Below, piece by piece: positions 1-64,000 of a stretch of 64,000 bases of DNA. This DNA is from Candidatus Methylacidiphilum fumarolicum (GTDB lineage: Bacteria; Verrucomicrobiota; Verrucomicrobiia; Methylacidiphilales; Methylacidiphilaceae), in assembly GCF_949774925.1 (NCBI RefSeq), contig NZ_OX458932.1:1364001-1428000 (forward strand), given 5' to 3'. Within the stretch, counting starts at the first letter, position 1. Every line of letters begins with the position of its first letter. Below the pieces are notes generated by a model. It saw only the letters and a program-made list of their open reading frames with translations. It did not search any database and was not told where the DNA came from. Both the position numbers and the translations under genes were made by a program.

Positions 1-871
1 TATAGAAATTGACGTTTATCATTGTAGAGGGTATCCCAGTAGGCAGGGGATGTCGGATGTTTAAAGTCTCAAAAAGGAAAAAATCTCTTTTAAGTTGATT
101 TAGAGATTTCTCTAAAAGTTGTAGAACCTTCTTTCTAGAAAGTCTTAGTTTTTGAGCAATCCAGGTGGTAGGTCTTTTTTTAGCCCCTTCTCCTTCAATG
201 CCAAAAAAGTATAATACTATTTTTCTAGAAATATCATCAAGATGAGATAACGCAATATAAAGCTTCTGCAGCTTTTCTTCTTTTTCTTCCTCTTCTGCTG
301 TATTGTCAGGATAAACCAAAAGGTCCATGAGAGATGTTTCAGAGTCATCTAAAGCAGAAAAATGAAGGCTTAAATCTCCAGAATATACATGGAGTATTTT
401 TTCCATGTCATGGAGAGAACATCCATACAATTCAGTGATCTCTTCAACGGTCAGTCCTTGTTCTAAAAATCTCTCTATTTTTCTATAAGATCTGTACATC
501 GATGCTGGTCTTCGAACAGTAGCTCTACAAGCATTGGCATAATTTCTAACTCTATTTCTCACATGATGAATGGCATAATCTAAAAATCGGATGTTAAAAT
601 TCTCATTCCATTTTTCAAGGGCATCAAGTATTCCAATCCATCCAACGTTTTCAGCATCAGGCCATTGATCAGCTAAATTTGGTAAATAAAAACGAGCTAC
701 TTGCTGTCTTATAGGTAAAGAAATTTTAGCAAGCCAATCCAAGGCTTCCGCATCTGCAGCTTTTGCTTTAAGAATAAGTGGGAGTTCTTCCTTGAATTTC
801 TCTTCATAGTGAGTAGAATTATGTTGTTGATTACTAACAGGATCCAAAGTTTTAGTTAGTTTGGCTCTCAT
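1..871 (-). CDS. RNA polymerase sigma-70 family factor, 3' end cut by window edge
   Basis: Reading the minus strand from the ATG at 871 gives 290 codons without a stop before the window ends, so the C-terminus is missing. Residues about 60-115 resemble sigma region 2 (DAENVGWIGILDALEKW, then FLDYAIHHVRNRVRNY). A region 3-like helix pair follows (IERFLEQGLTVEEITELYG), and residues about 215-265 resemble region 4 (LDDISRKIVL, WIAQKLRLSRKKVLQLL). It lacks an obvious region 1 and has a short N-terminus, which fits an alternative sigma factor rather than the housekeeping one. It is divergent from the type IV secretion-like operon, with 239 bp between the two starts, so it may control that operon; this is inference. 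Family assignment is fairly sure, regulon unknown. Confidence 0.8.
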   Translation of the reverse strand, partial: MRAKLTKTLDPVSNQQHNSTHYEEKFKEELPLILKAKAADAEALDWLAKISLPIRQQVARFYLPNLADQWPDAENVGWIGILDALEKWNENFNIRFLDYAIHHVRNRVRNYANACRATVRRPASMYRSYRKIERFLEQGLTVEEITELYGCSLHDMEKILHVYSGDLSLHFSALDDSETSLMDLLVYPDNTAEEEEKEEKLQKLYIALSHLDDISRKIVLYFFGIEGEGAKKRPTTWIAQKLRLSRKKVLQLLEKSLNQLKRDFFLFETLNIRHPLPTGIPSTMINVNFY

Positions 872-933
872 GATAGTAGTTGGGTATAACCATTGTAAAT
901 TAGCATAGATTCTCGGCAAGAATAAAATATAAT

Positions 934-962
934 TGTAACAATATTGTAACATTTCTGTAACA
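934..962. repeat. Three TGTAACA direct repeats at exact 11-bp spacing (candidate operator)
   Basis: TGTAACA occurs at 934-940, 945-951 and 956-962, that is, 7-bp units separated by 4 bp. This geometry is that of OmpR/PhoB-family response regulators, whose boxes are tandem 7-bp half-sites with 11-bp periodicity. The repeats lie between the sigma-factor gene and the secretion-like operon. Reading toward the sigma gene, a TATATT-like -10 follows directly, so the repeats could sit at its -35. Which gene is regulated, and by what protein, is not known. Confidence 0.5.
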
Positions 963-1110
963 TTTGGTTATTTTTCATCTTATTTTTTAAATATTAAATT
1001 TGATTTTTATTCTTCCTTAATTCTTTATGGCCTTGCTTTAGGCTTATTTTCAGTCATCTAAAGCTTTCAAAAAATATTTTTTCTGTACTCGATCGAATCA
1101 CCCATTACTT

Positions 1111-2478
1111 ATGAAAGTAATTCGATCCTTTTTTTTCTTTTTCGTTTTTTTTCCTTTATTTTTTCTTCCATCGATTAGAGCGGAAAATGTTGAGGTTTAT
1201 TCCCGAACATATTCCTATGACCTCGCTCTAAAGTTAAACCAACAAGAAAGTGAATTTTTTTCTTTTTTTTACACTCAGGCCACCGCTTTTTTTTATAAGG
1301 CTTTCCCTTTTTTGATCGGATTTCTTTTAGCTGCTGGAGGACTCAGAATATTTAGAAAAAAAAGAATTTGTTTTTTAGCAGCTGATTATCTTCTTTGCGT
1401 CCTCATTGTAATAACTGTTTTTTCTGGAATTCCGAAAATAGTTTTTGATCCAATGGAAGGAATTATCCCACAGGGCCTTGTTAACTATATCGGCCAGCTC
1501 AATATAGAAGGAATAAAAATTGAGGGGAAGAATCCTAGAGAATGGTGGGATAACTGGTTGACTAATTCTAAAAGCTCTCTTGGATCGAAATTTTCATTAG
1601 AATATAGTGTAGAAAAGAGCCAAAGGATTTGGAAATACTTCCCACATCGATATGAGGAATTGGAAGCCAAAACAAAAGAAACCATTCAGAAATTTCTTCC
1701 TTATGACTATCCATCAGAAAAAATAAAAAAATTACTTCTCTTTTTGCTCATTGCTACAGGTAAAGGATTTTTTCACTCTGTTCTTTTCTTTTCCTATATC
1801 TTTTCACAGCTTTCTCTCTTTTTCTACCTTTTAATCCCCATTGTACTCAATTTTATCGAAGAATGTCTTATGCTTTTTTCTCTTTTCCTCTGTTTGTGTT
1901 TTGGATTAACATTGCCACTTAAGCCACATATACAGTTGATGGGACAATCCTACCGATTTTTCCTTTTATCTTTCCTTCCTAATTTCCTTTGGATCATCCT
2001 TTCTTTTTTGTGTTATTTCTTGTTTACATCTCTTTTTGGAGCCATTTTTGATGAAGGAGGAGGCTTCTTAACTTTCTTTCATTCTTCTAGCCATGATATA
2101 CGGCATGCTCTGAGTAAGACTTACTTTTTATTTTCCTTTTTAGAATTTTTGCCCGAAACTTTCCGAATAGTTTTCTTAGGATTTTGGGAGCTTTCATGGG
2201 AGGCTGGTTTTTACTGTTTAGTTAGCTTTTGTTTGGCCTTATTTCTTTTCTTGGGGATTACCATCCCATTGTGGGGAATGTTCAGGACAATATCTTTGAC
2301 AAATGAAGCGCCAACAGTTGCATCGCGATTATTTAGAAAGATGCGCTATGGCATAGGAAAAACTACCTACAAAATGATTTCAAAAATCAAAAATATCCCC
2401 CTATGTTTTTCAGAAACAGAATTTTCCTCTTCAAAATCTAAGAATGAACCTAAAAAAGATCCTGCATCCTATTCATAA
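1111..2478 (+). CDS. Polytopic membrane protein, first gene of T4SS-like operon (VirB6/TrbL-like by position)
   Basis: 455 residues. A signal-like hydrophobic N-terminus (about residues 5-24) is followed by a transmembrane pair near 55-105, a soluble loop (about 110-200), and four or more hydrophobic segments between about 205 and 395. The last 60 residues are basic and probably cytoplasmic. The segment layout and its place in an operon with VirB2-, VirB3- and VirB4-like proteins suggest the VirB6/TrbL inner-membrane channel role, but I see no diagnostic motif, so this is inference from context. The coding strand is very T-rich, as usual for membrane proteins in this low-G+C genome. The next gene starts 23 bp downstream. 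Confidence 0.6.
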   Translation: MKVIRSFFFFFVFFPLFFLPSIRAENVEVYSRTYSYDLALKLNQQESEFFSFFYTQATAFFYKAFPFLIGFLLAAGGLRIFRKKRICFLAADYLLCVLIVITVFSGIPKIVFDPMEGIIPQGLVNYIGQLNIEGIKIEGKNPREWWDNWLTNSKSSLGSKFSLEYSVEKSQRIWKYFPHRYEELEAKTKETIQKFLPYDYPSEKIKKLLLFLLIATGKGFFHSVLFFSYIFSQLSLFFYLLIPIVLNFIEECLMLFSLFLCLCFGLTLPLKPHIQLMGQSYRFFLLSFLPNFLWIILSFLCYFLFTSLFGAIFDEGGGFLTFFHSSSHDIRHALSKTYFLFSFLEFLPETFRIVFLGFWELSWEAGFYCLVSFCLALFLFLGITIPLWGMFRTISLTNEAPTVASRLFRKMRYGIGKTTYKMISKIKNIPLCFSETEFSSSKSKNEPKKDPASYS

Positions 2479-2501
2479 TTGATAGAAAGGAATGGAATAT
2501 A

Positions 2502-3266
2502 ATGAGAAAAACAATGATTTTAATCAAAAATCCTCTAACGGCCTCAAAACTAAGATTGTTTATTCTTTGGGCTTATGCCTCATTTTCAATTGCTCTATTG
2601 GCTGATAATGGATCAGATATAAGCCTTCCTTTAAAGCTCTCCAATCCATCTGCTCATTCTCTTCCTATAAAAGGAGATTCATCGAATTTATCCAATAAAG
2701 AAAGCAAGCCTTTAAAGAAAAATGAAACTAATCTTATTCCAAGAGAAAACAAATCGACAGACAGGATAGGAGAAAATAAAGAACAAATCCAGAAAGAATT
2801 GCCGACACAATCAATAATTCCAAATAACGAAAACTTTCAACCGATAATTTTGGACTTTCGAATTACAGAACTTATGGAGCTTAAACGAATAGCTAGGGAG
2901 ATCGGAGGTAATCTGATTATTACCATTGAGCCGGTAGGAATTACCGCCGCCGATCTCATCATTCCTTTAAGAAACTCTGGATTATTTAATGTAGAGTCAA
3001 AGGATGGGAAACTCTTCATTGTAAGTTCCAATGGCCAACAACAAAAAAAGGCATATGAAGAGGAAATAGCAGCTCTTTCAAGACGACAAGCAGCTCTGCT
3101 TCGGAATATAGCGGTATTGCAGAACTTGGCAACTTCTGAGAATTCTTCCAAACAAACCTCTTCAACAGAATCCATTGATTCCATAGAAAAAGAACAGAAA
3201 AATAATATGCAATCGATGGCGCATATCCTTCCCAACACTCAAGAAGAATATCCTTTGCCTAAATAG
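2502..3266 (+). CDS. Exported protein with secretin/STN-like small domain and C-terminal coiled coil
   Basis: 254 residues, starting with a basic stretch and hydrophobic segment (about 18-34) that looks like a signal peptide. A low-complexity, Ser/Lys/Asn/Glu-rich linker runs to about residue 115. Residues about 118-172 (ELMELKRIAREIGGNLIITI ... LFNVESKDGKLFIV) follow the alpha/beta pattern of STN/secretin N-domains: helix, strand, 'xxPLRNxG', then strand-turn-strand. Residues about 178-210 are predicted coiled coil. The family is not certain. Context suggests an outer-envelope or core component of the secretion-like complex. Spacing to the previous gene is 23 bp, so co-transcription is likely. 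Confidence 0.55.
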   Translation: MRKTMILIKNPLTASKLRLFILWAYASFSIALLADNGSDISLPLKLSNPSAHSLPIKGDSSNLSNKESKPLKKNETNLIPRENKSTDRIGENKEQIQKELPTQSIIPNNENFQPIILDFRITELMELKRIAREIGGNLIITIEPVGITAADLIIPLRNSGLFNVESKDGKLFIVSSNGQQQKKAYEEEIAALSRRQAALLRNIAVLQNLATSENSSKQTSSTESIDSIEKEQKNNMQSMAHILPNTQEEYPLPK

Positions 3267-3343
3267 CTCAAATAGCTCTAAGCTTCGGATTGTTTTATTC
3301 AAAGAAAAATTTTTGATTTTTAAAATAAAAGATCAATTCAGTT

Positions 3344-4138
3344 ATGTCTAAAAAAAGCCGAATTCTGAAAGGCCCTTTAGCTTGGATGTTCCCTTTGCTT
3401 TCGTTTCCTATTTTTTTGTCTTTTATTTCGAATGCAAAAGAAATACCTGATTATTTAGGGAAGGGAAGTAGTTTATTTTTATTTCAGCCTTTCAAAAGAA
3501 AAGAATCGAGTTATTCAAAAGATAAAACAATTACTAGAGAACAAAAGCCCCCTGCAAGCATTACTCCAAAGAGTTCATTTTTGAAATTACAAGAGGATCT
3601 ATTCGATCAAGGATCTTTTGAAAAGAGATTTGCGTATCGAACAGAAAAATGGATTGTTTGGGTTTGTTGGCTTAATCCAGATGGGAAAATTTCCGAGTCT
3701 TTGCCAATCTGGATAGATAAAAACAAAGACGGCCACTATTTTCTCAAAGCCTCTGTGAACATTGGAGAAGAAATTCGGCCCAACTTTGGAGAAAATCAGA
3801 CTCTCAGCTTATGCCAAACATTAAGTCTTTTCCATTCAGACAATGGGGAAGTTAAGCCTATAGCCTCACCAATTTGGATAATTATCCAATCCAAAGATAA
3901 CAAAAAAGAGGAAATATGGACTGGGGAAGGGGGATGGGAAGCTTCTTCTAATTTATTCGATTTCAGAAACGTTTATTCTCCTTTTAAATCTTTTTTGAGA
4001 AACCAAAGTAATCCCATCTATAAAAAATTAAGTCAATATGAATGGCCTGATATAGTTTTATTTCTTCAGAAAAGTGACGACAAGACAAACAAACAGATGA
4101 TGGAAAACCCAGATCAAATTCTTCTGAATTTTAAATAA
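3344..4138 (+). CDS. Exported protein of unknown function in T4SS-like operon
   Basis: 264 residues. The N-terminus (KKSR, then a hydrophobic stretch to about residue 31 ending SNAKE) looks like a signal peptide. The mature part is soluble with many aromatic residues (for example WIVWVCWLNPDGK near 100-112). I recognise no family. It lies 77 bp after the preceding gene and 94 bp before the first pilin-like gene, all on the same strand, so it is probably periplasmic and part of the same apparatus. Function should be left open. Confidence 0.5.
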   Translation: MSKKSRILKGPLAWMFPLLSFPIFLSFISNAKEIPDYLGKGSSLFLFQPFKRKESSYSKDKTITREQKPPASITPKSSFLKLQEDLFDQGSFEKRFAYRTEKWIVWVCWLNPDGKISESLPIWIDKNKDGHYFLKASVNIGEEIRPNFGENQTLSLCQTLSLFHSDNGEVKPIASPIWIIIQSKDNKKEEIWTGEGGWEASSNLFDFRNVYSPFKSFLRNQSNPIYKKLSQYEWPDIVLFLQKSDDKTNKQMMENPDQILLNFK

Positions 4139-4232
4139 AAGGACAACTCAATCACCTCTTATTTCTTTTCTTTTTCTTAAAATTTTTTTTAACAAAAGTC
4201 ATATTTCCTCTTTCCATTCCTATTAAGAAAGT

Positions 4233-4577
4233 ATGAAAATAAGATACTATTCTTTTCAGCTACGACTTATTATTGCAATATTAAGCATCTTTATTTGTTA
4301 TGTTATTAATGCTTCTATTTCCTATGGTGCCGGAGGGACTGGGGTTCTAAATGTTACACCTCTTAATGGTGCTGATGCTGAAGGATTTACTACTTTGCAA
4401 CAATTGCAGATGGCCTTTTCAGATTATGGCTATCTTATTTCTCTTTGCTTATTGGTATTTGGGGGAGTTATGTGGTTTTTTAACAGGCCAGCTTTTACAA
4501 TTGGCGCATTGGTTGCTGCAGCAGTAATCTATGGGGGCCCTCATCTTGCTAATGGAATTCGAGCTGTTTCTCAATAA
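4233..4577 (+). CDS. VirB2/TrbC-like pilin subunit 1
   Basis: 114 residues: a signal peptide (about 1-33, ending ISYGA), a short Gly-rich mature N-terminus, then two hydrophobic segments (about 66-86 and 89-105) joined by the turn FFNRPAFTIGA. This size and two-helix plan is typical of VirB2/TrbC major pilins, which are processed and assembled into the T4SS pilus. Its C-terminal 47 residues closely match those of the next gene (shared LLVFGG, RPAF.IGA, AAVIY.GPHL), indicating a tandem duplication. The nearby VirB3/VirB4-like genes support the call. Confidence 0.7.
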   Translation: MKIRYYSFQLRLIIAILSIFICYVINASISYGAGGTGVLNVTPLNGADAEGFTTLQQLQMAFSDYGYLISLCLLVFGGVMWFFNRPAFTIGALVAAAVIYGGPHLANGIRAVSQ

Positions 4578-4612
4578 GACTTATTTTCATTTAATTGAAG
4601 GGAATGATTCTG

Positions 4613-5071
4613 ATGAGCAGCGAAATTTTTTGGGGTTGTTATTTGTGTGATCCTCTACAACAGGCTCTTTCTCAAATATGGGGATTTCAGTCTTCCCTTT
4701 TTCTTTCTTTCTTATCTCTTTACACTGTATATCTGGGGATCAATCATGCATTGCATACTGTCGAAATGGAAAGGTGGGGAGCATTTGTGGCTGGTTCGAT
4801 AATTTTACTAACAGCTCAAACACTTGGATCAATCTACTTTAATGTTATAAATAATTCGAGTAGTTCCAATAATCAATCTGATAATCCAATTCCTGGATTT
4901 ATAAGCTCTTTGCAAGATTATTTATATTGGATTAGTCTATCTTTATTAGTTTTTGGTGGCTTAATGCTTTTTTTTAGACGCCCTGCTTTTGCGATAGGTG
5001 CAATAGTAGGTGCAGCGGTCATCTATGCCGGTCCTCATTTAGTTCATGGTTTATTGAACAGCATAAAATGA
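4613..5071 (+). CDS. VirB2/TrbC-like pilin subunit 2, with N-terminal extension
   Basis: About 152 residues from the ATG at 4613, chosen because a GAAGGGA ribosome site lies 8-9 bases upstream; an in-frame TTG at 4595 is less likely. The C-terminal third repeats the two-helix pilin module of the gene before it (LLVFGGLM, RRPAFAIGAIVGAAVIYAGP). The N-terminal half differs: hydrophobic segments near 20-40 and 55-75, then a Ser/Asn-rich loop. It could be a minor pilin, a pilus base or a specialised VirB2 paralogue. The stop codon overlaps the next start by 4 bp (ATGA), which suggests translational coupling. Confidence 0.65.
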   Translation: MSSEIFWGCYLCDPLQQALSQIWGFQSSLFLSFLSLYTVYLGINHALHTVEMERWGAFVAGSIILLTAQTLGSIYFNVINNSSSSNNQSDNPIPGFISSLQDYLYWISLSLLVFGGLMLFFRRPAFAIGAIVGAAVIYAGPHLVHGLLNSIK

Positions 5072-5475
5072 TGAAAAATCCATCTAATCTTTTTTTTACT
5101 CCATCTTTACCTTATTCAACATACAATCAAAAAACAGACAAAGAAAAGGATAAAAATGGTCTACCTGTATGCAAATCTGTGGGATTAATTAATGAAAAAG
5201 AAACATTCTTGGGATTGGAAGGTCCATTAATCTTCGTTCCTGCTGCTGTTTTTCTCGTTGTCCATAATCATTCTCATAACTTTTATTTTTCCCTCTGTGT
5301 TTTCGTAATAATCTACGTGTTTATTCGAGTCTTTTTGAGTGATAAACCTCCCCATTTTTTACGCTTTATCATTGATTATTATAGGATCCCCAAAATTTAT
5401 GAACACCGGTTTTTTAATGTTCAGTTATCTTATAACTCTGCATCAATATTTGAAGAACATATCCCTTATTCTTAA
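5068..5475 (+). CDS. VirB3/TrbD-like inner-membrane protein
   Basis: 135 residues. A Lys/Asn-rich, cytoplasmic-looking N-terminus of about 50 residues is followed by GLEGPLIFVPAAV and two close hydrophobic segments (about 52-66 and 70-88), then a basic aromatic tail. VirB3/TrbD proteins are small, have two transmembrane segments, and are encoded between the pilin and the VirB4 ATPase, exactly as here. The sequence match is weak, so position carries much of the call. It starts in a 4-bp overlap with the second pilin gene. Confidence 0.55.
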   Translation: MMKNPSNLFFTPSLPYSTYNQKTDKEKDKNGLPVCKSVGLINEKETFLGLEGPLIFVPAAVFLVVHNHSHNFYFSLCVFVIIYVFIRVFLSDKPPHFLRFIIDYYRIPKIYEHRFFNVQLSYNSASIFEEHIPYS

Positions 5476-5516
5476 CTCCTTCATAGAAGATTTCTTTTTA
5501 TAAACACAAAAGCTAT

Positions 5517-8180
5517 ATGAAAAATTTTCTTTCACCCTTCCGATTATTTGTAAAAAGTCAGCTTTTTACTAAAAAGAGAATTCCTTCTTTCATAGACTGG
5601 GCTGATGCGTGTCCTTATGCGGGGCTGTACGATAGATACATTATTGACAAATTTGGTGCGGTTCATGCTTTTTACAGGACCTACTTCCCACAAGCCGATA
5701 TAGCCAGCCCTTCTCGTCTTGTCGATCTACAGAATCAACTTAGGCTCTTGCTTACTCAGCTTCCTCATGAAATTTCACAAACCCAGCATATTTTTACGTG
5801 CAATGGAGACTATGGTCCCCTGTTAGAAGCATTTGCTAGTATTCCTTCGGATCCACAAGTAAAAGAATTTAGAGAAAGAAAAGCAAAGAGACTTTATCAA
5901 CGGATGGCTAAAAGAAAGCTGGTTAGGATTGAAACCCACACGATTTTGACGGTCGCCCCTTCTGATCAACTGAGAGAAACTGAATGGTTTTTACGTATTG
6001 GGAGCAGAGAGAGTTCGGAAGCTGTAAGAAAAAGGATCTCAAAAACACAGTTTGACTCAGCAATCTCAAGTATAAAAGCAGCTGAAGCTGTGTTTGCAGA
6101 AATATTAAGAAAAGCTTCTGCACGGTTTTTCCCTCTAGATGCTTATGAAATAGCGGATTATTTTTTTAGGCTGTGGAATCCGGGATTAGCTGTCGAAGAG
6201 ACAATGAAAGTAAATTACGACTACGATAGGATGCCCTTTGTGGATGCCTGGATGGTTCAAGAAGCAAGGATTCATAAAGACATGTTACAAATTGGGGATT
6301 ACTATCATGGATTGGTCTCAATGGTTGGATTACCCTTAGAGACGCGTCCCAGGGATATGGAAAAATTAACCGTAGGATTACCCTTCCGTGATGTTCGTGT
6401 CAGTCTAGTGGTTAGGAAGACTGATAAAATAAAAGAATTAGAAAAACTAAGGAAACGCATAGACTGGGCAGATCAAAGGATGCGCCTTGGTTTAAACCTT
6501 GTTGATATGCTCTATAAACCTCATGAAAATAGGAGGGAATCGGGGATACAAAATATCGAAGCATGGATGCAAATAGAAGAAGCTCAGAATCTGTTAAGAG
6601 AGATTCGTTCGGGAGATGATGATCTTCTTCAAATCCAGCTTACCATTCATTTTTGGCATAAACAACAAGAAGAGATCAAAAAAAGAGCAAAAATATTGCT
6701 TAATCGTTTTGGGGATCTCTCAAGGGCAAAAGGTTGGATTGAACAATCGAGCCTTTTGCCGGTGTTGATGAGTGAAATGCCGGCTGTTTATGCCCCGCTT
6801 ACTCGGCCTCTTCTTGTAAGGGGGAGAATGGCGGCGGATTTGATGCCTATTTGCAGAGGATTAGAAAGTGATGAAAAGCCTATTTATCTTTTTGGAAACA
6901 CGACAGGAGGTTTAGTTCCTCTCGATTTGGAAGACAAAAGAAACGAAGGTGCTTCCATGCTTTACATAAGCGGAGTAAAAGGGTCTGGCAAAAGTGCATT
7001 AGCGCAACTGATTGTTCTTAGACATTTTTTGGAAAATAGTATCCTGGTGATATTAGATAAAGGCAACAGTTATGATAGACTCGTTGAACTGTGCGGTGGA
7101 ACAACTATCAGACTGGATATGGCTACACCAAAATGTTTCAACCCTTTTGAGGTTTATACTCGGAGGAATAAAAGCGGTGAACTGACAGAGCCTTCAGATT
7201 ATGAACTAACCAAGGTAGTCAGTTGTTTGGAAATACTTGCTACTTCTCAAAGAGGAAATAGTCTGAGCATCGAGGAAAAAAATATTCTTGAATCTTTAAC
7301 AAGACAAACTTTCTCTAATGCTGTAAAAAATAAAGCTTTTTATGTAACGCTAGATGACTTTTCACGCCAAATGGCTTATAGATCCGATGCCAAATTTTTG
7401 GCTGAATCCCTTAAGGCTTTTATTGATGGTAGGTACAAAAGTTGGTTTAATGGCACCACACAAATTCATTGGAAAACTAGAGTAGTTCATTTCGATTTTG
7501 AATATATATCTAAGGATAAGGATTTAGCAGCTGCTCTCATTCCAATGGCTGTCTTATTCGTGTCTGATGTTATCTTATCCAACCCCAATATTTTTAAAAT
7601 GTTGGTTTTTGGAGAAATGTGGCAACATGTCTCTAATCCTGCTACGGCCAATTTGATTATAGAAGCTTTTAAAACCTATAGAAAAAAAAGATGTGCGGTC
7701 ATTGGAGAATCTCAAGCGATCCTGGATCTTGTGGATAATCCATCAGTTGCAAAAGCTGTCATACAAAATGTTGACACTTGGATTTTATTTCCTCAAGGAA
7801 GCGAACATCATATTGAATATGCTGTTAAAGAACTAGAGCTCACACAAGGTCAAAGGGATCTGTTAACTCATTTACGGTCAGCGGCTAGGGTTCATCTAGA
7901 TGGTGAAGTAGAACTATGGAGAGAAGCTTTTTATCTAAGGGGAAGGGGACCTGATGCTCTATCAGGGGTTATTCGTGCTGAAATTGAGCCAGAAGAATAT
8001 TGGTTAACCACAACCACTCCTAATGATTTCCCAGCATGGAATGCGGCCAAAGCAGCCTTTTCTGGTGACATTCGCCAAACACTGGAAGCACTATCTATAA
8101 AATATCCATTAGGAATTAGAGAAGAAAAGATAAAAGTAGCATCCAGTATAGTCCCCTATGAGTCTTTGATAAAAAAATGA
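5517..8180 (+). CDS. VirB4/TraC-family conjugation ATPase with altered Walker B
   Basis: 887 residues, the size of VirB4/TrbE ATPases that energise pilus assembly and substrate transfer at the inner membrane. The N-terminal half (about 1-440) is the VirB4-specific region. Walker A is GVKGSGKS at residues 486-493. The C-terminal RecA-like lobe carries LVFGEMW at 696-702, where family members normally have a DE pair (for example DEAW). The Asp is Gly here, while the Glu and Trp are kept. A following strand reads AVIGESQAIL in place of the usual Thr-Gln motif. The stop overlaps the next start by 4 bp. ATP binding is likely; whether hydrolysis is normal is uncertain. Confidence 0.88.
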   Translation: MKNFLSPFRLFVKSQLFTKKRIPSFIDWADACPYAGLYDRYIIDKFGAVHAFYRTYFPQADIASPSRLVDLQNQLRLLLTQLPHEISQTQHIFTCNGDYGPLLEAFASIPSDPQVKEFRERKAKRLYQRMAKRKLVRIETHTILTVAPSDQLRETEWFLRIGSRESSEAVRKRISKTQFDSAISSIKAAEAVFAEILRKASARFFPLDAYEIADYFFRLWNPGLAVEETMKVNYDYDRMPFVDAWMVQEARIHKDMLQIGDYYHGLVSMVGLPLETRPRDMEKLTVGLPFRDVRVSLVVRKTDKIKELEKLRKRIDWADQRMRLGLNLVDMLYKPHENRRESGIQNIEAWMQIEEAQNLLREIRSGDDDLLQIQLTIHFWHKQQEEIKKRAKILLNRFGDLSRAKGWIEQSSLLPVLMSEMPAVYAPLTRPLLVRGRMAADLMPICRGLESDEKPIYLFGNTTGGLVPLDLEDKRNEGASMLYISGVKGSGKSALAQLIVLRHFLENSILVILDKGNSYDRLVELCGGTTIRLDMATPKCFNPFEVYTRRNKSGELTEPSDYELTKVVSCLEILATSQRGNSLSIEEKNILESLTRQTFSNAVKNKAFYVTLDDFSRQMAYRSDAKFLAESLKAFIDGRYKSWFNGTTQIHWKTRVVHFDFEYISKDKDLAAALIPMAVLFVSDVILSNPNIFKMLVFGEMWQHVSNPATANLIIEAFKTYRKKRCAVIGESQAILDLVDNPSVAKAVIQNVDTWILFPQGSEHHIEYAVKELELTQGQRDLLTHLRSAARVHLDGEVELWREAFYLRGRGPDALSGVIRAEIEPEEYWLTTTTPNDFPAWNAAKAAFSGDIRQTLEALSIKYPLGIREEKIKVASSIVPYESLIKK

Positions 8181-10654
8181 AGCGGCTTGTACTTCTCTGC
8201 ATCTTTTTGCCTCTAAATTTTTTCATCGTTTCCCGTGCATCCTCCATAGGCAAGGAGCTCCCAGAAGAGATGGATCTCAATCCTATTTTAGCAGAATCTG
8301 GATGGTCAGATAGATCCTTAAAATGGATGATAGCCAGTGGAGAATCGAACCATTTCATCCGAAAAGATTGGATGGATAGCGAAATTCTGGATTTTCTAAA
8401 AAGAGACCAAGCACTAAATCTTATTCAAAATGACCTTCTTCGAGGAGATGGACTTTTAGCTGATGCTCTTTCTGAAGGATTCCATCAATTGAGGATCGGA
8501 AGTGATACAGCTAAAAGAGAGGTTCTAGAGATTGCTCACGATGGGAAATCAAAGCTATGGATTTCCTTATTATCTAATCCTCAAGCCATTTCGGCATTAA
8601 GAAATTATTTGCTCTATACCCCTAATAGTTATCCACCTGTTTTATTTGCGTTGAAAGATTGGGAAAATGGTGCTCCAGATGCCCTCCCGGACTTGGTTAT
8701 GGAAACGCTCTTAAAAGCCGTGGATATAAAGCCAGTAAAGAATAATAACATGGAAGAAAAGTGGGAAGTGGCTAGAAGACTTTCCAGAATTGGAAATGAT
8801 GGGCGAGGGGCATATTTTTTAGCTTCCTGCTATCCTAAAAGCGAAGAGACTTTTTATAATGCATTTTGGGATAATGTTTGGGAACAAGTCAGAAAGGATC
8901 CTGTTTTGTCCCATGAATATTCTTATCGGCTAGAAAGAAATAAAAGAAGTTGGGACACTTTATCTAAATTATTCAAGCAAGCCTTACACTCCTACGAAGG
9001 AAAGGATTTTTTTATTCATTACCTTGTTGGTAAGACTGCAATCAAACAGGAACTGAAAGGAAGGCCTTTATGGGTATGGGAAGCTTTAATGGGTAAGAAA
9101 ACTCCATTTAGAATTGATCTGGCAGAGGAAGCTTACAAACGATTCTTATTCTGTGTAGATAAGGATCCCAGATTCATTGATTTTATTCTTTGGCATCTTA
9201 CTCGCCCAGCTGAAGCAGTCTCTGAAGCTACAAGAGAGGCTCTTTGTCAAACTCTTAGCAAAGAAGAGGCAATTAGTAAGCTAGCAATAGAAAGGATATG
9301 GGAAGCAGGACCGAAATGGGAAGGGGAAATCCAGAAAAGCAGCAGTTGGAGTTTATGTGAACAAACTAGAAATGCGACTCCTTCCTCATTAAGAAAAGCT
9401 TTTCAAAACGGTCAATTGACTAGAGCTGATCTTTTTTCCATAGGAGATGCAATAGGCCATTATTTATTAAGAAATGATGAAGCATGGGCTGATCTTATCT
9501 ATTCAAAAACAGGAAAGGCACCTATCATTGAAAAATTTTTTCCTCTCCTTATCCAGTATTCTCCAGAGTGTGCTTTAGCTTGGCTTGAAAGTATTCTGAA
9601 CAATGATCAAGAATCGTTTGATGCTTTTGGTAGATGGATTTGTAATCAACCCGAACACAAAATATCTGTAGAACAATATGACTCGTGGCTTAAGCGAGCA
9701 GAGGATCAATTAAAGGAAGCTATTGAAAAAAGAGAACCTGTTTTGGGAGAAGAAGCTCAATATTACATCGATTCTTTTGTTAAATGGGCGATGGGACCGG
9801 GTTGGGAACACATAATAAATAGGCTTTGGGCAGAAACGATCATTCCTGAGTCGTTAAGAAAAATTTTAAAAAACTGCTGGTTAACCGATAAAGAAGAATT
9901 TTGGAAATGGTACCGTGGAGTATGTGCTCTTCCTGCAGCAAAAACAGCAATAGAAAGAGTAACCAACATTCTTGTTACGGCAAAAGAAATGGAACTTATA
10001 CTTCAAGGGATAGCTTCGTGGAATTATGAGCTGGCTGATATATGCGCCTCTAATTGGGATATCATTTGGGAGGATGAAGAAAAAAGAAAAAGGGTCCTTG
10101 AAGCGATTATTGGGTGTGATGGACTTAGCGATCTTAATAATGTCCTGGTTTTTGCCACTGAAAATACTTTGGAAAGAGATGAAGAAAGAAAAATTGCTCA
10201 AAAAATTGCCGTTGCCAATGGTCGAACTCCCACAGAAGATCTTCGAGAAGTCATAGCTCAAGATCCTGTGATTATGCGAAATCTTCTTACGAGGTGGTTA
10301 GAAAGTCCTCAATTCGCTGAACATTGGAACAGATCGGTATTTCTAGTAATTAAATATGGAGGTCAGGCACCTATAGTGGCTCAATGGATGTTATCCAAAA
10401 AAGAAGCAATGGAGATATGGACTGATTCTTTAGCTACAGCCATGAGAGAAAATCCATTTCTTTTGCAAGCTATTATTACTCATATTGGCAAGTCCATAGG
10501 GGGAGAGATTAGTTGGGAAAAAGAAGTTCGGAAAATAGAAGAAGCAATTATGGATGCCATTCTTTCGGACAGAATTTTTTGGGAAAACCTATTAGTAGAT
10601 AAAACAGGAGGGATTGACAATGAGTCTCAAAAAATTCTGTATGCGCTTCCATAA
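8177..10654 (+). CDS. Large exported helical protein of unknown family, coupled to virB4-like gene
   Basis: 825 residues with a signal peptide (RLVLLCIFLPLNFF, ending SRASS near residue 23). The rest is strongly helical, rich in Trp, Glu and Lys, with recurring WExxW/R-type segments and no transmembrane stretch, suggesting an alpha-solenoid scaffold. I do not recognise a domain. The start codon overlaps the virB4-like stop (ATGA) and the stop overlaps the next gene, so it is firmly in the operon. It may be a periplasmic scaffold or an adaptor specific to this secretion-like system; that is inference from context only. Confidence 0.6.
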   Translation: MKRLVLLCIFLPLNFFIVSRASSIGKELPEEMDLNPILAESGWSDRSLKWMIASGESNHFIRKDWMDSEILDFLKRDQALNLIQNDLLRGDGLLADALSEGFHQLRIGSDTAKREVLEIAHDGKSKLWISLLSNPQAISALRNYLLYTPNSYPPVLFALKDWENGAPDALPDLVMETLLKAVDIKPVKNNNMEEKWEVARRLSRIGNDGRGAYFLASCYPKSEETFYNAFWDNVWEQVRKDPVLSHEYSYRLERNKRSWDTLSKLFKQALHSYEGKDFFIHYLVGKTAIKQELKGRPLWVWEALMGKKTPFRIDLAEEAYKRFLFCVDKDPRFIDFILWHLTRPAEAVSEATREALCQTLSKEEAISKLAIERIWEAGPKWEGEIQKSSSWSLCEQTRNATPSSLRKAFQNGQLTRADLFSIGDAIGHYLLRNDEAWADLIYSKTGKAPIIEKFFPLLIQYSPECALAWLESILNNDQESFDAFGRWICNQPEHKISVEQYDSWLKRAEDQLKEAIEKREPVLGEEAQYYIDSFVKWAMGPGWEHIINRLWAETIIPESLRKILKNCWLTDKEEFWKWYRGVCALPAAKTAIERVTNILVTAKEMELILQGIASWNYELADICASNWDIIWEDEEKRKRVLEAIIGCDGLSDLNNVLVFATENTLERDEERKIAQKIAVANGRTPTEDLREVIAQDPVIMRNLLTRWLESPQFAEHWNRSVFLVIKYGGQAPIVAQWMLSKKEAMEIWTDSLATAMRENPFLLQAIITHIGKSIGGEISWEKEVRKIEEAIMDAILSDRIFWENLLVDKTGGIDNESQKILYALP

Positions 10655-11120
10655 GGGATGCCTTTTTTTATCATGTTATTTTTTGATTAATGGGTGTTCC
10701 ACTCAGGTTTACAATCGATATGATGGGCCTATGGCTCAAACCGGTGATAATCTTGTACGCTATGGGAGTATTGGTGCAGCAGGTGCGGCTGGTTTTTTTG
10801 CGGGAAAAGAAATTGGAAAATCCAATGCGGCCGGAGCAGTTGGAGCAGGAGTTGGAGCTGTTGGAGCTTATGCTCTCAACAAATATTTTGATAAAAAACG
10901 AATGACTGCTTACCAACAAGGAGTTATTGATGGGAAAAATGAGGCTACCGCAGAAATACTTAACGAAAAGTGGAAACGGGAAGCTGAATATGGATTGCCT
11001 GCAGAAGGGAAAAAAGTTAATGCTCCAACCTACAGAACCAGTTACGTTCCTTCCAGGAAAGACGAGGCAAGCGGAGTGGAATATCCTGGCAGCTACCAAA
11101 CCGTTCCCGTTTTTCGATGA
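10620..11120 (+). CDS. Lipoprotein with glycine-zipper segment (possible VirB7/TraV-type role)
   Basis: 166 residues from the ATG at 10620, chosen because AGGAGG lies 9-10 bases upstream; an in-frame TTG at 10614 is less likely. A hydrophobic signal ends in the lipobox LINGC, so the mature protein should be lipid-anchored. Residues about 50-88 form a Gly/Ala-rich hydrophobic stretch (GSIGAAGAAGFFAGKEIG, then AAGAVGAGVGAVGAY), a glycine-zipper pattern that can insert in membranes. The C-terminal part is soluble and charged. It overlaps the end of the 825-residue gene by 35 bp and closes the operon. A VirB7-like function is only suggested by lipidation and position. Confidence 0.65.
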   Translation: MSLKKFCMRFHKGCLFLSCYFLINGCSTQVYNRYDGPMAQTGDNLVRYGSIGAAGAAGFFAGKEIGKSNAAGAVGAGVGAVGAYALNKYFDKKRMTAYQQGVIDGKNEATAEILNEKWKREAEYGLPAEGKKVNAPTYRTSYVPSRKDEASGVEYPGSYQTVPVFR

Positions 11121-11482
11121 TTTTTCTATGCAATCTTATTAGGTTTAATGTCAAACCTTTAAACCTCTTACTTCGGCCCACCTCATATTTTAAAGAAGAA
11201 GAGTCATACAAAGAGAGGAAGAAACTATTTATCATTAAATATATTAATAGGTTTATTTTTATTTATGATCATAAAGCCTCTAAAATTTTTTGTATTGATA
11301 AAACTCTCCAGGGAAAACCAAATTCATGAAGCCTTAAAATAGGATTTTTTCCTAATGTTATTTTCTCCTAAAGGAGACTTTAGGCCATTATTTATTTTAA
11401 TATGTTACTTTATCTAAAGCTTAAAATGTTATTAAAATTTACCGATGGGTTCTTTAGTGAATGAAAAATTTTTTTTAGTTTT
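11121..11482. other. Intergenic region after T4SS-like operon
   Basis: 362 AT-rich bases. No credible reading frame. A short inverted repeat TCTCC-TAAA-GGAGA lies at 11364-11377 without a T-run, so it is at best a weak hairpin. I see no convincing terminator or promoter. Confidence 0.4.
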
Positions 11483-12265
11483 ATGAGAGTTATAAAAGAA
11501 AAGAATTCTAATCCAAAAAGTCTTCAGCTACAGAATGAGACAAATTTAAAAAATGAAATAAATTTGCTATTCTTTATGCTTCTTGTATTTTCGTGTTTGA
11601 GTTTTTTTCAAAATCCGTTATTCCTTAGTTCCCAATTGTCAGCCGCAATTTATTTAAAGCCTTATAAATTTACCAGAGATACTTTTACAGATAGAATTCC
11701 ATTTTGGAGAGAAGACCTCGCTGAATTCAAAGGAAAGCCCAATCTTACTTATCTTGAAATAGGCGTTCATGAAGGCAGATCCGCACTCTGGATGCTTGAA
11801 AATATCTTAACGGATCCCACCTCCACCATAATCATTATAGATGACTTCGGGGAACATTCCTACAATACCTTCATGTATAATGTCTCTCTTTCTGGACAAG
11901 CCAATAAGTTCAAGATTTTAAAAGGATTGTCTACAGACAAAATTAAGGAAGTACCATTGAACTCTATTGATATAGCTTATATCGATGGATCAGGAAGAAG
12001 TGATATAATGTTAGATGATCTTATCAACGTTTGGGATAGAGTCAGACAGGGAGGGGTGATTATTTGCAATCGATATAGAATGACAAAACACTTAAGATGG
12101 GCTTTGAATGCTCCACCTGGTGATCTTGGACCTGTTGGAGCAATAAATGCTTTTTTAGATCGCTACAAGACCCATCTTAAACTCGTCAGATTTATGTCGA
12201 ACTTTGTTATCGTTCGCAAGTTAACTGAACAGGACTCAAAACAAGTGTCAAAGACTTTTGAATGA
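11483..12265 (+). CDS. Membrane-anchored class I SAM-dependent methyltransferase (Methyltransf_24 type)
   Basis: 260 residues. A hydrophobic segment near 27-55 suggests a signal anchor. The catalytic fold starts at about residue 88 with YLEIGVHEGRSALWML, a motif I SAM-binding loop of the E(I/V)GxxxGxS type. IIIIDDF follows at the end of strand 2, then IDIAYIDGSGRSD (motif post-I/II), then GGVIICNRY. These are features of the CmcI/Methyltransf_24 family, which often methylates sugars or small molecules. Substrate unknown. There is no clear ribosome site upstream. It stands alone between the secretion-like operon and an exported protein gene. Confidence 0.75.
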   Translation: MRVIKEKNSNPKSLQLQNETNLKNEINLLFFMLLVFSCLSFFQNPLFLSSQLSAAIYLKPYKFTRDTFTDRIPFWREDLAEFKGKPNLTYLEIGVHEGRSALWMLENILTDPTSTIIIIDDFGEHSYNTFMYNVSLSGQANKFKILKGLSTDKIKEVPLNSIDIAYIDGSGRSDIMLDDLINVWDRVRQGGVIICNRYRMTKHLRWALNAPPGDLGPVGAINAFLDRYKTHLKLVRFMSNFVIVRKLTEQDSKQVSKTFE

Positions 12266-12374
12266 TGGCCTAACAGGCGTTCGTATATTGGCTAGAGATG
12301 AGATTCCAACTTATATATGCTCGACTCTTGAAGTCTCTATTAAGAATTTTCTTTTAAATTCTTCACTTTAAAGA

Positions 12375-12404
12375 TTGACATAGTTTCTATTTAGATCATA
12401 AAAT
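12375..12404 (+). promoter_or_regulatory. Sigma-70-type promoter upstream of the exported DPBB-like protein
   Basis: TTGACA at 12375-12380 and TAAAAT at 12399-12404, separated by 18 bp. Transcription would start near 12411 and produce a leader of about 165 nt before the ATG at 12579, running through the inverted repeat at 12417-12475. Confidence 0.5.
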
Positions 12405-12416
12405 CCTGTCTCTGAA

Positions 12417-12475
12417 ATCCAGCCACTTTCTTTTCAATCCTAAGATTGACAATAACAAGGGATAAAGGCTGGATC
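12417..12475 (+). repeat. Inverted repeat in the 5' leader (ATCCAGCC ... GGCTGGAT)
   Basis: ATCCAGCC near 12418 is matched by GGCTGGAT near 12467. CTTT and AAAG inside each arm extend the stem. The loop is about 35-40 nt. It begins within about 10 nt of the predicted transcript start, so it may form a structured leader. I recognise no known riboswitch. The rest of 12266-12578 holds no gene. Confidence 0.35.
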
Positions 12476-12578
12476 CTAATGTTAAGAAGTGGGTTGAATG
12501 ATCCTTTAGAGGATTGAAGCCCTTAACAAGGAAAGAAGCAATGACTCATTTTCAAAATCACAAAAAAGGACGAAAAGA

Positions 12579-13238
12579 ATGAAAAAACGAACGATCCAAG
12601 CTTTTTTGTCCTTCATGTTAGTAAATGTAGCATTGAGTACATTTGCTTCTGATTGGCACTATGGAATTAGAGCCTCCATTTTTTGGATAGGTGAAAGAGC
12701 AGCGTGGATAGGAGCGCATTTTAGTCCACCTGGAACTATGAGCTCTTGGGATCCTCACTGGAGGGATAATTATGGAGGAATTGATCATCCTATCCAAAGG
12801 ATAGGGTATTTTCCAGCAAGGTTTGCTCCAACAGAGAACCCTTTTTATGTTGCCTTGCCATTTAATGATACATCGAGTGCGAATAGAGAGCTTTCTAGAA
12901 GGTTTGTTCCCGTAGCATGGTCTAAGAGAAATGGTTCGAAATGTTTTGGGAGATGGATAGAAATAAGAGCATCAGAAACTGGTAAAAGGTGTTTTGCTCA
13001 ATGGATGGATGTAGGGCCATGGACTACTGATGATGCCAGTTATGTTTTTGGACATAGTAGACCAAAGGCTCCTTATGGAATTGATGTTTCACCTGCGGTA
13101 AGAGATTTTCTAGGAATCCATTCTGGAGATAGGGTAGATTGGAGATTTGCAGATGAACAAAATTTGCCATTTGGTCCCTGGATCCAAGCTAAAGAAGAAG
13201 CAATCATTTTCCAAGCCATTAAAAGGAAAATCCATTGA
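12579..13238 (+). CDS. Exported RlpA/double-psi beta-barrel-like protein
   Basis: 219 residues with a signal peptide ending at about residue 23 (LSTFAS). The mature part contains CFGRWIEIRA, then CFAQWMDVGPW and GIDVSPAVRDFLGI. This matches the order seen in double-psi beta-barrel proteins such as RlpA, where a D-x-GP motif is followed by (I/L)D(L/V)SPA. It may bind or act on peptidoglycan or polysaccharide, but the call rests on these short motifs. Three cysteines could form a disulfide in the periplasm. It is monocistronic, with its own predicted promoter at 12375-12404, and convergent with the next gene. Confidence 0.6.
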   Translation: MKKRTIQAFLSFMLVNVALSTFASDWHYGIRASIFWIGERAAWIGAHFSPPGTMSSWDPHWRDNYGGIDHPIQRIGYFPARFAPTENPFYVALPFNDTSSANRELSRRFVPVAWSKRNGSKCFGRWIEIRASETGKRCFAQWMDVGPWTTDDASYVFGHSRPKAPYGIDVSPAVRDFLGIHSGDRVDWRFADEQNLPFGPWIQAKEEAIIFQAIKRKIH

Positions 13239-13306
13239 TGCTTTTTCTGGACTATAAACTATGATTGGCTTAGAAAATTGCCTGCTGGTAAGAAAGAAAC
13301 TAGAAA

Positions 13307-13328
13307 TTGATCAATCATCATTGATCAA
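13307..13328. repeat. Two TTGATCAA palindromes 6 bp apart
   Basis: The 8-bp palindrome TTGATCAA occurs at 13307-13314 and 13321-13328. As RNA the two copies can pair with each other across a 6-nt loop in either direction. They lie between two convergent genes. There is no strong T-run, so terminator function is uncertain; a protein-binding site is also possible. Confidence 0.4.
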
Positions 13329-13449
13329 TCTTACCTAGATTTATGCTATTCTTGGTTCATGGGTAATCTTTTCTCATAAAAGTTTTATTGATTCCAGATA
13401 TCTTTAGTTGATCACACAATAACATTTGCCTATCTGCATTATATAAAAA

Positions 13450-14841
13450 CTAGGGAGAAAATGTTCTGGCTGCCTTATTAATTCCCTCTGAAATCATCGG
13501 ATGAGGAAAGGCAACGCGAGCCAAAGCCTCTGCGTCGAGTCCTTCTCGAAGCGCTAAAGCTAAAGGAGCTATTAATTGAGAAGCTTCGATGCCACCAATA
13601 TGAGCACCAAGAAGCCTTTTATCTTCACAATCAAAAATAAGTTTAATGAATCCCTCCGTTTCTCCTAGAATTTCTGCACGCGCATCAATAGCATACTCAT
13701 ACTTTATTACTTCTATTCGGTGCCCATACATGTGAATAGCTTCTTCTTCAGTCAATCCAACACTCGCGATTTCTGGCTCTGTAAACACTGCATATGGCAC
13801 ACTTTTCCAATCCATTCTGGCAACTGATTGTCCACCAGCTGCAATGTTATGGGCTGTGATTCGACTCTGAAGAACAGCCGAATGAAAAAGCATACTTTTT
13901 CCATTGACATCTCCAGGGGCATAAATATGAGGAAAATCATAAAGCTGGAGTGTATTGGTTACTGATAGAGCCTTAGAATGTTGAAATCCTAAAATCTCAA
14001 TTCCCTCAGGGCTAACACATTCTCTACCAGTAGCCATTATAACAAGATCTCCAAATAAGGACATTTCTTGATCGTTTTTAACATAAATAACTTCATAATT
14101 TCCTTCTTTACCTTTTACAGATTTTACTTGAGCTTCTAATTCGATCGATATTCTGCTTTGAAGTTTTTGGAAGAGAAATTGAGAGAGTTCCCTGTCAAAT
14201 CCTCCAATCAAGCTCTTTGAAAATTCAAGAATAGAAGGTTTACAGCCTAAATTTTCAAACATCGAAGCGACCTCAACCCCGATATATCCTCCACCAATGA
14301 TGATGGGTTTGGTGGGAAAGGGGACTGAGGATTCTAGTTTAAACAGGTCATGGGAACTAACTGTTAGTTCAGCTCCAGGAATCTGAAGGGTATGTGGACG
14401 GCTGCCAGTTGCTATAATTAAATGTTTAAAAGTAGCATAAAAGCTTTCATTTTCAGTACATACTTCAATTTTTCTATCATCAACAATTTTTCCAATGCCT
14501 TTATAGAACAGTATGCCAGACTGTTGAATCTCTGACTTATGTAATTCATATCGAGTGTTCTGAACACGATCTTTATGTGCAAGAATGCCATTCCAATCAA
14601 CTTGAGGAGAAGGGCCTAAAAGCCCAAAAAAAGAATATTTTTTTGCATAAGAACGAATTAAACTTGCTTCTCTAACAGCTTTAGATGGAACACAGCCTTC
14701 AGCCAAGCAATTTCCACCAAGATTTCCAATTGGATCAACCATTAACACTCTAAATCCAGCTTTATCTAAGAAAAAAGCAGCCGGATAACCACCGCCACCT
14801 GCACCAATAATCGCGACATCAACAGTTAAGTTTGTAGCCAT
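13450..14841 (-). CDS. Dihydrolipoyl dehydrogenase-type FAD/NAD(P) disulfide oxidoreductase
   Basis: 463 residues. The FAD-binding motif IIGAGGGGYPAA lies at about 11-22, the redox-active cysteines C45 and C50 in GGNCLAEGCVPSK, the NAD-binding motif IIGGGYIGVEVASMFENLG near 185, and the His-Glu catalytic pair H447/E452 in FPHPMISEG. All catalytic elements of the family are present. In the family these enzymes reoxidise dihydrolipoamide in 2-oxoacid dehydrogenase or glycine cleavage complexes. No such complex gene is adjacent, so the physiological partner is unknown; a mercuric-reductase-like or soluble transhydrogenase-like role cannot be excluded. Single gene, convergent with the preceding one. 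Confidence 0.85.
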   Translation of the reverse strand: MATNLTVDVAIIGAGGGGYPAAFFLDKAGFRVLMVDPIGNLGGNCLAEGCVPSKAVREASLIRSYAKKYSFFGLLGPSPQVDWNGILAHKDRVQNTRYELHKSEIQQSGILFYKGIGKIVDDRKIEVCTENESFYATFKHLIIATGSRPHTLQIPGAELTVSSHDLFKLESSVPFPTKPIIIGGGYIGVEVASMFENLGCKPSILEFSKSLIGGFDRELSQFLFQKLQSRISIELEAQVKSVKGKEGNYEVIYVKNDQEMSLFGDLVIMATGRECVSPEGIEILGFQHSKALSVTNTLQLYDFPHIYAPGDVNGKSMLFHSAVLQSRITAHNIAAGGQSVARMDWKSVPYAVFTEPEIASVGLTEEEAIHMYGHRIEVIKYEYAIDARAEILGETEGFIKLIFDCEDKRLLGAHIGGIEASQLIAPLALALREGLDAEALARVAFPHPMISEGINKAARTFSP

Positions 14842-15627
<786 letters not shown>

Positions 15628-15820
15628 TTTTGTTTTTTGATTTGCTTCTAATTCTCTTTTCTCAGTCTTAGAGATGGAACATATGGATGTAGCTGTGTTT
15701 TTTTATCTCAAGATAATTGATTTTTTTCTCAAAAAGAATAATTCTCAAAGTCTTTGATCTAAATTTTCTTTTTTAAAAGATATAACATAACAAAATTTAA
15801 CCCAATCAGAGGAGGCAACG

Positions 15821-17254
15821 ATGGCTGAATATTATAGGAGGTGTGCCACTGGAGAAGAAGTAATATCTTTTGCTCTGGAGCATAATGTAAAACTGGTTAA
15901 TCTAAAGTTCTGTGATTTATTAGGAACTTGGCAACATTTTACAATTGGTTTAGACCTATTGACTCCTGAATCTTTTTCCGAAGGAATAGGTTTTGATGGA
16001 TCATCTATTCGCGGATGGCAAGGAATACAAGAATCAGATATGCTAGTCATGCCCGACCCATACACCGCCTTTATTGATCCTTTTATTGCCGAACCTACTT
16101 TGAGCTTGATCTGTTCAATATATGACCCCATCACTCTTCAGACTTATTCTAAGGATCCTCGTAGTATTGCCATAAGAGCTGAGGCTTATCTTAAAAGTAC
16201 TGGAATCGCAGATACCGCTTATTTCGGTCCTGAAGCCGAATTCTTTATATTAGACAGTGTTCGATACGATAACCAAGCTAACTTCGCTTATTACGAAGTC
16301 GATTCTGTCGAAGGAATATGGAATAGTGGGAAAGAAAATGGACAGAACTTTGGATATAAAATACGCCATAAAGAAGGTTATTTTCCTGTTCCCCCTGCGG
16401 ATACTTTACAGGATCTAAGAGATCAAATGGTGTTGACACTCGAATCGATGGGGATCAAAGTCGAAAGACAACATCATGAAGTTGCAACAGCAGGACAAGC
16501 AGAAATAGATATCGTCTACAATACCCTGCTCCGGATCGGTGACGATATGATGATGTATAAGTATGTAATAAAAAATACGGCTAGAAAATATGGTAAAACC
16601 GTTACATTTATGCCCAAACCTATTTTTGGGGATAATGGATCAGGGATGCATACCCATCAATCACTCTGGAAGGAAGGCAAACCTCTTTTTGCTGGAAACC
16701 GGTATGCAGGGCTAAGTGAAATGGCTCTTCATTATATTGGTGGTATCATTAAACATGCCCCTGCCCTCACCGCTATCACAAATCCAACAACAAATAGCTT
16801 TAAAAGGCTTGTTCCTGGTTTCGAAGCACCAGTCAATCTAGCCTATTCTGCAAGAAATAGAAGTGCTGCTATTCGTATTCCCACCTACTCGGCCAATCCC
16901 AAGACAAAGCGAATCGAGTTTCGTACTCCAGATCCTTCTGCCAATCCTTATTTAGCTTGTGCAGCCATGCTTATGGCAGGTCTTGATGGTATTCAGAATA
17001 GGATAGATCCTGGAGAGCCTATGGAAAAAAATATCTATGAGCTTCCTCCTGAAGAATTAAAAAACATTCCCAAAGTCCCCGATTCCTTAAGTGGTGCAAT
17101 CGATGCCCTTGAGAGGGACCATGAGTTCCTTATGAAAGGAGATGTCTTTACGAAGGACGCAATTGAAACACTGCTAACTTTACGCAAAAAGGATTATGAT
17201 ATGCTAAGGATACGGCCTCATCCATTGGAGTTCTATATGTATTATGACATTTAG
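15821..17254 (+). CDS. glnA: Glutamine synthetase type I
   Basis: 477 residues, full length for GSI. Visible motifs are [10 protein letters not shown] (the beta-grasp/latch region), FGPEAEFF and GQAEIDI (metal and glutamate ligands), [19 protein letters not shown] with [12 protein letters not shown] (ATP and ammonium site), and [12 protein letters not shown]. Tyr406 in NIYELPPEE matches the adenylylation site (Tyr397) of the GSI-beta class, so activity is probably controlled by GlnE under P-II. It catalyses ATP-dependent synthesis of glutamine from glutamate and ammonium. An AGAGGAGG ribosome site precedes the ATG. I saw no sigma-54 site in the 193-bp gap after glnB. Confidence 0.97.
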
Positions 17255-17268
17255 AGCTTAATGATAGG

Positions 17269-17283
17269 TGGGAGATCCTCCCA
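17269..17283 (+). terminator. Weak hairpin after glnA
   Basis: TGGGAG-ATC-CTCCCA forms a 6-bp stem with a 3-nt loop 15 bp after the glnA stop. It is followed by an AT-rich stretch but not a T-run, so it is at best a weak terminator. Confidence 0.35.
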
Positions 17284-17375
17284 AGAATAAATTTGAGGAA
17301 TGGCATAGATAAGTGCATAAGGTTTGATCGGATTTACTTTATCCATATGCCTTTTCATATGAACTGATCTATCAC

Positions 17376-18075
17376 TTACTGTGCCATTCGATTTTTACTT
17401 TTCTTTTCGGCAAATGCGGGTTTAAACAGTTTCCATAAAATTGGACTATCTCGCGCAGGAATGTATAGTTTGAACATGTCGCGCAAGAGATAGACAGCAT
17501 TCAAGAGGCCGCCGAGTTCCTGGGAGTGATGCTGCCCAAACGTAGCGGCCATAGGAACACGAGGGCGAGCTCTTGCCTCTAGCACACACGGCGGAGAACG
17601 TCGCTGCTACTATCTTGAGCGGTTGCGCTCAGATCTATTTTGTGCCAAAGTCGAATCCAACCCTACGTACCATTGCCTACGCCCATGTTACGACCACGAT
17701 CTCGGAGATTTCTCCCGTTCCCTCATCTCCATTAGATGCAGGAAATTCTTTCTCTTGCAGTTTAGTCCACTGCATTCAAGCCTCCAGCCGTTTGTCCACC
17801 ATCTTACTTTGAACCAGGCAAGACCATTCTAGTTCTTCCCGCTGATCCTTGAGATCTTCCTTCTGCCCGGCACTGGAGACTCTTGTGTAGGAGCTGTGCG
17901 ACGCTCTCGTTGTCTTTTAGCCGACCACCCACAACAGTCCCCGTGGTGTAGTATTGACGGTTTGTCAGAGTCCGTTTGGCGGGCAACACGCCTTCCCGAG
18001 GCCTTTCGCTACTGCCTGTTTACGCTCCAACCAATCAGTGTTCTAAACCTCTTCAGCGAATATAGGTTCATCGTG
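17376..18075 (-). pseudogene. Degraded insertion-sequence fragment (copy C of the 30-37 kb repeat, TnpB N-terminal side)
   Basis: Higher G+C than its neighbours and no intact frame. The part from about 17738 to 18062 is a diverged copy of sequence found at about 31770-32080 and 36652-36975. For example, the minus strand reads PAKRTLTNRQYY, against PAKRTTTNWRYYPHEDY in the 32-kb copy, and LLHKSLQCRAEG against LHKSFQRRAKEG. Only the upstream end of the element is left. 17376-17737 is similar in composition but I could not match it to the other copies. The sequence from 18076 to 18482 holds no gene. Confidence 0.6.
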
Positions 18076-18482
18076 CAGACTTCCTTGATATCATGCTAAT
18101 TGCAGTGTGGGTTGAATATGGACAAGAGATGCTCTTTGCCTCCGATATCAGAGAGTAATCTAGCTTTACCACACTTACTTATATCTTATTTTTCCCTGTA
18201 TATCGTTTTGCCATGTATATCGGAGACATGCTCCTAAGAGTTACGCAACGGTTAGAAAAAAAATTTTTAACACTCCATCTGATCTCCCAATCGTTAACTC
18301 GCTAACAGCTCATTAATGAATAGGGATTCTCTCTTTTTTTTATATAAGTTGAAAGAAAGGAAGAAATAATTTTATGATCAAATCAAAATAAAAGAAAAAT
18401 GATTTTTTAAAGTTGTTATCCTATAAAGATATGCCTAAAAAATGAAAGCACTTAAATTGTTTTTCCATTTATTGCGGACAAA

Positions 18483-19685
18483 ATGGGAATAAAAATTTGC
18501 GACATTACACAGTTTTATGCTCCTGGTGGAGGAGTCAAAAGATATATAGATGAAAAGCAGGATTATATCCGTCAAAAAAAAGAAGATGAGCATTTTCTCA
18601 TAATTCCGGGAGAAAAAACTTTCTCTATTCATGCCCCCCCTATCCACGTATTTAGTATTAAGTCTCCTTTAATCAATCAGTTTTCTCAACATAGGATTTT
18701 ATTGAACCTAACAGAAGTTATCAATCTCTTGCATGAGATAAAAGCAGATATTATAGAAGCCGGGGATCCTTACCAATCTTCCTGGCTTGTTTCTTGGACT
18801 GCAAAAAAACTCAAAGTTCCTGTTGTTGGCTACTACCATTCTCATTTTCCTGATGCTTATGTTCGAACCTATTTTGGTTGGAAAAATTCTTTTTTAGAAA
18901 AGGCTTTTTTTACCTTTTCTCGCTGGTATGCAGAGGAAATTTACAATCAATTCGACTTTACTTTTGTCCCTACTCTTTCTCTCTTAAATTTACTGCGAAG
19001 CTGGGGTATCAAAAACGGAGTTCATCTCAGCCTGGGAGTAGATACCAAAACATTTACTCCTGATCCTCCAAAGTACAACTATCGGTTAAAACTCGAAATT
19101 CCTAAAGACGCTTTTCTGTTATTATATGTTGGCAGGCTAGCAAAGGAAAAAAACATTGGTTTATTGCTGAAAACATTTTTTTTTCTTCAGGATTATTCCT
19201 CTAAAAAAGACTATTGGTTATTAATTATAGGTGACGGCCCCTTAAGGAATGAGATTCTCAAAGCGATAAAAGCCTCTAATAGAATCTGTTGGATTCCAAG
19301 AGTAGATTCGAAAAAAGAACTCGCCGATTATTATCGGTCTGCAGATCTTTTTATTCATCCTGGAATCGTTGAGACATTTGGATTAGTAACCATCGAAAGC
19401 CAAGCTTGTGGCTGTCCAGTAGTAGGATTCCGTGGAACGCATATGGAGGATTTAGTCGGGGAAGGATTCAATGAGTACTGGGCAGATAGAAAAGACTTTC
19501 GTTCCTTAGCCGAAGCTGTAGAAAAAATGCGAACATTAGATCTAAAAACAATCGGGAAAAACCTCGCGTTGAATGTGCATCAAAAATACAGTTGGAGAAG
19601 ATCATTTGAAAAACTCTGGTATTACTATTATGAAGCTATTTCAAATTCTTTCATACAGAAAGGCGCTCTTAGATATGCTAGCTAA
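18483..19685 (+). CDS. GT-B glycosyltransferase, family 4 type
   Basis: 400 residues with GT-B architecture. The N-terminal domain starts with an acceptor-binding Gly-rich loop (FYAPGGGVKRYI). The C-terminal donor domain has LLYVGRLAKEKNIGLLL, LLIIGDGPLRNEIL and the family EX7E region GIVETFGLVTIESQACG. These motifs are typical of GT4 retaining glycosyltransferases that transfer sugar from UDP- or GDP-sugars, often to lipids or phosphatidylinositol. The neighbouring PAP2-type phosphatase fits a lipid or glycolipid context but lies on the other strand. Acceptor and sugar cannot be read from the sequence. Confidence 0.88.
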   Translation: MGIKICDITQFYAPGGGVKRYIDEKQDYIRQKKEDEHFLIIPGEKTFSIHAPPIHVFSIKSPLINQFSQHRILLNLTEVINLLHEIKADIIEAGDPYQSSWLVSWTAKKLKVPVVGYYHSHFPDAYVRTYFGWKNSFLEKAFFTFSRWYAEEIYNQFDFTFVPTLSLLNLLRSWGIKNGVHLSLGVDTKTFTPDPPKYNYRLKLEIPKDAFLLLYVGRLAKEKNIGLLLKTFFFLQDYSSKKDYWLLIIGDGPLRNEILKAIKASNRICWIPRVDSKKELADYYRSADLFIHPGIVETFGLVTIESQACGCPVVGFRGTHMEDLVGEGFNEYWADRKDFRSLAEAVEKMRTLDLKTIGKNLALNVHQKYSWRRSFEKLWYYYYEAISNSFIQKGALRYAS

Positions 19686-19866
19686 GCATATATTGTTTCT
19701 GCGATAGGGCTTCTCAAAAATTATGAAAAAAAATTTATAATTTTCTCAACAAGAAATTAATTTAGCATCATTTTTTTCATTTTTTCTTTATGAATAAAAT
19801 CTTCAACCTGTCAGCATGAAACTCCCCTTTTTTTCCAAATTTTTATAAAAATCAGTTTTTCTTTTT

Positions 19867-20634
19867 TCATTTTTCAATTTTTTGAAAAGCAACTCCATAA
19901 TTTTGGATTTCCGATTTGCTAAATATGAATCCTAATAGAAACCCCACAAGGCCACCCGCCATAACATCTGAAAAATAATGTCTCCCTAATGCCATTCTGG
20001 ACCAACAAACTAAAAAGGCCAAAAAAACCAGAAAATATCCTAACTTAGGCATTTGTCCTAAAAAACTAGCTGCAGTTGCCATGGAAGTTGCTGCATGTCC
20101 AGAAGGAAAACCATGGAACATAGTCAACCACTGGATGCCATAAAAGCCATCGACCAAAGAGCCATTTGGATGGATTCTTTTAAAACTAACAATAGGCAAA
20201 GGAATATATCCTAATTCTTTTATGGCTTCGGTTGCACTTGCCGAAGGTCGGGCGCGTCCTAAGATATTTCTTCCTAAATCAACCAATGCTCCAGCAATAA
20301 GGGCCGAAAAGAAACATCCAATGGCCACTTCTTTCAATTTCTCTTTTTTAAATAAAATTCCTAAAAAATAGATGCTCACGCAAAGAGGAACTGTTCCTTG
20401 AGGAAAGTCACCCCAATAACTTATTTTTTCAGCAAAAACGTGAAAAAGAGAATCTCCTTTTATTAAAAAAAAACTGTAAAATAGAAAATCCAGCTGAAAT
20501 GCTAGAATAACACTTAAAAACCAGACTAATGGAAAACCTAATTTTATTGTTGGTGGTAGATTTTTAAGAACTTCAAAAACAGCTAAAAATTTCTTTTTTG
20601 AAAGTTGATAAAACCGAAAACATTCATTTTTCAT
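19867..20634 (-). CDS. PAP2-superfamily membrane phosphatase
   Basis: 255 residues with about six hydrophobic segments. The three phosphatase motifs are present: GRNILGRARP (motif 1, KX6RP-type with the leading Lys replaced by Arg), PSGH in GFPSGHAATSMA (motif 2), and SRMALGRHYFSDV (motif 3, SRX5HX3D). Known relatives dephosphorylate undecaprenyl diphosphate, phosphatidic acid or lipid A. The start overlaps the end of the upstream cysteine-desulfurase-like gene by 4 bp, suggesting one transcript. The exact substrate is unknown. Confidence 0.88.
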   Translation of the reverse strand: MKNECFRFYQLSKKKFLAVFEVLKNLPPTIKLGFPLVWFLSVILAFQLDFLFYSFFLIKGDSLFHVFAEKISYWGDFPQGTVPLCVSIYFLGILFKKEKLKEVAIGCFFSALIAGALVDLGRNILGRARPSASATEAIKELGYIPLPIVSFKRIHPNGSLVDGFYGIQWLTMFHGFPSGHAATSMATAASFLGQMPKLGYFLVFLAFLVCWSRMALGRHYFSDVMAGGLVGFLLGFIFSKSEIQNYGVAFQKIEK

Positions 20635-21833
20635 TCGCTATTCTTTTTAGAAAGAAATTTTTTCCAACCAATAGACATCTCTCTGAGTTTGGTAACCACT
20701 CCGATATAAATATCAAGAAATCTTTCGATTTCTTCTTTGGTTGTAGTAATTCCCAAACTGATTCTTACACTGGACATTGCCTTTTGGTACTCCAACCCCA
20801 CAGCTTTAAATACATGGGAAATTCTCAAATTTTTTTGTACACAACTAGGCCCGCTTGAAAGCAAAACTCCTTTCATATCACAACTTAATACCTGTGCTTC
20901 TCCACCAATAAATTCGGGACTTATATTCAAATTCTGGATGGAACGGTTTGGACCAAGCTGTGGACCATTGAGAGATACCATTGGGATGCTAGCAGAAATT
21001 CTTTCCCAGATCAATTTTTGAAAATAGCCAATTTTTTCTATTTTTTCTTTAAAAATTTTTGTTGTAATTTCAGCCGCTTTAGCAGCAGCCACAATGGAAG
21101 CCATATTTTCTGTTCCTCCCCATAATCCTAACTCTTTATTGAGTCCTGGAATGATCGGTTCTATTTCTATTCCTTGTCTGATATAAAGTACTCCAATTCC
21201 TTTGGGCCCATTGAATTGATTGGGATTAATAGCCAAAAGCGAAATAGGTATTTTTTTTAAGTCAATGGGAATCCAGCCTCCGGCATAAGAACCATCACAA
21301 AAGAAAGCTATGCTTTTTTTTTCACAAATTTCAGCAGCTTCCTTTATCTTTTGAATGGTTCCTATTTCAGGATTAACCCATTGAAGACAGCAAAGGATGG
21401 TTTGTGGCGTTGACAACTCTTCGATAGCTTTGGGGTCAACCATTCCTTCCTTATCTACTGGCAGAAGGGTAAGTTGGGCACCCTCCCTTTTTAGTTTATC
21501 TAAAAGCAACAAGATTGGTTTTTGTTCGATAGGACTTGTCAGAATATGTTTGCCTCTGAGCGAATTTTTTCTCCAAAACCCTTCAATTCCAAGGATAATT
21601 GCTTCCCATATTCCACCAGTAAATACGAGTTCATCGGGAGAACATCCGATAAAAGAACTAAAAGACTCTAAAGCTGATTCTAAAGTCTTTTTTGATTGAA
21701 TTCCCAGTTGATGTATACTGAGGGGCGAAAAAGGTTCGAGGGAATAGTGATAGAAAAGTTCTAAAGCCTCTTTAAAAACAGGAGAAACAGATTGGTGATC
21801 CAAAAAAATTAGTTTGTCTATAGAACGCTCCAT
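20631..21833 (-). CDS. Cysteine-desulfurase-like class V protein lacking the PLP lysine (probable pseudoenzyme)
   Basis: 400 residues, aligning end to end with IscS/NifS with nearly identical numbering. The region that should contain the PLP Schiff-base lysine (SGHK, K206 in E. coli IscS) reads INPNQFNGPKG, giving Asn205 and Gln206. Other PLP contacts are changed as well: His104 to Gln (TSPIEQK), Asn155 to Pro (VNPEIG), Gln183 to Tyr (DGSY). Asp180, the mobile-loop Cys (C331 in SSGPSC) and the substrate-binding Arg (SSVRISLG) are kept. The frame is intact, so it is under selection for something other than normal PLP catalysis, such as sulfur transfer or scaffolding. The downstream PAP2 gene overlaps by 4 bp. 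Confidence 0.82.
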   Translation of the reverse strand: MERSIDKLIFLDHQSVSPVFKEALELFYHYSLEPFSPLSIHQLGIQSKKTLESALESFSSFIGCSPDELVFTGGIWEAIILGIEGFWRKNSLRGKHILTSPIEQKPILLLLDKLKREGAQLTLLPVDKEGMVDPKAIEELSTPQTILCCLQWVNPEIGTIQKIKEAAEICEKKSIAFFCDGSYAGGWIPIDLKKIPISLLAINPNQFNGPKGIGVLYIRQGIEIEPIIPGLNKELGLWGGTENMASIVAAAKAAEITTKIFKEKIEKIGYFQKLIWERISASIPMVSLNGPQLGPNRSIQNLNISPEFIGGEAQVLSCDMKGVLLSSGPSCVQKNLRISHVFKAVGLEYQKAMSSVRISLGITTTKEEIERFLDIYIGVVTKLREMSIGWKKFLSKKNSE

Positions 21834-21869
21834 GTATTGAACTGTTGATGCCCATTATTCTAGTAAAAA

Positions 21870-22667
21870 TCATCGTTGGGTGCTGTCTAAGGTATATAAA
21901 GAAGATTTATGTTTTTTTACAGTTTTTGTATAAATAGGACCAAACCAAGTATCGACTAGGCACAGACCCAAAAAAGCACCAAAAGGGATGGTATAATAAA
22001 AGGCCATTGTTAACGAATTAATGCCTAAAAGAAATGCTGAAGCAATCAAGTAATCAGTTTTTGAAAGGGCAAAAATCCTAAAATTTTCTGGAAAATTTAA
22101 AGCGCAATCAAAAACATTTACCCCATCAAGCCACCGGCAACAAGCTACAGCGCAAAAAGGAATAACAAACCATAGAATTGGAGGGATGAAAAGGGATAAA
22201 AGGCTAGAAGGTAACTCCAAAAGCTGGATAAAAATGTAATAAACAATTCCAATCCAAAGAATAGCGGGAAGGATAAGAGTTGTCAAAGCGATCGTCAATT
22301 TAGCGGCTCCTTCCCTAGCATAATTCCATAACAAAGAAAGTTTCCATTCCGGCAGTTGATTTAGCTTACCGGTTTTAGCTCTTCGAAGAACTTCAAAAGT
22401 AAATCCAAGAGGAAACCAGAAAGTGCATACATTAATGATAAGAAGTCCTAAAAAAGTGCTTGGTAGTTTTTCGGCACTGTGAGAGGAGCTTATTTTAGGA
22501 ATTAACGCTAAAAGGAAAGGATTAATGAGAAGAATTCCTCCGATCAAAACCTTCAGCCACCACCATGGATCAGAAAAGATTTGGGAGAAGCCCTTTTTAA
22601 TATCCAGAAAAAAGGTCGACTTTTCTATTTCAGGAGTATCAGAAGTCTGAAAAGCTTCTTCATGCAT
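21870..22667 (-). CDS. DUF4013-like membrane protein
   Basis: 265 residues with about five or six hydrophobic segments (near 40-60, 72-90, 120-145, 150-180 and 205-240). The stretch GFTFEVLRRAKTGKLNQLPEW followed by an amphipathic segment is the pattern of DUF4013 proteins, which are membrane proteins of unknown role. The first gene in the leftward run toward the cysteine-desulfurase-like and PAP2 genes, with 36 bp between, so possibly one operon. Function unknown. Confidence 0.6.
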   Translation of the reverse strand: MHEEAFQTSDTPEIEKSTFFLDIKKGFSQIFSDPWWWLKVLIGGILLINPFLLALIPKISSSHSAEKLPSTFLGLLIINVCTFWFPLGFTFEVLRRAKTGKLNQLPEWKLSLLWNYAREGAAKLTIALTTLILPAILWIGIVYYIFIQLLELPSSLLSLFIPPILWFVIPFCAVACCRWLDGVNVFDCALNFPENFRIFALSKTDYLIASAFLLGINSLTMAFYYTIPFGAFLGLCLVDTWFGPIYTKTVKKHKSSLYTLDSTQR

Positions 22668-22858
22668 AGTATAACTCCTTGATAAATACTTTAGATCCCT
22701 TCAAAAATTCAGTTTCTAAGAAAAAAATAGCTCTTTGTTTCTTTCATCCAGGAAGATTTAACTCCCATCTGAACTCTTACATTAAACCCAATAGTCAATT
22801 AATTTTTCCTATTTGTTCTATTAAACACTCCTCTTCGTATTTTTCCAACCAAAAAACA

Positions 22859-23212
22859 TTAAATATTGGTTCCCCCATGTCCCCAACCTAACGGTTCTCC
22901 TCCAATCAAATGAACATGAAGATGAGGTATGCTTTCTCCTGCATCTGGACCATTGTTGATAATGACTCTAAAGCCTGAATGAAAAATTCCTAGCTGAGTA
23001 GCGACTTTATTAGCCGTCAAAAGAAGATGTCCTAAAAGGGGAATATCCTCCTCAGAGGCTTCGCCAAGTCTGGGAATTTCTTTCCTAGGCACTATAAGAA
23101 CGTGAACTCTGGCTACGGGATGTATATCACGAAATGCAACGCATTGGCTATCCTCATAGAGGATATCGGCTGGTATTTTCCTAGAGATGATTTGACTGAA
23201 AAGAGAAGGCAT
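22859..23212 (-). CDS. HIT-family nucleotide hydrolase/transferase
   Basis: 117 residues from the ATG at 23212, which begins PSLFSQIISRKIPADIL. Longer in-frame starts run into the upstream nrdR gene. The catalytic HIT motif HLHVHLIGG is near the C-terminus. FRDIHPVARVHVLIVPRK and NNGPDAGES are also typical of the Hint/YcfF branch, which hydrolyses adenosine phosphoramidates or related nucleotides. It follows nrdR by 13 bp and is probably co-transcribed. Confidence 0.9.
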   Translation of the reverse strand: MPSLFSQIISRKIPADILYEDSQCVAFRDIHPVARVHVLIVPRKEIPRLGEASEEDIPLLGHLLLTANKVATQLGIFHSGFRVIINNGPDAGESIPHLHVHLIGGEPLGWGHGGTNI

Positions 23213-23225
23213 AGCACAATTTTTC

Positions 23226-23726
23226 CTATTGGGAAGCAGCTGGAGAAAGCATAGGAATATCTTTTGATCGAGCTTCATTCATTTTAAGTTCTGAAATGAC
23301 GTTCATAAAATCTTCCGCATCGTGAAATTTACAATAGACAGAAGCAAAACGGATAAAAGCTACTTCGTCAATAGTTTTCAGTTTATTCATAACTTTTGTG
23401 CCAATCAAATAGGAAGGAATAATGGAAGACTTTTCGGTACTACATTCTTCTATAATTTGATCAACAAAATCTTCAATTTGAGCTTGATCTATTGGCCTTT
23501 TTTCCAATGCTTTTTGAATTCCTAGCATCAGCTTATTTCTATCAAAAGGTTCAATCAAACCATTTCTTTTTTTGACTAAAAGTTCAATTTCTTGGATTTC
23601 TTCATAGGTAGTGAATCGAAATCCACATTGTAAGCATTCCCTACGTCTTCGAATCGATCTGCCCTCTTTTATTGGCCTGGAGTCTATAACTTTATCCTCC
23701 ATATTTCCGCATTTCATACATTTCAT
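23226..23726 (-). CDS. nrdR: Ribonucleotide reductase transcriptional repressor
   Basis: 166 residues. The N-terminal zinc ribbon uses CMKCG at 3-7 and CLQCGFRF near 34-38, with SRPIKEGRSIRRRREC between. The ATP-cone domain follows (LVKKRNGLIEPFDRNKLMLGI). This is the full NrdR architecture. NrdR senses ATP/dATP and represses ribonucleotide reductase genes through NrdR boxes. No nrd gene is in the window. An HIT-family gene follows immediately downstream. Confidence 0.95.
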   Translation of the reverse strand: MKCMKCGNMEDKVIDSRPIKEGRSIRRRRECLQCGFRFTTYEEIQEIELLVKKRNGLIEPFDRNKLMLGIQKALEKRPIDQAQIEDFVDQIIEECSTEKSSIIPSYLIGTKVMNKLKTIDEVAFIRFASVYCKFHDAEDFMNVISELKMNEARSKDIPMLSPAASQ

Positions 23727-23864
23727 ACTTGAAATGACAATATAATCATATTTTATTCAATTACTGAGATCAACCATTAACGCTATTTTTAAAATAGATA
23801 AAATTGACTATTTTACAAGCTTTTCGTGCTTTTTCCTACTTAAACCTCAACCCTTTGCAATTGT

Positions 23865-24317
23865 ATGAAAATTCTTACTTCCATTCTTGCCGCAGAAACA
23901 TTGGTGATTGATAGCTCGATTCATGCTTCCCTACTTGATTTAAAAGAACCCCATATAAAAGAGCATGCCCCAATTCAAATACATCTCACTGCTTACAAAG
24001 ATGAGGAAGAGATATATTTTAATGGAAATTTAAAAACATCCGTGCTTATTCAATGTGGCAGATGCTGCAAATGGTTTGAATATCCGATCGAAATTTCCAA
24101 TTTTTCCCTACAACTTCATGCCCCTTTTCCAGAGGTAATTGATCTATCCAACAGAATAAGAGAAGATATATTGTTGGCCTTGCCAATGATTGGTTTTTGT
24201 GGGCCTGAAGTTGCAAATGGTTGTTTTGGCAAGGAACTTTTTGAAGATCAGCATAAAGAGACATCCATTCATGACGCAGGCATTTGGAAAATACTTGAAA
24301 AAATTATAAAAAGATAG
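23865..24317 (+). CDS. DUF177 (YceD) family protein upstream of rpmF
   Basis: 150 residues. The central VLIQCGRCCKWFEYPIEI matches the CxRC segment of DUF177/YceD proteins, followed by the acidic segment NRIREDILLALPM. The second Cys cluster is partly kept (FCGPEVANGC). The gene precedes rpmF by 73 bp, the conserved order yceD-rpmF-plsX-fabH seen in many bacteria. YceD-type proteins have been linked to 23S rRNA maturation, but the biochemical role here is not established. Confidence 0.8.
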   Translation: MKILTSILAAETLVIDSSIHASLLDLKEPHIKEHAPIQIHLTAYKDEEEIYFNGNLKTSVLIQCGRCCKWFEYPIEISNFSLQLHAPFPEVIDLSNRIREDILLALPMIGFCGPEVANGCFGKELFEDQHKETSIHDAGIWKILEKIIKR

Positions 24318-24390
24318 ACACTTTCATTTTCAAAAAAACATAAAAAGTATTTTAAAAGTATAGTTATAACTTTAAACCATAGGAAGATTT

Positions 24391-24582
24391 ATGGGCGTAC
24401 CGAAAAGAATTACTTCAAAGGCCAAAAAAAGATCAAGAAAGGCGGCCAATCGTTGGACTCCTCCAGGGATTTCTAAGGACAAAAAAACAGGAAACTGGGT
24501 AAGGTCCCATCATGTGGATCCAGCAACGGGAATGTATAATGGCCGACAAGTTCTCACTCTAAAAACGAGTGATGAACATTAA
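24391..24582 (+). CDS. rpmF: 50S ribosomal protein L32
   Basis: 63 residues beginning GVPKRITSKAKKRSRKAANR, the conserved N-terminus of L32. No zinc-binding cysteines, so it is a C-minus type. The C-terminal half (TPPGISKDKKTGNWVRSHHV) is adapted to this lineage. It is followed by plsX at 14 bp in the usual order. Confidence 0.92.
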   Translation: MGVPKRITSKAKKRSRKAANRWTPPGISKDKKTGNWVRSHHVDPATGMYNGRQVLTLKTSDEH

Positions 24583-24596
24583 CTCAATGAGCACCA

Positions 24597-25640
24597 ATGA
24601 AGATCGCTCTCGATGCCATGGGTGGGGACTACGCTCCAGATTCTCCGATCTCTGGAGCTATCGAAGCTCTCAATCTTTTCCCGGATATACATCTTATCTT
24701 GGTTGGCAATGAACCAATCATCAAAGAAATATTTTATAAAAAAAATGGACATGATGTTCAACAACGGGTGGAATTTCTTCATACCTCTCAGGTTGTTGGT
24801 ATGGAGGATCCCCCAATAGAAAGTGTTCGACATAAAAGGGATTCTTCGATTAGCCGCTGTATAGAGTTAGCAAAAAAAGGAGAGGCAGATGCCGTTGTTT
24901 CTGCAGGGAACACTGGAGCTGTTGTGGCGGCAGCTACAGTATACCTAAGGACTTTACCTGGAATATCAAGAGCGGGTATAGCCAGCGTCATTCCCACTGA
25001 AAAAAATCCATTCATATTAATCGATTCAGGCGCCATTATCGATTCTACTCCCGAAAACTTATTGGATTTTGGGATTATGGGTAGCATCTATGCTAAAAAA
25101 ATTCTTGGAGTATCCAATCCACGAGTGGGGTTGCTTAGCATAGGTACTGAAAATGTCAAAGGTAATGAATTGACCAGAAGCGCTTTCAAACTTTTATCCA
25201 AATCTAATTTAAATTTCGTAGGCAATATTGAAGGAAGAGATCTTTTTGAAAATCCAGTGGATGTTGTAGTCTGCGATGGATTTGTCGGCAATGTCGTCTT
25301 AAAGACTTCTGAAAGTGTAGCTACTGCTGTAGTCCGCTGGCTTAAAAGAGAATTTAAAAAAAATCCCATTCGTATCCTTGGAGCTTTTCTTGCCAAAGGA
25401 GCCTTTGAATCCGTCAAGAAAAAAACAAATTATGAAGAATATGGGGGAGCTCTTCTCCTGGGAATAAGGGGAACGTGTATCATTGCTCATGGATCTTCGA
25501 CTCCAAAAGCTATTTGCAATGCTATACGTGTAGCAAGGGAAGCGTTGATTCAAAATGTCAACCATATTATTATCGAAGAAATTAAAGCACATCATGAACT
25601 TATCGAAGAGCACAAAAGAACCTCTTTGCCAATTACCTGA
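24597..25640 (+). CDS. plsX: Acyl-ACP:phosphate acyltransferase PlsX
   Basis: 347 residues with the family N-terminus KIALDAMGGDYAP. Further motifs are SAGNTGAVVAAATVYL, RAGIASVIPTEKNPFILIDSGA and GFVGNVVLKTSE. PlsX makes acyl-phosphate for PlsY in the first step of bacterial phospholipid synthesis. It sits between rpmF and fabH and its end overlaps the fabH start. Confidence 0.95.
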   Translation: MKIALDAMGGDYAPDSPISGAIEALNLFPDIHLILVGNEPIIKEIFYKKNGHDVQQRVEFLHTSQVVGMEDPPIESVRHKRDSSISRCIELAKKGEADAVVSAGNTGAVVAAATVYLRTLPGISRAGIASVIPTEKNPFILIDSGAIIDSTPENLLDFGIMGSIYAKKILGVSNPRVGLLSIGTENVKGNELTRSAFKLLSKSNLNFVGNIEGRDLFENPVDVVVCDGFVGNVVLKTSESVATAVVRWLKREFKKNPIRILGAFLAKGAFESVKKKTNYEEYGGALLLGIRGTCIIAHGSSTPKAICNAIRVAREALIQNVNHIIIEEIKAHHELIEEHKRTSLPIT

Positions 25641-26667
25641 GGTAGTGATTGTCGGTACCGGAACGTATTTGCCATCAAAAATCTTGACTAACTATGATCT
25701 TGAAAAAATGGTCGATACTACCGACCAATGGATTACGGAAAGAACGGGAATTAAAGAAAGAAGAATAGCAAATGAAAAAGAAACCCCTTCAGAAATGGGG
25801 GCAGAAGCAGCGTTGATAGCCTTACAAAATGCCGGGTTAACTCCCGAGGATTTAGATCTTATTATTGTCGCTACTACCACTCCAGATACTATATTTCCTT
25901 CTACTGCTTGCTACATTCAACAAAAAATCGGTGCCCGTACAATACCTGCTTTCGATATCCAGGCTGCCTGCTCCGGTTTTATCTATGCTTTTGTCCTTGC
26001 TTCCCATATTGTTTCTACTGGTTCTGCTAGATATATTCTTGTAGTTGGTGCTGAGAAGCTCTCGACGATTATTGATTGGACAGATAGAAATACCTGTGTT
26101 CTGTTTGGAGATGGAGCGGGTGCTGCAATAATTGCTGCCGGGAAAGATAAAAATAAGCGGTTATCATTTAATATTGGGGCCGATGGATCCCATTGGCAAA
26201 CGTTATACATTCCCGCTGGCGGTTCTAAGCTTCCTTTAACCCCTCAAAACATAAATCATAAACTTCATTATCTCCACATGGTTGGTAAAAAAGTCTTTAA
26301 ACTAGCGATTGATTCGATGGAACAATCCCTTTTGAGGTGTTTAAAAAATGCTGGACGATCCCTAGAAGACATTGCCTGCATCATTCCTCATCAAGCTAAT
26401 CTGAGAATTATTGAAGCACTTTCTCAAAGGCTTCACATCCCTAGCGAAAAGTTTTTTGTCAACATGGAAAAATATGGCAATACCTCCTCAGCCTGCATTC
26501 CCATTGCGCTTCATGAAGCTATCATTTCAAACCGGATTAAAGATGGTGATATTATTGTGCTTGTATCCTTTGGTGCTGGAATTACATGGGGAAGTGTTCT
26601 TTTTGAATATAAAACAAAAAAAATGGAGAGTCTTAAAAAAGAGGAAATTGCTTTAATAGGGCAATAG
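25594..26667 (+). CDS. fabH: 3-oxoacyl-ACP synthase III
   Basis: 357 residues from the ATG at 25594; an earlier in-frame start at 25555 would overlap plsX further. The catalytic triad is visible: Cys in DIQAACSGFIYAF, His in IIPHQANLRII, Asn in KYGNTSSACIP. FabH condenses acetyl-CoA with malonyl-ACP to begin fatty acid synthesis. It overlaps the end of plsX, so translation is probably coupled. The 3' end overlaps the convergent peptidase gene by 35 bp. Confidence 0.93.
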   Translation: MNLSKSTKEPLCQLPEVVIVGTGTYLPSKILTNYDLEKMVDTTDQWITERTGIKERRIANEKETPSEMGAEAALIALQNAGLTPEDLDLIIVATTTPDTIFPSTACYIQQKIGARTIPAFDIQAACSGFIYAFVLASHIVSTGSARYILVVGAEKLSTIIDWTDRNTCVLFGDGAGAAIIAAGKDKNKRLSFNIGADGSHWQTLYIPAGGSKLPLTPQNINHKLHYLHMVGKKVFKLAIDSMEQSLLRCLKNAGRSLEDIACIIPHQANLRIIEALSQRLHIPSEKFFVNMEKYGNTSSACIPIALHEAIISNRIKDGDIIVLVSFGAGITWGSVLFEYKTKKMESLKKEEIALIGQ

Positions 26668-27721
26668 CCTCTTCTTGGAGATCGAGTAGCCTTTTCTTTC
26701 TCTGCCATCCAATAGCTTTCAACTCCCTTGGATAGCTAGCTAGCCATAGCAGAAAGGAGCAAAGAAATTCCCAATCTTTTATTGAGATAGATTCCATGGC
26801 AATCTGATGATCAAGAGCCATATTATGGTAATTATCCATAGCTAAACAGAGTGCAGCAGAGCGATATCCAAATTCAATAAAAGGAGTGGTTTCACAAGTT
26901 CCTCCTCCCATAAATTTCTTTTGATAGACAAACTCTGGATGTACTTTTCTATAATCTTCTAAAGCTTTTTCAAGCCAGCTTACTACAGAAGCATCGAAGA
27001 GCCTTGTTTTATCCCCTACTCTTAACACCGGGCCTTCATTCATAGATCCATATCCCTGAGCCATACTCGCTTCAATCGAAATCATGATTGTATTTTCTGG
27101 ATTTAAAATTTGTCTTTTAAGAAAAGCTAAGGTTCCCAAAAATCCGATTTCCTCAGCACGACTAAAAAGTAAGGCTATTTTGGTCTTTAGATTTTTTGAA
27201 ACTATCTGGATAAACATGTAAAGCAAGGAGCAAACTCCCACAAGATCGTCACAGGACCTACCATAAAAAATACCATCTTGACTGAAAAATGGGGGAAGAT
27301 CCCACATTCCAATTGAATTAGGTGGCGCTGTGGGTTCACATTGTATCATTTTAAATTTTCCTTTGTTCTGATAGCCTCTAATAATTGACTCTCCGACCCT
27401 TTCACCATGATCTTGACTGAAAAAAATCAACTTTGCTCCTTCTAAATAGGATTCATTTACGCCTCCAAGCAAATAGACATGGCTTTGGCTGTCTGAATAA
27501 AATCCTGGATGATCCATGTGGGCTACAAATAAAAGAATAGGCTGGTCTTTATCGTCCGAAACAGAATCTAACTGAACCAAAAGGTTAGAAAACGGATCGA
27601 TTTCTATTTTTGATTGCGGATATTCCGATAAAATAGAATATATTTCCTTAGCAATGAATTTTTCATGTAAGGGGGCTGTTGGTAGGGAAAAAATTCTTTT
27701 TGCTATTTCTTCAAGTGTCAT
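26633..27721 (-). CDS. M42-like metallo-aminopeptidase
   Basis: 362 residues. Metal ligands and catalytic residues typical of clan MH co-catalytic zinc peptidases are visible: LFVAHMDHPGF, GRSCDDLVGVC, SRAEEIGFLGTLAF, and MGGGTCETTPF. The AEEIGFLG segment and an early interrupting domain fit family M42 (glutamyl-aminopeptidase/endoglucanase M). Likely a cytoplasmic aminopeptidase. It overlaps fabH tail-to-tail and is a single gene. Confidence 0.75.
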   Translation of the reverse strand: MTLEEIAKRIFSLPTAPLHEKFIAKEIYSILSEYPQSKIEIDPFSNLLVQLDSVSDDKDQPILLFVAHMDHPGFYSDSQSHVYLLGGVNESYLEGAKLIFFSQDHGERVGESIIRGYQNKGKFKMIQCEPTAPPNSIGMWDLPPFFSQDGIFYGRSCDDLVGVCSLLYMFIQIVSKNLKTKIALLFSRAEEIGFLGTLAFLKRQILNPENTIMISIEASMAQGYGSMNEGPVLRVGDKTRLFDASVVSWLEKALEDYRKVHPEFVYQKKFMGGGTCETTPFIEFGYRSAALCLAMDNYHNMALDHQIAMESISIKDWEFLCSFLLWLASYPRELKAIGWQRKKRLLDLQEEAIALLKQFPLF

Positions 27722-27790
27722 AGCGCGTTTTAATTTGCTTGCATTAAAAAAAGAGATTTATAAAAACAGTAACCAACCTTCTGTTTAAAT

Positions 27791-29254
27791 TTGAATATAG
27801 TGGCTGAAAACTCTCTTGGCAAAACGAAAAGCATGTATCCTAAAGAGGAATGCGGCGTTTTTGCTATTTATGGTCATGTCAATTCTGCGGAATTAACCTA
27901 TTATGGGTTATATGCTCTGCAACACCGTGGCCAAGAAAGTGCAGGAATAGCTAGCTTTGATCCTTGTCAGACCCATTTTCAAGTTTGCCGGGGCATGGGA
28001 CTTGTCTCTCAAGTTTTCGATAGTCATTCTTTAGCTTCTCTTCAAGGCACAATGGCCATCGGGCATGTCCGTTATTCCACAACAGGTTCCAGCACGCTTT
28101 TAAACGCTCAGCCCATCGTAGTTTCTTGTTCGAAAGGTGAACTTGCTTTAGCCCATAATGGCAATATTGTCAACGCAGTTTCGATTCGGCGAGAATTGGA
28201 AAACAAAGGTTCAATTTTTCAAACAACTTCCGATTCTGAAGTTATTCTACATCTTATGGCACAGCCGGCACAAGAAGACACTTTCAGTAGTTTTCTCAAT
28301 GCATTACAAAGAGTCAAAGGAGCCTTTTCCTGTGTTCTTATGACCACAAAAGGCATATTCGCAGCAAGAGATCCTTTAGGGTTTCGCCCCCTATGCCTTG
28401 GAAAAATAGAGAACAGTTATGTTGTGTCTAGTGAAACTTGTGCATTCGATCTGATTCATGCCGAATACATGAGGGATATTGAGCCAGGAGAAGTGCTGTT
28501 TATTGGAGAAGAAGGGCTAAAATCCTATTTTATAAATGTACAAACAACCAAGAAAGCCTTTTGTATTTTTGAATATGTTTATTTTGCTCGTCCCGACAGC
28601 AATATTGCTGGCCTTAATGTAAGCAAAGCCAGAATTCAGATGGGCAAGGAATTGGCTAAGCTCTATCCGGTTGATGCCGATATTGTTGTTCCAGTGCCTG
28701 ATTCGGGGAATTATGCAGCGCTTGGCTATGCAGAACAGTCTGGTATTCCTTATTATCCCGCTTTTGTACGGAACCATTATATTGGAAGAACCTTTATTCA
28801 ACCCACACAGCTAATTCGGGATTTTAGTGTTCGAATAAAACTCAATCTCATTCAAGAAGCTATTAGGGGGAAAAGAGTAATTGTGGTAGACGATTCGATC
28901 GTCAGAGGTACGACAGCTCGAGCCAGAGTAGTTAACTTGAGAGAGGCTGGAGCCAAAGAAGTCCATATTAGAGTCAGCTGTCCCCCCCACCGCTATCCTT
29001 GTCATTATGGGATCGATTTTCCTAATCCAAAAAGTCTTTTAGCTAATCAACTGGCTATTGAAGATATCTGTAAGTATCTTGGAGCAGACTCTCTTGGATA
29101 TCTCTCTCACGAAGCTCTCATCAAAGCATGCTTAGAGGCAAACACAGAGTTTTGTACAGCCTGCTTTACAGGCAGATACCCAGTAGATTTTGATCCCGAT
29201 TTCGATAAAATGATTTTAGAAAGAAGGTCTTTCTTTGAACATGTTACTAAATAA
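27791..29254 (+). CDS. purF: Amidophosphoribosyltransferase
   Basis: 487 residues from a TTG at 27791; an ATG at 27833 is a plausible alternative and there is no clear ribosome site for either. After a short propeptide-like N-terminus, ECGVFAIYG supplies the N-terminal nucleophile Cys of the glutaminase domain. HRGQESAG and RYSTTG follow. The PRPP-binding loop is VIVVDDSIVRGTT. Cysteines in the C-terminal part could bind a [4Fe-4S] cluster as in the Bacillus enzyme. It makes phosphoribosylamine, the first step of purine synthesis. purM follows at 8 bp. Confidence 0.96.
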   Translation: MNIVAENSLGKTKSMYPKEECGVFAIYGHVNSAELTYYGLYALQHRGQESAGIASFDPCQTHFQVCRGMGLVSQVFDSHSLASLQGTMAIGHVRYSTTGSSTLLNAQPIVVSCSKGELALAHNGNIVNAVSIRRELENKGSIFQTTSDSEVILHLMAQPAQEDTFSSFLNALQRVKGAFSCVLMTTKGIFAARDPLGFRPLCLGKIENSYVVSSETCAFDLIHAEYMRDIEPGEVLFIGEEGLKSYFINVQTTKKAFCIFEYVYFARPDSNIAGLNVSKARIQMGKELAKLYPVDADIVVPVPDSGNYAALGYAEQSGIPYYPAFVRNHYIGRTFIQPTQLIRDFSVRIKLNLIQEAIRGKRVIVVDDSIVRGTTARARVVNLREAGAKEVHIRVSCPPHRYPCHYGIDFPNPKSLLANQLAIEDICKYLGADSLGYLSHEALIKACLEANTEFCTACFTGRYPVDFDPDFDKMILERRSFFEHVTK

Positions 29255-29262
29255 TAGTATTC

Positions 29263-30276
29263 ATGAATCTTTATTCTCAAGCAGGTGTGGATCTCAAAGC
29301 AGCCCAAGCCTTTAAATCAACAATTCCAAAGTTAATAACCTCTACACAAAGAGCTGAAGTTATCGGGAGTTTTGGTGGTTTTGGGGGCCTTTTTTCTGCA
29401 GCTTTCCCAACTTTTCATCATCCAGTCCTTGTGTCAAGTATTGATGGGGTAGGGACGAAATTACTCATTGGCCAAATGGCCAATCGTTATGATGGTCTTG
29501 GTGAAGATCTTGTAAACCATTGTATTAATGATATCGCGACTCTCGGAGCTGAACCACTTTTTTTTCTTGATTACATAGGATGTGGAAAGCTGGAACCTTC
29601 GGTATTAATCAAAATACTAGAAGGAATGGAAAGAGCCTGTAGAAATGCAAACTGTGCCTTGTTAGGTGGAGAAACTGCTCAAATGCCTGGAATCTACAAA
29701 GAAAAAGATTTTGACTTAGTAGGTGCCATTGTGGGAGTCGTTGAAAAAGAGCGTATAATCAATGGAAAAATGATTTGTCCGGGAGATCTGATCATTGGTC
29801 TTCCCTCCTCCGGCTTACATACCAATGGGTATTCTTTAGTCAGAAAACTTCTTTTTGCTGAAAAGAATTATAATCTTTGGGATACTCCTCCTGGTTTTAG
29901 CCGGCCTCTTGTCGATGAACTATTAGAGGTGCATAAATCTTACCTTGAAGAGCTCAGGCTTTTAAAAAAGCTTATACCCATTAAAGGCATTGCTCATATC
30001 ACTGGTGGTGGGTTTTTTGAAAATTTGCCTAGAATACTTCCCGATGGAGTTGATGCTATTATTTACGCAAACAGCTGGCCTATACCTCACATATTTTCTT
30101 TTTTAACAAGTCTTGGAGCTATGACCCTCGAAGAGCAGTACAGTATTTTTAATATGGGAATTGGGCTTTGTCTTATTATTAGCCCTGAATTCAAAGAGGT
30201 ATGTCTGAGTAATGTTGGAGGTTTTTTAATCGGACGAATTGTTCCAGGAACAAGGAAGGTAGAATTGAAAATATAG
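29263..30276 (+). CDS. purM: Phosphoribosylformylglycinamidine cyclo-ligase
   Basis: 337 residues, full length for PurM (AIR synthetase). Motifs include YSQAGVDLKAAQAF at the N-terminus, SIDGVGTKLLIG, CALLGGETAQMPG, PSSGLHTNGYSLVRKLL and GIAHITGGGFFENLPRIL. It closes FGAM to AIR using ATP. It directly follows purF, so the two are co-transcribed. Confidence 0.96.
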   Translation: MNLYSQAGVDLKAAQAFKSTIPKLITSTQRAEVIGSFGGFGGLFSAAFPTFHHPVLVSSIDGVGTKLLIGQMANRYDGLGEDLVNHCINDIATLGAEPLFFLDYIGCGKLEPSVLIKILEGMERACRNANCALLGGETAQMPGIYKEKDFDLVGAIVGVVEKERIINGKMICPGDLIIGLPSSGLHTNGYSLVRKLLFAEKNYNLWDTPPGFSRPLVDELLEVHKSYLEELRLLKKLIPIKGIAHITGGGFFENLPRILPDGVDAIIYANSWPIPHIFSFLTSLGAMTLEEQYSIFNMGIGLCLIISPEFKEVCLSNVGGFLIGRIVPGTRKVELKI

Positions 30277-30469
30277 TGGATTAGCTCTAAAGAGGTATGC
30301 ATGCTTATTTTCTACCAATTCTCTAGCAATTTTTTGAAGCTCAACTAAATAAAATAGTGGAGATTGCAAAAAGGAGATGATGATTTAAAACTCTCAAAGG
30401 TTAGCTGCTGCAGTACAACAGAGTGTTATTTCCTGCCTTCTTATCCAAGCAAGCTTATATGTCTTTTTT

Positions 30470-32145
30470 TCAACCACTACTGTTCCTAAAAACGTACTCG
30501 GGACATGCATACGCCTGATCCAAGTTCGTTCTTTTCGCCTTGGTTTTGTGTCAGGATGCCCCATGATTACCAGGACCGTTTCGTTCTTGGTGGAGTGGGA
30601 TAGAATTCGCATATCATCTTAACAATCAAAGAGAACACCTTTTCAGTGTCTGGAGTTGTCCGCCCTGGAACAGTCCCCCCTCCTCGGGATTCCCATCGGG
30701 TGGTGACCCGCTATTACGGGTAAGCCTCTCCAAAAGCAACGCATGCAGCCGGTTCTACGACGTCCACGAAAGAATCTCCCGATTTCCAATCTTTTCCTTG
30801 AGGTTGTATGTGCCAACTTGTCCGTATGACGAGTATGCTCGCCATGACGATACACAAACTTGTCCCCCCCTGTAGTTCTTCGGATGGATATACCCACACC
30901 GGGGATAAAGCTGAGAACTATAGGCTGGGTTCACCTTTTCTCGACGGGAACCTCCTGCAGGTGCCTGCAATTCGATTCGCTCTTGAAGCACGCAACTGCG
31001 CATTGGTAGGAGGCCCCTGGAAAGCTCTTTACTTGGAGCTTTTCCCATATCTAGGTAGATCCTCAAGAAACAAGTACCGAAGCTCTTCGTAATGTAAGAA
31101 GTGAGCTCTAGGCTTGTATTCATCCACCACTCTATTCCCGCCTGCCCCTTGCGCACACGAGGCCACCCGCTTTTTCTTTCCCTAGGTTGTGCTTACAGAT
31201 GCGTCTTGGTTTACTCCCTAAACCCTCTCCCATATTTCTTTCCATGGTCCTCTGTGAAAACTCTAGAAAATCCAGCCTCTATCCTTACTGCTTCCCCCCC
31301 TATAATCGCTTCGGAATTTGTAGTGGCGCCCCATAGGGAATTGCCGCCTCCTTTTCCTTTAAAACAAGGCACATCATGCCCCAAATCTTTAAGTTAGCTA
31401 ACAAAAGAGTGACCATCCTTTTGCCACCTTCAAGACTCATGAACGGGATACACTCTCTTGCCTTCTCTTCAAAAATCTGGTACCTCCATTCCTCGCATCC
31501 AATCGACTGACACAGCCTCACTCTTGGCAGCTTTCCGATTGCCCTTCCGCAAGTCCTTCCAAAAGCTCAAAAGGATGACAGCTTGCCGCTCTTTTGTCAT
31601 GTGAAATTTAGAAGCAGGCAGCTCTCTTTTTCCTAACACAGAAACAAGCTGCTGCAGAGAGTGGAATATCCAGCAAGCAACCCGCTTTGCTTCTTCTGTC
31701 CATCTCTGATGGCGCCGGATCTTTGGGTTGATCATCGCAGAAGAGGCTAACCCGCACTTCTCGATCATTGCCTAGCAGTCTGCTGCTTTCAAGCCTCCAG
31801 CCATTCGTCCACCGTGTTGCTTTGAGTCAGGTAAAACCTTGCCAGAGCTTGCTGCTGATCCTTCAGATCCCTCTTTTGCCCGGCGCTGGAAACTCTTGTG
31901 TAGGTGTTTGTGCGGCGCTCTCGTCGCCTTTTGGTCAATCACACGCAGGTAGTCCTCATGGGGATAATAGCGCCAATTTGTCGTAGTCCGTTTGGCGGGC
32001 ACCTCCCCTTCCCGCTGCCTTTCACTACCGCCTGTTGACGCTCCGACCGATCAGAGCTCCAAACTCCTTCGGCGCATAGTGATGTGTGCCATGCCTATTC
32101 ATAACTAGATTGGCAGCGCAATAGCAATAACTATTCATTACTCTC
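30470..32145 (-). pseudogene. IS605-family TnpB-like pseudogene, copy A
   Basis: About 1.7 kb with higher G+C than its surroundings and no intact frame. Pieces of one protein lie in order in different minus-strand frames. The N-terminal side is at about 31772-32002 (PAKRTTTNWRYYPHEDY). The middle is at about 31300-31768 (RWTEEAKRVACWIFHSLQQ ... KFHMTKERQAVILLS). The C-terminal side at about 30755-31156 includes VNPAYSSQLYPRCGYIHPKN, the degraded TnpB zinc-ribbon segment (consensus VNPAYTSQxCPxCG, one Cys now Tyr). It matches copy B at 34845-37045 along its length, and both share the 20-bp end CGCAATAGCAATAACTATTC. Probably inactive. TnpB relatives are RNA-guided nucleases of IS200/IS605 elements; no tnpA is seen. 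Confidence 0.72.
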
Positions 32146-32339
32146 TTTTTCTTTCCTGTAGCCTATCTGAAGATTCTCAAGATTCTCAAAAGTTCTTGCT
32201 TTTCTTGTCACTCTCTCTGAACTAGGTACTCCTCTCTGTGGATCGATGACCCCTTCTTACAATACCAACCAAAAATAGATTAGGTTCTTTTGAAACAGAG
32301 AATAAGAGAAGATAAATAAACTGCTCCATCCAACCCTGA

Positions 32340-33700
32340 CGTCTCTGTGACTAGATTTTCGTGCTTCACGGCAGGCAGTTTCACCGGAGCCTGCTCGGCT
32401 CGCGGACTTCCAGCCTTCGAGCTTAGGTTTCATCCAGCCAGAGCTTCCTGCTCCACGCAAGGCTTGGTTCCCGTTTGTTCCTTTCTGTATACAACACTTT
32501 CAATTCCAGAAAGGCGAAGCCGTGGTCCTTCATCCATCTCGCCACGCCTCAATCGAGAGGCCTCAAGCGCCGAGTTCTCCCCCGATGGCATGAAGACCCG
32601 CAGATGCACTCATGCCACCGGTCGCTCAGGGTCTTTTTCACAATACTGCCGCACCAGTGGCATCTCTAACTTGGTTTCAACATCCTTGCTTGCGCTTCCA
32701 GCTATCCGATACTAGCCTCTTCCGCTGTGTCTCCGATCATCGCCCCGAAAGCTCCGAACGATACGTTCAACCTCTCTCGATTCTACCCAGCTTTTTCAAG
32801 TGCTCTCTGGCCGAAGCCGTCGTCCTTTTCGGCTTCAAGCGTCTCTGTGATGGACAGTACGCTGCGTCCCCCCACATCTTGGCGCTCTGCTTGTGCAGGA
32901 AATCCTTCCTGACGTTTGTCATCTCAGCGTTCATCCAGGCGAATAGCCCGTACTGCTTGTGCTGCCTCTTGGATACATGAAATCTCTTTCATTTCCCCTG
33001 CTTCCTAAAGCTTCTTGAACACCTTGCGTAAATGCCTCGGATTAGCACTCTCGGAAAAGACCGGCTCGCTTTTCTCCGGCTCCAACCTGGCGCTAGTTAG
33101 TAACCACTCTGTGCCCAGCTCGAAAGCCTTGGCGCCCACTTCATGCTTTCGGCAACGGCCGGCAGCACATCGTGACCAACGCACACTATTTGCCGATGAA
33201 AAGAAAGATCTTGCTTCCCCTGAGTTCTCCGGGAGTAGGGGCCTGCCCCGGATCGGGATTTCCCAGATGCCGGAGAGAGGAAGCCTTCGGTGAACACTTC
33301 GATCTCAGGCGAGCAGCTGCCAGTCGCCTACGTGCTGCTGGAAGCGGGGGAACCTGGGCTTTTCGTCTTGCTGGAAGGGATAGAAGAACGCCTAGAAGTC
33401 GAGATCCAGCCTCTTAGTATTACCTAGACAGATTGAGCATTGATCGAGGGGAGAAGCGCGCTGCAGGAGCGGAGTTCAGTGATAGAATCGGCACTACTCG
33501 GCAAAACCAATGCTTTGCTTTTCCTCCTTCCATGCTCGCCTGCGCTCTTCGAGCCTCAGGTTCCAGAGGAAGCAATGCTTCCAGCGATTCCGAAAAAGCT
33601 CATCCCGGACGGCCTTGAAAGGATAGAGCCGGTAGGTAAACTGGCACTCAACGGAGCCAAGAATAGAAAGACCAGCAGGTGAGACAATCTTTATGAGGTA
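32340..33700 (-). pseudogene. Second TnpB (OrfB) lineage, full-length but frameshifted
   Basis: Minus-strand fragments in order reconstruct an almost complete TnpB. The N-terminus near 33690-33494 reads FTYRLYPFKAVRDELF ... FLWNLRLEERRRAWKE. The segment near 33400-33340 is AFFYPFQQDEKPRFPRFQ. The centre near 32980-32880 reads MTNVRKDFLHKQSAKM. The zinc ribbon near 32685-32620 reads WCGSIVKKTLSDRWHECICG, where the VKKTLSxRxHxC pattern is diagnostic. Multiple stops and frameshifts separate these. It differs in sequence from copies A and B, so it derives from a separate IS element. G+C is above the local average, suggesting transfer. Confidence 0.72.
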
Positions 33701-34255
33701 ATGCTGGGCAGTGAGCATTTAGTGAAATGACAGGTCCTGTATGTTGACACGTTCTGCCTCACTGCGTTGACGAGCTACCCTACCATTGAGTTCTTGTAAC
33801 AAAATACCGCCATAAGGCGCTTATCCACCCAATGCTTGGCCGTGTGTGTGTTATTGCCAAAATGCACTGGGAGGGAAAGGGCGGACAATGGCTTGAGTTC
33901 AAGGGAGAATCGGATCCCCTTCAGTTGCTGCTTACTTTGCTATCAAATTTTGAACTTAGCCGCTTCGTGAAGAGTCTCAAGACAACTTCTTCCCGACTTC
34001 TTCGCAGAGAGTATACCACAACGATTGCCCGTTTCTAACGTAAGCCAGTTTTTTTGGAGCCGTTCCTTCTGCGTTATTAGATGCTCAAAAGCCCCATTAA
34101 CCGTCCTCAAACAGGACATCGAACAGCAAGGGAGAATGGAATAGGACAGCCTACCCACCAGCCAAGCCAAGGGCTTTATCTGGAGCACTGACTGCCGGAG
34201 ATGCAGAGAAGGGTTTTTGAAATAGACTTGTTTTCTTCTAAAGAATAATAACAAA
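33701..34255. other. Intergenic sequence between dead TnpB gene and ssrA 3' end
   Basis: About 555 bases with mobile-DNA-like composition. Short open frames on both strands have no recognisable product. It begins directly downstream of the tmRNA 3' end, the usual place for island integration. I searched by eye for a second copy of the ssrA 3' end and did not find one here. Confidence 0.35.
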
Positions 34256-34632
34256 TGGTGGAGGCGGAGGGAGTCGAACCCTCGTCTTCTCGGGAACTTG
34301 AAAATTGTCCTACAAGTTTAGTGGTTTTTTTAATTAACCGTTATAGGATCAAGGAACCACGAACCCATTTTCCTACAACGTGAACCTTTTTAATCGCGTT
34401 GAATAACAGGTTCCAATTATTCAACGCTTTCCGGCTTATTGACACGCCCTTTTCCACTCCGCCGGAGAAAGTGGAAAAAGACGCTTGCTACTATGTATTA
34501 AGCAGCAAGAGCCAATTCTTCGTTGGCATTTATAATTTAAAGCAGGTTTTTTTACGAGGCCAACCTACTTTAAGCCCTCGACTTGCACAATTTCCAAGTT
34601 CGAACCGGAGAATCGATTACCGGTACGCCCCC
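34256..34632 (-). ncRNA. ssrA: Transfer-messenger RNA (tmRNA)
   Basis: On the minus strand the RNA begins GGGGGCG (34632-34626) and ends CGCCTCC-A-CCA (34256), which pair as a 7-bp acceptor stem with one G-U. The T-arm is GAGGG-TTCGACT-CCCTC. P2 is a 14-bp helix joining AACTTGGAAATTGT near the 5' end with ACAATTTTCAAGTT near the 3' end. The tag frame (34530-34498) reads (N)ANEELALAA-stop, with the ALAA end recognised by ClpXP. Together with SmpB it rescues stalled ribosomes. The 5' D-arm region is 15 nt longer than expected (34619-34605). The length is 377 nt and CCA is encoded. Confidence 0.95.
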
Positions 34633-34844
34633 CTTGTGTAGTAAATAATATATCAAAAGAGAGAAAAAAACCAATCAGATTTAATCAAAAATTTTTGATA
34701 TACTATTTAAATTCTTTTCTACCAATTTGTTTTTTACTTTTCAAACTGAATATATGTTACCAATGCTAGTCTGGGTATCCGATACTGAAGCTTAAAATAA
34801 CACCCAATGATCTTCATCAAGGTCGTTAGTTTTATTAAGCATTT

Positions 34845-37045
34845 TTCCTCATTACTGTTCCTAAAGACACACTCGGGACTTGCTTACGCCTGACCCAAGC
34901 CCGTTCTTTTCGTCTTGGTTTTGGACTGGGAGGCTCTGGGATTCTAAGACCGTTTCGTTCTCCGGGGAAGCGGAATAGAATTAGCAGGTCATCTTAACAA
35001 TCAAAGATGACACCTCCCCAGTGCCTAGAGCCATCCACCTCGGGACAGTCCCCCTCCTCGGGATTCCAATGGAGCGGTTTCCCGCTCTTACGAGTAAACC
35101 TCACAGGAAGGATCGCATGCAGCCGGCTCTGCAGCATCCACAGGCATATCTCCCGGTCTCCGATCTTTCCTCTGCGGTTGTATGCGCCAACCCTGTCCCT
35201 ATAGCTCACATGCCCATCATGCCGGCATACAAACTTCTCCCTCCCTGCAGTTCTTTGGATGGACCTACACCCACACTGGGGACAGAACCAGAGAGTTATA
35301 GGCTGGATTAACCTGCTCTCAAGGAGAAACTCCCGCAAGCGCCAGAAAATTGATTCGCTCTTGAAGCGCCTAGCTTGCGCATTTGTATACTACGCCTAGT
35401 AAGTTCTTTGCTTGGCACTTTCCCATATATAGGTAGATCCTCAAAGACACAATGACCGCAAGACTTCGTAGCTTGAAAAGTTTTCGCAAGTTTGTGTTTA
35501 TCCACCCCTCTATTCCTGTTTGTACCTTGTGTAAACGACCCCATTGCTTTCTCTTCTCCAGGTTGTGCTTGCAGCTGCGTCTTGCTTTACTCCCCAAACC
35601 CTCTCCCCTATTTCTTTCCGTGGTCCTCTGTCAAAACTTCAGAAAGTCTAGCCTCTATCCCGACCGCTTTTCCTTCTAACCGCTTCGGAACTTTTCGTGG
35701 CGCTGCGTAGGGAATGACCGCCTCCTTTTCCTTTCATTCTCCGAATCTTCAGATTGCCTGCTAGTAGAATGACAATCCCTTTATCTCGTTCAAGACTCAC
35801 GAGCGCGACATACTGCCCACCCTTCTCTTCAAAAGTCCGATACATTTCTTCATCATACAGAATAGATCTAGCTTCCCTCACTCTTAGCAGCCTGCCGATT
35901 ACCTTTTGTAAGTCCTTTCGTAACCTGAAAAGGATGGCTTCTTGCCTCTCTTTTGTGAGGTGAAATGTAGAAGCGGGCGGCTTTCTTTTTCCTAACACAC
36001 AAGCGATCCGCTGCGGAGAATTTAATACCCAGAAAGCCCATCGCTTTTCTTCTTCTGTCCATTTTTCTTTCTTATAGATTTTTGACCCAATCCTTACCAT
36101 CAAAGCTACAACCATTTTTGATTGTTTCATAGGCATCCTGGAGGGCTACCTTCCACATTCTTGCTGACTACCCGCTTAGGCTTTTACATCCAGATGATGT
36201 TATCCGATCACGCTCTTTGCGTTCGTGAGAAGCTTTCCGCGAAATGGTCCAAGTCAGAATAATAGACAAGAAACCGCTCCTTCTCGGCTGCGTAGCGTAG
36301 GCCAAGGTCCTCTAGCATCTGGCGCTTTTTCTATTTTAGCAGCAGGCCCTCCATCTGAATCGTTCGACGCATCGTCTTATCCTGCCTTATCGGCTTTCAC
36401 CGTGACCTCTTGTCTTTTCTTTTGCGCAACCCGTAAAGAGGGCTTGGGAAAGCAGGGAAGGATCGAAAGGAGCTCCTTGGTCATCTTTCCCTGCAAAGAG
36501 AGGGATTTGCCCGTTCATGACGGGGATTTTGATTCCATGAGACTAGCACAACTTCTTGGGGCCATCCGAAACCGAACCGGGCCAGCCGGCCCGTGCGAGC
36601 CACCATGACCATCGAAGGGCTCACCCTGTACCACCCCTCCATCAGAGGTGAGGAAATTCTTTCTCTTGTAGTTTAGTCCGCTGCTTGCAATCCCCCAGCC
36701 GTTTACCCCCCCTCTTGCTTTGGGTCAGGAAAAACCTTTTTAGCGCTTCCCACTGATTTTGCAGATCCCCCCCTTCTGCCCGGGGATGGAAACTTTTGTG
36801 TAGGCGCTTGTTTGACGCTCTCATCGCCTTTTGATCAATCCTCCACAGATAGTCCTCGTGGGGGTAGTATCGCCGGTTTATCGGAGCCCGTTTGGGGAGG
36901 TAGCACCCCTTCCCGCCGCCTTGCCCTGCTGCATGCTGAGGCTCTGACCGATCAGCACGCCAAACTTCTTGAGCGAATAGATGTTCGCTATGCCTATTTA
37001 TTGCTAGACTGGCATCGCAATAGCAATAACTATTCTTTACTCTTT
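34845..37045 (-). pseudogene. IS605-family TnpB-like pseudogene, copy B, interrupted
   Basis: Diverged second copy of the element at 30470-32145, in the same orientation. The C-terminal side at about 34994-35338 reads FCPQCG, then REKFVCRHDGHVSYRDRVGA and GKIGDREI, a TnpB zinc ribbon with one Cys changed. The central piece at about 35648-36136 reads KWTEEEKRWAFWVLNSPQR, STFHLTKERQEAILF and ERDKGIVILLAGNLKIR. The N-terminal piece lies at about 36652-36990. Relative to copy A it carries about 500 extra bases between 36140 and 36650. Frameshifts make it inactive. A and B flank the second TnpB lineage and ssrA. Confidence 0.72.
36140..36650. mobile_element. Insertion of about 500 bp inside copy B
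   Basis: The sequence is absent from copy A, where the corresponding flanks are nearly adjacent at about 31755-31770, although the left end of the homology is not sharp. It has no recognisable protein and a G+C above the local mean. Its right end meets GAAATTCTTTCTCTTG at 36652, sequence that is also found at 17738 in fragment C. It may be an IS remnant, or native element sequence deleted from copy A. Confidence 0.4.
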
Positions 37046-37191
37046 ACATTTGGAAATTTAAATGGTTCTTTCGATGGCAAGGTGAAAAGTTTTCCTTCTG
37101 ATTCTCTTCTAGTTTTTGGTTAGAGAGCTCACAATGCTGTTTTTTTGCAATTTCATTTTCCATTTTTTACTTATGGAGATAAGTTAAAAAC

Positions 37192-37347
37192 ATGGTTGGT
37201 AATCCCAAATGGCCTCCACAGGGAGACGACAATGATAAAAACATCATACGACAACTTCTTTATCTATTCGCTCTTTTCTTCTTTCTTGCTTTGCTAAGAG
37301 TAGTAATGGGTATGATGATCGGTTTACGGTTTTGGATCGGCGGATGA
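37192..37347 (+). CDS. Small single-span membrane peptide (51 residues)
   Basis: ATG at 37192 to TGA at 37345-37347. The N-terminus is polar (MVGNPKWPPQGDDNDKN), followed by a strongly hydrophobic segment (about 21-48) with LLYLFALFFFLALLRVV. A GGAG sequence lies about 13 bases upstream. A strong terminator hairpin begins 31 bp after the stop, which supports a real transcript. It is too short to assign to a family. It lies at the edge of the mobile-DNA region. Confidence 0.5.
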   Translation: MVGNPKWPPQGDDNDKNIIRQLLYLFALFFFLALLRVVMGMMIGLRFWIGG

Positions 37348-37377
37348 AAAGAGAATATAAAGATGTATCTCTAACCT

Positions 37378-37401
37378 AAAGGGAAAAAACTTTCCCTTTT
37401 T
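37378..37401 (+). terminator. Rho-independent-type terminator after small ORF
   Basis: AAAGGGAAA (37378-37386) and TTTCCCTTT (37391-37399) form a 9-bp stem with a 4-nt loop, followed by TTCC and TTT. An outer CCTAAAG/CTTTAGG pair may extend it. It closes the transcript of the 51-residue gene. Confidence 0.7.
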
Positions 37402-37569
37402 CCTTTAGGATTGAGTAAAGAAGTCAAGAATAATGACTAAAATTAGTCAGAAAATCTCCCTATCCTTATTCTTAAAAGTCACCAAAACAGAATTATCCGA
37501 AAACTGATCGAGAAAAAGCTTTTATAAAATACATTTTGTTTTTAATATATGACATCAAAATGAAATTCT

Positions 37570-38154
37570 ATGTCTATTACTCGTTCCGAAAGTCAAACGA
37601 AGAGCTTTGATGAAGATCCATCGAAGGCGTGTTGTTGCAATAAAAGAGCTGGCGCTAAAATGGATAAAATTCATGTATGTGCAGAGCGCGTAGATTTTAT
37701 ATTTCCAGAGGTCATCTTTCCTTCCGAAAGAGTGTTTAAAGTCGCTGGGGAAGAGCTTCTTAGAAAACTAGTTCTTAAGCATCATGAAAATTTGATAAAA
37801 AGCCAAATTTTCTATCTTTTTCCAACCGATAAAGCTGAAATGGAAAAATTGGTGAGACGTTCGGCTGATTTTGTGGTAGAGATGTGTGGGGGACCCTCAT
37901 ATTATACTGCGTCTAGGGGAGAGCCGAGGATGCGCTCCCGCCATTTTTCAGTAACCATAGACGAAAAAGCAAGAGAAGTATGGCTTGCTTGCTATAAGTA
38001 CGCTCTCAAAGAAGTTAATTTTCCTTTCTCAGTTCTTGAAGAATTCTGGCAATGGATCGAATCTTTTTCTATTCGAATAATCAATAGAAGAACCACTCTT
38101 GAACCTCCTCGTCGCATTCCCTTTGCAGAGATTAAAAATTTCTTTATTTCCTAA
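37570..38154 (+). CDS. Truncated hemoglobin (group II/III-like) with N-terminal extension
   Basis: 194 residues, longer than the usual 120-135. The globin core begins near residue 53. FVVEMCGGPSYYTASRGEP and MRSRHFSVTI fit the truncated-hemoglobin F-helix region, with H125 as the likely proximal haem ligand. WLACYKYALKE follows in helix G. The first 50 residues include three consecutive cysteines (C21-C23) and no globin motif; an alternative ATG at codon 31 would remove most of it. Relatives bind oxygen or detoxify nitric oxide. Methylacidiphilum species are known to have several globins. It is a single gene with no terminator seen. Confidence 0.82.
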   Translation: MSITRSESQTKSFDEDPSKACCCNKRAGAKMDKIHVCAERVDFIFPEVIFPSERVFKVAGEELLRKLVLKHHENLIKSQIFYLFPTDKAEMEKLVRRSADFVVEMCGGPSYYTASRGEPRMRSRHFSVTIDEKAREVWLACYKYALKEVNFPFSVLEEFWQWIESFSIRIINRRTTLEPPRRIPFAEIKNFFIS

Positions 38155-38224
38155 TTGTTTTTAATTAAAGGATCTGACTTTAAATACATTGATAGAAATG
38201 GATTAATTTTATTAATCTATTTCA

Positions 38225-38845
38225 TTATTCAGTAATATTGACTTCCCAACTGTTGATATCCAAAAACTTTTCCCAAGATTCATCGATAGGAAACTTTCCG
38301 GCAATAAAAAGCGGACGCCATTTAGGCTTTTTCGGCTTCTTAAGTAATTTCATTCCAGCTTCTTGAGGTGTTCTATTCCCTTTTTTGCTATTGCATCGAA
38401 TACAGGAACAAACCACATTCTCCCAAGTTGTTTTTCCGCCCCGCTCTCTAGGTATCACATGGTCTAAATTTAGATAAGAGGGGTCAAATTTTCCCCCGCA
38501 ATACTGACAAAGATACCCATCTCTTTCAAAGACATTATGCCTAGTAAATTTAACTTCCTTCCTTGGGACTTTTTCAAAAAGGAGCAGTAAAATAACTTTT
38601 GGTACTCTGATTTTAAAAGAAACTGTGTGAACTACATCGCTCCCATGGTATGCTTGAGAATGTTCTTTCCATTCAAAAAAATCCAAGGTATAAAAATCAT
38701 CTTTGTTTTTATGCACTACGTAAGCATGTCCACAATAAAGAAGATTAAAAGCCCTCCGGGCCGTGCACCAATTAACGGCTTGCCACAGCCTGTTAAGAAT
38801 AAGAACACTGGAATTCAAAATGTCCCTTGAACTTTGTTGCAACAA
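38225..38845 (-). CDS. HNH endonuclease (McrA-type fold)
   Basis: 206 residues. The zinc-finger HNH core is clear: DGYLCQYCGGKF, then LNLDHVIPRERGG (catalytic His), WENVVCSCIRCNSKKGNRTP. The N-terminal VLILNRLWQAVNWCTARRAF is the signature of a widespread stand-alone HNH family of unknown role. Nothing nearby suggests a restriction system. Nuclease assignment is sound; the biological role is open. Confidence 0.88.
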   Translation of the reverse strand: MLQQSSRDILNSSVLILNRLWQAVNWCTARRAFNLLYCGHAYVVHKNKDDFYTLDFFEWKEHSQAYHGSDVVHTVSFKIRVPKVILLLLFEKVPRKEVKFTRHNVFERDGYLCQYCGGKFDPSYLNLDHVIPRERGGKTTWENVVCSCIRCNSKKGNRTPQEAGMKLLKKPKKPKWRPLFIAGKFPIDESWEKFLDINSWEVNITE

Positions 38846-39094
38846 TCCAATGTGTAATTTGTGAATGTGTTGGTGTCAAGAATCCTTTTTGTTCATTAAA
38901 AGAAGAATTATTCCAAAAATGTCCCCCTATTTTTTCTACTTGCCTATGATTTCCAAAAACAATAAATATTATAATAACTTTGATAAAAAAATATTAATCT
39001 TTTTAATGATCCTACAAAAGCTATTCTTGAATCCTATTTTTTTGGAGTGTAAAAAATGATCCAATAATGTAAATGCTTGTTTCATTACCTCTCA

Positions 39095-41899
39095 ATGAAA
39101 AAAAACTTAGAAAATTTTCTGGCATGGCTTTTGCACAAAACCTGCCTGCATTGCCGAATAGTTATTCTACTATTTCTTGGCCTGACAGGATTATCCATAT
39201 GGATTCTTTCTACGCAATTTAAAGTCATCAACGACACCAATGCCTTGATTCGAAAAGATTCTCCCATTCATAAATATTATTTGGAATATCGGAAGGAATT
39301 TGGCGTTGCTGAAGATTATGTCGTAGTGATCCATGGAGATGATCCCGAGGAAAATAAAAAAGCTGCTCTTGAAGTTGGGAAAAAGCTTAGAGAACTTGCT
39401 CCTTTGGTGCAAAATGTAAGAGATAGACTCGATCTATCAAAACTAGAAACCCATCTTTTGCTTTATCTTTCCATTGATGATCTTAAAAAAATCGATTCCG
39501 AAATTGACGGCTACGTCAAAGCTCTTAAAGAACAACCTGAAATAAAGCTCGATCTGAACACTGTTTTGAACCAGGCAAATGAAAAATTCCAAGAATCTTA
39601 TCTACGAAAACACGAAAACTGGAAAGAATTTATTCCTTTTATAGACCGGTTTATTTCAATTTTGAACCAGCTAGCTGATCAGCTCGAGCAAAAGCCAAAC
39701 TATCAAGTAAAAGTACAGAAATCTTCTCTCCAGCTTCAGGATAAAGACATGTCTAATCTAAAAGTTGAAGACATTCGATCTATTCTAGAAGATCATGAAT
39801 TTCTTTCTTTCGAAGATGGCAAACTGGTCCTTGTAACTGCTTCTCCAGGCAAAGGTGCAAGCGATGGGCAAAAAAGGACTGAAACGATAAAAAAAATCCG
39901 ACAAATTATTGCTGATATTGGAATGGAATACCCTTCTCTATCGATCGGTCTGACTGGAGAGCCGGTACTTGAAGATGATCAGCTACAGGAAAGTTCGAAA
40001 GATAGCCTAAATTCAGCTCTTCTAGCTTTCAGTCTTGTTAGTTTCCTTTTTTTTATCAGCTATCGTGAAATCCTTCGCCCCGCTATCGGTTTGATTGTGC
40101 TGGCAATGGCTTTGTGCTGGTCTCTGGCTTTTCCTATGGTAACCATTGGCCATCTGAACATTATTTCTGAAGCTTTTGTAGCTATGGTAATAGGGATGGG
40201 GATCGATTTTAGCATTCAGTTTATGAGTAGATATGAAGAAGAAATTTCTGGAGGGAAAACCATCCTAGAGGCTCTTAAAACAACTTCGAAACACACGGGA
40301 GCAGCGATCTTTACAGGCGGATGTACGACAGCCATTGCTTTCTTCACTATGTGTTTTAACGATTTTATTGGATTACAGGAATTCGGGATAGTTGCGGGAT
40401 TTGGTATTCTCTTTTGCCTTTTAAGCAGCCTAACTCTACTACCAGCCATGTATTTCTGGATCGACTCTAAAATAGGGCTAAACAGAATCCGGCAGTCTAC
40501 GATTAAAACCACCTGGACTACGCCCCAATGGTTTAACACCGTTTTGTTTTTTTCTCCAAGAGGCACTTTGACACTAGCGTCACTGGCTACTGTTTTCTTT
40601 GCGTTTATGATTCCAAAAGTGGGATTTGACTACAATCTTTTGAACCTTCAAAATCAAAATCTTGATTGTGTTCAACGAGAACTAGAGCTACTTAACTCCC
40701 CTTCTCGTGGGATGATTTCAGCCTTATCCGTCGCCAATAACGAAGAAGAAGCCAAAAAAAGAGCCAAGGCTTTTGAGGCTTTACCTTCTGTTGCCGAAGT
40801 CCGTACGTTGACAACTATTTTTCCTGAGCAACAGGAAGAAAAACTTCAAATTATTAGAAATATTGTCGATAAACTTAAGGATGTTCCTTTAGACTCCTCG
40901 AAAAAAGAAGTTAACGCTGATAGACTGAAAAAGGATATCGACGATCTTCTCCAAAAGTCTGAAGAAGGCTATAAAACAGCACAAAAATTTGTCGCGATTG
41001 CCCCACAGGCAAAAGAAGCGGTGGATATTTTTTCAAAACTTATCCCTGCGCTAAGCCGTATTCAAAAACAAATGAATAAGCTTCCAAAAACTGAATTAAA
41101 TAAGCGGCTTAGTAGAGCCCAATTTGAAATCTTTGGTACCATGGAAAGTGGACTGCTTTGGTTAAGATCACAAGACACTTCTAGAGGAGTGACCAAAGAT
41201 GACCTTCCGAAGGAGGTTCTGGAACGATTCCTTTCTCCTCACGGGAAAATTCTCATCGAAATTATTCCTAAAGAAAATGTATGGGAAAGGAAAGCAGATG
41301 TGCAATTTGTTAACGATATTCGAAAAGTTGATCCAAAAGTTACTGGGACTCCCGTTCAAAATTATGAGTATATAGAGCTTTTAAGAAAAAGTTATACGGA
41401 AGCTGCTCAATGGGCATTCGTAGCTATCGTTATCCTTATTGTCTTGAGGTTTCAAAATCTCCTCTATTCTATTCTAGCTCTTTTTCCCCTCGTTTTGGCA
41501 GCTATATGGACATTGGGATGGATGGGCTTTTTTAGCATTCCCTTTAATCCCGCTAACATTATTACTTTACCTCTGGCTATTGGAGCAGGCGTTGCTTATG
41601 GTATCTATACAGTTGACAGGTATAGTGAAGATGGGAATGCCCAACTTTTTTCTACAAGTACTGGCAAAGCTATTCTCGTTTCCGGTCTCACAGCTGTCAT
41701 CGGGTTTGCTTCTCTACTCATAAGCTCTTATCAAGGACTGTATAGTTTAGGCTTGGTTATGACGATAGCTATTAGCTTTTGCTTAATCACAAGCTTAATT
41801 ATCCTGCCACAAGTGTTTTATTTGATGAGTAACAAGAAAAAAAAAGATAATGAGCTGACGATTGATCTTCCTGCCGAAGAAACTCTTGCGAATAAATAA
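39095..41899 (+). CDS. RND/MMPL-superfamily exporter (HpnN-like)
   Basis: 934 residues from the ATG at 39095; an in-frame TTG at 39077 is less likely. It has the two-half RND plan: one N-terminal transmembrane helix, a large periplasmic domain, five to six helices (about 315-460), then a second repeat with helices near 480-500 and 760-915. The conserved GMGIDFSIQFMSRYEEE motif lies in the first half and GAGVAYGIYTVDRY in the second. The sequence resembles hopanoid-biosynthesis-associated RND transporters (HpnN), which move hopanoids to the outer membrane. No hpn gene is adjacent, so the substrate is inferred. Confidence 0.8.
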   Translation: MKKNLENFLAWLLHKTCLHCRIVILLFLGLTGLSIWILSTQFKVINDTNALIRKDSPIHKYYLEYRKEFGVAEDYVVVIHGDDPEENKKAALEVGKKLRELAPLVQNVRDRLDLSKLETHLLLYLSIDDLKKIDSEIDGYVKALKEQPEIKLDLNTVLNQANEKFQESYLRKHENWKEFIPFIDRFISILNQLADQLEQKPNYQVKVQKSSLQLQDKDMSNLKVEDIRSILEDHEFLSFEDGKLVLVTASPGKGASDGQKRTETIKKIRQIIADIGMEYPSLSIGLTGEPVLEDDQLQESSKDSLNSALLAFSLVSFLFFISYREILRPAIGLIVLAMALCWSLAFPMVTIGHLNIISEAFVAMVIGMGIDFSIQFMSRYEEEISGGKTILEALKTTSKHTGAAIFTGGCTTAIAFFTMCFNDFIGLQEFGIVAGFGILFCLLSSLTLLPAMYFWIDSKIGLNRIRQSTIKTTWTTPQWFNTVLFFSPRGTLTLASLATVFFAFMIPKVGFDYNLLNLQNQNLDCVQRELELLNSPSRGMISALSVANNEEEAKKRAKAFEALPSVAEVRTLTTIFPEQQEEKLQIIRNIVDKLKDVPLDSSKKEVNADRLKKDIDDLLQKSEEGYKTAQKFVAIAPQAKEAVDIFSKLIPALSRIQKQMNKLPKTELNKRLSRAQFEIFGTMESGLLWLRSQDTSRGVTKDDLPKEVLERFLSPHGKILIEIIPKENVWERKADVQFVNDIRKVDPKVTGTPVQNYEYIELLRKSYTEAAQWAFVAIVILIVLRFQNLLYSILALFPLVLAAIWTLGWMGFFSIPFNPANIITLPLAIGAGVAYGIYTVDRYSEDGNAQLFSTSTGKAILVSGLTAVIGFASLLISSYQGLYSLGLVMTIAISFCLITSLIILPQVFYLMSNKKKKDNELTIDLPAEETLANK

Positions 41900-41922
41900 C
41901 TTTTTTGAACATTAAGAATTTC

Positions 41923-42582
41923 CTAATAAGGACTAAATGCTTTTTCTGATACCAAAAGAAAGGGAGGCGGATCAGGCTTTCTATAACTTTTGGGCTGTTT
42001 GAGCTTTCTTCCTATCCTTTTATCCTCTGCCTGCGTCCTAGCAATCACTATAGGAGTCCCGATGTCAACTAGCTGGTAAAACTTTTCAGCTTCTTTCCAT
42101 TCAAGCCGAATGCAGCCATGACTTCTTGGAACAGGCCATACATAACCTTGATGAATATAATAACCTGGTAAAAATTCTACGGCATAGGGCATCGGATAAC
42201 CAACATATCTCCATCCGGCTCCAGGTCTCCCTGAAATATCTGATGGAATATATTTTCCATCTTTAACCCAAAATCCGTAACTGGACGATCTTTTCCTTTG
42301 TTGCTTATCAAGTACTTTGAAATGGCCTGTTGGAGTCGTATCTCCCTTTCCTGTGCATACATGAGTAGCAAGAACGATTTTTTCACCCTTCACAATATAA
42401 AGTGCTTGATTATTCAAAGAAATTTTTACGACTATTTTACCAGGATGCCCTTTTTGAACATTTTCTTCTTTGCCAAAAATATCCAAAAAGTCATCTAAAG
42501 AAATGGCTTTTATAGGACTAGAGAAATAAGGAAAGAATAGAGAAGAAAAGAGAATCAAAAATCGCATCATATCGAAAAACAC
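41923..42582 (-). CDS. L,D-transpeptidase (YkuD family)
   Basis: 219 residues with an N-terminal signal sequence (about 1-25). The YkuD domain ends in YYIHQGYVWPVPRSHGCIRL, which contains the upstream His and the catalytic His and Cys of SHGCIR. Upstream, IVVKISLNNQALYIVKGEKI starts the domain and CTGKGDTTPTGHFKVLDK is the second family block. Enzymes of this family form 3-3 peptidoglycan cross-links or attach proteins to the wall in the periplasm. Single gene. Confidence 0.9.
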   Translation of the reverse strand: MFFDMMRFLILFSSLFFPYFSSPIKAISLDDFLDIFGKEENVQKGHPGKIVVKISLNNQALYIVKGEKIVLATHVCTGKGDTTPTGHFKVLDKQQRKRSSSYGFWVKDGKYIPSDISGRPGAGWRYVGYPMPYAVEFLPGYYIHQGYVWPVPRSHGCIRLEWKEAEKFYQLVDIGTPIVIARTQAEDKRIGRKLKQPKSYRKPDPPPFLLVSEKAFSPY

Positions 42583-42666
42583 AAGAACAGGAATAAAATA
42601 TCGTATGCTACTGGATAAGTTCTAACATCAAGAACTTTTTGGCAAAAGAAAAAACAAGCCTTCTAT

Positions 42667-43038
42667 TCAAGAAACCAATCTAAAAATATAGGGATAATTA
42701 TAAGTTTTTCCTCTGGATACAGCGATTGAGGCTGCAATCATCGTCCAAATTACAAAGATCCCTAAAAAAAATATAAGAAGATAACCGATCAACACAGAAA
42801 AGAGGAACAGACAAATCAAAAAATAAACTGTAAAACTGATCTGCGCATTCAAGGCTTCTCTAGCCTGCATTTTAACGAAAGGATCTTTGGCGAGCAAAAA
42901 AATGATAAGTGGCACTAAAATTTGTCCAATCGCAAAAAAATATCCAATCAGAGGAGCTAAGTGCGCCAAAAGGGCAAGGTTTTTGCTTTCCGATGAAATC
43001 ATCTCTATAAACAAATGGGCGAATTGCCCTTTTTTCAA
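42667..43038 (-). CDS. DUF4870 small membrane protein
   Basis: 123 residues with three hydrophobic segments (about 24-45, 65-88 and 88-108). LALLAHLAPLIGYFFAIGQILVP and FVKMQAREALNAQ are the DUF4870/Tic20-like signatures. Function unknown. It stands alone between the transpeptidase and the glycosylase genes, with 180-bp gaps that hold no other gene. Confidence 0.8.
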   Translation of the reverse strand: MKKGQFAHLFIEMISSESKNLALLAHLAPLIGYFFAIGQILVPLIIFLLAKDPFVKMQAREALNAQISFTVYFLICLFLFSVLIGYLLIFFLGIFVIWTMIAASIAVSRGKTYNYPYIFRLVS

Positions 43039-43227
43039 ACATTTTTTCTGAGAGATCAGCCTGTTTGTAAGCAGTTATTATCTGTCTATAGGATCGATTC
43101 AGCTTAATAAAAAGTATATAACTGACTGGCTCAAATGGCCACTTTTGGGTAGGCTTCCATTCTTTTCCTTTTTATTTGGTTATCCATAAACCAAGTCAGC
43201 GGCTTCATCCCCTCGTTTTCAATAGCT

Positions 43228-43914
43228 TCATGAGAATGGTTTATAATGTGTGGTAGGACCAAAAGCCGTTTTCTCTTTGTCCTTGTTGTGGGGACTGGAA
43301 GAGGCATCCATCAGAGTAGGCATAATTCGATTTATAGCTTTTTTCCAAACAAAACGCAAAGGTTTCTTTGCCCACTCTTCTGCGTAATCGACACCAATTC
43401 TAGGAGTTCTCTCAATTTCCGAATCTGGAACTTCAAGCCCGGATTCTTCCACCCAAATGCGCTCTCCAATCAAAGAAATCCCATTGTCAGCCAAAGTAAT
43501 CCCCATAGTTTTGGTGACTTTTCCAGGGCCATCTGCCCACTGATGTTCAGGAATACCTTTTCTTCTTGATTTAACCAACTCCTTTCCTTCTGTAATAATT
43601 ACCCCACGGATCAATACAGCCATGGGAATTCCCTCCGGTCCCAAAACAAAATTCAAAAGATGGTGCATGCCATAGCAAAAATAGACATAAGTAATGCCTC
43701 CTTGCTGAAAGATTATTTTATTTCTTGGAGTTAACCGATTCCCATAGCCATGACAAGCTTTGTCCTCGGCTCCACCGTACGCCTCGGTCTCAATAATAAT
43801 TCCAGCAATAATCCCTTTCGGATCTCTAACCGTCAATTTTTTCCCTAGGAAAAAAAGGGCCCCTTGTACTGGATCATCAATCAGATATGCAGCTAAGCCA
43901 ATTTTCTTTCCCAT
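43228..43914 (-). CDS. 3-methyladenine (alkyladenine) DNA glycosylase, AAG/MPG type
   Basis: 228 residues. [20 protein letters not shown] carries the catalytic Glu region, and [29 protein letters not shown] is the conserved core (split here by the Gln-Gly loop). The C-terminal part includes [14 protein letters not shown], all typical of the MPG/AAG family. It excises alkylated purines from DNA in base excision repair. Single gene, 68 bp from fdsD. Confidence 0.92.
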
Positions 43915-43982
43915 TATGGCTTTTATTTAAATCGAGAGATCACAGAAATCCATTGCGAAGAAAAAAGCAAAGAAATTTTGAC

Positions 43983-44222
43983 CTAGCTACTACTTTTTAG
44001 TTTTTCAACGGCTAGTCTTACAAGGGGAGCCAGTTTTTCTCCCTCAGTCTTCTCAACATAGCCAATAATCCTTTGTCGCATGGAAGGAGACCAAAATTTC
44101 CGGAGATGATTAGCAATCCCCTCTACAGCTTCTTCAGTAGTAGGATAATTTTTAAAAAATTCACCTATCTGGTTAGCCATAAAAATGAGATCCTCATGCC
44201 CCTCTTTCATAACTATGTTCAT
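43983..44222 (-). CDS. fdsD: NAD-dependent formate dehydrogenase delta subunit
   Basis: 79 residues. LIFMANQIGEFFKNYP, IANHLRKFWSPSMRQRI and LAPLVRLAVEKL form the full FdsD pattern. FdsD is a small subunit needed for assembly or stability of the molybdenum formate dehydrogenase. It follows fdsA by 50 bp as the last gene of fdsGBA-D. The usual fdsC (sulfurtransferase) between fdsA and fdsD is absent. Confidence 0.88.
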   Translation of the reverse strand: MNIVMKEGHEDLIFMANQIGEFFKNYPTTEEAVEGIANHLRKFWSPSMRQRIIGYVEKTEGEKLAPLVRLAVEKLKSSS

Positions 44223-44272
44223 TGAAACGAAGATGTGATAGAAATTTTACAAATGGTGTAATGCCCTCCTTC

Positions 44273-47152
44273 TTAACAGGCAACGGTTTTTTCTTTTGCT
44301 TCTTTAGCAAGAGCGCTTACTTGCACAGCAGTAACCTTATATTCCGGACAGTTTGTTGCCCAATCTGAAATTTCAGTAGTGACAATATTTGCACGACTTT
44401 CAGGAAAATGGAAAGTCGCATATACAGTGCCCGGTTGCACTCTTTCGGTTATTTTACACCTAAAAGTTCCACTGCCCTTTCTACTGGTCACTTCTACCAA
44501 CTCTCCATCTTTGATTCCCCTTTCTTCAGCATCTGATGGATGAATTTCTAAGATATCTTCTTTAAACCAGATAACGTTTTGCGTCCGCCTTGTCTGGGTA
44601 CCCACATTGTAATGATGTAAAATTCTGCCTGTTGTGAGGATAAGAGGGAAACGCCTGGATGGCTTTTCTGGCGTTGGAACATAACCAGTAATATGGAACT
44701 GTCCTAAGCCTCTAAAGAATTTCTCCTTATGCATTACTGGAGTTCCTTCAGTTGCCTGTTCATTACATGGCCATTGAATGCTTCCCAATTTATCAAGTTT
44801 CTCATAGCTTACCCCTCGGAAGGTTGGAGTAAGTCTCGCAATTTCATCCATGATTTCTGAGGGATGATTATAATGCATGGGATAACCCATTGCTTGAGCG
44901 ATTTCCTGAATCACTTCCCATTCTTGTTTTCCGCAGCGCGGAGGCATGACTTGCCTGACTCTTTGAATCCTTCTTTCCGCATTGGTAAAAGTTCCATCTT
45001 TTTCCAAAAAGGAACATCCAGGCAAAAACACATGGCAGTACTTCGACATTTCATTGAGGAAAATGTCATGAAGGACCACTAGTTCCATTGATTTTAGGGC
45101 TTGGATAACGTGATTGCTGTCAGGATCCGATTGAGTAAGATCCTCCCCATGCACATAGATGCCCTTAAAATTCCCATACACAGCTTCCGTTAGCATATTA
45201 GTAATCCTTAATCCCGGCTCTGGATCTAAGGGTACATTCCATGCTCCTTCGAAAAGCATCCTCGTTTCAAAATCAGATACATGCCTATAGCCTGAAAATT
45301 CATGAGGGAAAGAACCCATGTCACAGGAGCCTTGCACATTGTTTTGACCCCGCAGAGGATTAACTCCTGCTCCCTCTTTACCTACATTTCCAGTAAGCAT
45401 AGCCAGATTCGCTATAGCTAGCACAGCAGTTGTCCCTTGGGAATGTTCAGTTACGCCAAGTCCATAATAGATGGCTGCGTTACCACCGGTAGCATACAGT
45501 CTTGCAGCAGCTCGAATGGTTTCGGCAGGAACTCCTGTTATTTCCTGTACTGCTTCCGGTGCATTCTCAGGCTTTCGAACAAATTGCATCCATTTTTCAA
45601 AGGAGACCTTATCACATTTCTCTTCAATAAATTTCCTATCTTCGAGCCCCTCCTCAAGGATCGTATAGGCGATAGCATTCAGCAAAGCTACGTTAGTCCC
45701 AGGCTTTAATTGAAGATGATAATCGGCTCGAATGTGGGGTGTTTTGACAAGATCGATTTTTCTTGGATCGGCTACAATCAGACGTGCACCTTGGCGAAGT
45801 CGACGTTTCATCTGGGAACCAAAAACAGGATGCCCATCCGTAGGATTGGCACCGATAACAAAAATAACATCAGAAAACTGAATAGAATCAAAGGGATTCG
45901 TTCCTGCTGAGGTTCCAAAGGCTGCCTTCAATCCATAACCTGTAGGAGAATGGCAGACCCGAGCACAAGTATCGATATTGTTATTGTGAAAGACTGCTCG
46001 AACCAGCTTTTGTACAAGATAGTCCTCTTCATTAGTACACCGAGAAGAACTCACAGCCCCAATCGAATTTCTGCCATATTTATCAGTTATTCTCTTAAAT
46101 TCCGAAGCTACATAAGCAATAGCTTCTTCCCAGCTCACTTCTTTCCAAGGGTCTTCGATTTTTTTCCGGAGCATAGGCTTTAATGGCCTTTCAGGACTCA
46201 ACGCATAAGTCCAGGCAAACCTACCTTTAACACAAGAATGCCCATGATTAGCATGACCATTTTTATAGGGCACCATTCGAATGACTTCATTGCCTTGGGT
46301 TTGAGCTTCGAAAGAACAACCAACTCCACAATAGGCACAGGTTGTAATCGTTGATTTTAGGGGGAGACCCTTTTCTATGACTGTATCTTCGATCAAGGCC
46401 GCTGTTGGACAGGCCATAACGCAGGCTCCGCAAGAAACGCATTCTGAGCTCAGAAACTCATGGGTAGGACCTGGAGTGATAACAGAATCAAATCCTCTAT
46501 GACGCGCAGTAAGAGCCAGAGTTCCTTGAATTTCATCGCAAGCACGAACGCATCGAAAACAGACAATGCATTTGGAGGGATCAAATGTGAAATAAGGATT
46601 TGTTTTATCTTTAGGACTTGTTAGATGATTTTTTCCTGAAAAACCATAACGGACATCTCTCAATCCAACAGCACCTGCCATGTCTTGAAGCTCACAGTCG
46701 CCATCCACAGGGCACATCAAACAATCCAAGGGATGATCCGAAATATACAATTCCATAACGTTGCGACGGAGCTTGGCAAGTTTTTCAGAAAATGTTTTGA
46801 CCTTCATGCCCTGTTCTACAAGGGTCGTACAGGAGGCTGGATACCCTCTTTTGCCTTCTATTTCCACAAGACAAAGCCTACAAGATCCAAAAGGTTCAAG
46901 GCTTTCTGTAGCACAAAGCTTGGGAATCATAATTCCATGCAATGCCGCAGCCCTTAAAAGGGATGTCCCCTCAGGAACGCTGACTTCTATCCCATCAATG
47001 GTTAGAGTTACAGCTTTTGGTTGAATCTCGGATTCGTGGACAAACCGAGCCATTTTATTTTGAGTAGCACCATTCTTATGGCCGTTTCTATATTTAATCC
47101 ACTCTATAGGGCTTCCAGGCGTTCCAAGATCTATTCGTTTGTCGGTTAACAT
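44273..47152 (-). CDS. fdsA: NAD-dependent formate dehydrogenase alpha (molybdopterin) subunit
   Basis: About 959 residues from the ATG at 47152, chosen for its AAGGAGG ribosome site; a TTG at 47269 would overlap fdsB. Domains in order: a [2Fe-2S] ferredoxin-like region (GSCRLCLVEI ... PASC), a His-Cys3 cluster (HPLDCLMCPVDGDC), two [4Fe-4S] motifs (CIVCFRCVRAC, CVSCGACVMAC), then a further cluster (CAYCGVGC) and the bis-MGD catalytic domain. The metal-ligand Cys is in RVCHSPT, so it uses Cys, not selenocysteine. It oxidises formate to CO2 and passes electrons to FdsB/NAD, the last step of methanol oxidation. Confidence 0.95.
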   Translation of the reverse strand: MLTDKRIDLGTPGSPIEWIKYRNGHKNGATQNKMARFVHESEIQPKAVTLTIDGIEVSVPEGTSLLRAAALHGIMIPKLCATESLEPFGSCRLCLVEIEGKRGYPASCTTLVEQGMKVKTFSEKLAKLRRNVMELYISDHPLDCLMCPVDGDCELQDMAGAVGLRDVRYGFSGKNHLTSPKDKTNPYFTFDPSKCIVCFRCVRACDEIQGTLALTARHRGFDSVITPGPTHEFLSSECVSCGACVMACPTAALIEDTVIEKGLPLKSTITTCAYCGVGCSFEAQTQGNEVIRMVPYKNGHANHGHSCVKGRFAWTYALSPERPLKPMLRKKIEDPWKEVSWEEAIAYVASEFKRITDKYGRNSIGAVSSSRCTNEEDYLVQKLVRAVFHNNNIDTCARVCHSPTGYGLKAAFGTSAGTNPFDSIQFSDVIFVIGANPTDGHPVFGSQMKRRLRQGARLIVADPRKIDLVKTPHIRADYHLQLKPGTNVALLNAIAYTILEEGLEDRKFIEEKCDKVSFEKWMQFVRKPENAPEAVQEITGVPAETIRAAARLYATGGNAAIYYGLGVTEHSQGTTAVLAIANLAMLTGNVGKEGAGVNPLRGQNNVQGSCDMGSFPHEFSGYRHVSDFETRMLFEGAWNVPLDPEPGLRITNMLTEAVYGNFKGIYVHGEDLTQSDPDSNHVIQALKSMELVVLHDIFLNEMSKYCHVFLPGCSFLEKDGTFTNAERRIQRVRQVMPPRCGKQEWEVIQEIAQAMGYPMHYNHPSEIMDEIARLTPTFRGVSYEKLDKLGSIQWPCNEQATEGTPVMHKEKFFRGLGQFHITGYVPTPEKPSRRFPLILTTGRILHHYNVGTQTRRTQNVIWFKEDILEIHPSDAEERGIKDGELVEVTSRKGSGTFRCKITERVQPGTVYATFHFPESRANIVTTEISDWATNCPEYKVTAVQVSALAKEAKEKTVAC

Positions 47153-47222
47153 GGCTTCGTCCTCCTTTTTCTGATTTTCTAGCGGTGTAATTTTTTGAAT
47201 CTGTCCTCTTTTTTCTTTCACA

Positions 47223-48791
47223 TTAAAGAGCGCCCGCAAAGGCACAAATTTCTTCTTTACTATAGCCAAAATCCTCTGGAAAATGTCTCAACGCACTCAA
47301 AACGGGGAAGGGAGTCATTCCTCCCAAGCCGCATAATGAAGCATGAAGCATCGTATCACACAGATCGAAAAGCAGCTCTAGCTCTTTTCGAGATCCTTTC
47401 CCCATTAAAATTTTTTCCATTAACTCCATGCCCCTGGTCGAACCAATCCTGCAAGGCGTGCATTTTCCACAAGATTCCTCAGCACAAAATTCCATGGCAT
47501 AATGAGCCATATGCGCCAAGTTTGTTTGATCATCAAACACAATGATTCCCCCATGACCTACAATCCCTTTGACTTTGCTTAATTCCTCGTAATCTAGAGG
47601 AATATCCAAAAGATGTTCGGGAAGATAAGGACCCAAGGGACCTCCAATTTGAATGGCTTTGAGTGGCCTACCGCTACGCGTGCCTCCTCCAAAACCATAA
47701 ACCAGATCCCGAAGAGATATGCCAAAGGGTACTTCTACAAGTCCCGGATACTTGAGATTTCCAGAGAGTTGAACCGGCAAAGTACCTTTGGATCGGTTGA
47801 CTCCATAGGCTGCGTAGGCCTCTCCTCCATGAGACAAAATCCATGGAACAGAAGCTAGAGTAATCACATTGTTGATTACGGTGGGTTTTCCCCACAATCC
47901 TTTAAGGGCTGGTAAAGGCGGTCTTGGCCTTACCATTCCTCTTTTGCCTTCAAGGCTCTCAAGAAGAGCTGTTTCCTCTCCACAGACATAGGCTCCTGCT
48001 CCAAGAAAAACCTCTAAATCAAAAGAAAAGGAGGAACCAAAGAGTGGACTGCCCAATATTCCCTGCGATCTACAAACCGCAATGGCTTTGTTGAGTACTT
48101 CGTGAGCAAGCGGATACTCAGACCGAAGATAGATATATCCTTTATCAGCTCCTACAGCAAACCCAGCAATCGCCATTCCTTCAATGAGCAAGAATGGATC
48201 GCCTTCCATAACCATTCTATCAGAAAAGGTTCCTGAATCCCCTTCATCCGCATTGCAGACGATGTATTTCTGGGAAGCGATAGCCCCCTTTGTTGTTTTC
48301 CATTTGATGCCAGTTGGGAAGGCTGCCCCACCACGGCCTCTTAACCCAGATTTTGTAATTTGATCAATGACTTTGTCTGGACCCAATTCAATCGCTTTTT
48401 TTAATCCCTGAAATCCCCCACAAGCCATGTAAGAATCTAATGATAAAGGATCGTTCTTTCCGATTCGTTCAAAAATCAATCTTGTCTGTTTTTTCAAGTA
48501 AGGATGCTCTTGAAGATTTCCTAAACAAAGAGGATGGTCTGAACCCTCCAGGAAACCTGAATCAAATAATGAGCCAATCGCCTCTTCAGTCACTGGCCCA
48601 TAGGCGATCCTTCTGCCTCCTTCTAGTTCGACTTCTATAACCGGCTCCAACCAATAAAGTCCATAAGAACCCGTACGGACTATCCGGATGGGGATATTCC
48701 TTAAGAAAGCTTCTTTTTCTACTGCAAAAGCCACCTCGTCTGCACCTACAGCGATGGCTGAATAATCTTTTGCTATATAAAGGGTGTGCAT
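47223..48791 (-). CDS. fdsB: NAD-dependent formate dehydrogenase beta (NADH/FMN) subunit
   Basis: 522 residues. NuoF-like core: GLRGRGGAAFPTGIKWK and GAGAYVCGEETALLESLEG bind FMN and NAD, and ESCGKCTPCRIGSTRG holds the [4Fe-4S] cluster. The N-terminal 90 residues form the extra domain typical of FdsB/HoxF. It transfers electrons from FdsA to NAD. It starts 2 bp after the fdsG stop, so the genes are translationally linked. Confidence 0.95.
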   Translation of the reverse strand: MHTLYIAKDYSAIAVGADEVAFAVEKEAFLRNIPIRIVRTGSYGLYWLEPVIEVELEGGRRIAYGPVTEEAIGSLFDSGFLEGSDHPLCLGNLQEHPYLKKQTRLIFERIGKNDPLSLDSYMACGGFQGLKKAIELGPDKVIDQITKSGLRGRGGAAFPTGIKWKTTKGAIASQKYIVCNADEGDSGTFSDRMVMEGDPFLLIEGMAIAGFAVGADKGYIYLRSEYPLAHEVLNKAIAVCRSQGILGSPLFGSSFSFDLEVFLGAGAYVCGEETALLESLEGKRGMVRPRPPLPALKGLWGKPTVINNVITLASVPWILSHGGEAYAAYGVNRSKGTLPVQLSGNLKYPGLVEVPFGISLRDLVYGFGGGTRSGRPLKAIQIGGPLGPYLPEHLLDIPLDYEELSKVKGIVGHGGIIVFDDQTNLAHMAHYAMEFCAEESCGKCTPCRIGSTRGMELMEKILMGKGSRKELELLFDLCDTMLHASLCGLGGMTPFPVLSALRHFPEDFGYSKEEICAFAGAL

Positions 48792-48793
48792 AA

Positions 48794-49252
48794 CTAGGGT
48801 AAGGAGTGGATTAGGTTTTCAATTTTTCGAGCATCAACTCTTCCGTAGAGCTTTCCATTGAGAGCCACCGAAGGACCATTAGCGCAATTGCCAAAACAAA
48901 AAGTAGGTAGTAATGTCACTTTGCCATCAGCGGTCGTCCCACCAAAATCAATTTTCAACGTTTCTTTTGCTTTTTCTATCACTCTATGACAGCCATTGGC
49001 TTGACAGGCTTCAGCTCGACAAATCTTTATGATGTTTTTTCCTGGAGGCTTAGTTCGAAAGTCAGCATAAAAAGTAAGAACACCATACACTTCAGCTTGA
49101 GAAAGATTGAAAGAAGAAGCAATCTGAGGTAGAAATTCTTTAGGAATATACCCAATTTCTTCTTGTACTTTATGATAGAAGGGAATAAGCCCATTGGGTT
49201 TCGTAGAATAGAAAGCTAAGCTGTCCAGTAGTTTTTGGTTCATTGTTCTCAT
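48794..49252 (-). CDS. fdsG: NAD-dependent formate dehydrogenase gamma (NuoE-like) subunit
   Basis: 152 residues. AEVYGVLTFYADFRTKP, then ICRAEACQANGC and LPTFCFGNCANGPSV give the four [2Fe-2S] ligands (C-x4-C and C-x3-C) of NuoE/FdsG. It completes the diaphorase unit with FdsB. First gene of the operon; the 206-bp upstream region is extremely AT-rich and I see no clear promoter. Confidence 0.94.
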   Translation of the reverse strand: MRTMNQKLLDSLAFYSTKPNGLIPFYHKVQEEIGYIPKEFLPQIASSFNLSQAEVYGVLTFYADFRTKPPGKNIIKICRAEACQANGCHRVIEKAKETLKIDFGGTTADGKVTLLPTFCFGNCANGPSVALNGKLYGRVDARKIENLIHSLP

Positions 49253-49458
49253 CGATCCGTTCTCTAATTGAATTTCTTTCTTCGTTTCCTAAATTTGATT
49301 ATCATAATTTTTTTTAATAACACTTCAGTCCTGTCATTATTAACAACATAACAAAATAAATGCATTTACTAATTTAATTATCCGATTTTTCCCTATCAAT
49401 CAATATTCTAAAATAAAAATTATTAAAATAATTTTTTTATCAGATTCATTAAAATATT

Positions 49459-50547
49459 TTATGGACTATCTAGACTTCCATAACTTAAGGGATAGGTGAT
49501 TATTCCCCAAGGCATTTTTATTCCTTCAATCTTGGCTAATTCTTTGTAATTGTCCGCATCGAAAATGTAGAGAGCATCAGATCGGCCACTAGCAACTAAG
49601 ATTTTTTTTCCATCTGGACTAAAAGTAAAATGCCAGCTTCGCAAACCTACAGGAGCTTCCGCCAAAAGCTTCAGATTTTGGGAATCGAACACTTGAAGTT
49701 TTCTATCCCGGAAAGCAAGTAGCAAAAGCCTTTTGCCTGATGGATCGAAGGCCACTCCATAAGGACCAGAAGCGGTGGTCGTAGTTTTAAGAAGAGAAAA
49801 ATTCTTGTCGAACAAAGCTAAGGTATTGCTGTTTTCAAAAGTCACCGCATAGATTTCCTCTTGAGGCGCCCTCTTTAAACCTCGAGGTCTTGTGCCAATT
49901 TTTTGAAGATCTATCCGGCGGATTTCCCGTCGCGTTTCAATATCATAAAGGCCAATGGAATTTTCTCCCTCATTGGCAACCAAGAGTTTAGATCCATCTT
50001 GAGAAAACTCTATGGCTTCAGTTTCGTTTCCCCCGGAAAACTCATTGTCTATCCTTTCTTTTTGGATATCAATTTGAGCAATTTTTGCTCCTATAGGGCT
50101 TGATGACTTTAAAAGATCTGGCTCATAGGAAACAAAGAGGAATTTTCTTTCTGGATGTAATCGCAAAAATTCAGGATTTTGTCCAAGCCGTATCGCTTTT
50201 TTTATTTTTCCATTGTTCGCATCCAGAATTAGCAAGGATTGAGTCGATTTGTCAGCGACAAAAAGGGTTTTCCCTTCTTTGTCAATACCAATACCCCTAA
50301 GCATGCTACCGGGAAGTGCAATCGTCATGAGTTTTTCATTTTTCTCAATATCAATAATGGCAATCCCTCCTTCACAGCTAACATAGGCTAAAGGATGAAC
50401 GCTAGCTCTTACGGAGGAAAAACAAATCAACGCAGAAAAAATAATAACCAAAAAGAAGACCCACAAATGGATCAAAAGAGTGGAGAATGATAAGATCTTA
50501 AATTTCAAGAGAAAGAAATTAAAAAAACCGTTTTTTTGAATACTCAT
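49459..50547 (-). CDS. PQQ-associated YVTN beta-propeller protein, exported
   Basis: About 362 residues from the ATG at 50547; an earlier in-frame start at 50691 adds 48 AT-rich, Phe-rich codons that look non-coding. A signal peptide (hydrophobic near 25-45, ending VRAS) is followed by six or seven YVTN-type repeats, for example GKTLFVADKSTQSLLILD, GSKLLVANEGENSIGLYD and GKRLLLLAFRDRKLQVFD. The pattern matches the 'PQQ-dependent catabolism-associated beta-propeller' family, and the gene is divergent from pqqA. Probably periplasmic and linked to PQQ-dependent dehydrogenase systems; molecular role not known. Confidence 0.78.
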   Translation of the reverse strand: MSIQKNGFFNFFLLKFKILSFSTLLIHLWVFFLVIIFSALICFSSVRASVHPLAYVSCEGGIAIIDIEKNEKLMTIALPGSMLRGIGIDKEGKTLFVADKSTQSLLILDANNGKIKKAIRLGQNPEFLRLHPERKFLFVSYEPDLLKSSSPIGAKIAQIDIQKERIDNEFSGGNETEAIEFSQDGSKLLVANEGENSIGLYDIETRREIRRIDLQKIGTRPRGLKRAPQEEIYAVTFENSNTLALFDKNFSLLKTTTTASGPYGVAFDPSGKRLLLLAFRDRKLQVFDSQNLKLLAEAPVGLRSWHFTFSPDGKKILVASGRSDALYIFDADNYKELAKIEGIKMPWGIITYPLSYGSLDSP

Positions 50548-50708
50548 TGAAAAAAAAATAAAAAATTTATTTAGATTGTCGTGCTTCTGAGTTACATTAA
50601 AATAATCAATGTAGAAAAATCTAAAAAATTGAAATTGCATTTCAATAAAAAATTGCAATTGAATGAGAAAAAAATAATTTATTAATTTCATTTAAAATAG
50701 GAGGACTC

Positions 50709-50789
50709 ATGAATTGGGAAAAACCTGCATTCGAAGAGATGAATCTCTGCATGGAAGTGACAGCCTACGCGTTTGTTGCTGAGAATTAA
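50709..50789 (+). CDS. pqqA: PQQ precursor peptide
   Basis: 26-residue peptide MNWEKPAFEEMNLCMEVTAY followed by AFVAEN. The Glu and Tyr of EVTAY are the residues cross-linked by PqqE and converted to PQQ; the N-terminal W-x-KPA also matches the family. An AGGAGG ribosome site lies 8 bp upstream. It is too short for most gene callers. First gene of pqqABCDE; a strong hairpin follows. Confidence 0.95.
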   Translation: MNWEKPAFEEMNLCMEVTAYAFVAEN

Positions 50790-50812
50790 TCTTCGATGAG
50801 TTAAAAAGCTTC

Positions 50813-50850
50813 CACAAAGGGCAAAGGCAATTCTGTCTTTGCCCTTTGTG
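50813..50850 (+). promoter_or_regulatory. Strong 14-bp hairpin between pqqA and pqqB
   Basis: CACAAAGGGCAAAG (50813-50826) pairs perfectly with CTTTGCCCTTTGTG (50837-50850) across a 10-nt loop. There is no T-run after it, so it is more likely an mRNA-stabilising or attenuation element than a terminator. Its 3' arm ends 7 bases before the pqqB ATG and no ribosome site is visible there, so it may also limit pqqB translation. This would favour excess PqqA over the enzymes. Confidence 0.8.
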
Positions 50851-50857
50851 CTCCAAT

Positions 50858-51754
50858 ATGGAAGTCATAGTTTTAGGTTCGGGAGCGGGTGGAGGGATTC
50901 CACAATGGAATTGTCTTTGTCCAAATTGTGTTCGCGCCCGGATGGAAATCAAGGAAAAGAAAGAGGTTTTTTCCTTTAGAAGAACCCAATCCTCTATAGC
51001 CGTTCGGATGGAGGGGGAAAAGTGGATTCTTTTAAATGCATCGATCGATTTGCCTACTCAATTAGCTCTTCATTTAGAACTGGTGCCTCCCGGTCTTGAA
51101 ATTCGTTCTTCTCCATTTGCTGCTATTATTCTAACTGATGGACAGATTGATCATGCCTCTGGCCTTCTTTCTTTGCGTGAAGGCAAAGAAATTGAGATTG
51201 TTTGTTCTGACAGCACTTGGGATCTAATTTCTGAACACTATCCAATTGCTCGAATCTTGTCTTCCTATGTTCGATTGAAACGAAGCTCTTTCCCAATAAA
51301 AATAGGCTCGTTGCTTTTTGATGCTTTTGAGTTACCGGGAGGGCCACCACCATATGCAAAAAGAGAGCCGCGACCAGGTGATGTGATTGCGGTAAGTATC
51401 GAAGATGAATCTGGTTTAAAAGTTGTTTATTGCCCTGCTTTGCCATCGATAAGTAGCAGTTTAGAAGAATTTATTCAGGAAGCCGAATGCCTGTTTGTCG
51501 ATGGGACTTTTTGGTCAGAAAACGAACTTTTGCTTTGGAATATTAAAGAGAAAAAAGCTTCAGAAATGGGGCATATTCCTGTGGGTGGTGAAAACGGATC
51601 GCTAAGCTGGCTTAGCACTCTACAAATTCCTAAAAAAATCTACATTCATATCAACAATACCAATCCCATGCTTGATCCTGATTCGGCACAGGCAAAAGCT
51701 GTGCGTTCTTTAGGAATAGAAATTGCTTACGATGGCATGAAACTTTTGCTATGA
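50858..51754 (+). CDS. pqqB: PQQ biosynthesis protein B
   Basis: 298 residues from the ATG at 50858 (MEVIVLGSGAGGGIPQWNC), the family start; a TTG at 50846 lies inside the hairpin. Metallo-beta-lactamase fold: TDGQIDHASGLLSLREG in place of the HxHxDH motif, as in other PqqB, and CPNCVRAR near the start for structural zinc. PqqB acts as a hydroxylase on the cross-linked PqqA-derived diamino acid. It is followed by pqqC at 10 bp. Confidence 0.95.
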   Translation: MEVIVLGSGAGGGIPQWNCLCPNCVRARMEIKEKKEVFSFRRTQSSIAVRMEGEKWILLNASIDLPTQLALHLELVPPGLEIRSSPFAAIILTDGQIDHASGLLSLREGKEIEIVCSDSTWDLISEHYPIARILSSYVRLKRSSFPIKIGSLLFDAFELPGGPPPYAKREPRPGDVIAVSIEDESGLKVVYCPALPSISSSLEEFIQEAECLFVDGTFWSENELLLWNIKEKKASEMGHIPVGGENGSLSWLSTLQIPKKIYIHINNTNPMLDPDSAQAKAVRSLGIEIAYDGMKLLL

Positions 51755-51764
51755 TTTTCTTCCG

Positions 51765-52550
51765 ATGAATTCCTTTGATGCTTTGCCTATTTATCCTTCC
51801 TTTATACCGAAAGAAGAATTTGTTTCAAAACTACCCCTGCCTCCTGCCCAATTCGAAGAGGTGCTCAGATCGATAGGAAATATTAGCTATCATGATAAAC
51901 ACCCTTTTCACCTGCTGATGAACGAAGGCAAACTCTCCAAAGAGGCCTTGCAGGGATGGGTAGCCAATCGTTTCTATTACCAGGAACAAATCCCCATCAA
52001 AGATGCCGCAATCCTATCGAACTGTCCAGAGAGAGAATTGAGGCGCATCTGGATATCTAGGATCCATGATCATGATGGGTTCGGAGAAGATCCTGGCGGC
52101 ATTGAACGATGGCTTAATCTAGGAAAGGCTGTCGGGCTTAGTCGGGAAGATCTTTTGTCTCATCGGTTCTTACTTCCAACGGTTCGGTATGCTGTAGATG
52201 CTTATGTCCATTTCTGTAGAGGACAACATTGGTTAATCGCCATGGCTTCTTCTCTGACAGAGCTTTTTGCCCCTACCATACATAGGATTCGGATTTCAGC
52301 TTTCCCAAAATATTATCCGTGGATCGATCCTGAAGGATTAAAATATTTTGAAAAAAGAGTTGAACAAGCCCCCAAAGATGTCCGATTTACCCTTGATCTC
52401 GTGCTTAAAAGATGTACTACCCAATCCCTGCAGCTTGCCGCGATTGAAGCCTTACAATTCAAATGTGATCTGCTTTGGTCGATGCTCGATGCGCTCTACA
52501 TGCATTACCAGTTGGGGATTTGTACGCCCAAGCCTCCCTATGCACTCTGA
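51765..52550 (+). CDS. pqqC: Pyrroloquinoline-quinone synthase
   Basis: 261 residues. The PqqC core is visible: YHDKHPFHLLMNEGKL, WVANRFYYQEQIPIKDAAIL and RIHDHDG with FGEDPGGIERWL. It performs the last, oxygen-dependent ring closure and oxidation to PQQ without a metal cofactor. It overlaps the start of pqqD by 11 bp. Confidence 0.96.
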   Translation: MNSFDALPIYPSFIPKEEFVSKLPLPPAQFEEVLRSIGNISYHDKHPFHLLMNEGKLSKEALQGWVANRFYYQEQIPIKDAAILSNCPERELRRIWISRIHDHDGFGEDPGGIERWLNLGKAVGLSREDLLSHRFLLPTVRYAVDAYVHFCRGQHWLIAMASSLTELFAPTIHRIRISAFPKYYPWIDPEGLKYFEKRVEQAPKDVRFTLDLVLKRCTTQSLQLAAIEALQFKCDLLWSMLDALYMHYQLGICTPKPPYAL

Positions 52551-52812
52551 TAAAATCCCAACTCTTTCCTCGAAAGCACGGCTCAAATTTGATCAGGCAA
52601 GACAAAAGCCGGTTCTATTGTATCCAGAAGGACTCCTTTTTCTAAACCAAACTGCTTACAAAATCTTGCTTTTGTGTGATGGAAAGAGAAAAGTTGATGA
52701 TATTGTTACCGAACTATCCAAAGAATATTCCATCGACAGGGTTGCGGTAGAAAAAGATATATGGAATTTTATATTAACCCTATGTGAAAAGGGGTTTATT
52801 CAACTTAATTAA
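52540..52812 (+). CDS. pqqD: PQQ biosynthesis peptide chaperone PqqD
   Basis: 90 residues from the ATG at 52540, inside the last codons of pqqC. LLYPEGLLFLNQTAYKILLL and VDDIVTELSKEY are PqqD signatures (RiPP recognition element fold). PqqD binds PqqA and presents it to PqqE. An upstream extension of this frame is only the pqqC region read in another frame. Confidence 0.92.
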   Translation: MHSDKIPTLSSKARLKFDQARQKPVLLYPEGLLFLNQTAYKILLLCDGKRKVDDIVTELSKEYSIDRVAVEKDIWNFILTLCEKGFIQLN

Positions 52813-52821
52813 AAAATTTGT

Positions 52822-53949
52822 ATGTCCACCCCAAAGTTATTACCCTTATCCTTACTCTGTGAGCTGACCTTTCACTGTCCTTTACAGTGTCCTTATTGCA
52901 GTAATACCCTAGGATACTCGAAATGGTTGAAAGACGAACTGTCTACCGAAGAGTGGATAAGAGTCCTTCAAGAGGCTCAAAAACTTGGAATTTTGCAAGT
53001 TTATTTTTCTGGAGGTGAGCCATTAGTACGAAAAGACCTGCCTGTTTTGATTCGTACTGCTCATGACCTAGGGTTTTATTCGAATATGAGTACAGGGGGA
53101 ACCTTGATTAACAGGAAACTTTTAAAAGAGATAAAAGAAGCTGGATTGGACAGCATTCAGCTAAGCATTCAGGATTGCAGGCCCGAAAGTGCTGATCTTT
53201 TTTCAGGAGTAAAAAAGAGCTTTGAAAAAAAATTAGAAGCCGTTCAGCTCATTAATGAATTTTCTATTCCTTTAGGGATTAACGTTGTCATTCATCGACA
53301 TAACATTGAAAGAATATCTGAAATTATAGATTTCGCGGCAGCCTTAGGGGCTCAGAGGCTAGAACTGGCTAACACCCAGTACTATGGTTGGGCTCTACAT
53401 AACAGAAAGGAGTTACTTCCTAGAAGGCATCAAGTGGAAAAGGCTGCTAAAGAAGCTTCAAGAGCAAAAGAAAAGTATAAAGGGAAGATGGAAATTCTTT
53501 TTGTAATCCCCGATTATTATAGTCCGTTTCCAAAACCTTGTCTTCAAGGATGGGCTAAAGTATATATGACTGTTTCAGCTGACGGAACGGTTTTACCTTG
53601 CCAAAGCGCACGTGACATCCGCTCCCTTTCTTTTCCAAATATCCGATCAGATAATTTAGAGAATATCTGGTGGAATTCTGAAGCCTTCAATAAATTCCGA
53701 GGGACCGATTTTCTTCCCGAACCATGCAAGAGTTGCCCTCGCAAAGAAATCGATTTTGGGGGTTGTCGCTGTCAAGCCTTCTTGTTCACAGCCGATGCTT
53801 CAGCAACTGATCCTGCCTGCATTTATTCTCCACACCATCATCTCATTGAAAAGATTGTAGAAGAGATAAACGCACCAGAAAATAATAAATCTGAAGAGCC
53901 AATGTTTGTTTATCGAAACATCAAAAATTCAAAAGCTTTATGCTCCTAA
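52822..53949 (+). CDS. pqqE: PqqA peptide cyclase (radical SAM)
   Basis: 375 residues. The radical SAM cluster motif CPLQCPYC lies at about residues 19-26, followed by FSGGEPLVRKDL. The C-terminal SPASM region holds further cysteines (PCQSAR, CKSCPRKEIDFGGCRC, DPACIY). PqqE makes the Glu-Tyr carbon-carbon bond in PqqA. Last gene of the operon; a strong terminator lies 120 bp downstream. Confidence 0.96.
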   Translation: MSTPKLLPLSLLCELTFHCPLQCPYCSNTLGYSKWLKDELSTEEWIRVLQEAQKLGILQVYFSGGEPLVRKDLPVLIRTAHDLGFYSNMSTGGTLINRKLLKEIKEAGLDSIQLSIQDCRPESADLFSGVKKSFEKKLEAVQLINEFSIPLGINVVIHRHNIERISEIIDFAAALGAQRLELANTQYYGWALHNRKELLPRRHQVEKAAKEASRAKEKYKGKMEILFVIPDYYSPFPKPCLQGWAKVYMTVSADGTVLPCQSARDIRSLSFPNIRSDNLENIWWNSEAFNKFRGTDFLPEPCKSCPRKEIDFGGCRCQAFLFTADASATDPACIYSPHHHLIEKIVEEINAPENNKSEEPMFVYRNIKNSKALCS

Positions 53950-54071
53950 CTATACCCAAGGAAACTTCTCCTCTTGAGAGAAGATTACATAAAAACCATC
54001 CCATCGCTGGTCGATCTGTTTATAAGGAATAGAGTGTACAAAAAAAAGTAATGCTTTGCTTGATAGTATAA

Positions 54072-54108
54072 AAAAGCCAAAGGTTTTTTCCTTTGGCTTT
54101 TTTTTAAT
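54072..54108 (+). terminator. Strong rho-independent terminator after pqqE
   Basis: AAAAGCCAAAGG (54072-54083) and CCTTTGGCTTTT (54090-54101) form a 12-bp stem with a T6 loop, followed by more T. It has A residues on its left side, so it may serve the convergent small gene as well. It ends the pqqABCDE transcript. Confidence 0.88.
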
Positions 54109-54145
54109 AATTCCACTCTATAACAAAACTCTTTAACAAAACATT

Positions 54146-54349
54146 TTATTCAGTCTTTTTCTGTTTCTTTTCTTTTTTGCAGGATGGACATTCTCCTGAT
54201 TTCCCTAAGTAATTATTCCCCTGTTTTCCTACAATAACCATATCCCCTCTTGTAGTCTGAATCATCCGTCCATGACCTTGAGTGGCAAAAAACGTACCAC
54301 AAACAACAATAGAAAAGAGGACTGTAAGATACTTTGTCATTTTTTTCAT
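54146..54349 (-). CDS. Small secreted protein with CxxC motif
   Basis: 67 residues with a good signal peptide (KKMTKYLTVLFSIVVCGTFF, ending near ATQG). The mature part is short, contains GDMVIVGKQGNNYLGKSGE and CPSCKK, then a Lys-rich tail. CPSC could bind a metal or act in redox. I do not recognise the family. AGGAG lies 9 bases before the ATG. It is convergent with pqqE, sharing the terminator at 54072. Confidence 0.6.
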   Translation of the reverse strand: MKKMTKYLTVLFSIVVCGTFFATQGHGRMIQTTRGDMVIVGKQGNNYLGKSGECPSCKKEKKQKKTE

Positions 54350-54583
54350 AAAAACTCCTTTTTTATTTATCGTTTGCTTTTACTAAAAAGTCTCCCTAAA
54401 ATTTTATTTTCTTCTTTGGAGTTACATCACTTTTATGTGTCTCCTCGCCTCCTTCTCCTTTTCCAAAACAAATATGAATTAGAGGAAGAAAATCGGCAAG
54501 TTCTTTTTAAATCAAAACGAAACTAACATTTTTATAATGATTTACTTTTCATAAGAGCTATAATACAACTACAAAAATATTTC

Positions 54584-57500
54584 ATGGCAACTAAAAGTAT
54601 TATCACAGCAGCCGATCCAAGATTTCTTAAAGAAGAGGGCTTTGAAGTTTATACTGGTAATGAGGCTATCGTTAAAGGACTTCTTGAAACTGATGGAGGT
54701 GTTCATCTCATAACAGGCTATCCTGGTTCACCCATCTCTGGTATTTTTGATTCAGTTGAATCAATTGCTTGCTTGCTAAAAGAACACGGCATTCAGGCAA
54801 TCCTTGCCAATAATGAGGCTCTGGCTGCGGCTATGCTTAACGGCTCACAGATGGCTGGCCTAAGAGCTGTTGCAGCCATGAAAAGTGTTGGGTTCCATGT
54901 GGCTTCCGATGGATTAGCACTAGGTAATCTATGTGGCAGTCATCCTGAAGGAGGGGCAATTGTCATCATTGGGGATGATCCATGGAATGATTCAACTCAA
55001 GCTCCAGCAGATTCTCGCTTTCTTTGCAAGCATCTTCATATGCCTCTTTTAGAGCCTTCAACAATCCAAGAGATGAAAGATTGGATTAATTTAGGATTTC
55101 TTCTCTCCCGGCATTCTAATCTTTTCATAGGCTATTTAGTCACGACCAATCAAGCCGATGGTGGTGGTACGGTCTCTGTGAAGAAAAACCATTTTCCCAT
55201 TCACAATGCCCTTAATCCTTTTTTGCTTAACAGCTCAGAAATAGACTTAGAGAATCGGGTAATTCTCCCACCAAGGACTTCTAAAAGAGAACAAGATTAT
55301 CTTTTTCGGTATCACCTTCTTTGGTCCAAAGCTAAGGAGCTAGGAATAGATAAAAGTGAATTTTTGGATCAGAAAAAAGGCCGCAAAAAAATAGGTTTTA
55401 TTAGCTCTGGTCTTGCTTATTGTTACCTCCTTCAAGCATTAAACACCCTTGGGATGTATGGGCAAATCCCTATTTTAAAGCTCGGTTTATCGTATCCTTT
55501 AAATCCTGAGGTTATCATTCCATTTGCCGAAGCCGTCGAAGAACTCTACGTGATAGAAGAAAGAAGGGCTTTTGTTGAAGAAGCCCTTGTTTTGCTCTTT
55601 AATCAGGAAGGAATTACAAAAAAAATTTATGGGAAAAAATTTCCTTTTGGACTCCAAGGCATTCCCACAACAGGGGGGCTAGATCCTTCTATCCTTATTC
55701 AAATATTAAGCCCTCTTTTCTCCACACTGTCGATAAGCAATGAGAGAACAAGTTCTTTCAGAGGTTTTACTTTAGAAGGTAATTCAAGGACTTCTTTTAA
55801 TCTACCAATAAGGACTCCCACCTTCTGTCCTGGTTGTCCTCACAGAGATTCAGCAGCCGTACTTCTAGAAATCCAAAAAGATTTTAAGAATCCCCAATAC
55901 ATGAAATCCCAATACCAATCTGATCCTATTGAACTTGTGTTTCATGGGGATACCGGCTGCTATACTATGCTGATGTTCGAACCTTTTCAAAACCTAATGC
56001 ATAATTACAGTGGCATGGGTTTGGGGGGAGGCACAGGATTAGGAATCGACCCATTTATTAAAAACAAACAAGTGGTATTCATGGGTGATTCCACCTTTTT
56101 CCATTCTGGGATGATCGCCATTTCCAACTCCGTTAAAAATGGACAAGATATCACCTACATTATTTTGGACAATAGGACCACTGCTATGACTGGGCATCAA
56201 ACAACCCCAGCTCTAGATAAAGACCTTCTCGGTGACCGAACAGATTCTCAGGACATAGAAAAAATTATTGCTTCGGTGACTGAAAAAACTGGCGTTCCCA
56301 TCTATAGACTCAATCCTGCGTCCAGAGAAAGTTATAAAATGCTTCTAGAGCGCACCCTTTTGAAAGATGGGGTAAAAGTGGTGATTGCCGAAAAGGAATG
56401 CGCCATTGTTTCTCAGCGCAGACAAACAAGTAGAGAAAGGAAAGAACTTAGGGAAAAAGGATATATTCCAAAGAAAAGATATGTCTTTATTAATCCCGAT
56501 GTTTGCGAATTTTGCTTGGAATGTACGCTAGCCACAGGTTGTCCAGGATTAACTTTTGTTGAAACCGATTTTGGGAAAAAGATGGCTACCGACTTATCCT
56601 GGTGCATAGCTGATGGGGCATGTGCTAGGGTTGGAGCCTGTCCAGCCTTTGAAGAGCTAACTGTTTATCGAAGCTCGCCTCGATCGACTGCGAAAAAAGA
56701 AAATTTAAAATTGGATTTACCACGTAGAGAAAATTTGACGAAGCCATTTCGAATCGTCGTAGCTGGAGTGGGGGGAATGGGGATTGCCAGTGTTACTGCT
56801 GTCCTTGTGAGAGCAGGGCATAGGGATGGATACAGGGTGCAATTTTGCGATCGCAATGGCCTAGCGATTCGAAATGGCTCCGTAGTTTCTCAAATTGTTT
56901 TCTACCCTAAATCTGAAGGAGACAGCCCGCCTATTACCCCAATTGGAAATTATGGGGATGCGGATCTGATTTTGGGTTTGGATCCATTAGAAACAGCCAG
57001 GATCATCGATCCAGTAGGCCGCTACAGAGTTGCTTCTCCAGAAAAAACCTCACTGATTCTTAATGAAACGATTACTCAAACCGTCCGCTCGTTACTTGGA
57101 AAGGATCAACTTAGTTTTGAGCAATTCGAAGAAAAAATTCTTTCCATGATCAATCCAAACAAGTATTTAAAGTTTCCTTTTTCACGCCTTTCTGAAGAAT
57201 ACTTTGATAACAAGCTCTATTCTAATCTTATGGTTGTTGGAGCAGCCTTTCAGTCTGGACTACTCCCTTTTTCTCTAGAAAGCATAGAATGGGCGGTACA
57301 AGAGACTCTCGGCAAAGCAAGTCCAATAAACTTCGAAGCTTTTTCCGTTGGCAGAGCCCTAGCTACGGGTTCCCTAGATATCGCGAAGCACAATGAGCAA
57401 GCACCAATTCAAGATTACCATCAAGAATGGGATGCCTTCATTAATCAACTCCAGAAATCCAACAAAGAAGAGGCGCAAAAACTATGGAAATGGAACTCAG

Positions 57501-58162
57501 AGATCTCCTCCTATCCTCTGGATACACCTACAATTCGGGCTTTTAGTGTAAGACTCAAAAATTTATATCTTTACGAAGACATCAATTATGCCCAGCTCTA
57601 TTTCGATGCCATCAAATCCATTTTAATTAAAGACGAAGCCCAATTCCAATTCGCCGCGACAAAAGCAGCCATTGAAAACATCTACAAATGCATGGCTATC
57701 AAAGACGAAATCGAAGTGGCAAGGCTTCTGACGGAACCCAAAACCATATCACAAGACTTGCAGAAACTACACATTCATTTTGACAAAGGAGACAAGATTG
57801 TTTACAAGCATTGGACCTGCCCGGAATTTGTTATTGGAAAACTGAGGATTAGATTTCGATTGAAATCTTCTCAGTGGATGCTTCAGCTTATGAAAAGAGC
57901 AAAATTTTTAAGACGGCTTCTCCCTGGTTGGCATGCTAATGAAAGAGCCTTTCGAGATTGGTTCCTCTCTCTTTGCAAAGGATTCGACTACTCGACTGTG
58001 CAAGAATATCGACTCTGGGTAGACATCCTCAAATTGCCTGAGGAAATAAAAGGATATAGAGAAATCCGTTATCCAAAAATGGAAGCAGCTCGGGAAAAAG
58101 CCTCAAAAATTATGGCAACCATTAGTAGCAATAGCCAAAAAGAACAGCGCCTGCTGTCCTAA
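54584..58162 (+). CDS. Indolepyruvate:ferredoxin oxidoreductase, alpha-beta fused
   Basis: 1192 residues. Domain order: pyruvate-type TPP pyrimidine-binding region (GYPGSPISGIFDSV at about 46-59), then TFCPGCPHRDSA and the TPP-Mg region (HGDTGCYTML, GLGGGTGLGIDPF, FMGDSTFFHSG). A ferredoxin-like cysteine group follows (CEFCLECTLATGCPG, CIADGACARVGAC). Then comes a POR-gamma domain (VAGVGGMGIASVTAVLVRAG) and a DUF6537-type C-terminus. It oxidatively decarboxylates aryl-2-oxoacids such as indolepyruvate using ferredoxin. In this context it may recycle aromatic amino acids; role inferred. Monocistronic, with an AT-rich upstream region. Confidence 0.9.
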   Translation: MATKSIITAADPRFLKEEGFEVYTGNEAIVKGLLETDGGVHLITGYPGSPISGIFDSVESIACLLKEHGIQAILANNEALAAAMLNGSQMAGLRAVAAMKSVGFHVASDGLALGNLCGSHPEGGAIVIIGDDPWNDSTQAPADSRFLCKHLHMPLLEPSTIQEMKDWINLGFLLSRHSNLFIGYLVTTNQADGGGTVSVKKNHFPIHNALNPFLLNSSEIDLENRVILPPRTSKREQDYLFRYHLLWSKAKELGIDKSEFLDQKKGRKKIGFISSGLAYCYLLQALNTLGMYGQIPILKLGLSYPLNPEVIIPFAEAVEELYVIEERRAFVEEALVLLFNQEGITKKIYGKKFPFGLQGIPTTGGLDPSILIQILSPLFSTLSISNERTSSFRGFTLEGNSRTSFNLPIRTPTFCPGCPHRDSAAVLLEIQKDFKNPQYMKSQYQSDPIELVFHGDTGCYTMLMFEPFQNLMHNYSGMGLGGGTGLGIDPFIKNKQVVFMGDSTFFHSGMIAISNSVKNGQDITYIILDNRTTAMTGHQTTPALDKDLLGDRTDSQDIEKIIASVTEKTGVPIYRLNPASRESYKMLLERTLLKDGVKVVIAEKECAIVSQRRQTSRERKELREKGYIPKKRYVFINPDVCEFCLECTLATGCPGLTFVETDFGKKMATDLSWCIADGACARVGACPAFEELTVYRSSPRSTAKKENLKLDLPRRENLTKPFRIVVAGVGGMGIASVTAVLVRAGHRDGYRVQFCDRNGLAIRNGSVVSQIVFYPKSEGDSPPITPIGNYGDADLILGLDPLETARIIDPVGRYRVASPEKTSLILNETITQTVRSLLGKDQLSFEQFEEKILSMINPNKYLKFPFSRLSEEYFDNKLYSNLMVVGAAFQSGLLPFSLESIEWAVQETLGKASPINFEAFSVGRALATGSLDIAKHNEQAPIQDYHQEWDAFINQLQKSNKEEAQKLWKWNSEISSYPLDTPTIRAFSVRLKNLYLYEDINYAQLYFDAIKSILIKDEAQFQFAATKAAIENIYKCMAIKDEIEVARLLTEPKTISQDLQKLHIHFDKGDKIVYKHWTCPEFVIGKLRIRFRLKSSQWMLQLMKRAKFLRRLLPGWHANERAFRDWFLSLCKGFDYSTVQEYRLWVDILKLPEEIKGYREIRYPKMEAAREKASKIMATISSNSQKEQRLLS

Positions 58163-58205
58163 ACTTTGAAGCTCTAAAAAAGAATAGCTAAAGGGAGCCT
58201 GCTTT

Positions 58206-59579
58206 CTATTCAATCTTTTCTCTAAGAAAATCTACAAGCTCCTCAATCATAACTCTATCCTGCCTCATACTATCTCGATAACGAACGGTCACAGTATTTT
58301 TTTTCCCAACCAGTGCCCCCTCCCTTACTCCTTCTAATGTTTCAAAATCTATCGTCACACAGAAGGGTGTTCCAATTTCATCCATTCGTCGGTATCGCCG
58401 CCCAATCGCTCCAGATTCATCATAAAACGACTTAAAATGTTTTTGCAATAGCCTAAAGACCTCTTTAGCTTTAGAAACAATATCGATCTTGTTTTTTAGA
58501 AGAGGAAATATCCCAACTTTTATCGGGGCAATTCTTGGAGAAAACCCGAGTACAACGCGCTTTTCCTTTTCTCCTTTTTCTCCGAGGACCTCCTCTTCCC
58601 TATAGGCTTCACAAAGTAAGGCTAAAAGAGTTCTATCGACGCCAGCACTCGGTTCGACAACATGGGGGATATATTTACATTTTCTTTCTTCATCGTAATA
58701 TTCTAAAGATTTTCCACTAAAAGTGGCATGCTGTTTGAGATCAAAATCCGTTCGGTAGGCTATTCCTTCGAGTTCTTGCCTGCCAAAAGGAAAATCATAT
58801 TCTAAATCGTAGGTTTTTTTAGAATAAAATGCTCTTTCCTCCTCTGGTACATCGCGAACATGAATATGAGCTCTTGGAATACCAATAGACTCATACCATA
58901 AGATCCGTTGTTCTTTCCATTCTTCAATATACTGAAAGCCGGTATCAGGAGGAATGAAATATTCAAGTTCCATCTGTTCGAATTCTCTGGAACGAAAAAT
59001 GAAATTTCTTGGATTAACTTCGTTTCTGAACGCTTTTCCTATTTGGGCTATTCCAAAGGGTATTTTCATTCGAGAACTTTCCAAAACATTTTTGAATTGC
59101 ACAAAAATCGACTGAGCTGTTTCCGGTCTTAGATAGGTCAGAGTGCTTTCTTCTTCCAGAGGGCCAACATAAGTTTTAAAAAGAAGATTAAATCGCCTCG
59201 GCTCAGTCAATTCTCCTCCGCAGTCTCCTGGATGTTTTGAAGGATGTAACGGACAAGCACTTTCTTTTAAATGATCCAATCGGAACCTGGCATGACAGAG
59301 TTTACAGTCTACAAACCAATCGGCAAATTGCTCTTCATGACTGCTTGCTTTCCATACTTCCCTGTTCATTAGTATGGAACCATCCAATCCAACCACATCC
59401 GTTCTTAGCTGTGTCATGGCTTTCCACCATGACATTTTGATGTTGTTCTTCAGTTCTGCCCCCAGTGGACCATAGTCCCATACCCCATTAATTCCTCCAT
59501 AGATTTCTGAAGAAGGAAAAACGAAGCCTCTTCTTTTACATAGCGCAACAATCTTTTCTAAAAGCGTTAATTCTGTCAT
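58206..59579 (-). CDS. glyQS: Glycyl-tRNA synthetase, dimeric (alpha2) type
   Basis: 457 residues from the ATG at 59579 (MTELTLLEKIVALCKRRGFV); an upstream in-frame start at 59633 would overlap the divergent gene. Class II motifs: GVWDYGPLGAELK (start of the catalytic core), RPETAQSIFVQF, GIAQIGKAFRNEVNPRNFIF (motif 2) and PSAGVDRTLLALL (motif 3). The C-terminal anticodon-binding domain includes RYRRMDEIGTPFCVTIDFE. This is the eukaryote/archaea-like homodimeric form. Single gene. Confidence 0.95.
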   Translation of the reverse strand: MTELTLLEKIVALCKRRGFVFPSSEIYGGINGVWDYGPLGAELKNNIKMSWWKAMTQLRTDVVGLDGSILMNREVWKASSHEEQFADWFVDCKLCHARFRLDHLKESACPLHPSKHPGDCGGELTEPRRFNLLFKTYVGPLEEESTLTYLRPETAQSIFVQFKNVLESSRMKIPFGIAQIGKAFRNEVNPRNFIFRSREFEQMELEYFIPPDTGFQYIEEWKEQRILWYESIGIPRAHIHVRDVPEEERAFYSKKTYDLEYDFPFGRQELEGIAYRTDFDLKQHATFSGKSLEYYDEERKCKYIPHVVEPSAGVDRTLLALLCEAYREEEVLGEKGEKEKRVVLGFSPRIAPIKVGIFPLLKNKIDIVSKAKEVFRLLQKHFKSFYDESGAIGRRYRRMDEIGTPFCVTIDFETLEGVREGALVGKKNTVTVRYRDSMRQDRVMIEELVDFLREKIE

Positions 59580-59608
59580 AACTTTCAAAAATGAATAGTA
59601 TATCTTAA

Positions 59609-62047
59609 TTGTACGTGCACAAAAAGACACCAAAATCTGAAGCTATCGACAAAAAAGAAAAAACTTCCACAGAAGTTGTTCCGTATCGTCTGCCTTTTGC
59701 ACTTTGGTGTAGTTTTTGTTCGTTCACAAAAAAGCTCCTCCTTCTCTTTATTTTAGCCTTAATAGGGATTATACTAGGTCTTTTTCTTTACCTTCGCTTT
59801 TTCGGTTTCCCATCGCCAGTCAAACGTTTTGTTCTTTCTGAACTGGAATCCCGTGGAATGATTATATCTCTAGATAAACTCTCCATCGATCCCAAAGGCA
59901 ATCTTATAGCCAACCGAGTCGTCGTATTCCGTGCAAAAGACAAACAATCGATATGGCTCCAAGTCGATAAAGTTTATCTATCCGTCGGATGGTATTCATG
60001 GTGGAAAGGCCAGCCGTTGATACAAAGTGCCATTGTTTCCAACGCAACGATTTCGATTCCTCTGACTCCACACAATGAACTAGAAATCCATCAGGTCAAC
60101 GCTTCAGTCAAGCTCCTGGCTGATGCCATAGAAATTAAAAAAGCCAGCGGCAGGATTCTTAATATAAATTTTGATCTTAAAGGCAAAATTGAGCTCAACG
60201 GATTTCCTCCTTTTTATCCACAAACCGAGGAACAAATCCAGTGGATCGATGCAGTATGGTCAAAAGTGATGGCCACATTGGATCAACTGGAAACCCAAAA
60301 ACCACTTCTGCTTGAAGGTGCACTTAACCTTAGTACTAAAAACCCGGAAAATGCAGCAGCAGCCTTTCAACTATCCTCTAAAAAACTATGGTTTAAGAAC
60401 GCTCCTATTGACAATATTTTTGCTGAGCTAAGACTCAACAGTGGAGTATTACAGGTTGAAGAATTTACCATTGAACTCCCTAGAGGAGAAATGTCAGCAT
60501 GGGGAGAAATAGATTTTAAAGGATCTAATTCGTTTATCGAATTTCTCAGCAGCGCTGATATTACTTTGTTAAAAGCAGCATTGGACAAAAGCTGGCAAAA
60601 GACTTTTGAAAACTTAAAATTCAATGATTTGCCTACTTTCAGTGGTCGCTTGACTACAAAATGGGGAGAGCAGAAGATGACCAGTCTGGTCGTAGACATC
60701 CATTGCCATAATTTTTCTTATTATGGCAATCAGTTGAGCGAGTTATCCTTACCAATCGCTTATGATGGGAAGAAACTATTTATCCCCGAGATTAAGCTAA
60801 AAACTGCCGATGGGATGTTGATTGGAGAAATGCTTTGGGATAGGCTTCATTCCACTATCTGGGCAAAAATTAGCAGTAATAGAATAAATCCTAAGATTTT
60901 CAAAAATTTTTTTGGATCTGAATTTGATAGGATCTTGGATGTTACAGAATTCAATAAAGAATTTCCTTCAGTGAGCTTAGAAATCCGAGGTCCTGCACTA
61001 GATCCTAAGCAATGGGTCTATTCTGGCCACTATCTAATAAATAATTTTATTTATCAAGGAGTTTTAATTAAATCGGCAGAATCGGATTTTACTTTTTCCA
61101 ACTACGAGCTTTTTTTACCAAACTTACAAGTCAGCCGTCCAGAAGGAACAGTCAACGGAACCATTCGACATAATTTTCAAAAAAAACTTGTTTGGATCAC
61201 CAATCTTTGTTCTTCTGTCAACGTCATCGAATCGGCACCAGCTCTTGGAAAAGAATTTTATTCCTATGTCAAACCTTATCGGTTCCACTCTCCTCCTTTT
61301 TTAAAAGTCAACGGGGTTGTTGATATAGATAAAAATTCTAAAGAACCAAAAACTGACTTGCATATCGAGGTAGTCTCTTCCTCTGTTATGGATCTGGATA
61401 TTTTTAAAGTGACCTTTCCTCTGACCAAACCCAAAGGAGAAATCTTCTTAAAAGGCAGGGAATTAACCATCAAAGTCCATCACGGCTTTCTTTTCGATGG
61501 AACCATTCAAGGAGTTTATACTTCCAGTTTGTGGCGGAAGACGATTCCATTTCACACTCAATTTGCTATCACGCATGGGGATTTTCATAAGGCCATGCTA
61601 ACAATATTTAAAAACGAAAAAGATTCTGGAATTTTTAATTTCAAAACTCAATTTGGTGGAAATTTAGGAGATCTTTATTCTCTTAAAGGGGATGGGAAAA
61701 TTGAGATTCATGATGGCTATATTATGTCTATCCCTTTTTTAGGAATCATTTCTACCTCTTTAAGTACAAAAGACACCGATTTTGCAATGGCTAGAGCCGA
61801 TGAAGCTTCTGCTAGTTTTAATATCAAAGATGGTTGTATTTTGACTAAAGACCTGAAAATTTCTAGTTTTACTTTTTCGGTCTTAGGCTCTGGAAAATAC
61901 GATTTTATCCGAGATAATCTCGATATGGATATGCGGGTCAATATGCGGGGTCCCATGGGCTATTTGCTCTATCCTATCAGCCAGCTCTTTGAATATCATG
62001 GGACCGGAAAGCTTGCTTCCCCAGTCTGGAAATCTAAGGTTTTTTAA
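59609..62047 (+). CDS. AsmA-like/YhdP-type membrane-anchored envelope protein
   Basis: 812 residues. A cytoplasmic N-terminus is followed by one transmembrane helix (about 45-68, LLLLFILALIGIILGLFLYL), then a long periplasmic beta-rich region. The C-terminal part (IEIHDGYIMSIPFLGIISTS, DGCILTKDLKISS, GKYDF) resembles the AsmA C-terminal domain, which precedes a repeat-rich groove thought to carry phospholipids to the outer membrane. The start is uncertain: TTG at 59609 or GTG at 59615. It diverges from glyQS and its end is close to nfo. Confidence 0.7.
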   Translation: MYVHKKTPKSEAIDKKEKTSTEVVPYRLPFALWCSFCSFTKKLLLLFILALIGIILGLFLYLRFFGFPSPVKRFVLSELESRGMIISLDKLSIDPKGNLIANRVVVFRAKDKQSIWLQVDKVYLSVGWYSWWKGQPLIQSAIVSNATISIPLTPHNELEIHQVNASVKLLADAIEIKKASGRILNINFDLKGKIELNGFPPFYPQTEEQIQWIDAVWSKVMATLDQLETQKPLLLEGALNLSTKNPENAAAAFQLSSKKLWFKNAPIDNIFAELRLNSGVLQVEEFTIELPRGEMSAWGEIDFKGSNSFIEFLSSADITLLKAALDKSWQKTFENLKFNDLPTFSGRLTTKWGEQKMTSLVVDIHCHNFSYYGNQLSELSLPIAYDGKKLFIPEIKLKTADGMLIGEMLWDRLHSTIWAKISSNRINPKIFKNFFGSEFDRILDVTEFNKEFPSVSLEIRGPALDPKQWVYSGHYLINNFIYQGVLIKSAESDFTFSNYELFLPNLQVSRPEGTVNGTIRHNFQKKLVWITNLCSSVNVIESAPALGKEFYSYVKPYRFHSPPFLKVNGVVDIDKNSKEPKTDLHIEVVSSSVMDLDIFKVTFPLTKPKGEIFLKGRELTIKVHHGFLFDGTIQGVYTSSLWRKTIPFHTQFAITHGDFHKAMLTIFKNEKDSGIFNFKTQFGGNLGDLYSLKGDGKIEIHDGYIMSIPFLGIISTSLSTKDTDFAMARADEASASFNIKDGCILTKDLKISSFTFSVLGSGKYDFIRDNLDMDMRVNMRGPMGYLLYPISQLFEYHGTGKLASPVWKSKVF

Positions 62048-62063
62048 AAATGGGAACCTAAAA

Positions 62064-62972
62064 ATGGGCACTAAAGAGAGATTACCAAAGCAGGAAATGT
62101 GTCAACATCCCCTTTTGCCTGCTGAGATAAAATCTAGACTTGTCGGAGCGCATGTTTCGATCGCCGGTGGATTTCGATTTGCAGTTTTACGTGCAAAAGC
62201 TTGCGGTTTTAGTGCTGCGCAAATTTTTTTGAAAAACTGTCGAAGATGGGAAGATCCAATAGTAGATCCAGAAGATATAGCTCAATTTTTAAGTTTAAAA
62301 GAAAAATATAGGATCTTTTTTTTTGGTCATTTCAGCTATTTAATCAACCTTTGCGCTTCGACAGAACAGACAGCGGAAAAATCCATCCACGCATTGCTCC
62401 AAGAAATGGCTATAGCCTCAAAGCTCACTCTGCCATTTGTCGTTTTGCATCCTGGCAGTTCTGCAGTAGAGAAAACAATAGAAGCAATTGAAGTTCTCTC
62501 TACTCGATTAAATCTAGTGATGGAGATGACCGAAGCAGAAGAGGTAAAAATTGCCCTTGAAACAATGGCGGGTCAAGGCGGCCAGATTGGAAGAAATATT
62601 GAACAACTAAAAGCGATCTTTGAGAGACTAAACAAGCCGGAACGTTTTTGTTTTTGTTTAGATACTGCCCATCTTTGGGAAGCAGGATACGACGTAAAAA
62701 GCAAGGAAGGGTATGAAGAATTGATTGAAAAAATTTCAGCTGCTTTAGGCCTCTCTAGAATTGCTGCGTTTCATCTCAATGATTCAAGTAGCCCTTTTGG
62801 CTCAAACGTTGATCGGCACGCCCATATTGGAGAAGGGACTATTGGCCTTGAACCATTCCGAAGGATAATGGAAGATAGTCGATTTGCTAGCTTGCCTATG
62901 GTTTTGGAAACTCCTAAAGAAAATGGCGTAGAGGCGGATTGTCAGAATCTAAGAAAAATTTTAGTTTATTAA
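62064..62972 (+). CDS. nfo: Endonuclease IV (AP endonuclease)
   Basis: 302 residues from the ATG at 62064; other in-frame starts are 61989 (overlapping the upstream gene) and 62097. All zinc-ligand regions of the family are visible: GAHVSIAGGF, FFGHFSY, VVLHPGSSA, LVMEMTEAEE, CLDTAHLWEAGYD, FHLNDSSSPFGSNVDRHAHIGEG and MVLETPKENG. It cuts DNA 5' of abasic sites and removes 3' blocking groups in base excision repair. The upstream AsmA-like gene ends 16 bp before. Confidence 0.92.
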   Translation: MGTKERLPKQEMCQHPLLPAEIKSRLVGAHVSIAGGFRFAVLRAKACGFSAAQIFLKNCRRWEDPIVDPEDIAQFLSLKEKYRIFFFGHFSYLINLCASTEQTAEKSIHALLQEMAIASKLTLPFVVLHPGSSAVEKTIEAIEVLSTRLNLVMEMTEAEEVKIALETMAGQGGQIGRNIEQLKAIFERLNKPERFCFCLDTAHLWEAGYDVKSKEGYEELIEKISAALGLSRIAAFHLNDSSSPFGSNVDRHAHIGEGTIGLEPFRRIMEDSRFASLPMVLETPKENGVEADCQNLRKILVY

Positions 62973-63016
62973 AAAAATTTCTAGTCAAAAAGTGTAATCT
63001 AGATATAGTAATTGCC

Positions 63017-63361
63017 ATGAGTAATCTACGTATTGTTGCCTATTTAAAACCATCTTGTGGTTGGAGTAACGGGGTAAGAGCTATTTTGAAGAAATACAAC
63101 CTTCCTTACGAAGATAAAGACATCATTAATTATCCTGAAAACATGGAGGAGATGATTATGAAAAGTGGGCAGCCTTTTTCTCCATGCGTTGAAGTCAATG
63201 GCGAAATGCTTGCTGATATCAGTGGTCAGGAACTTGAAGAATGGCTCATTGCCAAAAATTATGTCCAAAGGATAGACAAGCCAGTCGATATACCTATTGA
63301 TCAAGCCTGCTCAGGGGAGCATCACCAGAGTCAGCCTATAAGAATAAATTTTGAACTTTAA
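63017..63361 (+). CDS. Glutaredoxin-family protein with CGWS monothiol site
   Basis: 114 residues from the ATG at 63017; a longer in-frame start at 62939 overlaps nfo. VAYLKPSCGWSNGVRAILKK gives a C-x-x-S active site in place of CPxC, so it has one active-site cysteine. SPCVEVNGEMLADISGQEL is the conserved second half with the cis-Pro-like turn. Monothiol members often bind Fe-S clusters or glutathione rather than reduce dithiols. It follows nfo by 44 bp. Confidence 0.82.
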   Translation: MSNLRIVAYLKPSCGWSNGVRAILKKYNLPYEDKDIINYPENMEEMIMKSGQPFSPCVEVNGEMLADISGQELEEWLIAKNYVQRIDKPVDIPIDQACSGEHHQSQPIRINFEL

Positions 63362-64000
63362 AACCGTTTGGATTGCTAGTATCTCAACTTACTTTTTAAG
63401 ATAAAATAGAAAGACTTTACGAAGCTATAAAGAAAGCATTCAGTTACACCGCTGAAAAAGGTCGAGAACAAAGTCATAAATGTTTTTTGACTCCCTTTGT
63501 GTCCTTATTTTGCTTGTTTTTTCTCAGGTAGGCTGGGCAGCGCAGTGAGCAAGGTTGGTGCACAACCTTGCCCACTGCTAAGCTAATTTTTTGTGTAAAC
63601 TCAAGTAGTTTTGTGTCCACCTGCCGTGAGAATCACAGACTCCAGTGGGCCCATCCACAAATAAATCGCCAGGGCTTCTAATCGAACGGATTGTCATGAC
63701 GGGATAAGAATTGATCCCGAAAAATCATCTTTATTGGATAAATTGACCTTTAACACACCGATCTAAGAATCGTCTATGCCCCATTTCATTGGGCAAGAAG
63801 AAGGTGTTTTTGAGTGACGCTCCGCACAGCTTTCATAAATGCAGCAGCGCAGAATTTCTCTCTTTATTGCATCTGGCCATATATGTTGATATTGTATTTC
63901 CAGAAGCTCAATAGGTTACTAATAAATCGTGAAAAACAAACTAATACTAATTAAATAGAAATTATTACAATTATAACATGCTTATTGTAATTGTGTTTTT
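63362..64000. other. Window end without supported gene
   Basis: 639 bases. The stretch from about 63570 to 63860 has higher G+C. A 39-codon minus-strand frame at 63578-63697 (MTIRSIRSPGDLFVDG...) and other short frames have no recognisable product. It may be further mobile-DNA debris or the edge of another gene outside the window. Nothing reliable can be called. Confidence 0.4.
63542..63578. repeat. Imperfect palindrome, 6+9 bp stem
   Basis: GCAGTG-A-GCAAGGTTG ... CAACCTTGC-C-CACTGC with a 5-nt loop (GTGCA). A T-run (ATTTTTT) occurs 7-13 bases to the right, so it could be a plus-strand terminator, but it is 180 bp beyond the nearest gene end. An IS-end hairpin or REP-like element is also possible. 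Confidence 0.5.

Follow-up and report, generated by a model that had tools for sequence, protein, structure and literature searches.

The window analysed here, a 64,000-nucleotide stretch of the genome of Candidatus Methylacidiphilum fumarolicum, a methane-oxidising volcanic bacterium, encodes a protein of the IscS/NifS type, denoted IscS*, that lacks the PLP lysine. The locus raises the question of what a desulfurase-shaped protein may do without this residue, and whether it is still a PLP protein, a decaying copy, or a cysteine-loop protein with another role.

The IscS* locus and the active-site residues of its product

The gene, two of its coding segments and its immediate neighbours are located as follows:

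20631–21833, minus strand: lysine-less IscS/NifS-type protein (IscS*), 400 aa; open reading frame with a PF00266 match, member of a 29-protein clade.
21201–21230, minus strand: segment coding INPNQFNGPK, in which N203, N205 and Q206 replace Ser203, His205 and the PLP lysine Lys206, followed by K211.
20835–20858, minus strand: mobile-loop motif SSGPSCVQ with C331 (C328 of IscS); the Cys is invariant in all 29 clade members.
19867–20634, minus strand: PAP2-superfamily phosphatase (PF01569, 1.1e-18); downstream neighbour kept in Methylacidiphilum and genus g3.
21870–22667, minus strand: uncharacterised probable membrane protein (c3), 265 aa; upstream neighbour kept across the family.

The IscS* frame is open from the ATG (21833) to the stop codon (20631). 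This intact frame and its 4-bp overlap with the PAP2 gene, both described in the first-pass annotation, were reproduced from the ORF coordinates, and the overlap suggests translational coupling. Residues 10–372 match PF00266 (Aminotran_5) at 1e-43, corresponding to a full-length group-I desulfurase fold. Among NCBI families, NifS and IscS come closest, with scores of about half the curated cut-offs or less: TIGR03402 (NifS) is matched at 8e-85 with 285 bits (cut-off 531) and TIGR02006 with 236 bits (cut-off 643), both below equivalog level. The membrane protein c3 has no Pfam match; in all family members inspected it is found upstream of IscS*, and it is better conserved than IscS* (80–83% versus 68–69% identity between distant Methylacidiphilum). 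An Rfam search over positions 17200–24000 revealed no RNA, and promoter and terminator scans gave background level only. Elsewhere in this region, glnA is separated from the glycosyltransferase gene by about 1.2 kb (17255–18482) with no convincing ORF and no Rfam match, possibly a decayed gene, and the HIT-domain ORF (22859–23278, minus strand) overlaps nrdR by about 50 bases as called, an internal ATG being its more likely start.

Residues were numbered according to E. coli IscS from NC_000913.3 (MG1655), aligned with IscS* in a multiple alignment. Every substitution listed in the first-pass annotation (H104Q, N155P, Q183Y, H205N and K206Q) was recovered, as were the residues it had given as kept, namely D180, the loop Cys C328 (C331 in the window protein) and R354. 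The alignment added two losses, S203N and T76W (PLP-phosphate region), and revealed that D8, E77 and K211 are also retained. The five Methylacidiphilum genomes do not differ from one another at any of these named active-site columns, and all of them have Gln at position 206. With regard to the residues that define a cysteine desulfurase, the Schiff-base lysine K206 is gone, H104, N155, Q183, S203 and H205 are replaced by Q, P, Y, N and N, respectively, and the catalytic mobile-loop Cys is present. Judged from its sequence, IscS* is therefore a member of the IscS/NifS family by descent that does not qualify as a cysteine desulfurase. Formation of an internal aldimine should not be possible in such a protein, which in Methylacidiphilum probably holds no PLP at all. 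An AlphaFold model built from a two-sequence input had a pLDDT of 34, too low for use.

A lysine-less clade across the order

A search over 60 relatives, in which the individual sites were read, identified 29 orthologues, each from a different genome of the order, belonging to the window's own family Methylacidiphilaceae (f1) and to families f2, f8 and f9. Position 206 is occupied by Arg in 17 of them, Gly in six, Gln in five and His in one (the f9 member L032), and by Lys in none. N155 and Q183, which each of the 33 lysine-containing homologues used retains, are gone from the entire clade, while D180 is as invariant as the loop Cys; R354 is retained in Methylacidiphilum and absent from most of the clade. 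The orthologues also have residues of their own: Trp at position 187 in 28 of 29 (Lys in 32 of the 33 lysine-containing homologues), an inserted Gly294 in all, and Phe or Tyr at position 178 in all (His in the lysine-containing homologues). These common residues point to a new constraint rather than to decay. The loss of the PLP site is graded, from an Arg form that retains most of the site to a Gln/Gly form in which it is dismantled: H104, D180, S203 and H205 are found in 12 of 12 f9 members, and T76 in 10, and most of H104, S203, H205 and T76 are gone in Methylacidiphilum and g3.

IQ-TREE analysis (LG+C20) placed the 29 lysine-less proteins in one clade with support of 100/99; masking nine active-site segments and thinning out some rows changed this to 100/96. 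A phylogeny with the paralogues of the genome, suggested as a check in the first-pass annotation, set the protein apart from them, the three lysine-containing NifS/IscS proteins of the same genome falling across the clade branch. Lysine-containing desulfurases are separately present in the window's own genome and in the f9, f8, f2 and g2 genomes checked. One of the loci inspected (L002 1489–4000; about 1149056–1151567 of the window's own genome) has a lysine-containing NifS-type gene with, immediately after it, a second class-V aminotransferase-fold gene, which belongs to another subfamily. Outside the order, the best 27 homologues in the phylum sample all have Lys, and a DNA pattern for PHRF(Y/F)GP gave five matches in 387 phylum genomes, none of them in a desulfurase homologue. 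The best tblastn matches among plasmid records reached about 45% identity, and the only match in the contig scan was Methylacidiphilum sp. Yel (96% protein identity).

The same columns bear on whether the PLP lysine has merely moved, to K211 or elsewhere, in an ordinary desulfurase, the escape that the first-pass annotation itself had named. K211 is close in sequence, but it accompanies K206 in 33 of 33 lysine-containing homologues and some members of the lysine-less clade have V, P or Q in its place; furthermore, none of the lysine columns is invariant within the clade, and other PLP and substrate residues have been lost too. We thus regard a relocated lysine as highly improbable.

Alternatively, the clade might still consist of PLP proteins that bind the cofactor without an internal Schiff base and carry out some catalysis with Arg, His or Gln at the lysine position. 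ColD is a PLP enzyme of this fold type with His instead of Lys, and the absence of Lys is therefore no strict proof that PLP chemistry is absent, above all in the Arg form, which keeps S203, H205, D180 and mostly T76. The extensive PLP site of the f9 proteins, H104 included, and His206 in L032 are in line with this proposal. It is nevertheless unlikely, since N155 and Q183 are missing throughout and R354 from most members, Methylacidiphilum has additionally lost T76, H104, S203 and H205, and residue 206, which may be R, Q, G or H, is more variable than a single conserved function in catalysis would allow.

Selection, expression and gene neighbourhoods

Comparison of IscS* in two close Methylacidiphilum genomes yielded dN/dS values of 0.11 and 0.15 (NG86) and 0.13 and 0.17 (YN00), much like those of the adjacent genes, indicating that IscS* is not decaying. 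As for its expression, nifS2 (Mfum_90010) of M. fumariolicum SolV, annotated as a cysteine desulfurase, was recorded at 159, 133 and 116 RPKM in three conditions; its locus tag is five away from that of glnA (Mfum_90015) and six away from that of glnB (Mfum_90016) (PMC3404531). The gene order in the window is PII, glutamine synthetase, glycosyltransferase, PAP2 and IscS*, and this matching order around glnB/glnA identifies nifS2, by position, as the IscS* gene. On that assignment, the gene is transcribed and is not induced alongside the nif genes (SolV data, PMC3404531), and the published annotation of nifS2 as a cysteine desulfurase is one to revise.

These data bear directly on the possibility that IscS* is a decaying duplicate on its way to becoming a pseudogene, as the many missing catalytic residues and the long branch leading to the genus (1.24 changes per column) might suggest. 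The reading frame is open in all 29 members, purifying selection is evident from the dN/dS values, the clade has conserved residues of its own, and transcripts are recorded for the SolV gene assigned by position to this locus (PMC3404531). The pseudogene reading was rejected on these grounds, its probability being close to negligible.

In family f9, a gene for IscU (PF01592, 164–170 bits) directly adjoins the Arg-type gene in 12 of 12 genomes, and this IscU appears canonical, its Cys, Asp and LPPVK motifs looking complete on reading. Eight f9 loci were read at length (L052, L055–L059, L062 and L063). A Mrp-type ATPase with MIP18 and ParA domains adjoins in all of them, a Rrf2 or winged-helix regulator is found nearby upstream in seven, and an IscA-like gene lies behind the ATPase in three; no HscA, HscB or ferredoxin was found at these eight loci. 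The f9 operon order reads (Rrf2 or winged-helix regulator), IscU, Arg-form IscS, Mrp-type ATPase, (IscA-like), the genes in parentheses being those found at some loci. In families f1, f2 and f8, no IscU adjoins the lysine-less gene. Methylacidiphilum has one PF01592 protein, adjoining SufS, and the neighbourhood comparison revealed no Fe-S gene near IscS* in this genus. Instead, the order membrane protein, IscS*, PAP2 is kept in Methylacidiphilum and g3, and its first pair in g2.

This arrangement raises the possibility that in Methylacidiphilaceae the protein has a role unrelated to Fe-S clusters or sulfur, for instance a structural or regulatory one in partnership with the adjacent PAP2 phosphatase and membrane protein. 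The kept gene order, the coupling suggested by the PAP2 overlap and the lack of a nearby Fe-S gene agree with such a role, but a purely structural partner would have no need of the loop Cys, which is present in 12 of 12 family members. We consider this proposal rather unlikely, if worth keeping in mind.

Interpretation and comparison with known lysine-less IscS proteins

The presence of a probably inactive version in the putative Fe-S assembly operon of a sister family suggests that the protein is probably a scaffold or carrier, not an enzyme. The explanation that we favour, with modest confidence and on the basis of the sequences, is that IscS* would be a pseudoenzyme of group-I cysteine desulfurase ancestry, acting as a Cys-loop ligand or carrier, whose IscU partner was later lost in Methylacidiphilaceae. 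According to this proposal, an ancestor in the order would have lost the PLP lysine and substrate-side residues while working with the scaffold IscU, and would have retained the fold and the mobile-loop cysteine. By analogy with A. fulgidus IscS, the loop Cys would probably ligate a cluster during its assembly, or temporarily store sulfur delivered by other enzymes. After the loss of the IscU partner in Methylacidiphilaceae, the PLP pocket would have been eroded further in Methylacidiphilum and g3 (T76W, H104Q, S203N and H205N in Methylacidiphilum), leaving a PLP-free protein that may work with another partner. Our best guess for its present role in Methylacidiphilum is a Cys-based carrier, ligand or regulator. 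The lack of an Fe-S gene beside IscS* and the retention of R354, for which a pure ligand has no obvious use, count against this explanation. The residue losses, the single clade, the purifying selection, the f9 operon and the missing IscU neighbour in the window's family are observed; we infer the absence of PLP chemistry, the Fe-S role in f9 and the order of events. The first-pass proposal of a probable pseudoenzyme whose Cys loop is intact is nonetheless strengthened by the clade-wide loss, the purifying selection and the IscU operon in f9. More tentatively, the Fe-S operon of the order might contain a dead IscS that donates a Cys to IscU as a co-scaffold and receives its sulfur from elsewhere, and the Methylacidiphilum protein might be a co-scaffold that has become independent of IscU and PLP and has a new partner.

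Among active group-I enzymes, E. coli IscS and NifS share with Methylacidiphilum IscS* the fold, the loop Cys, D180, E77 and R354; unlike them, IscS* lacks K206, N155, Q183, H104, S203, H205 and T76. Lysine-less IscS proteins are known in archaea, namely A. fulgidus IscS and Methanosarcina acetivorans IscS1 (PMC7585200). The Archaeoglobus fulgidus protein (PDB 4eb5, 4eb7, 4hvk and 4r5f; IscS-IscU complex) likewise has the group-I fold without the PLP lysine; it is reported to be inactive, its loop Cys ligating a [2Fe-2S] cluster on IscU (PMC7585200). It resembles IscS* in H205N, the loss of Q183 and the kept loop Cys, most of the clade in lacking R354, and f9 in its IscU partner. The differences are that its Lys is replaced by Asp (PMC7585200) whereas the clade has Arg, Gln, Gly or His, and that it retains N155 and H104, the PLP site of the Methylacidiphilum protein being far more eroded and its gene having no IscU neighbour. 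The A. fulgidus sequence was taken from the 4r5f alignment, and its lysine position was masked because that entry carries Lys at a site reported as Asp in the wild-type protein (PMC7585200). In the tree the A. fulgidus protein falls outside the clade, although a joint clade with it is only weakly disfavoured and not rejected (p-AU 0.08). M. acetivorans IscS1 is also lysine-less and has an IscU counterpart, and its genome encodes a further desulfurase, which is active (PMC7585200); it differs from the clade in being archaeal. By analogy, the f9 operon fits the A. fulgidus cluster-ligand model in bacteria. With the archaeal cases already known, it is the conserved bacterial lysine-less IscS clade, and the form with a dismantled PLP site, that appear to be new. 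The A. fulgidus structure had raised the question of why a desulfurase-shaped protein without desulfurase chemistry stays beside IscU; with 29 bacterial examples in which the PLP site is lost to different degrees, and IscU is present beside some and absent beside others, that question becomes testable.
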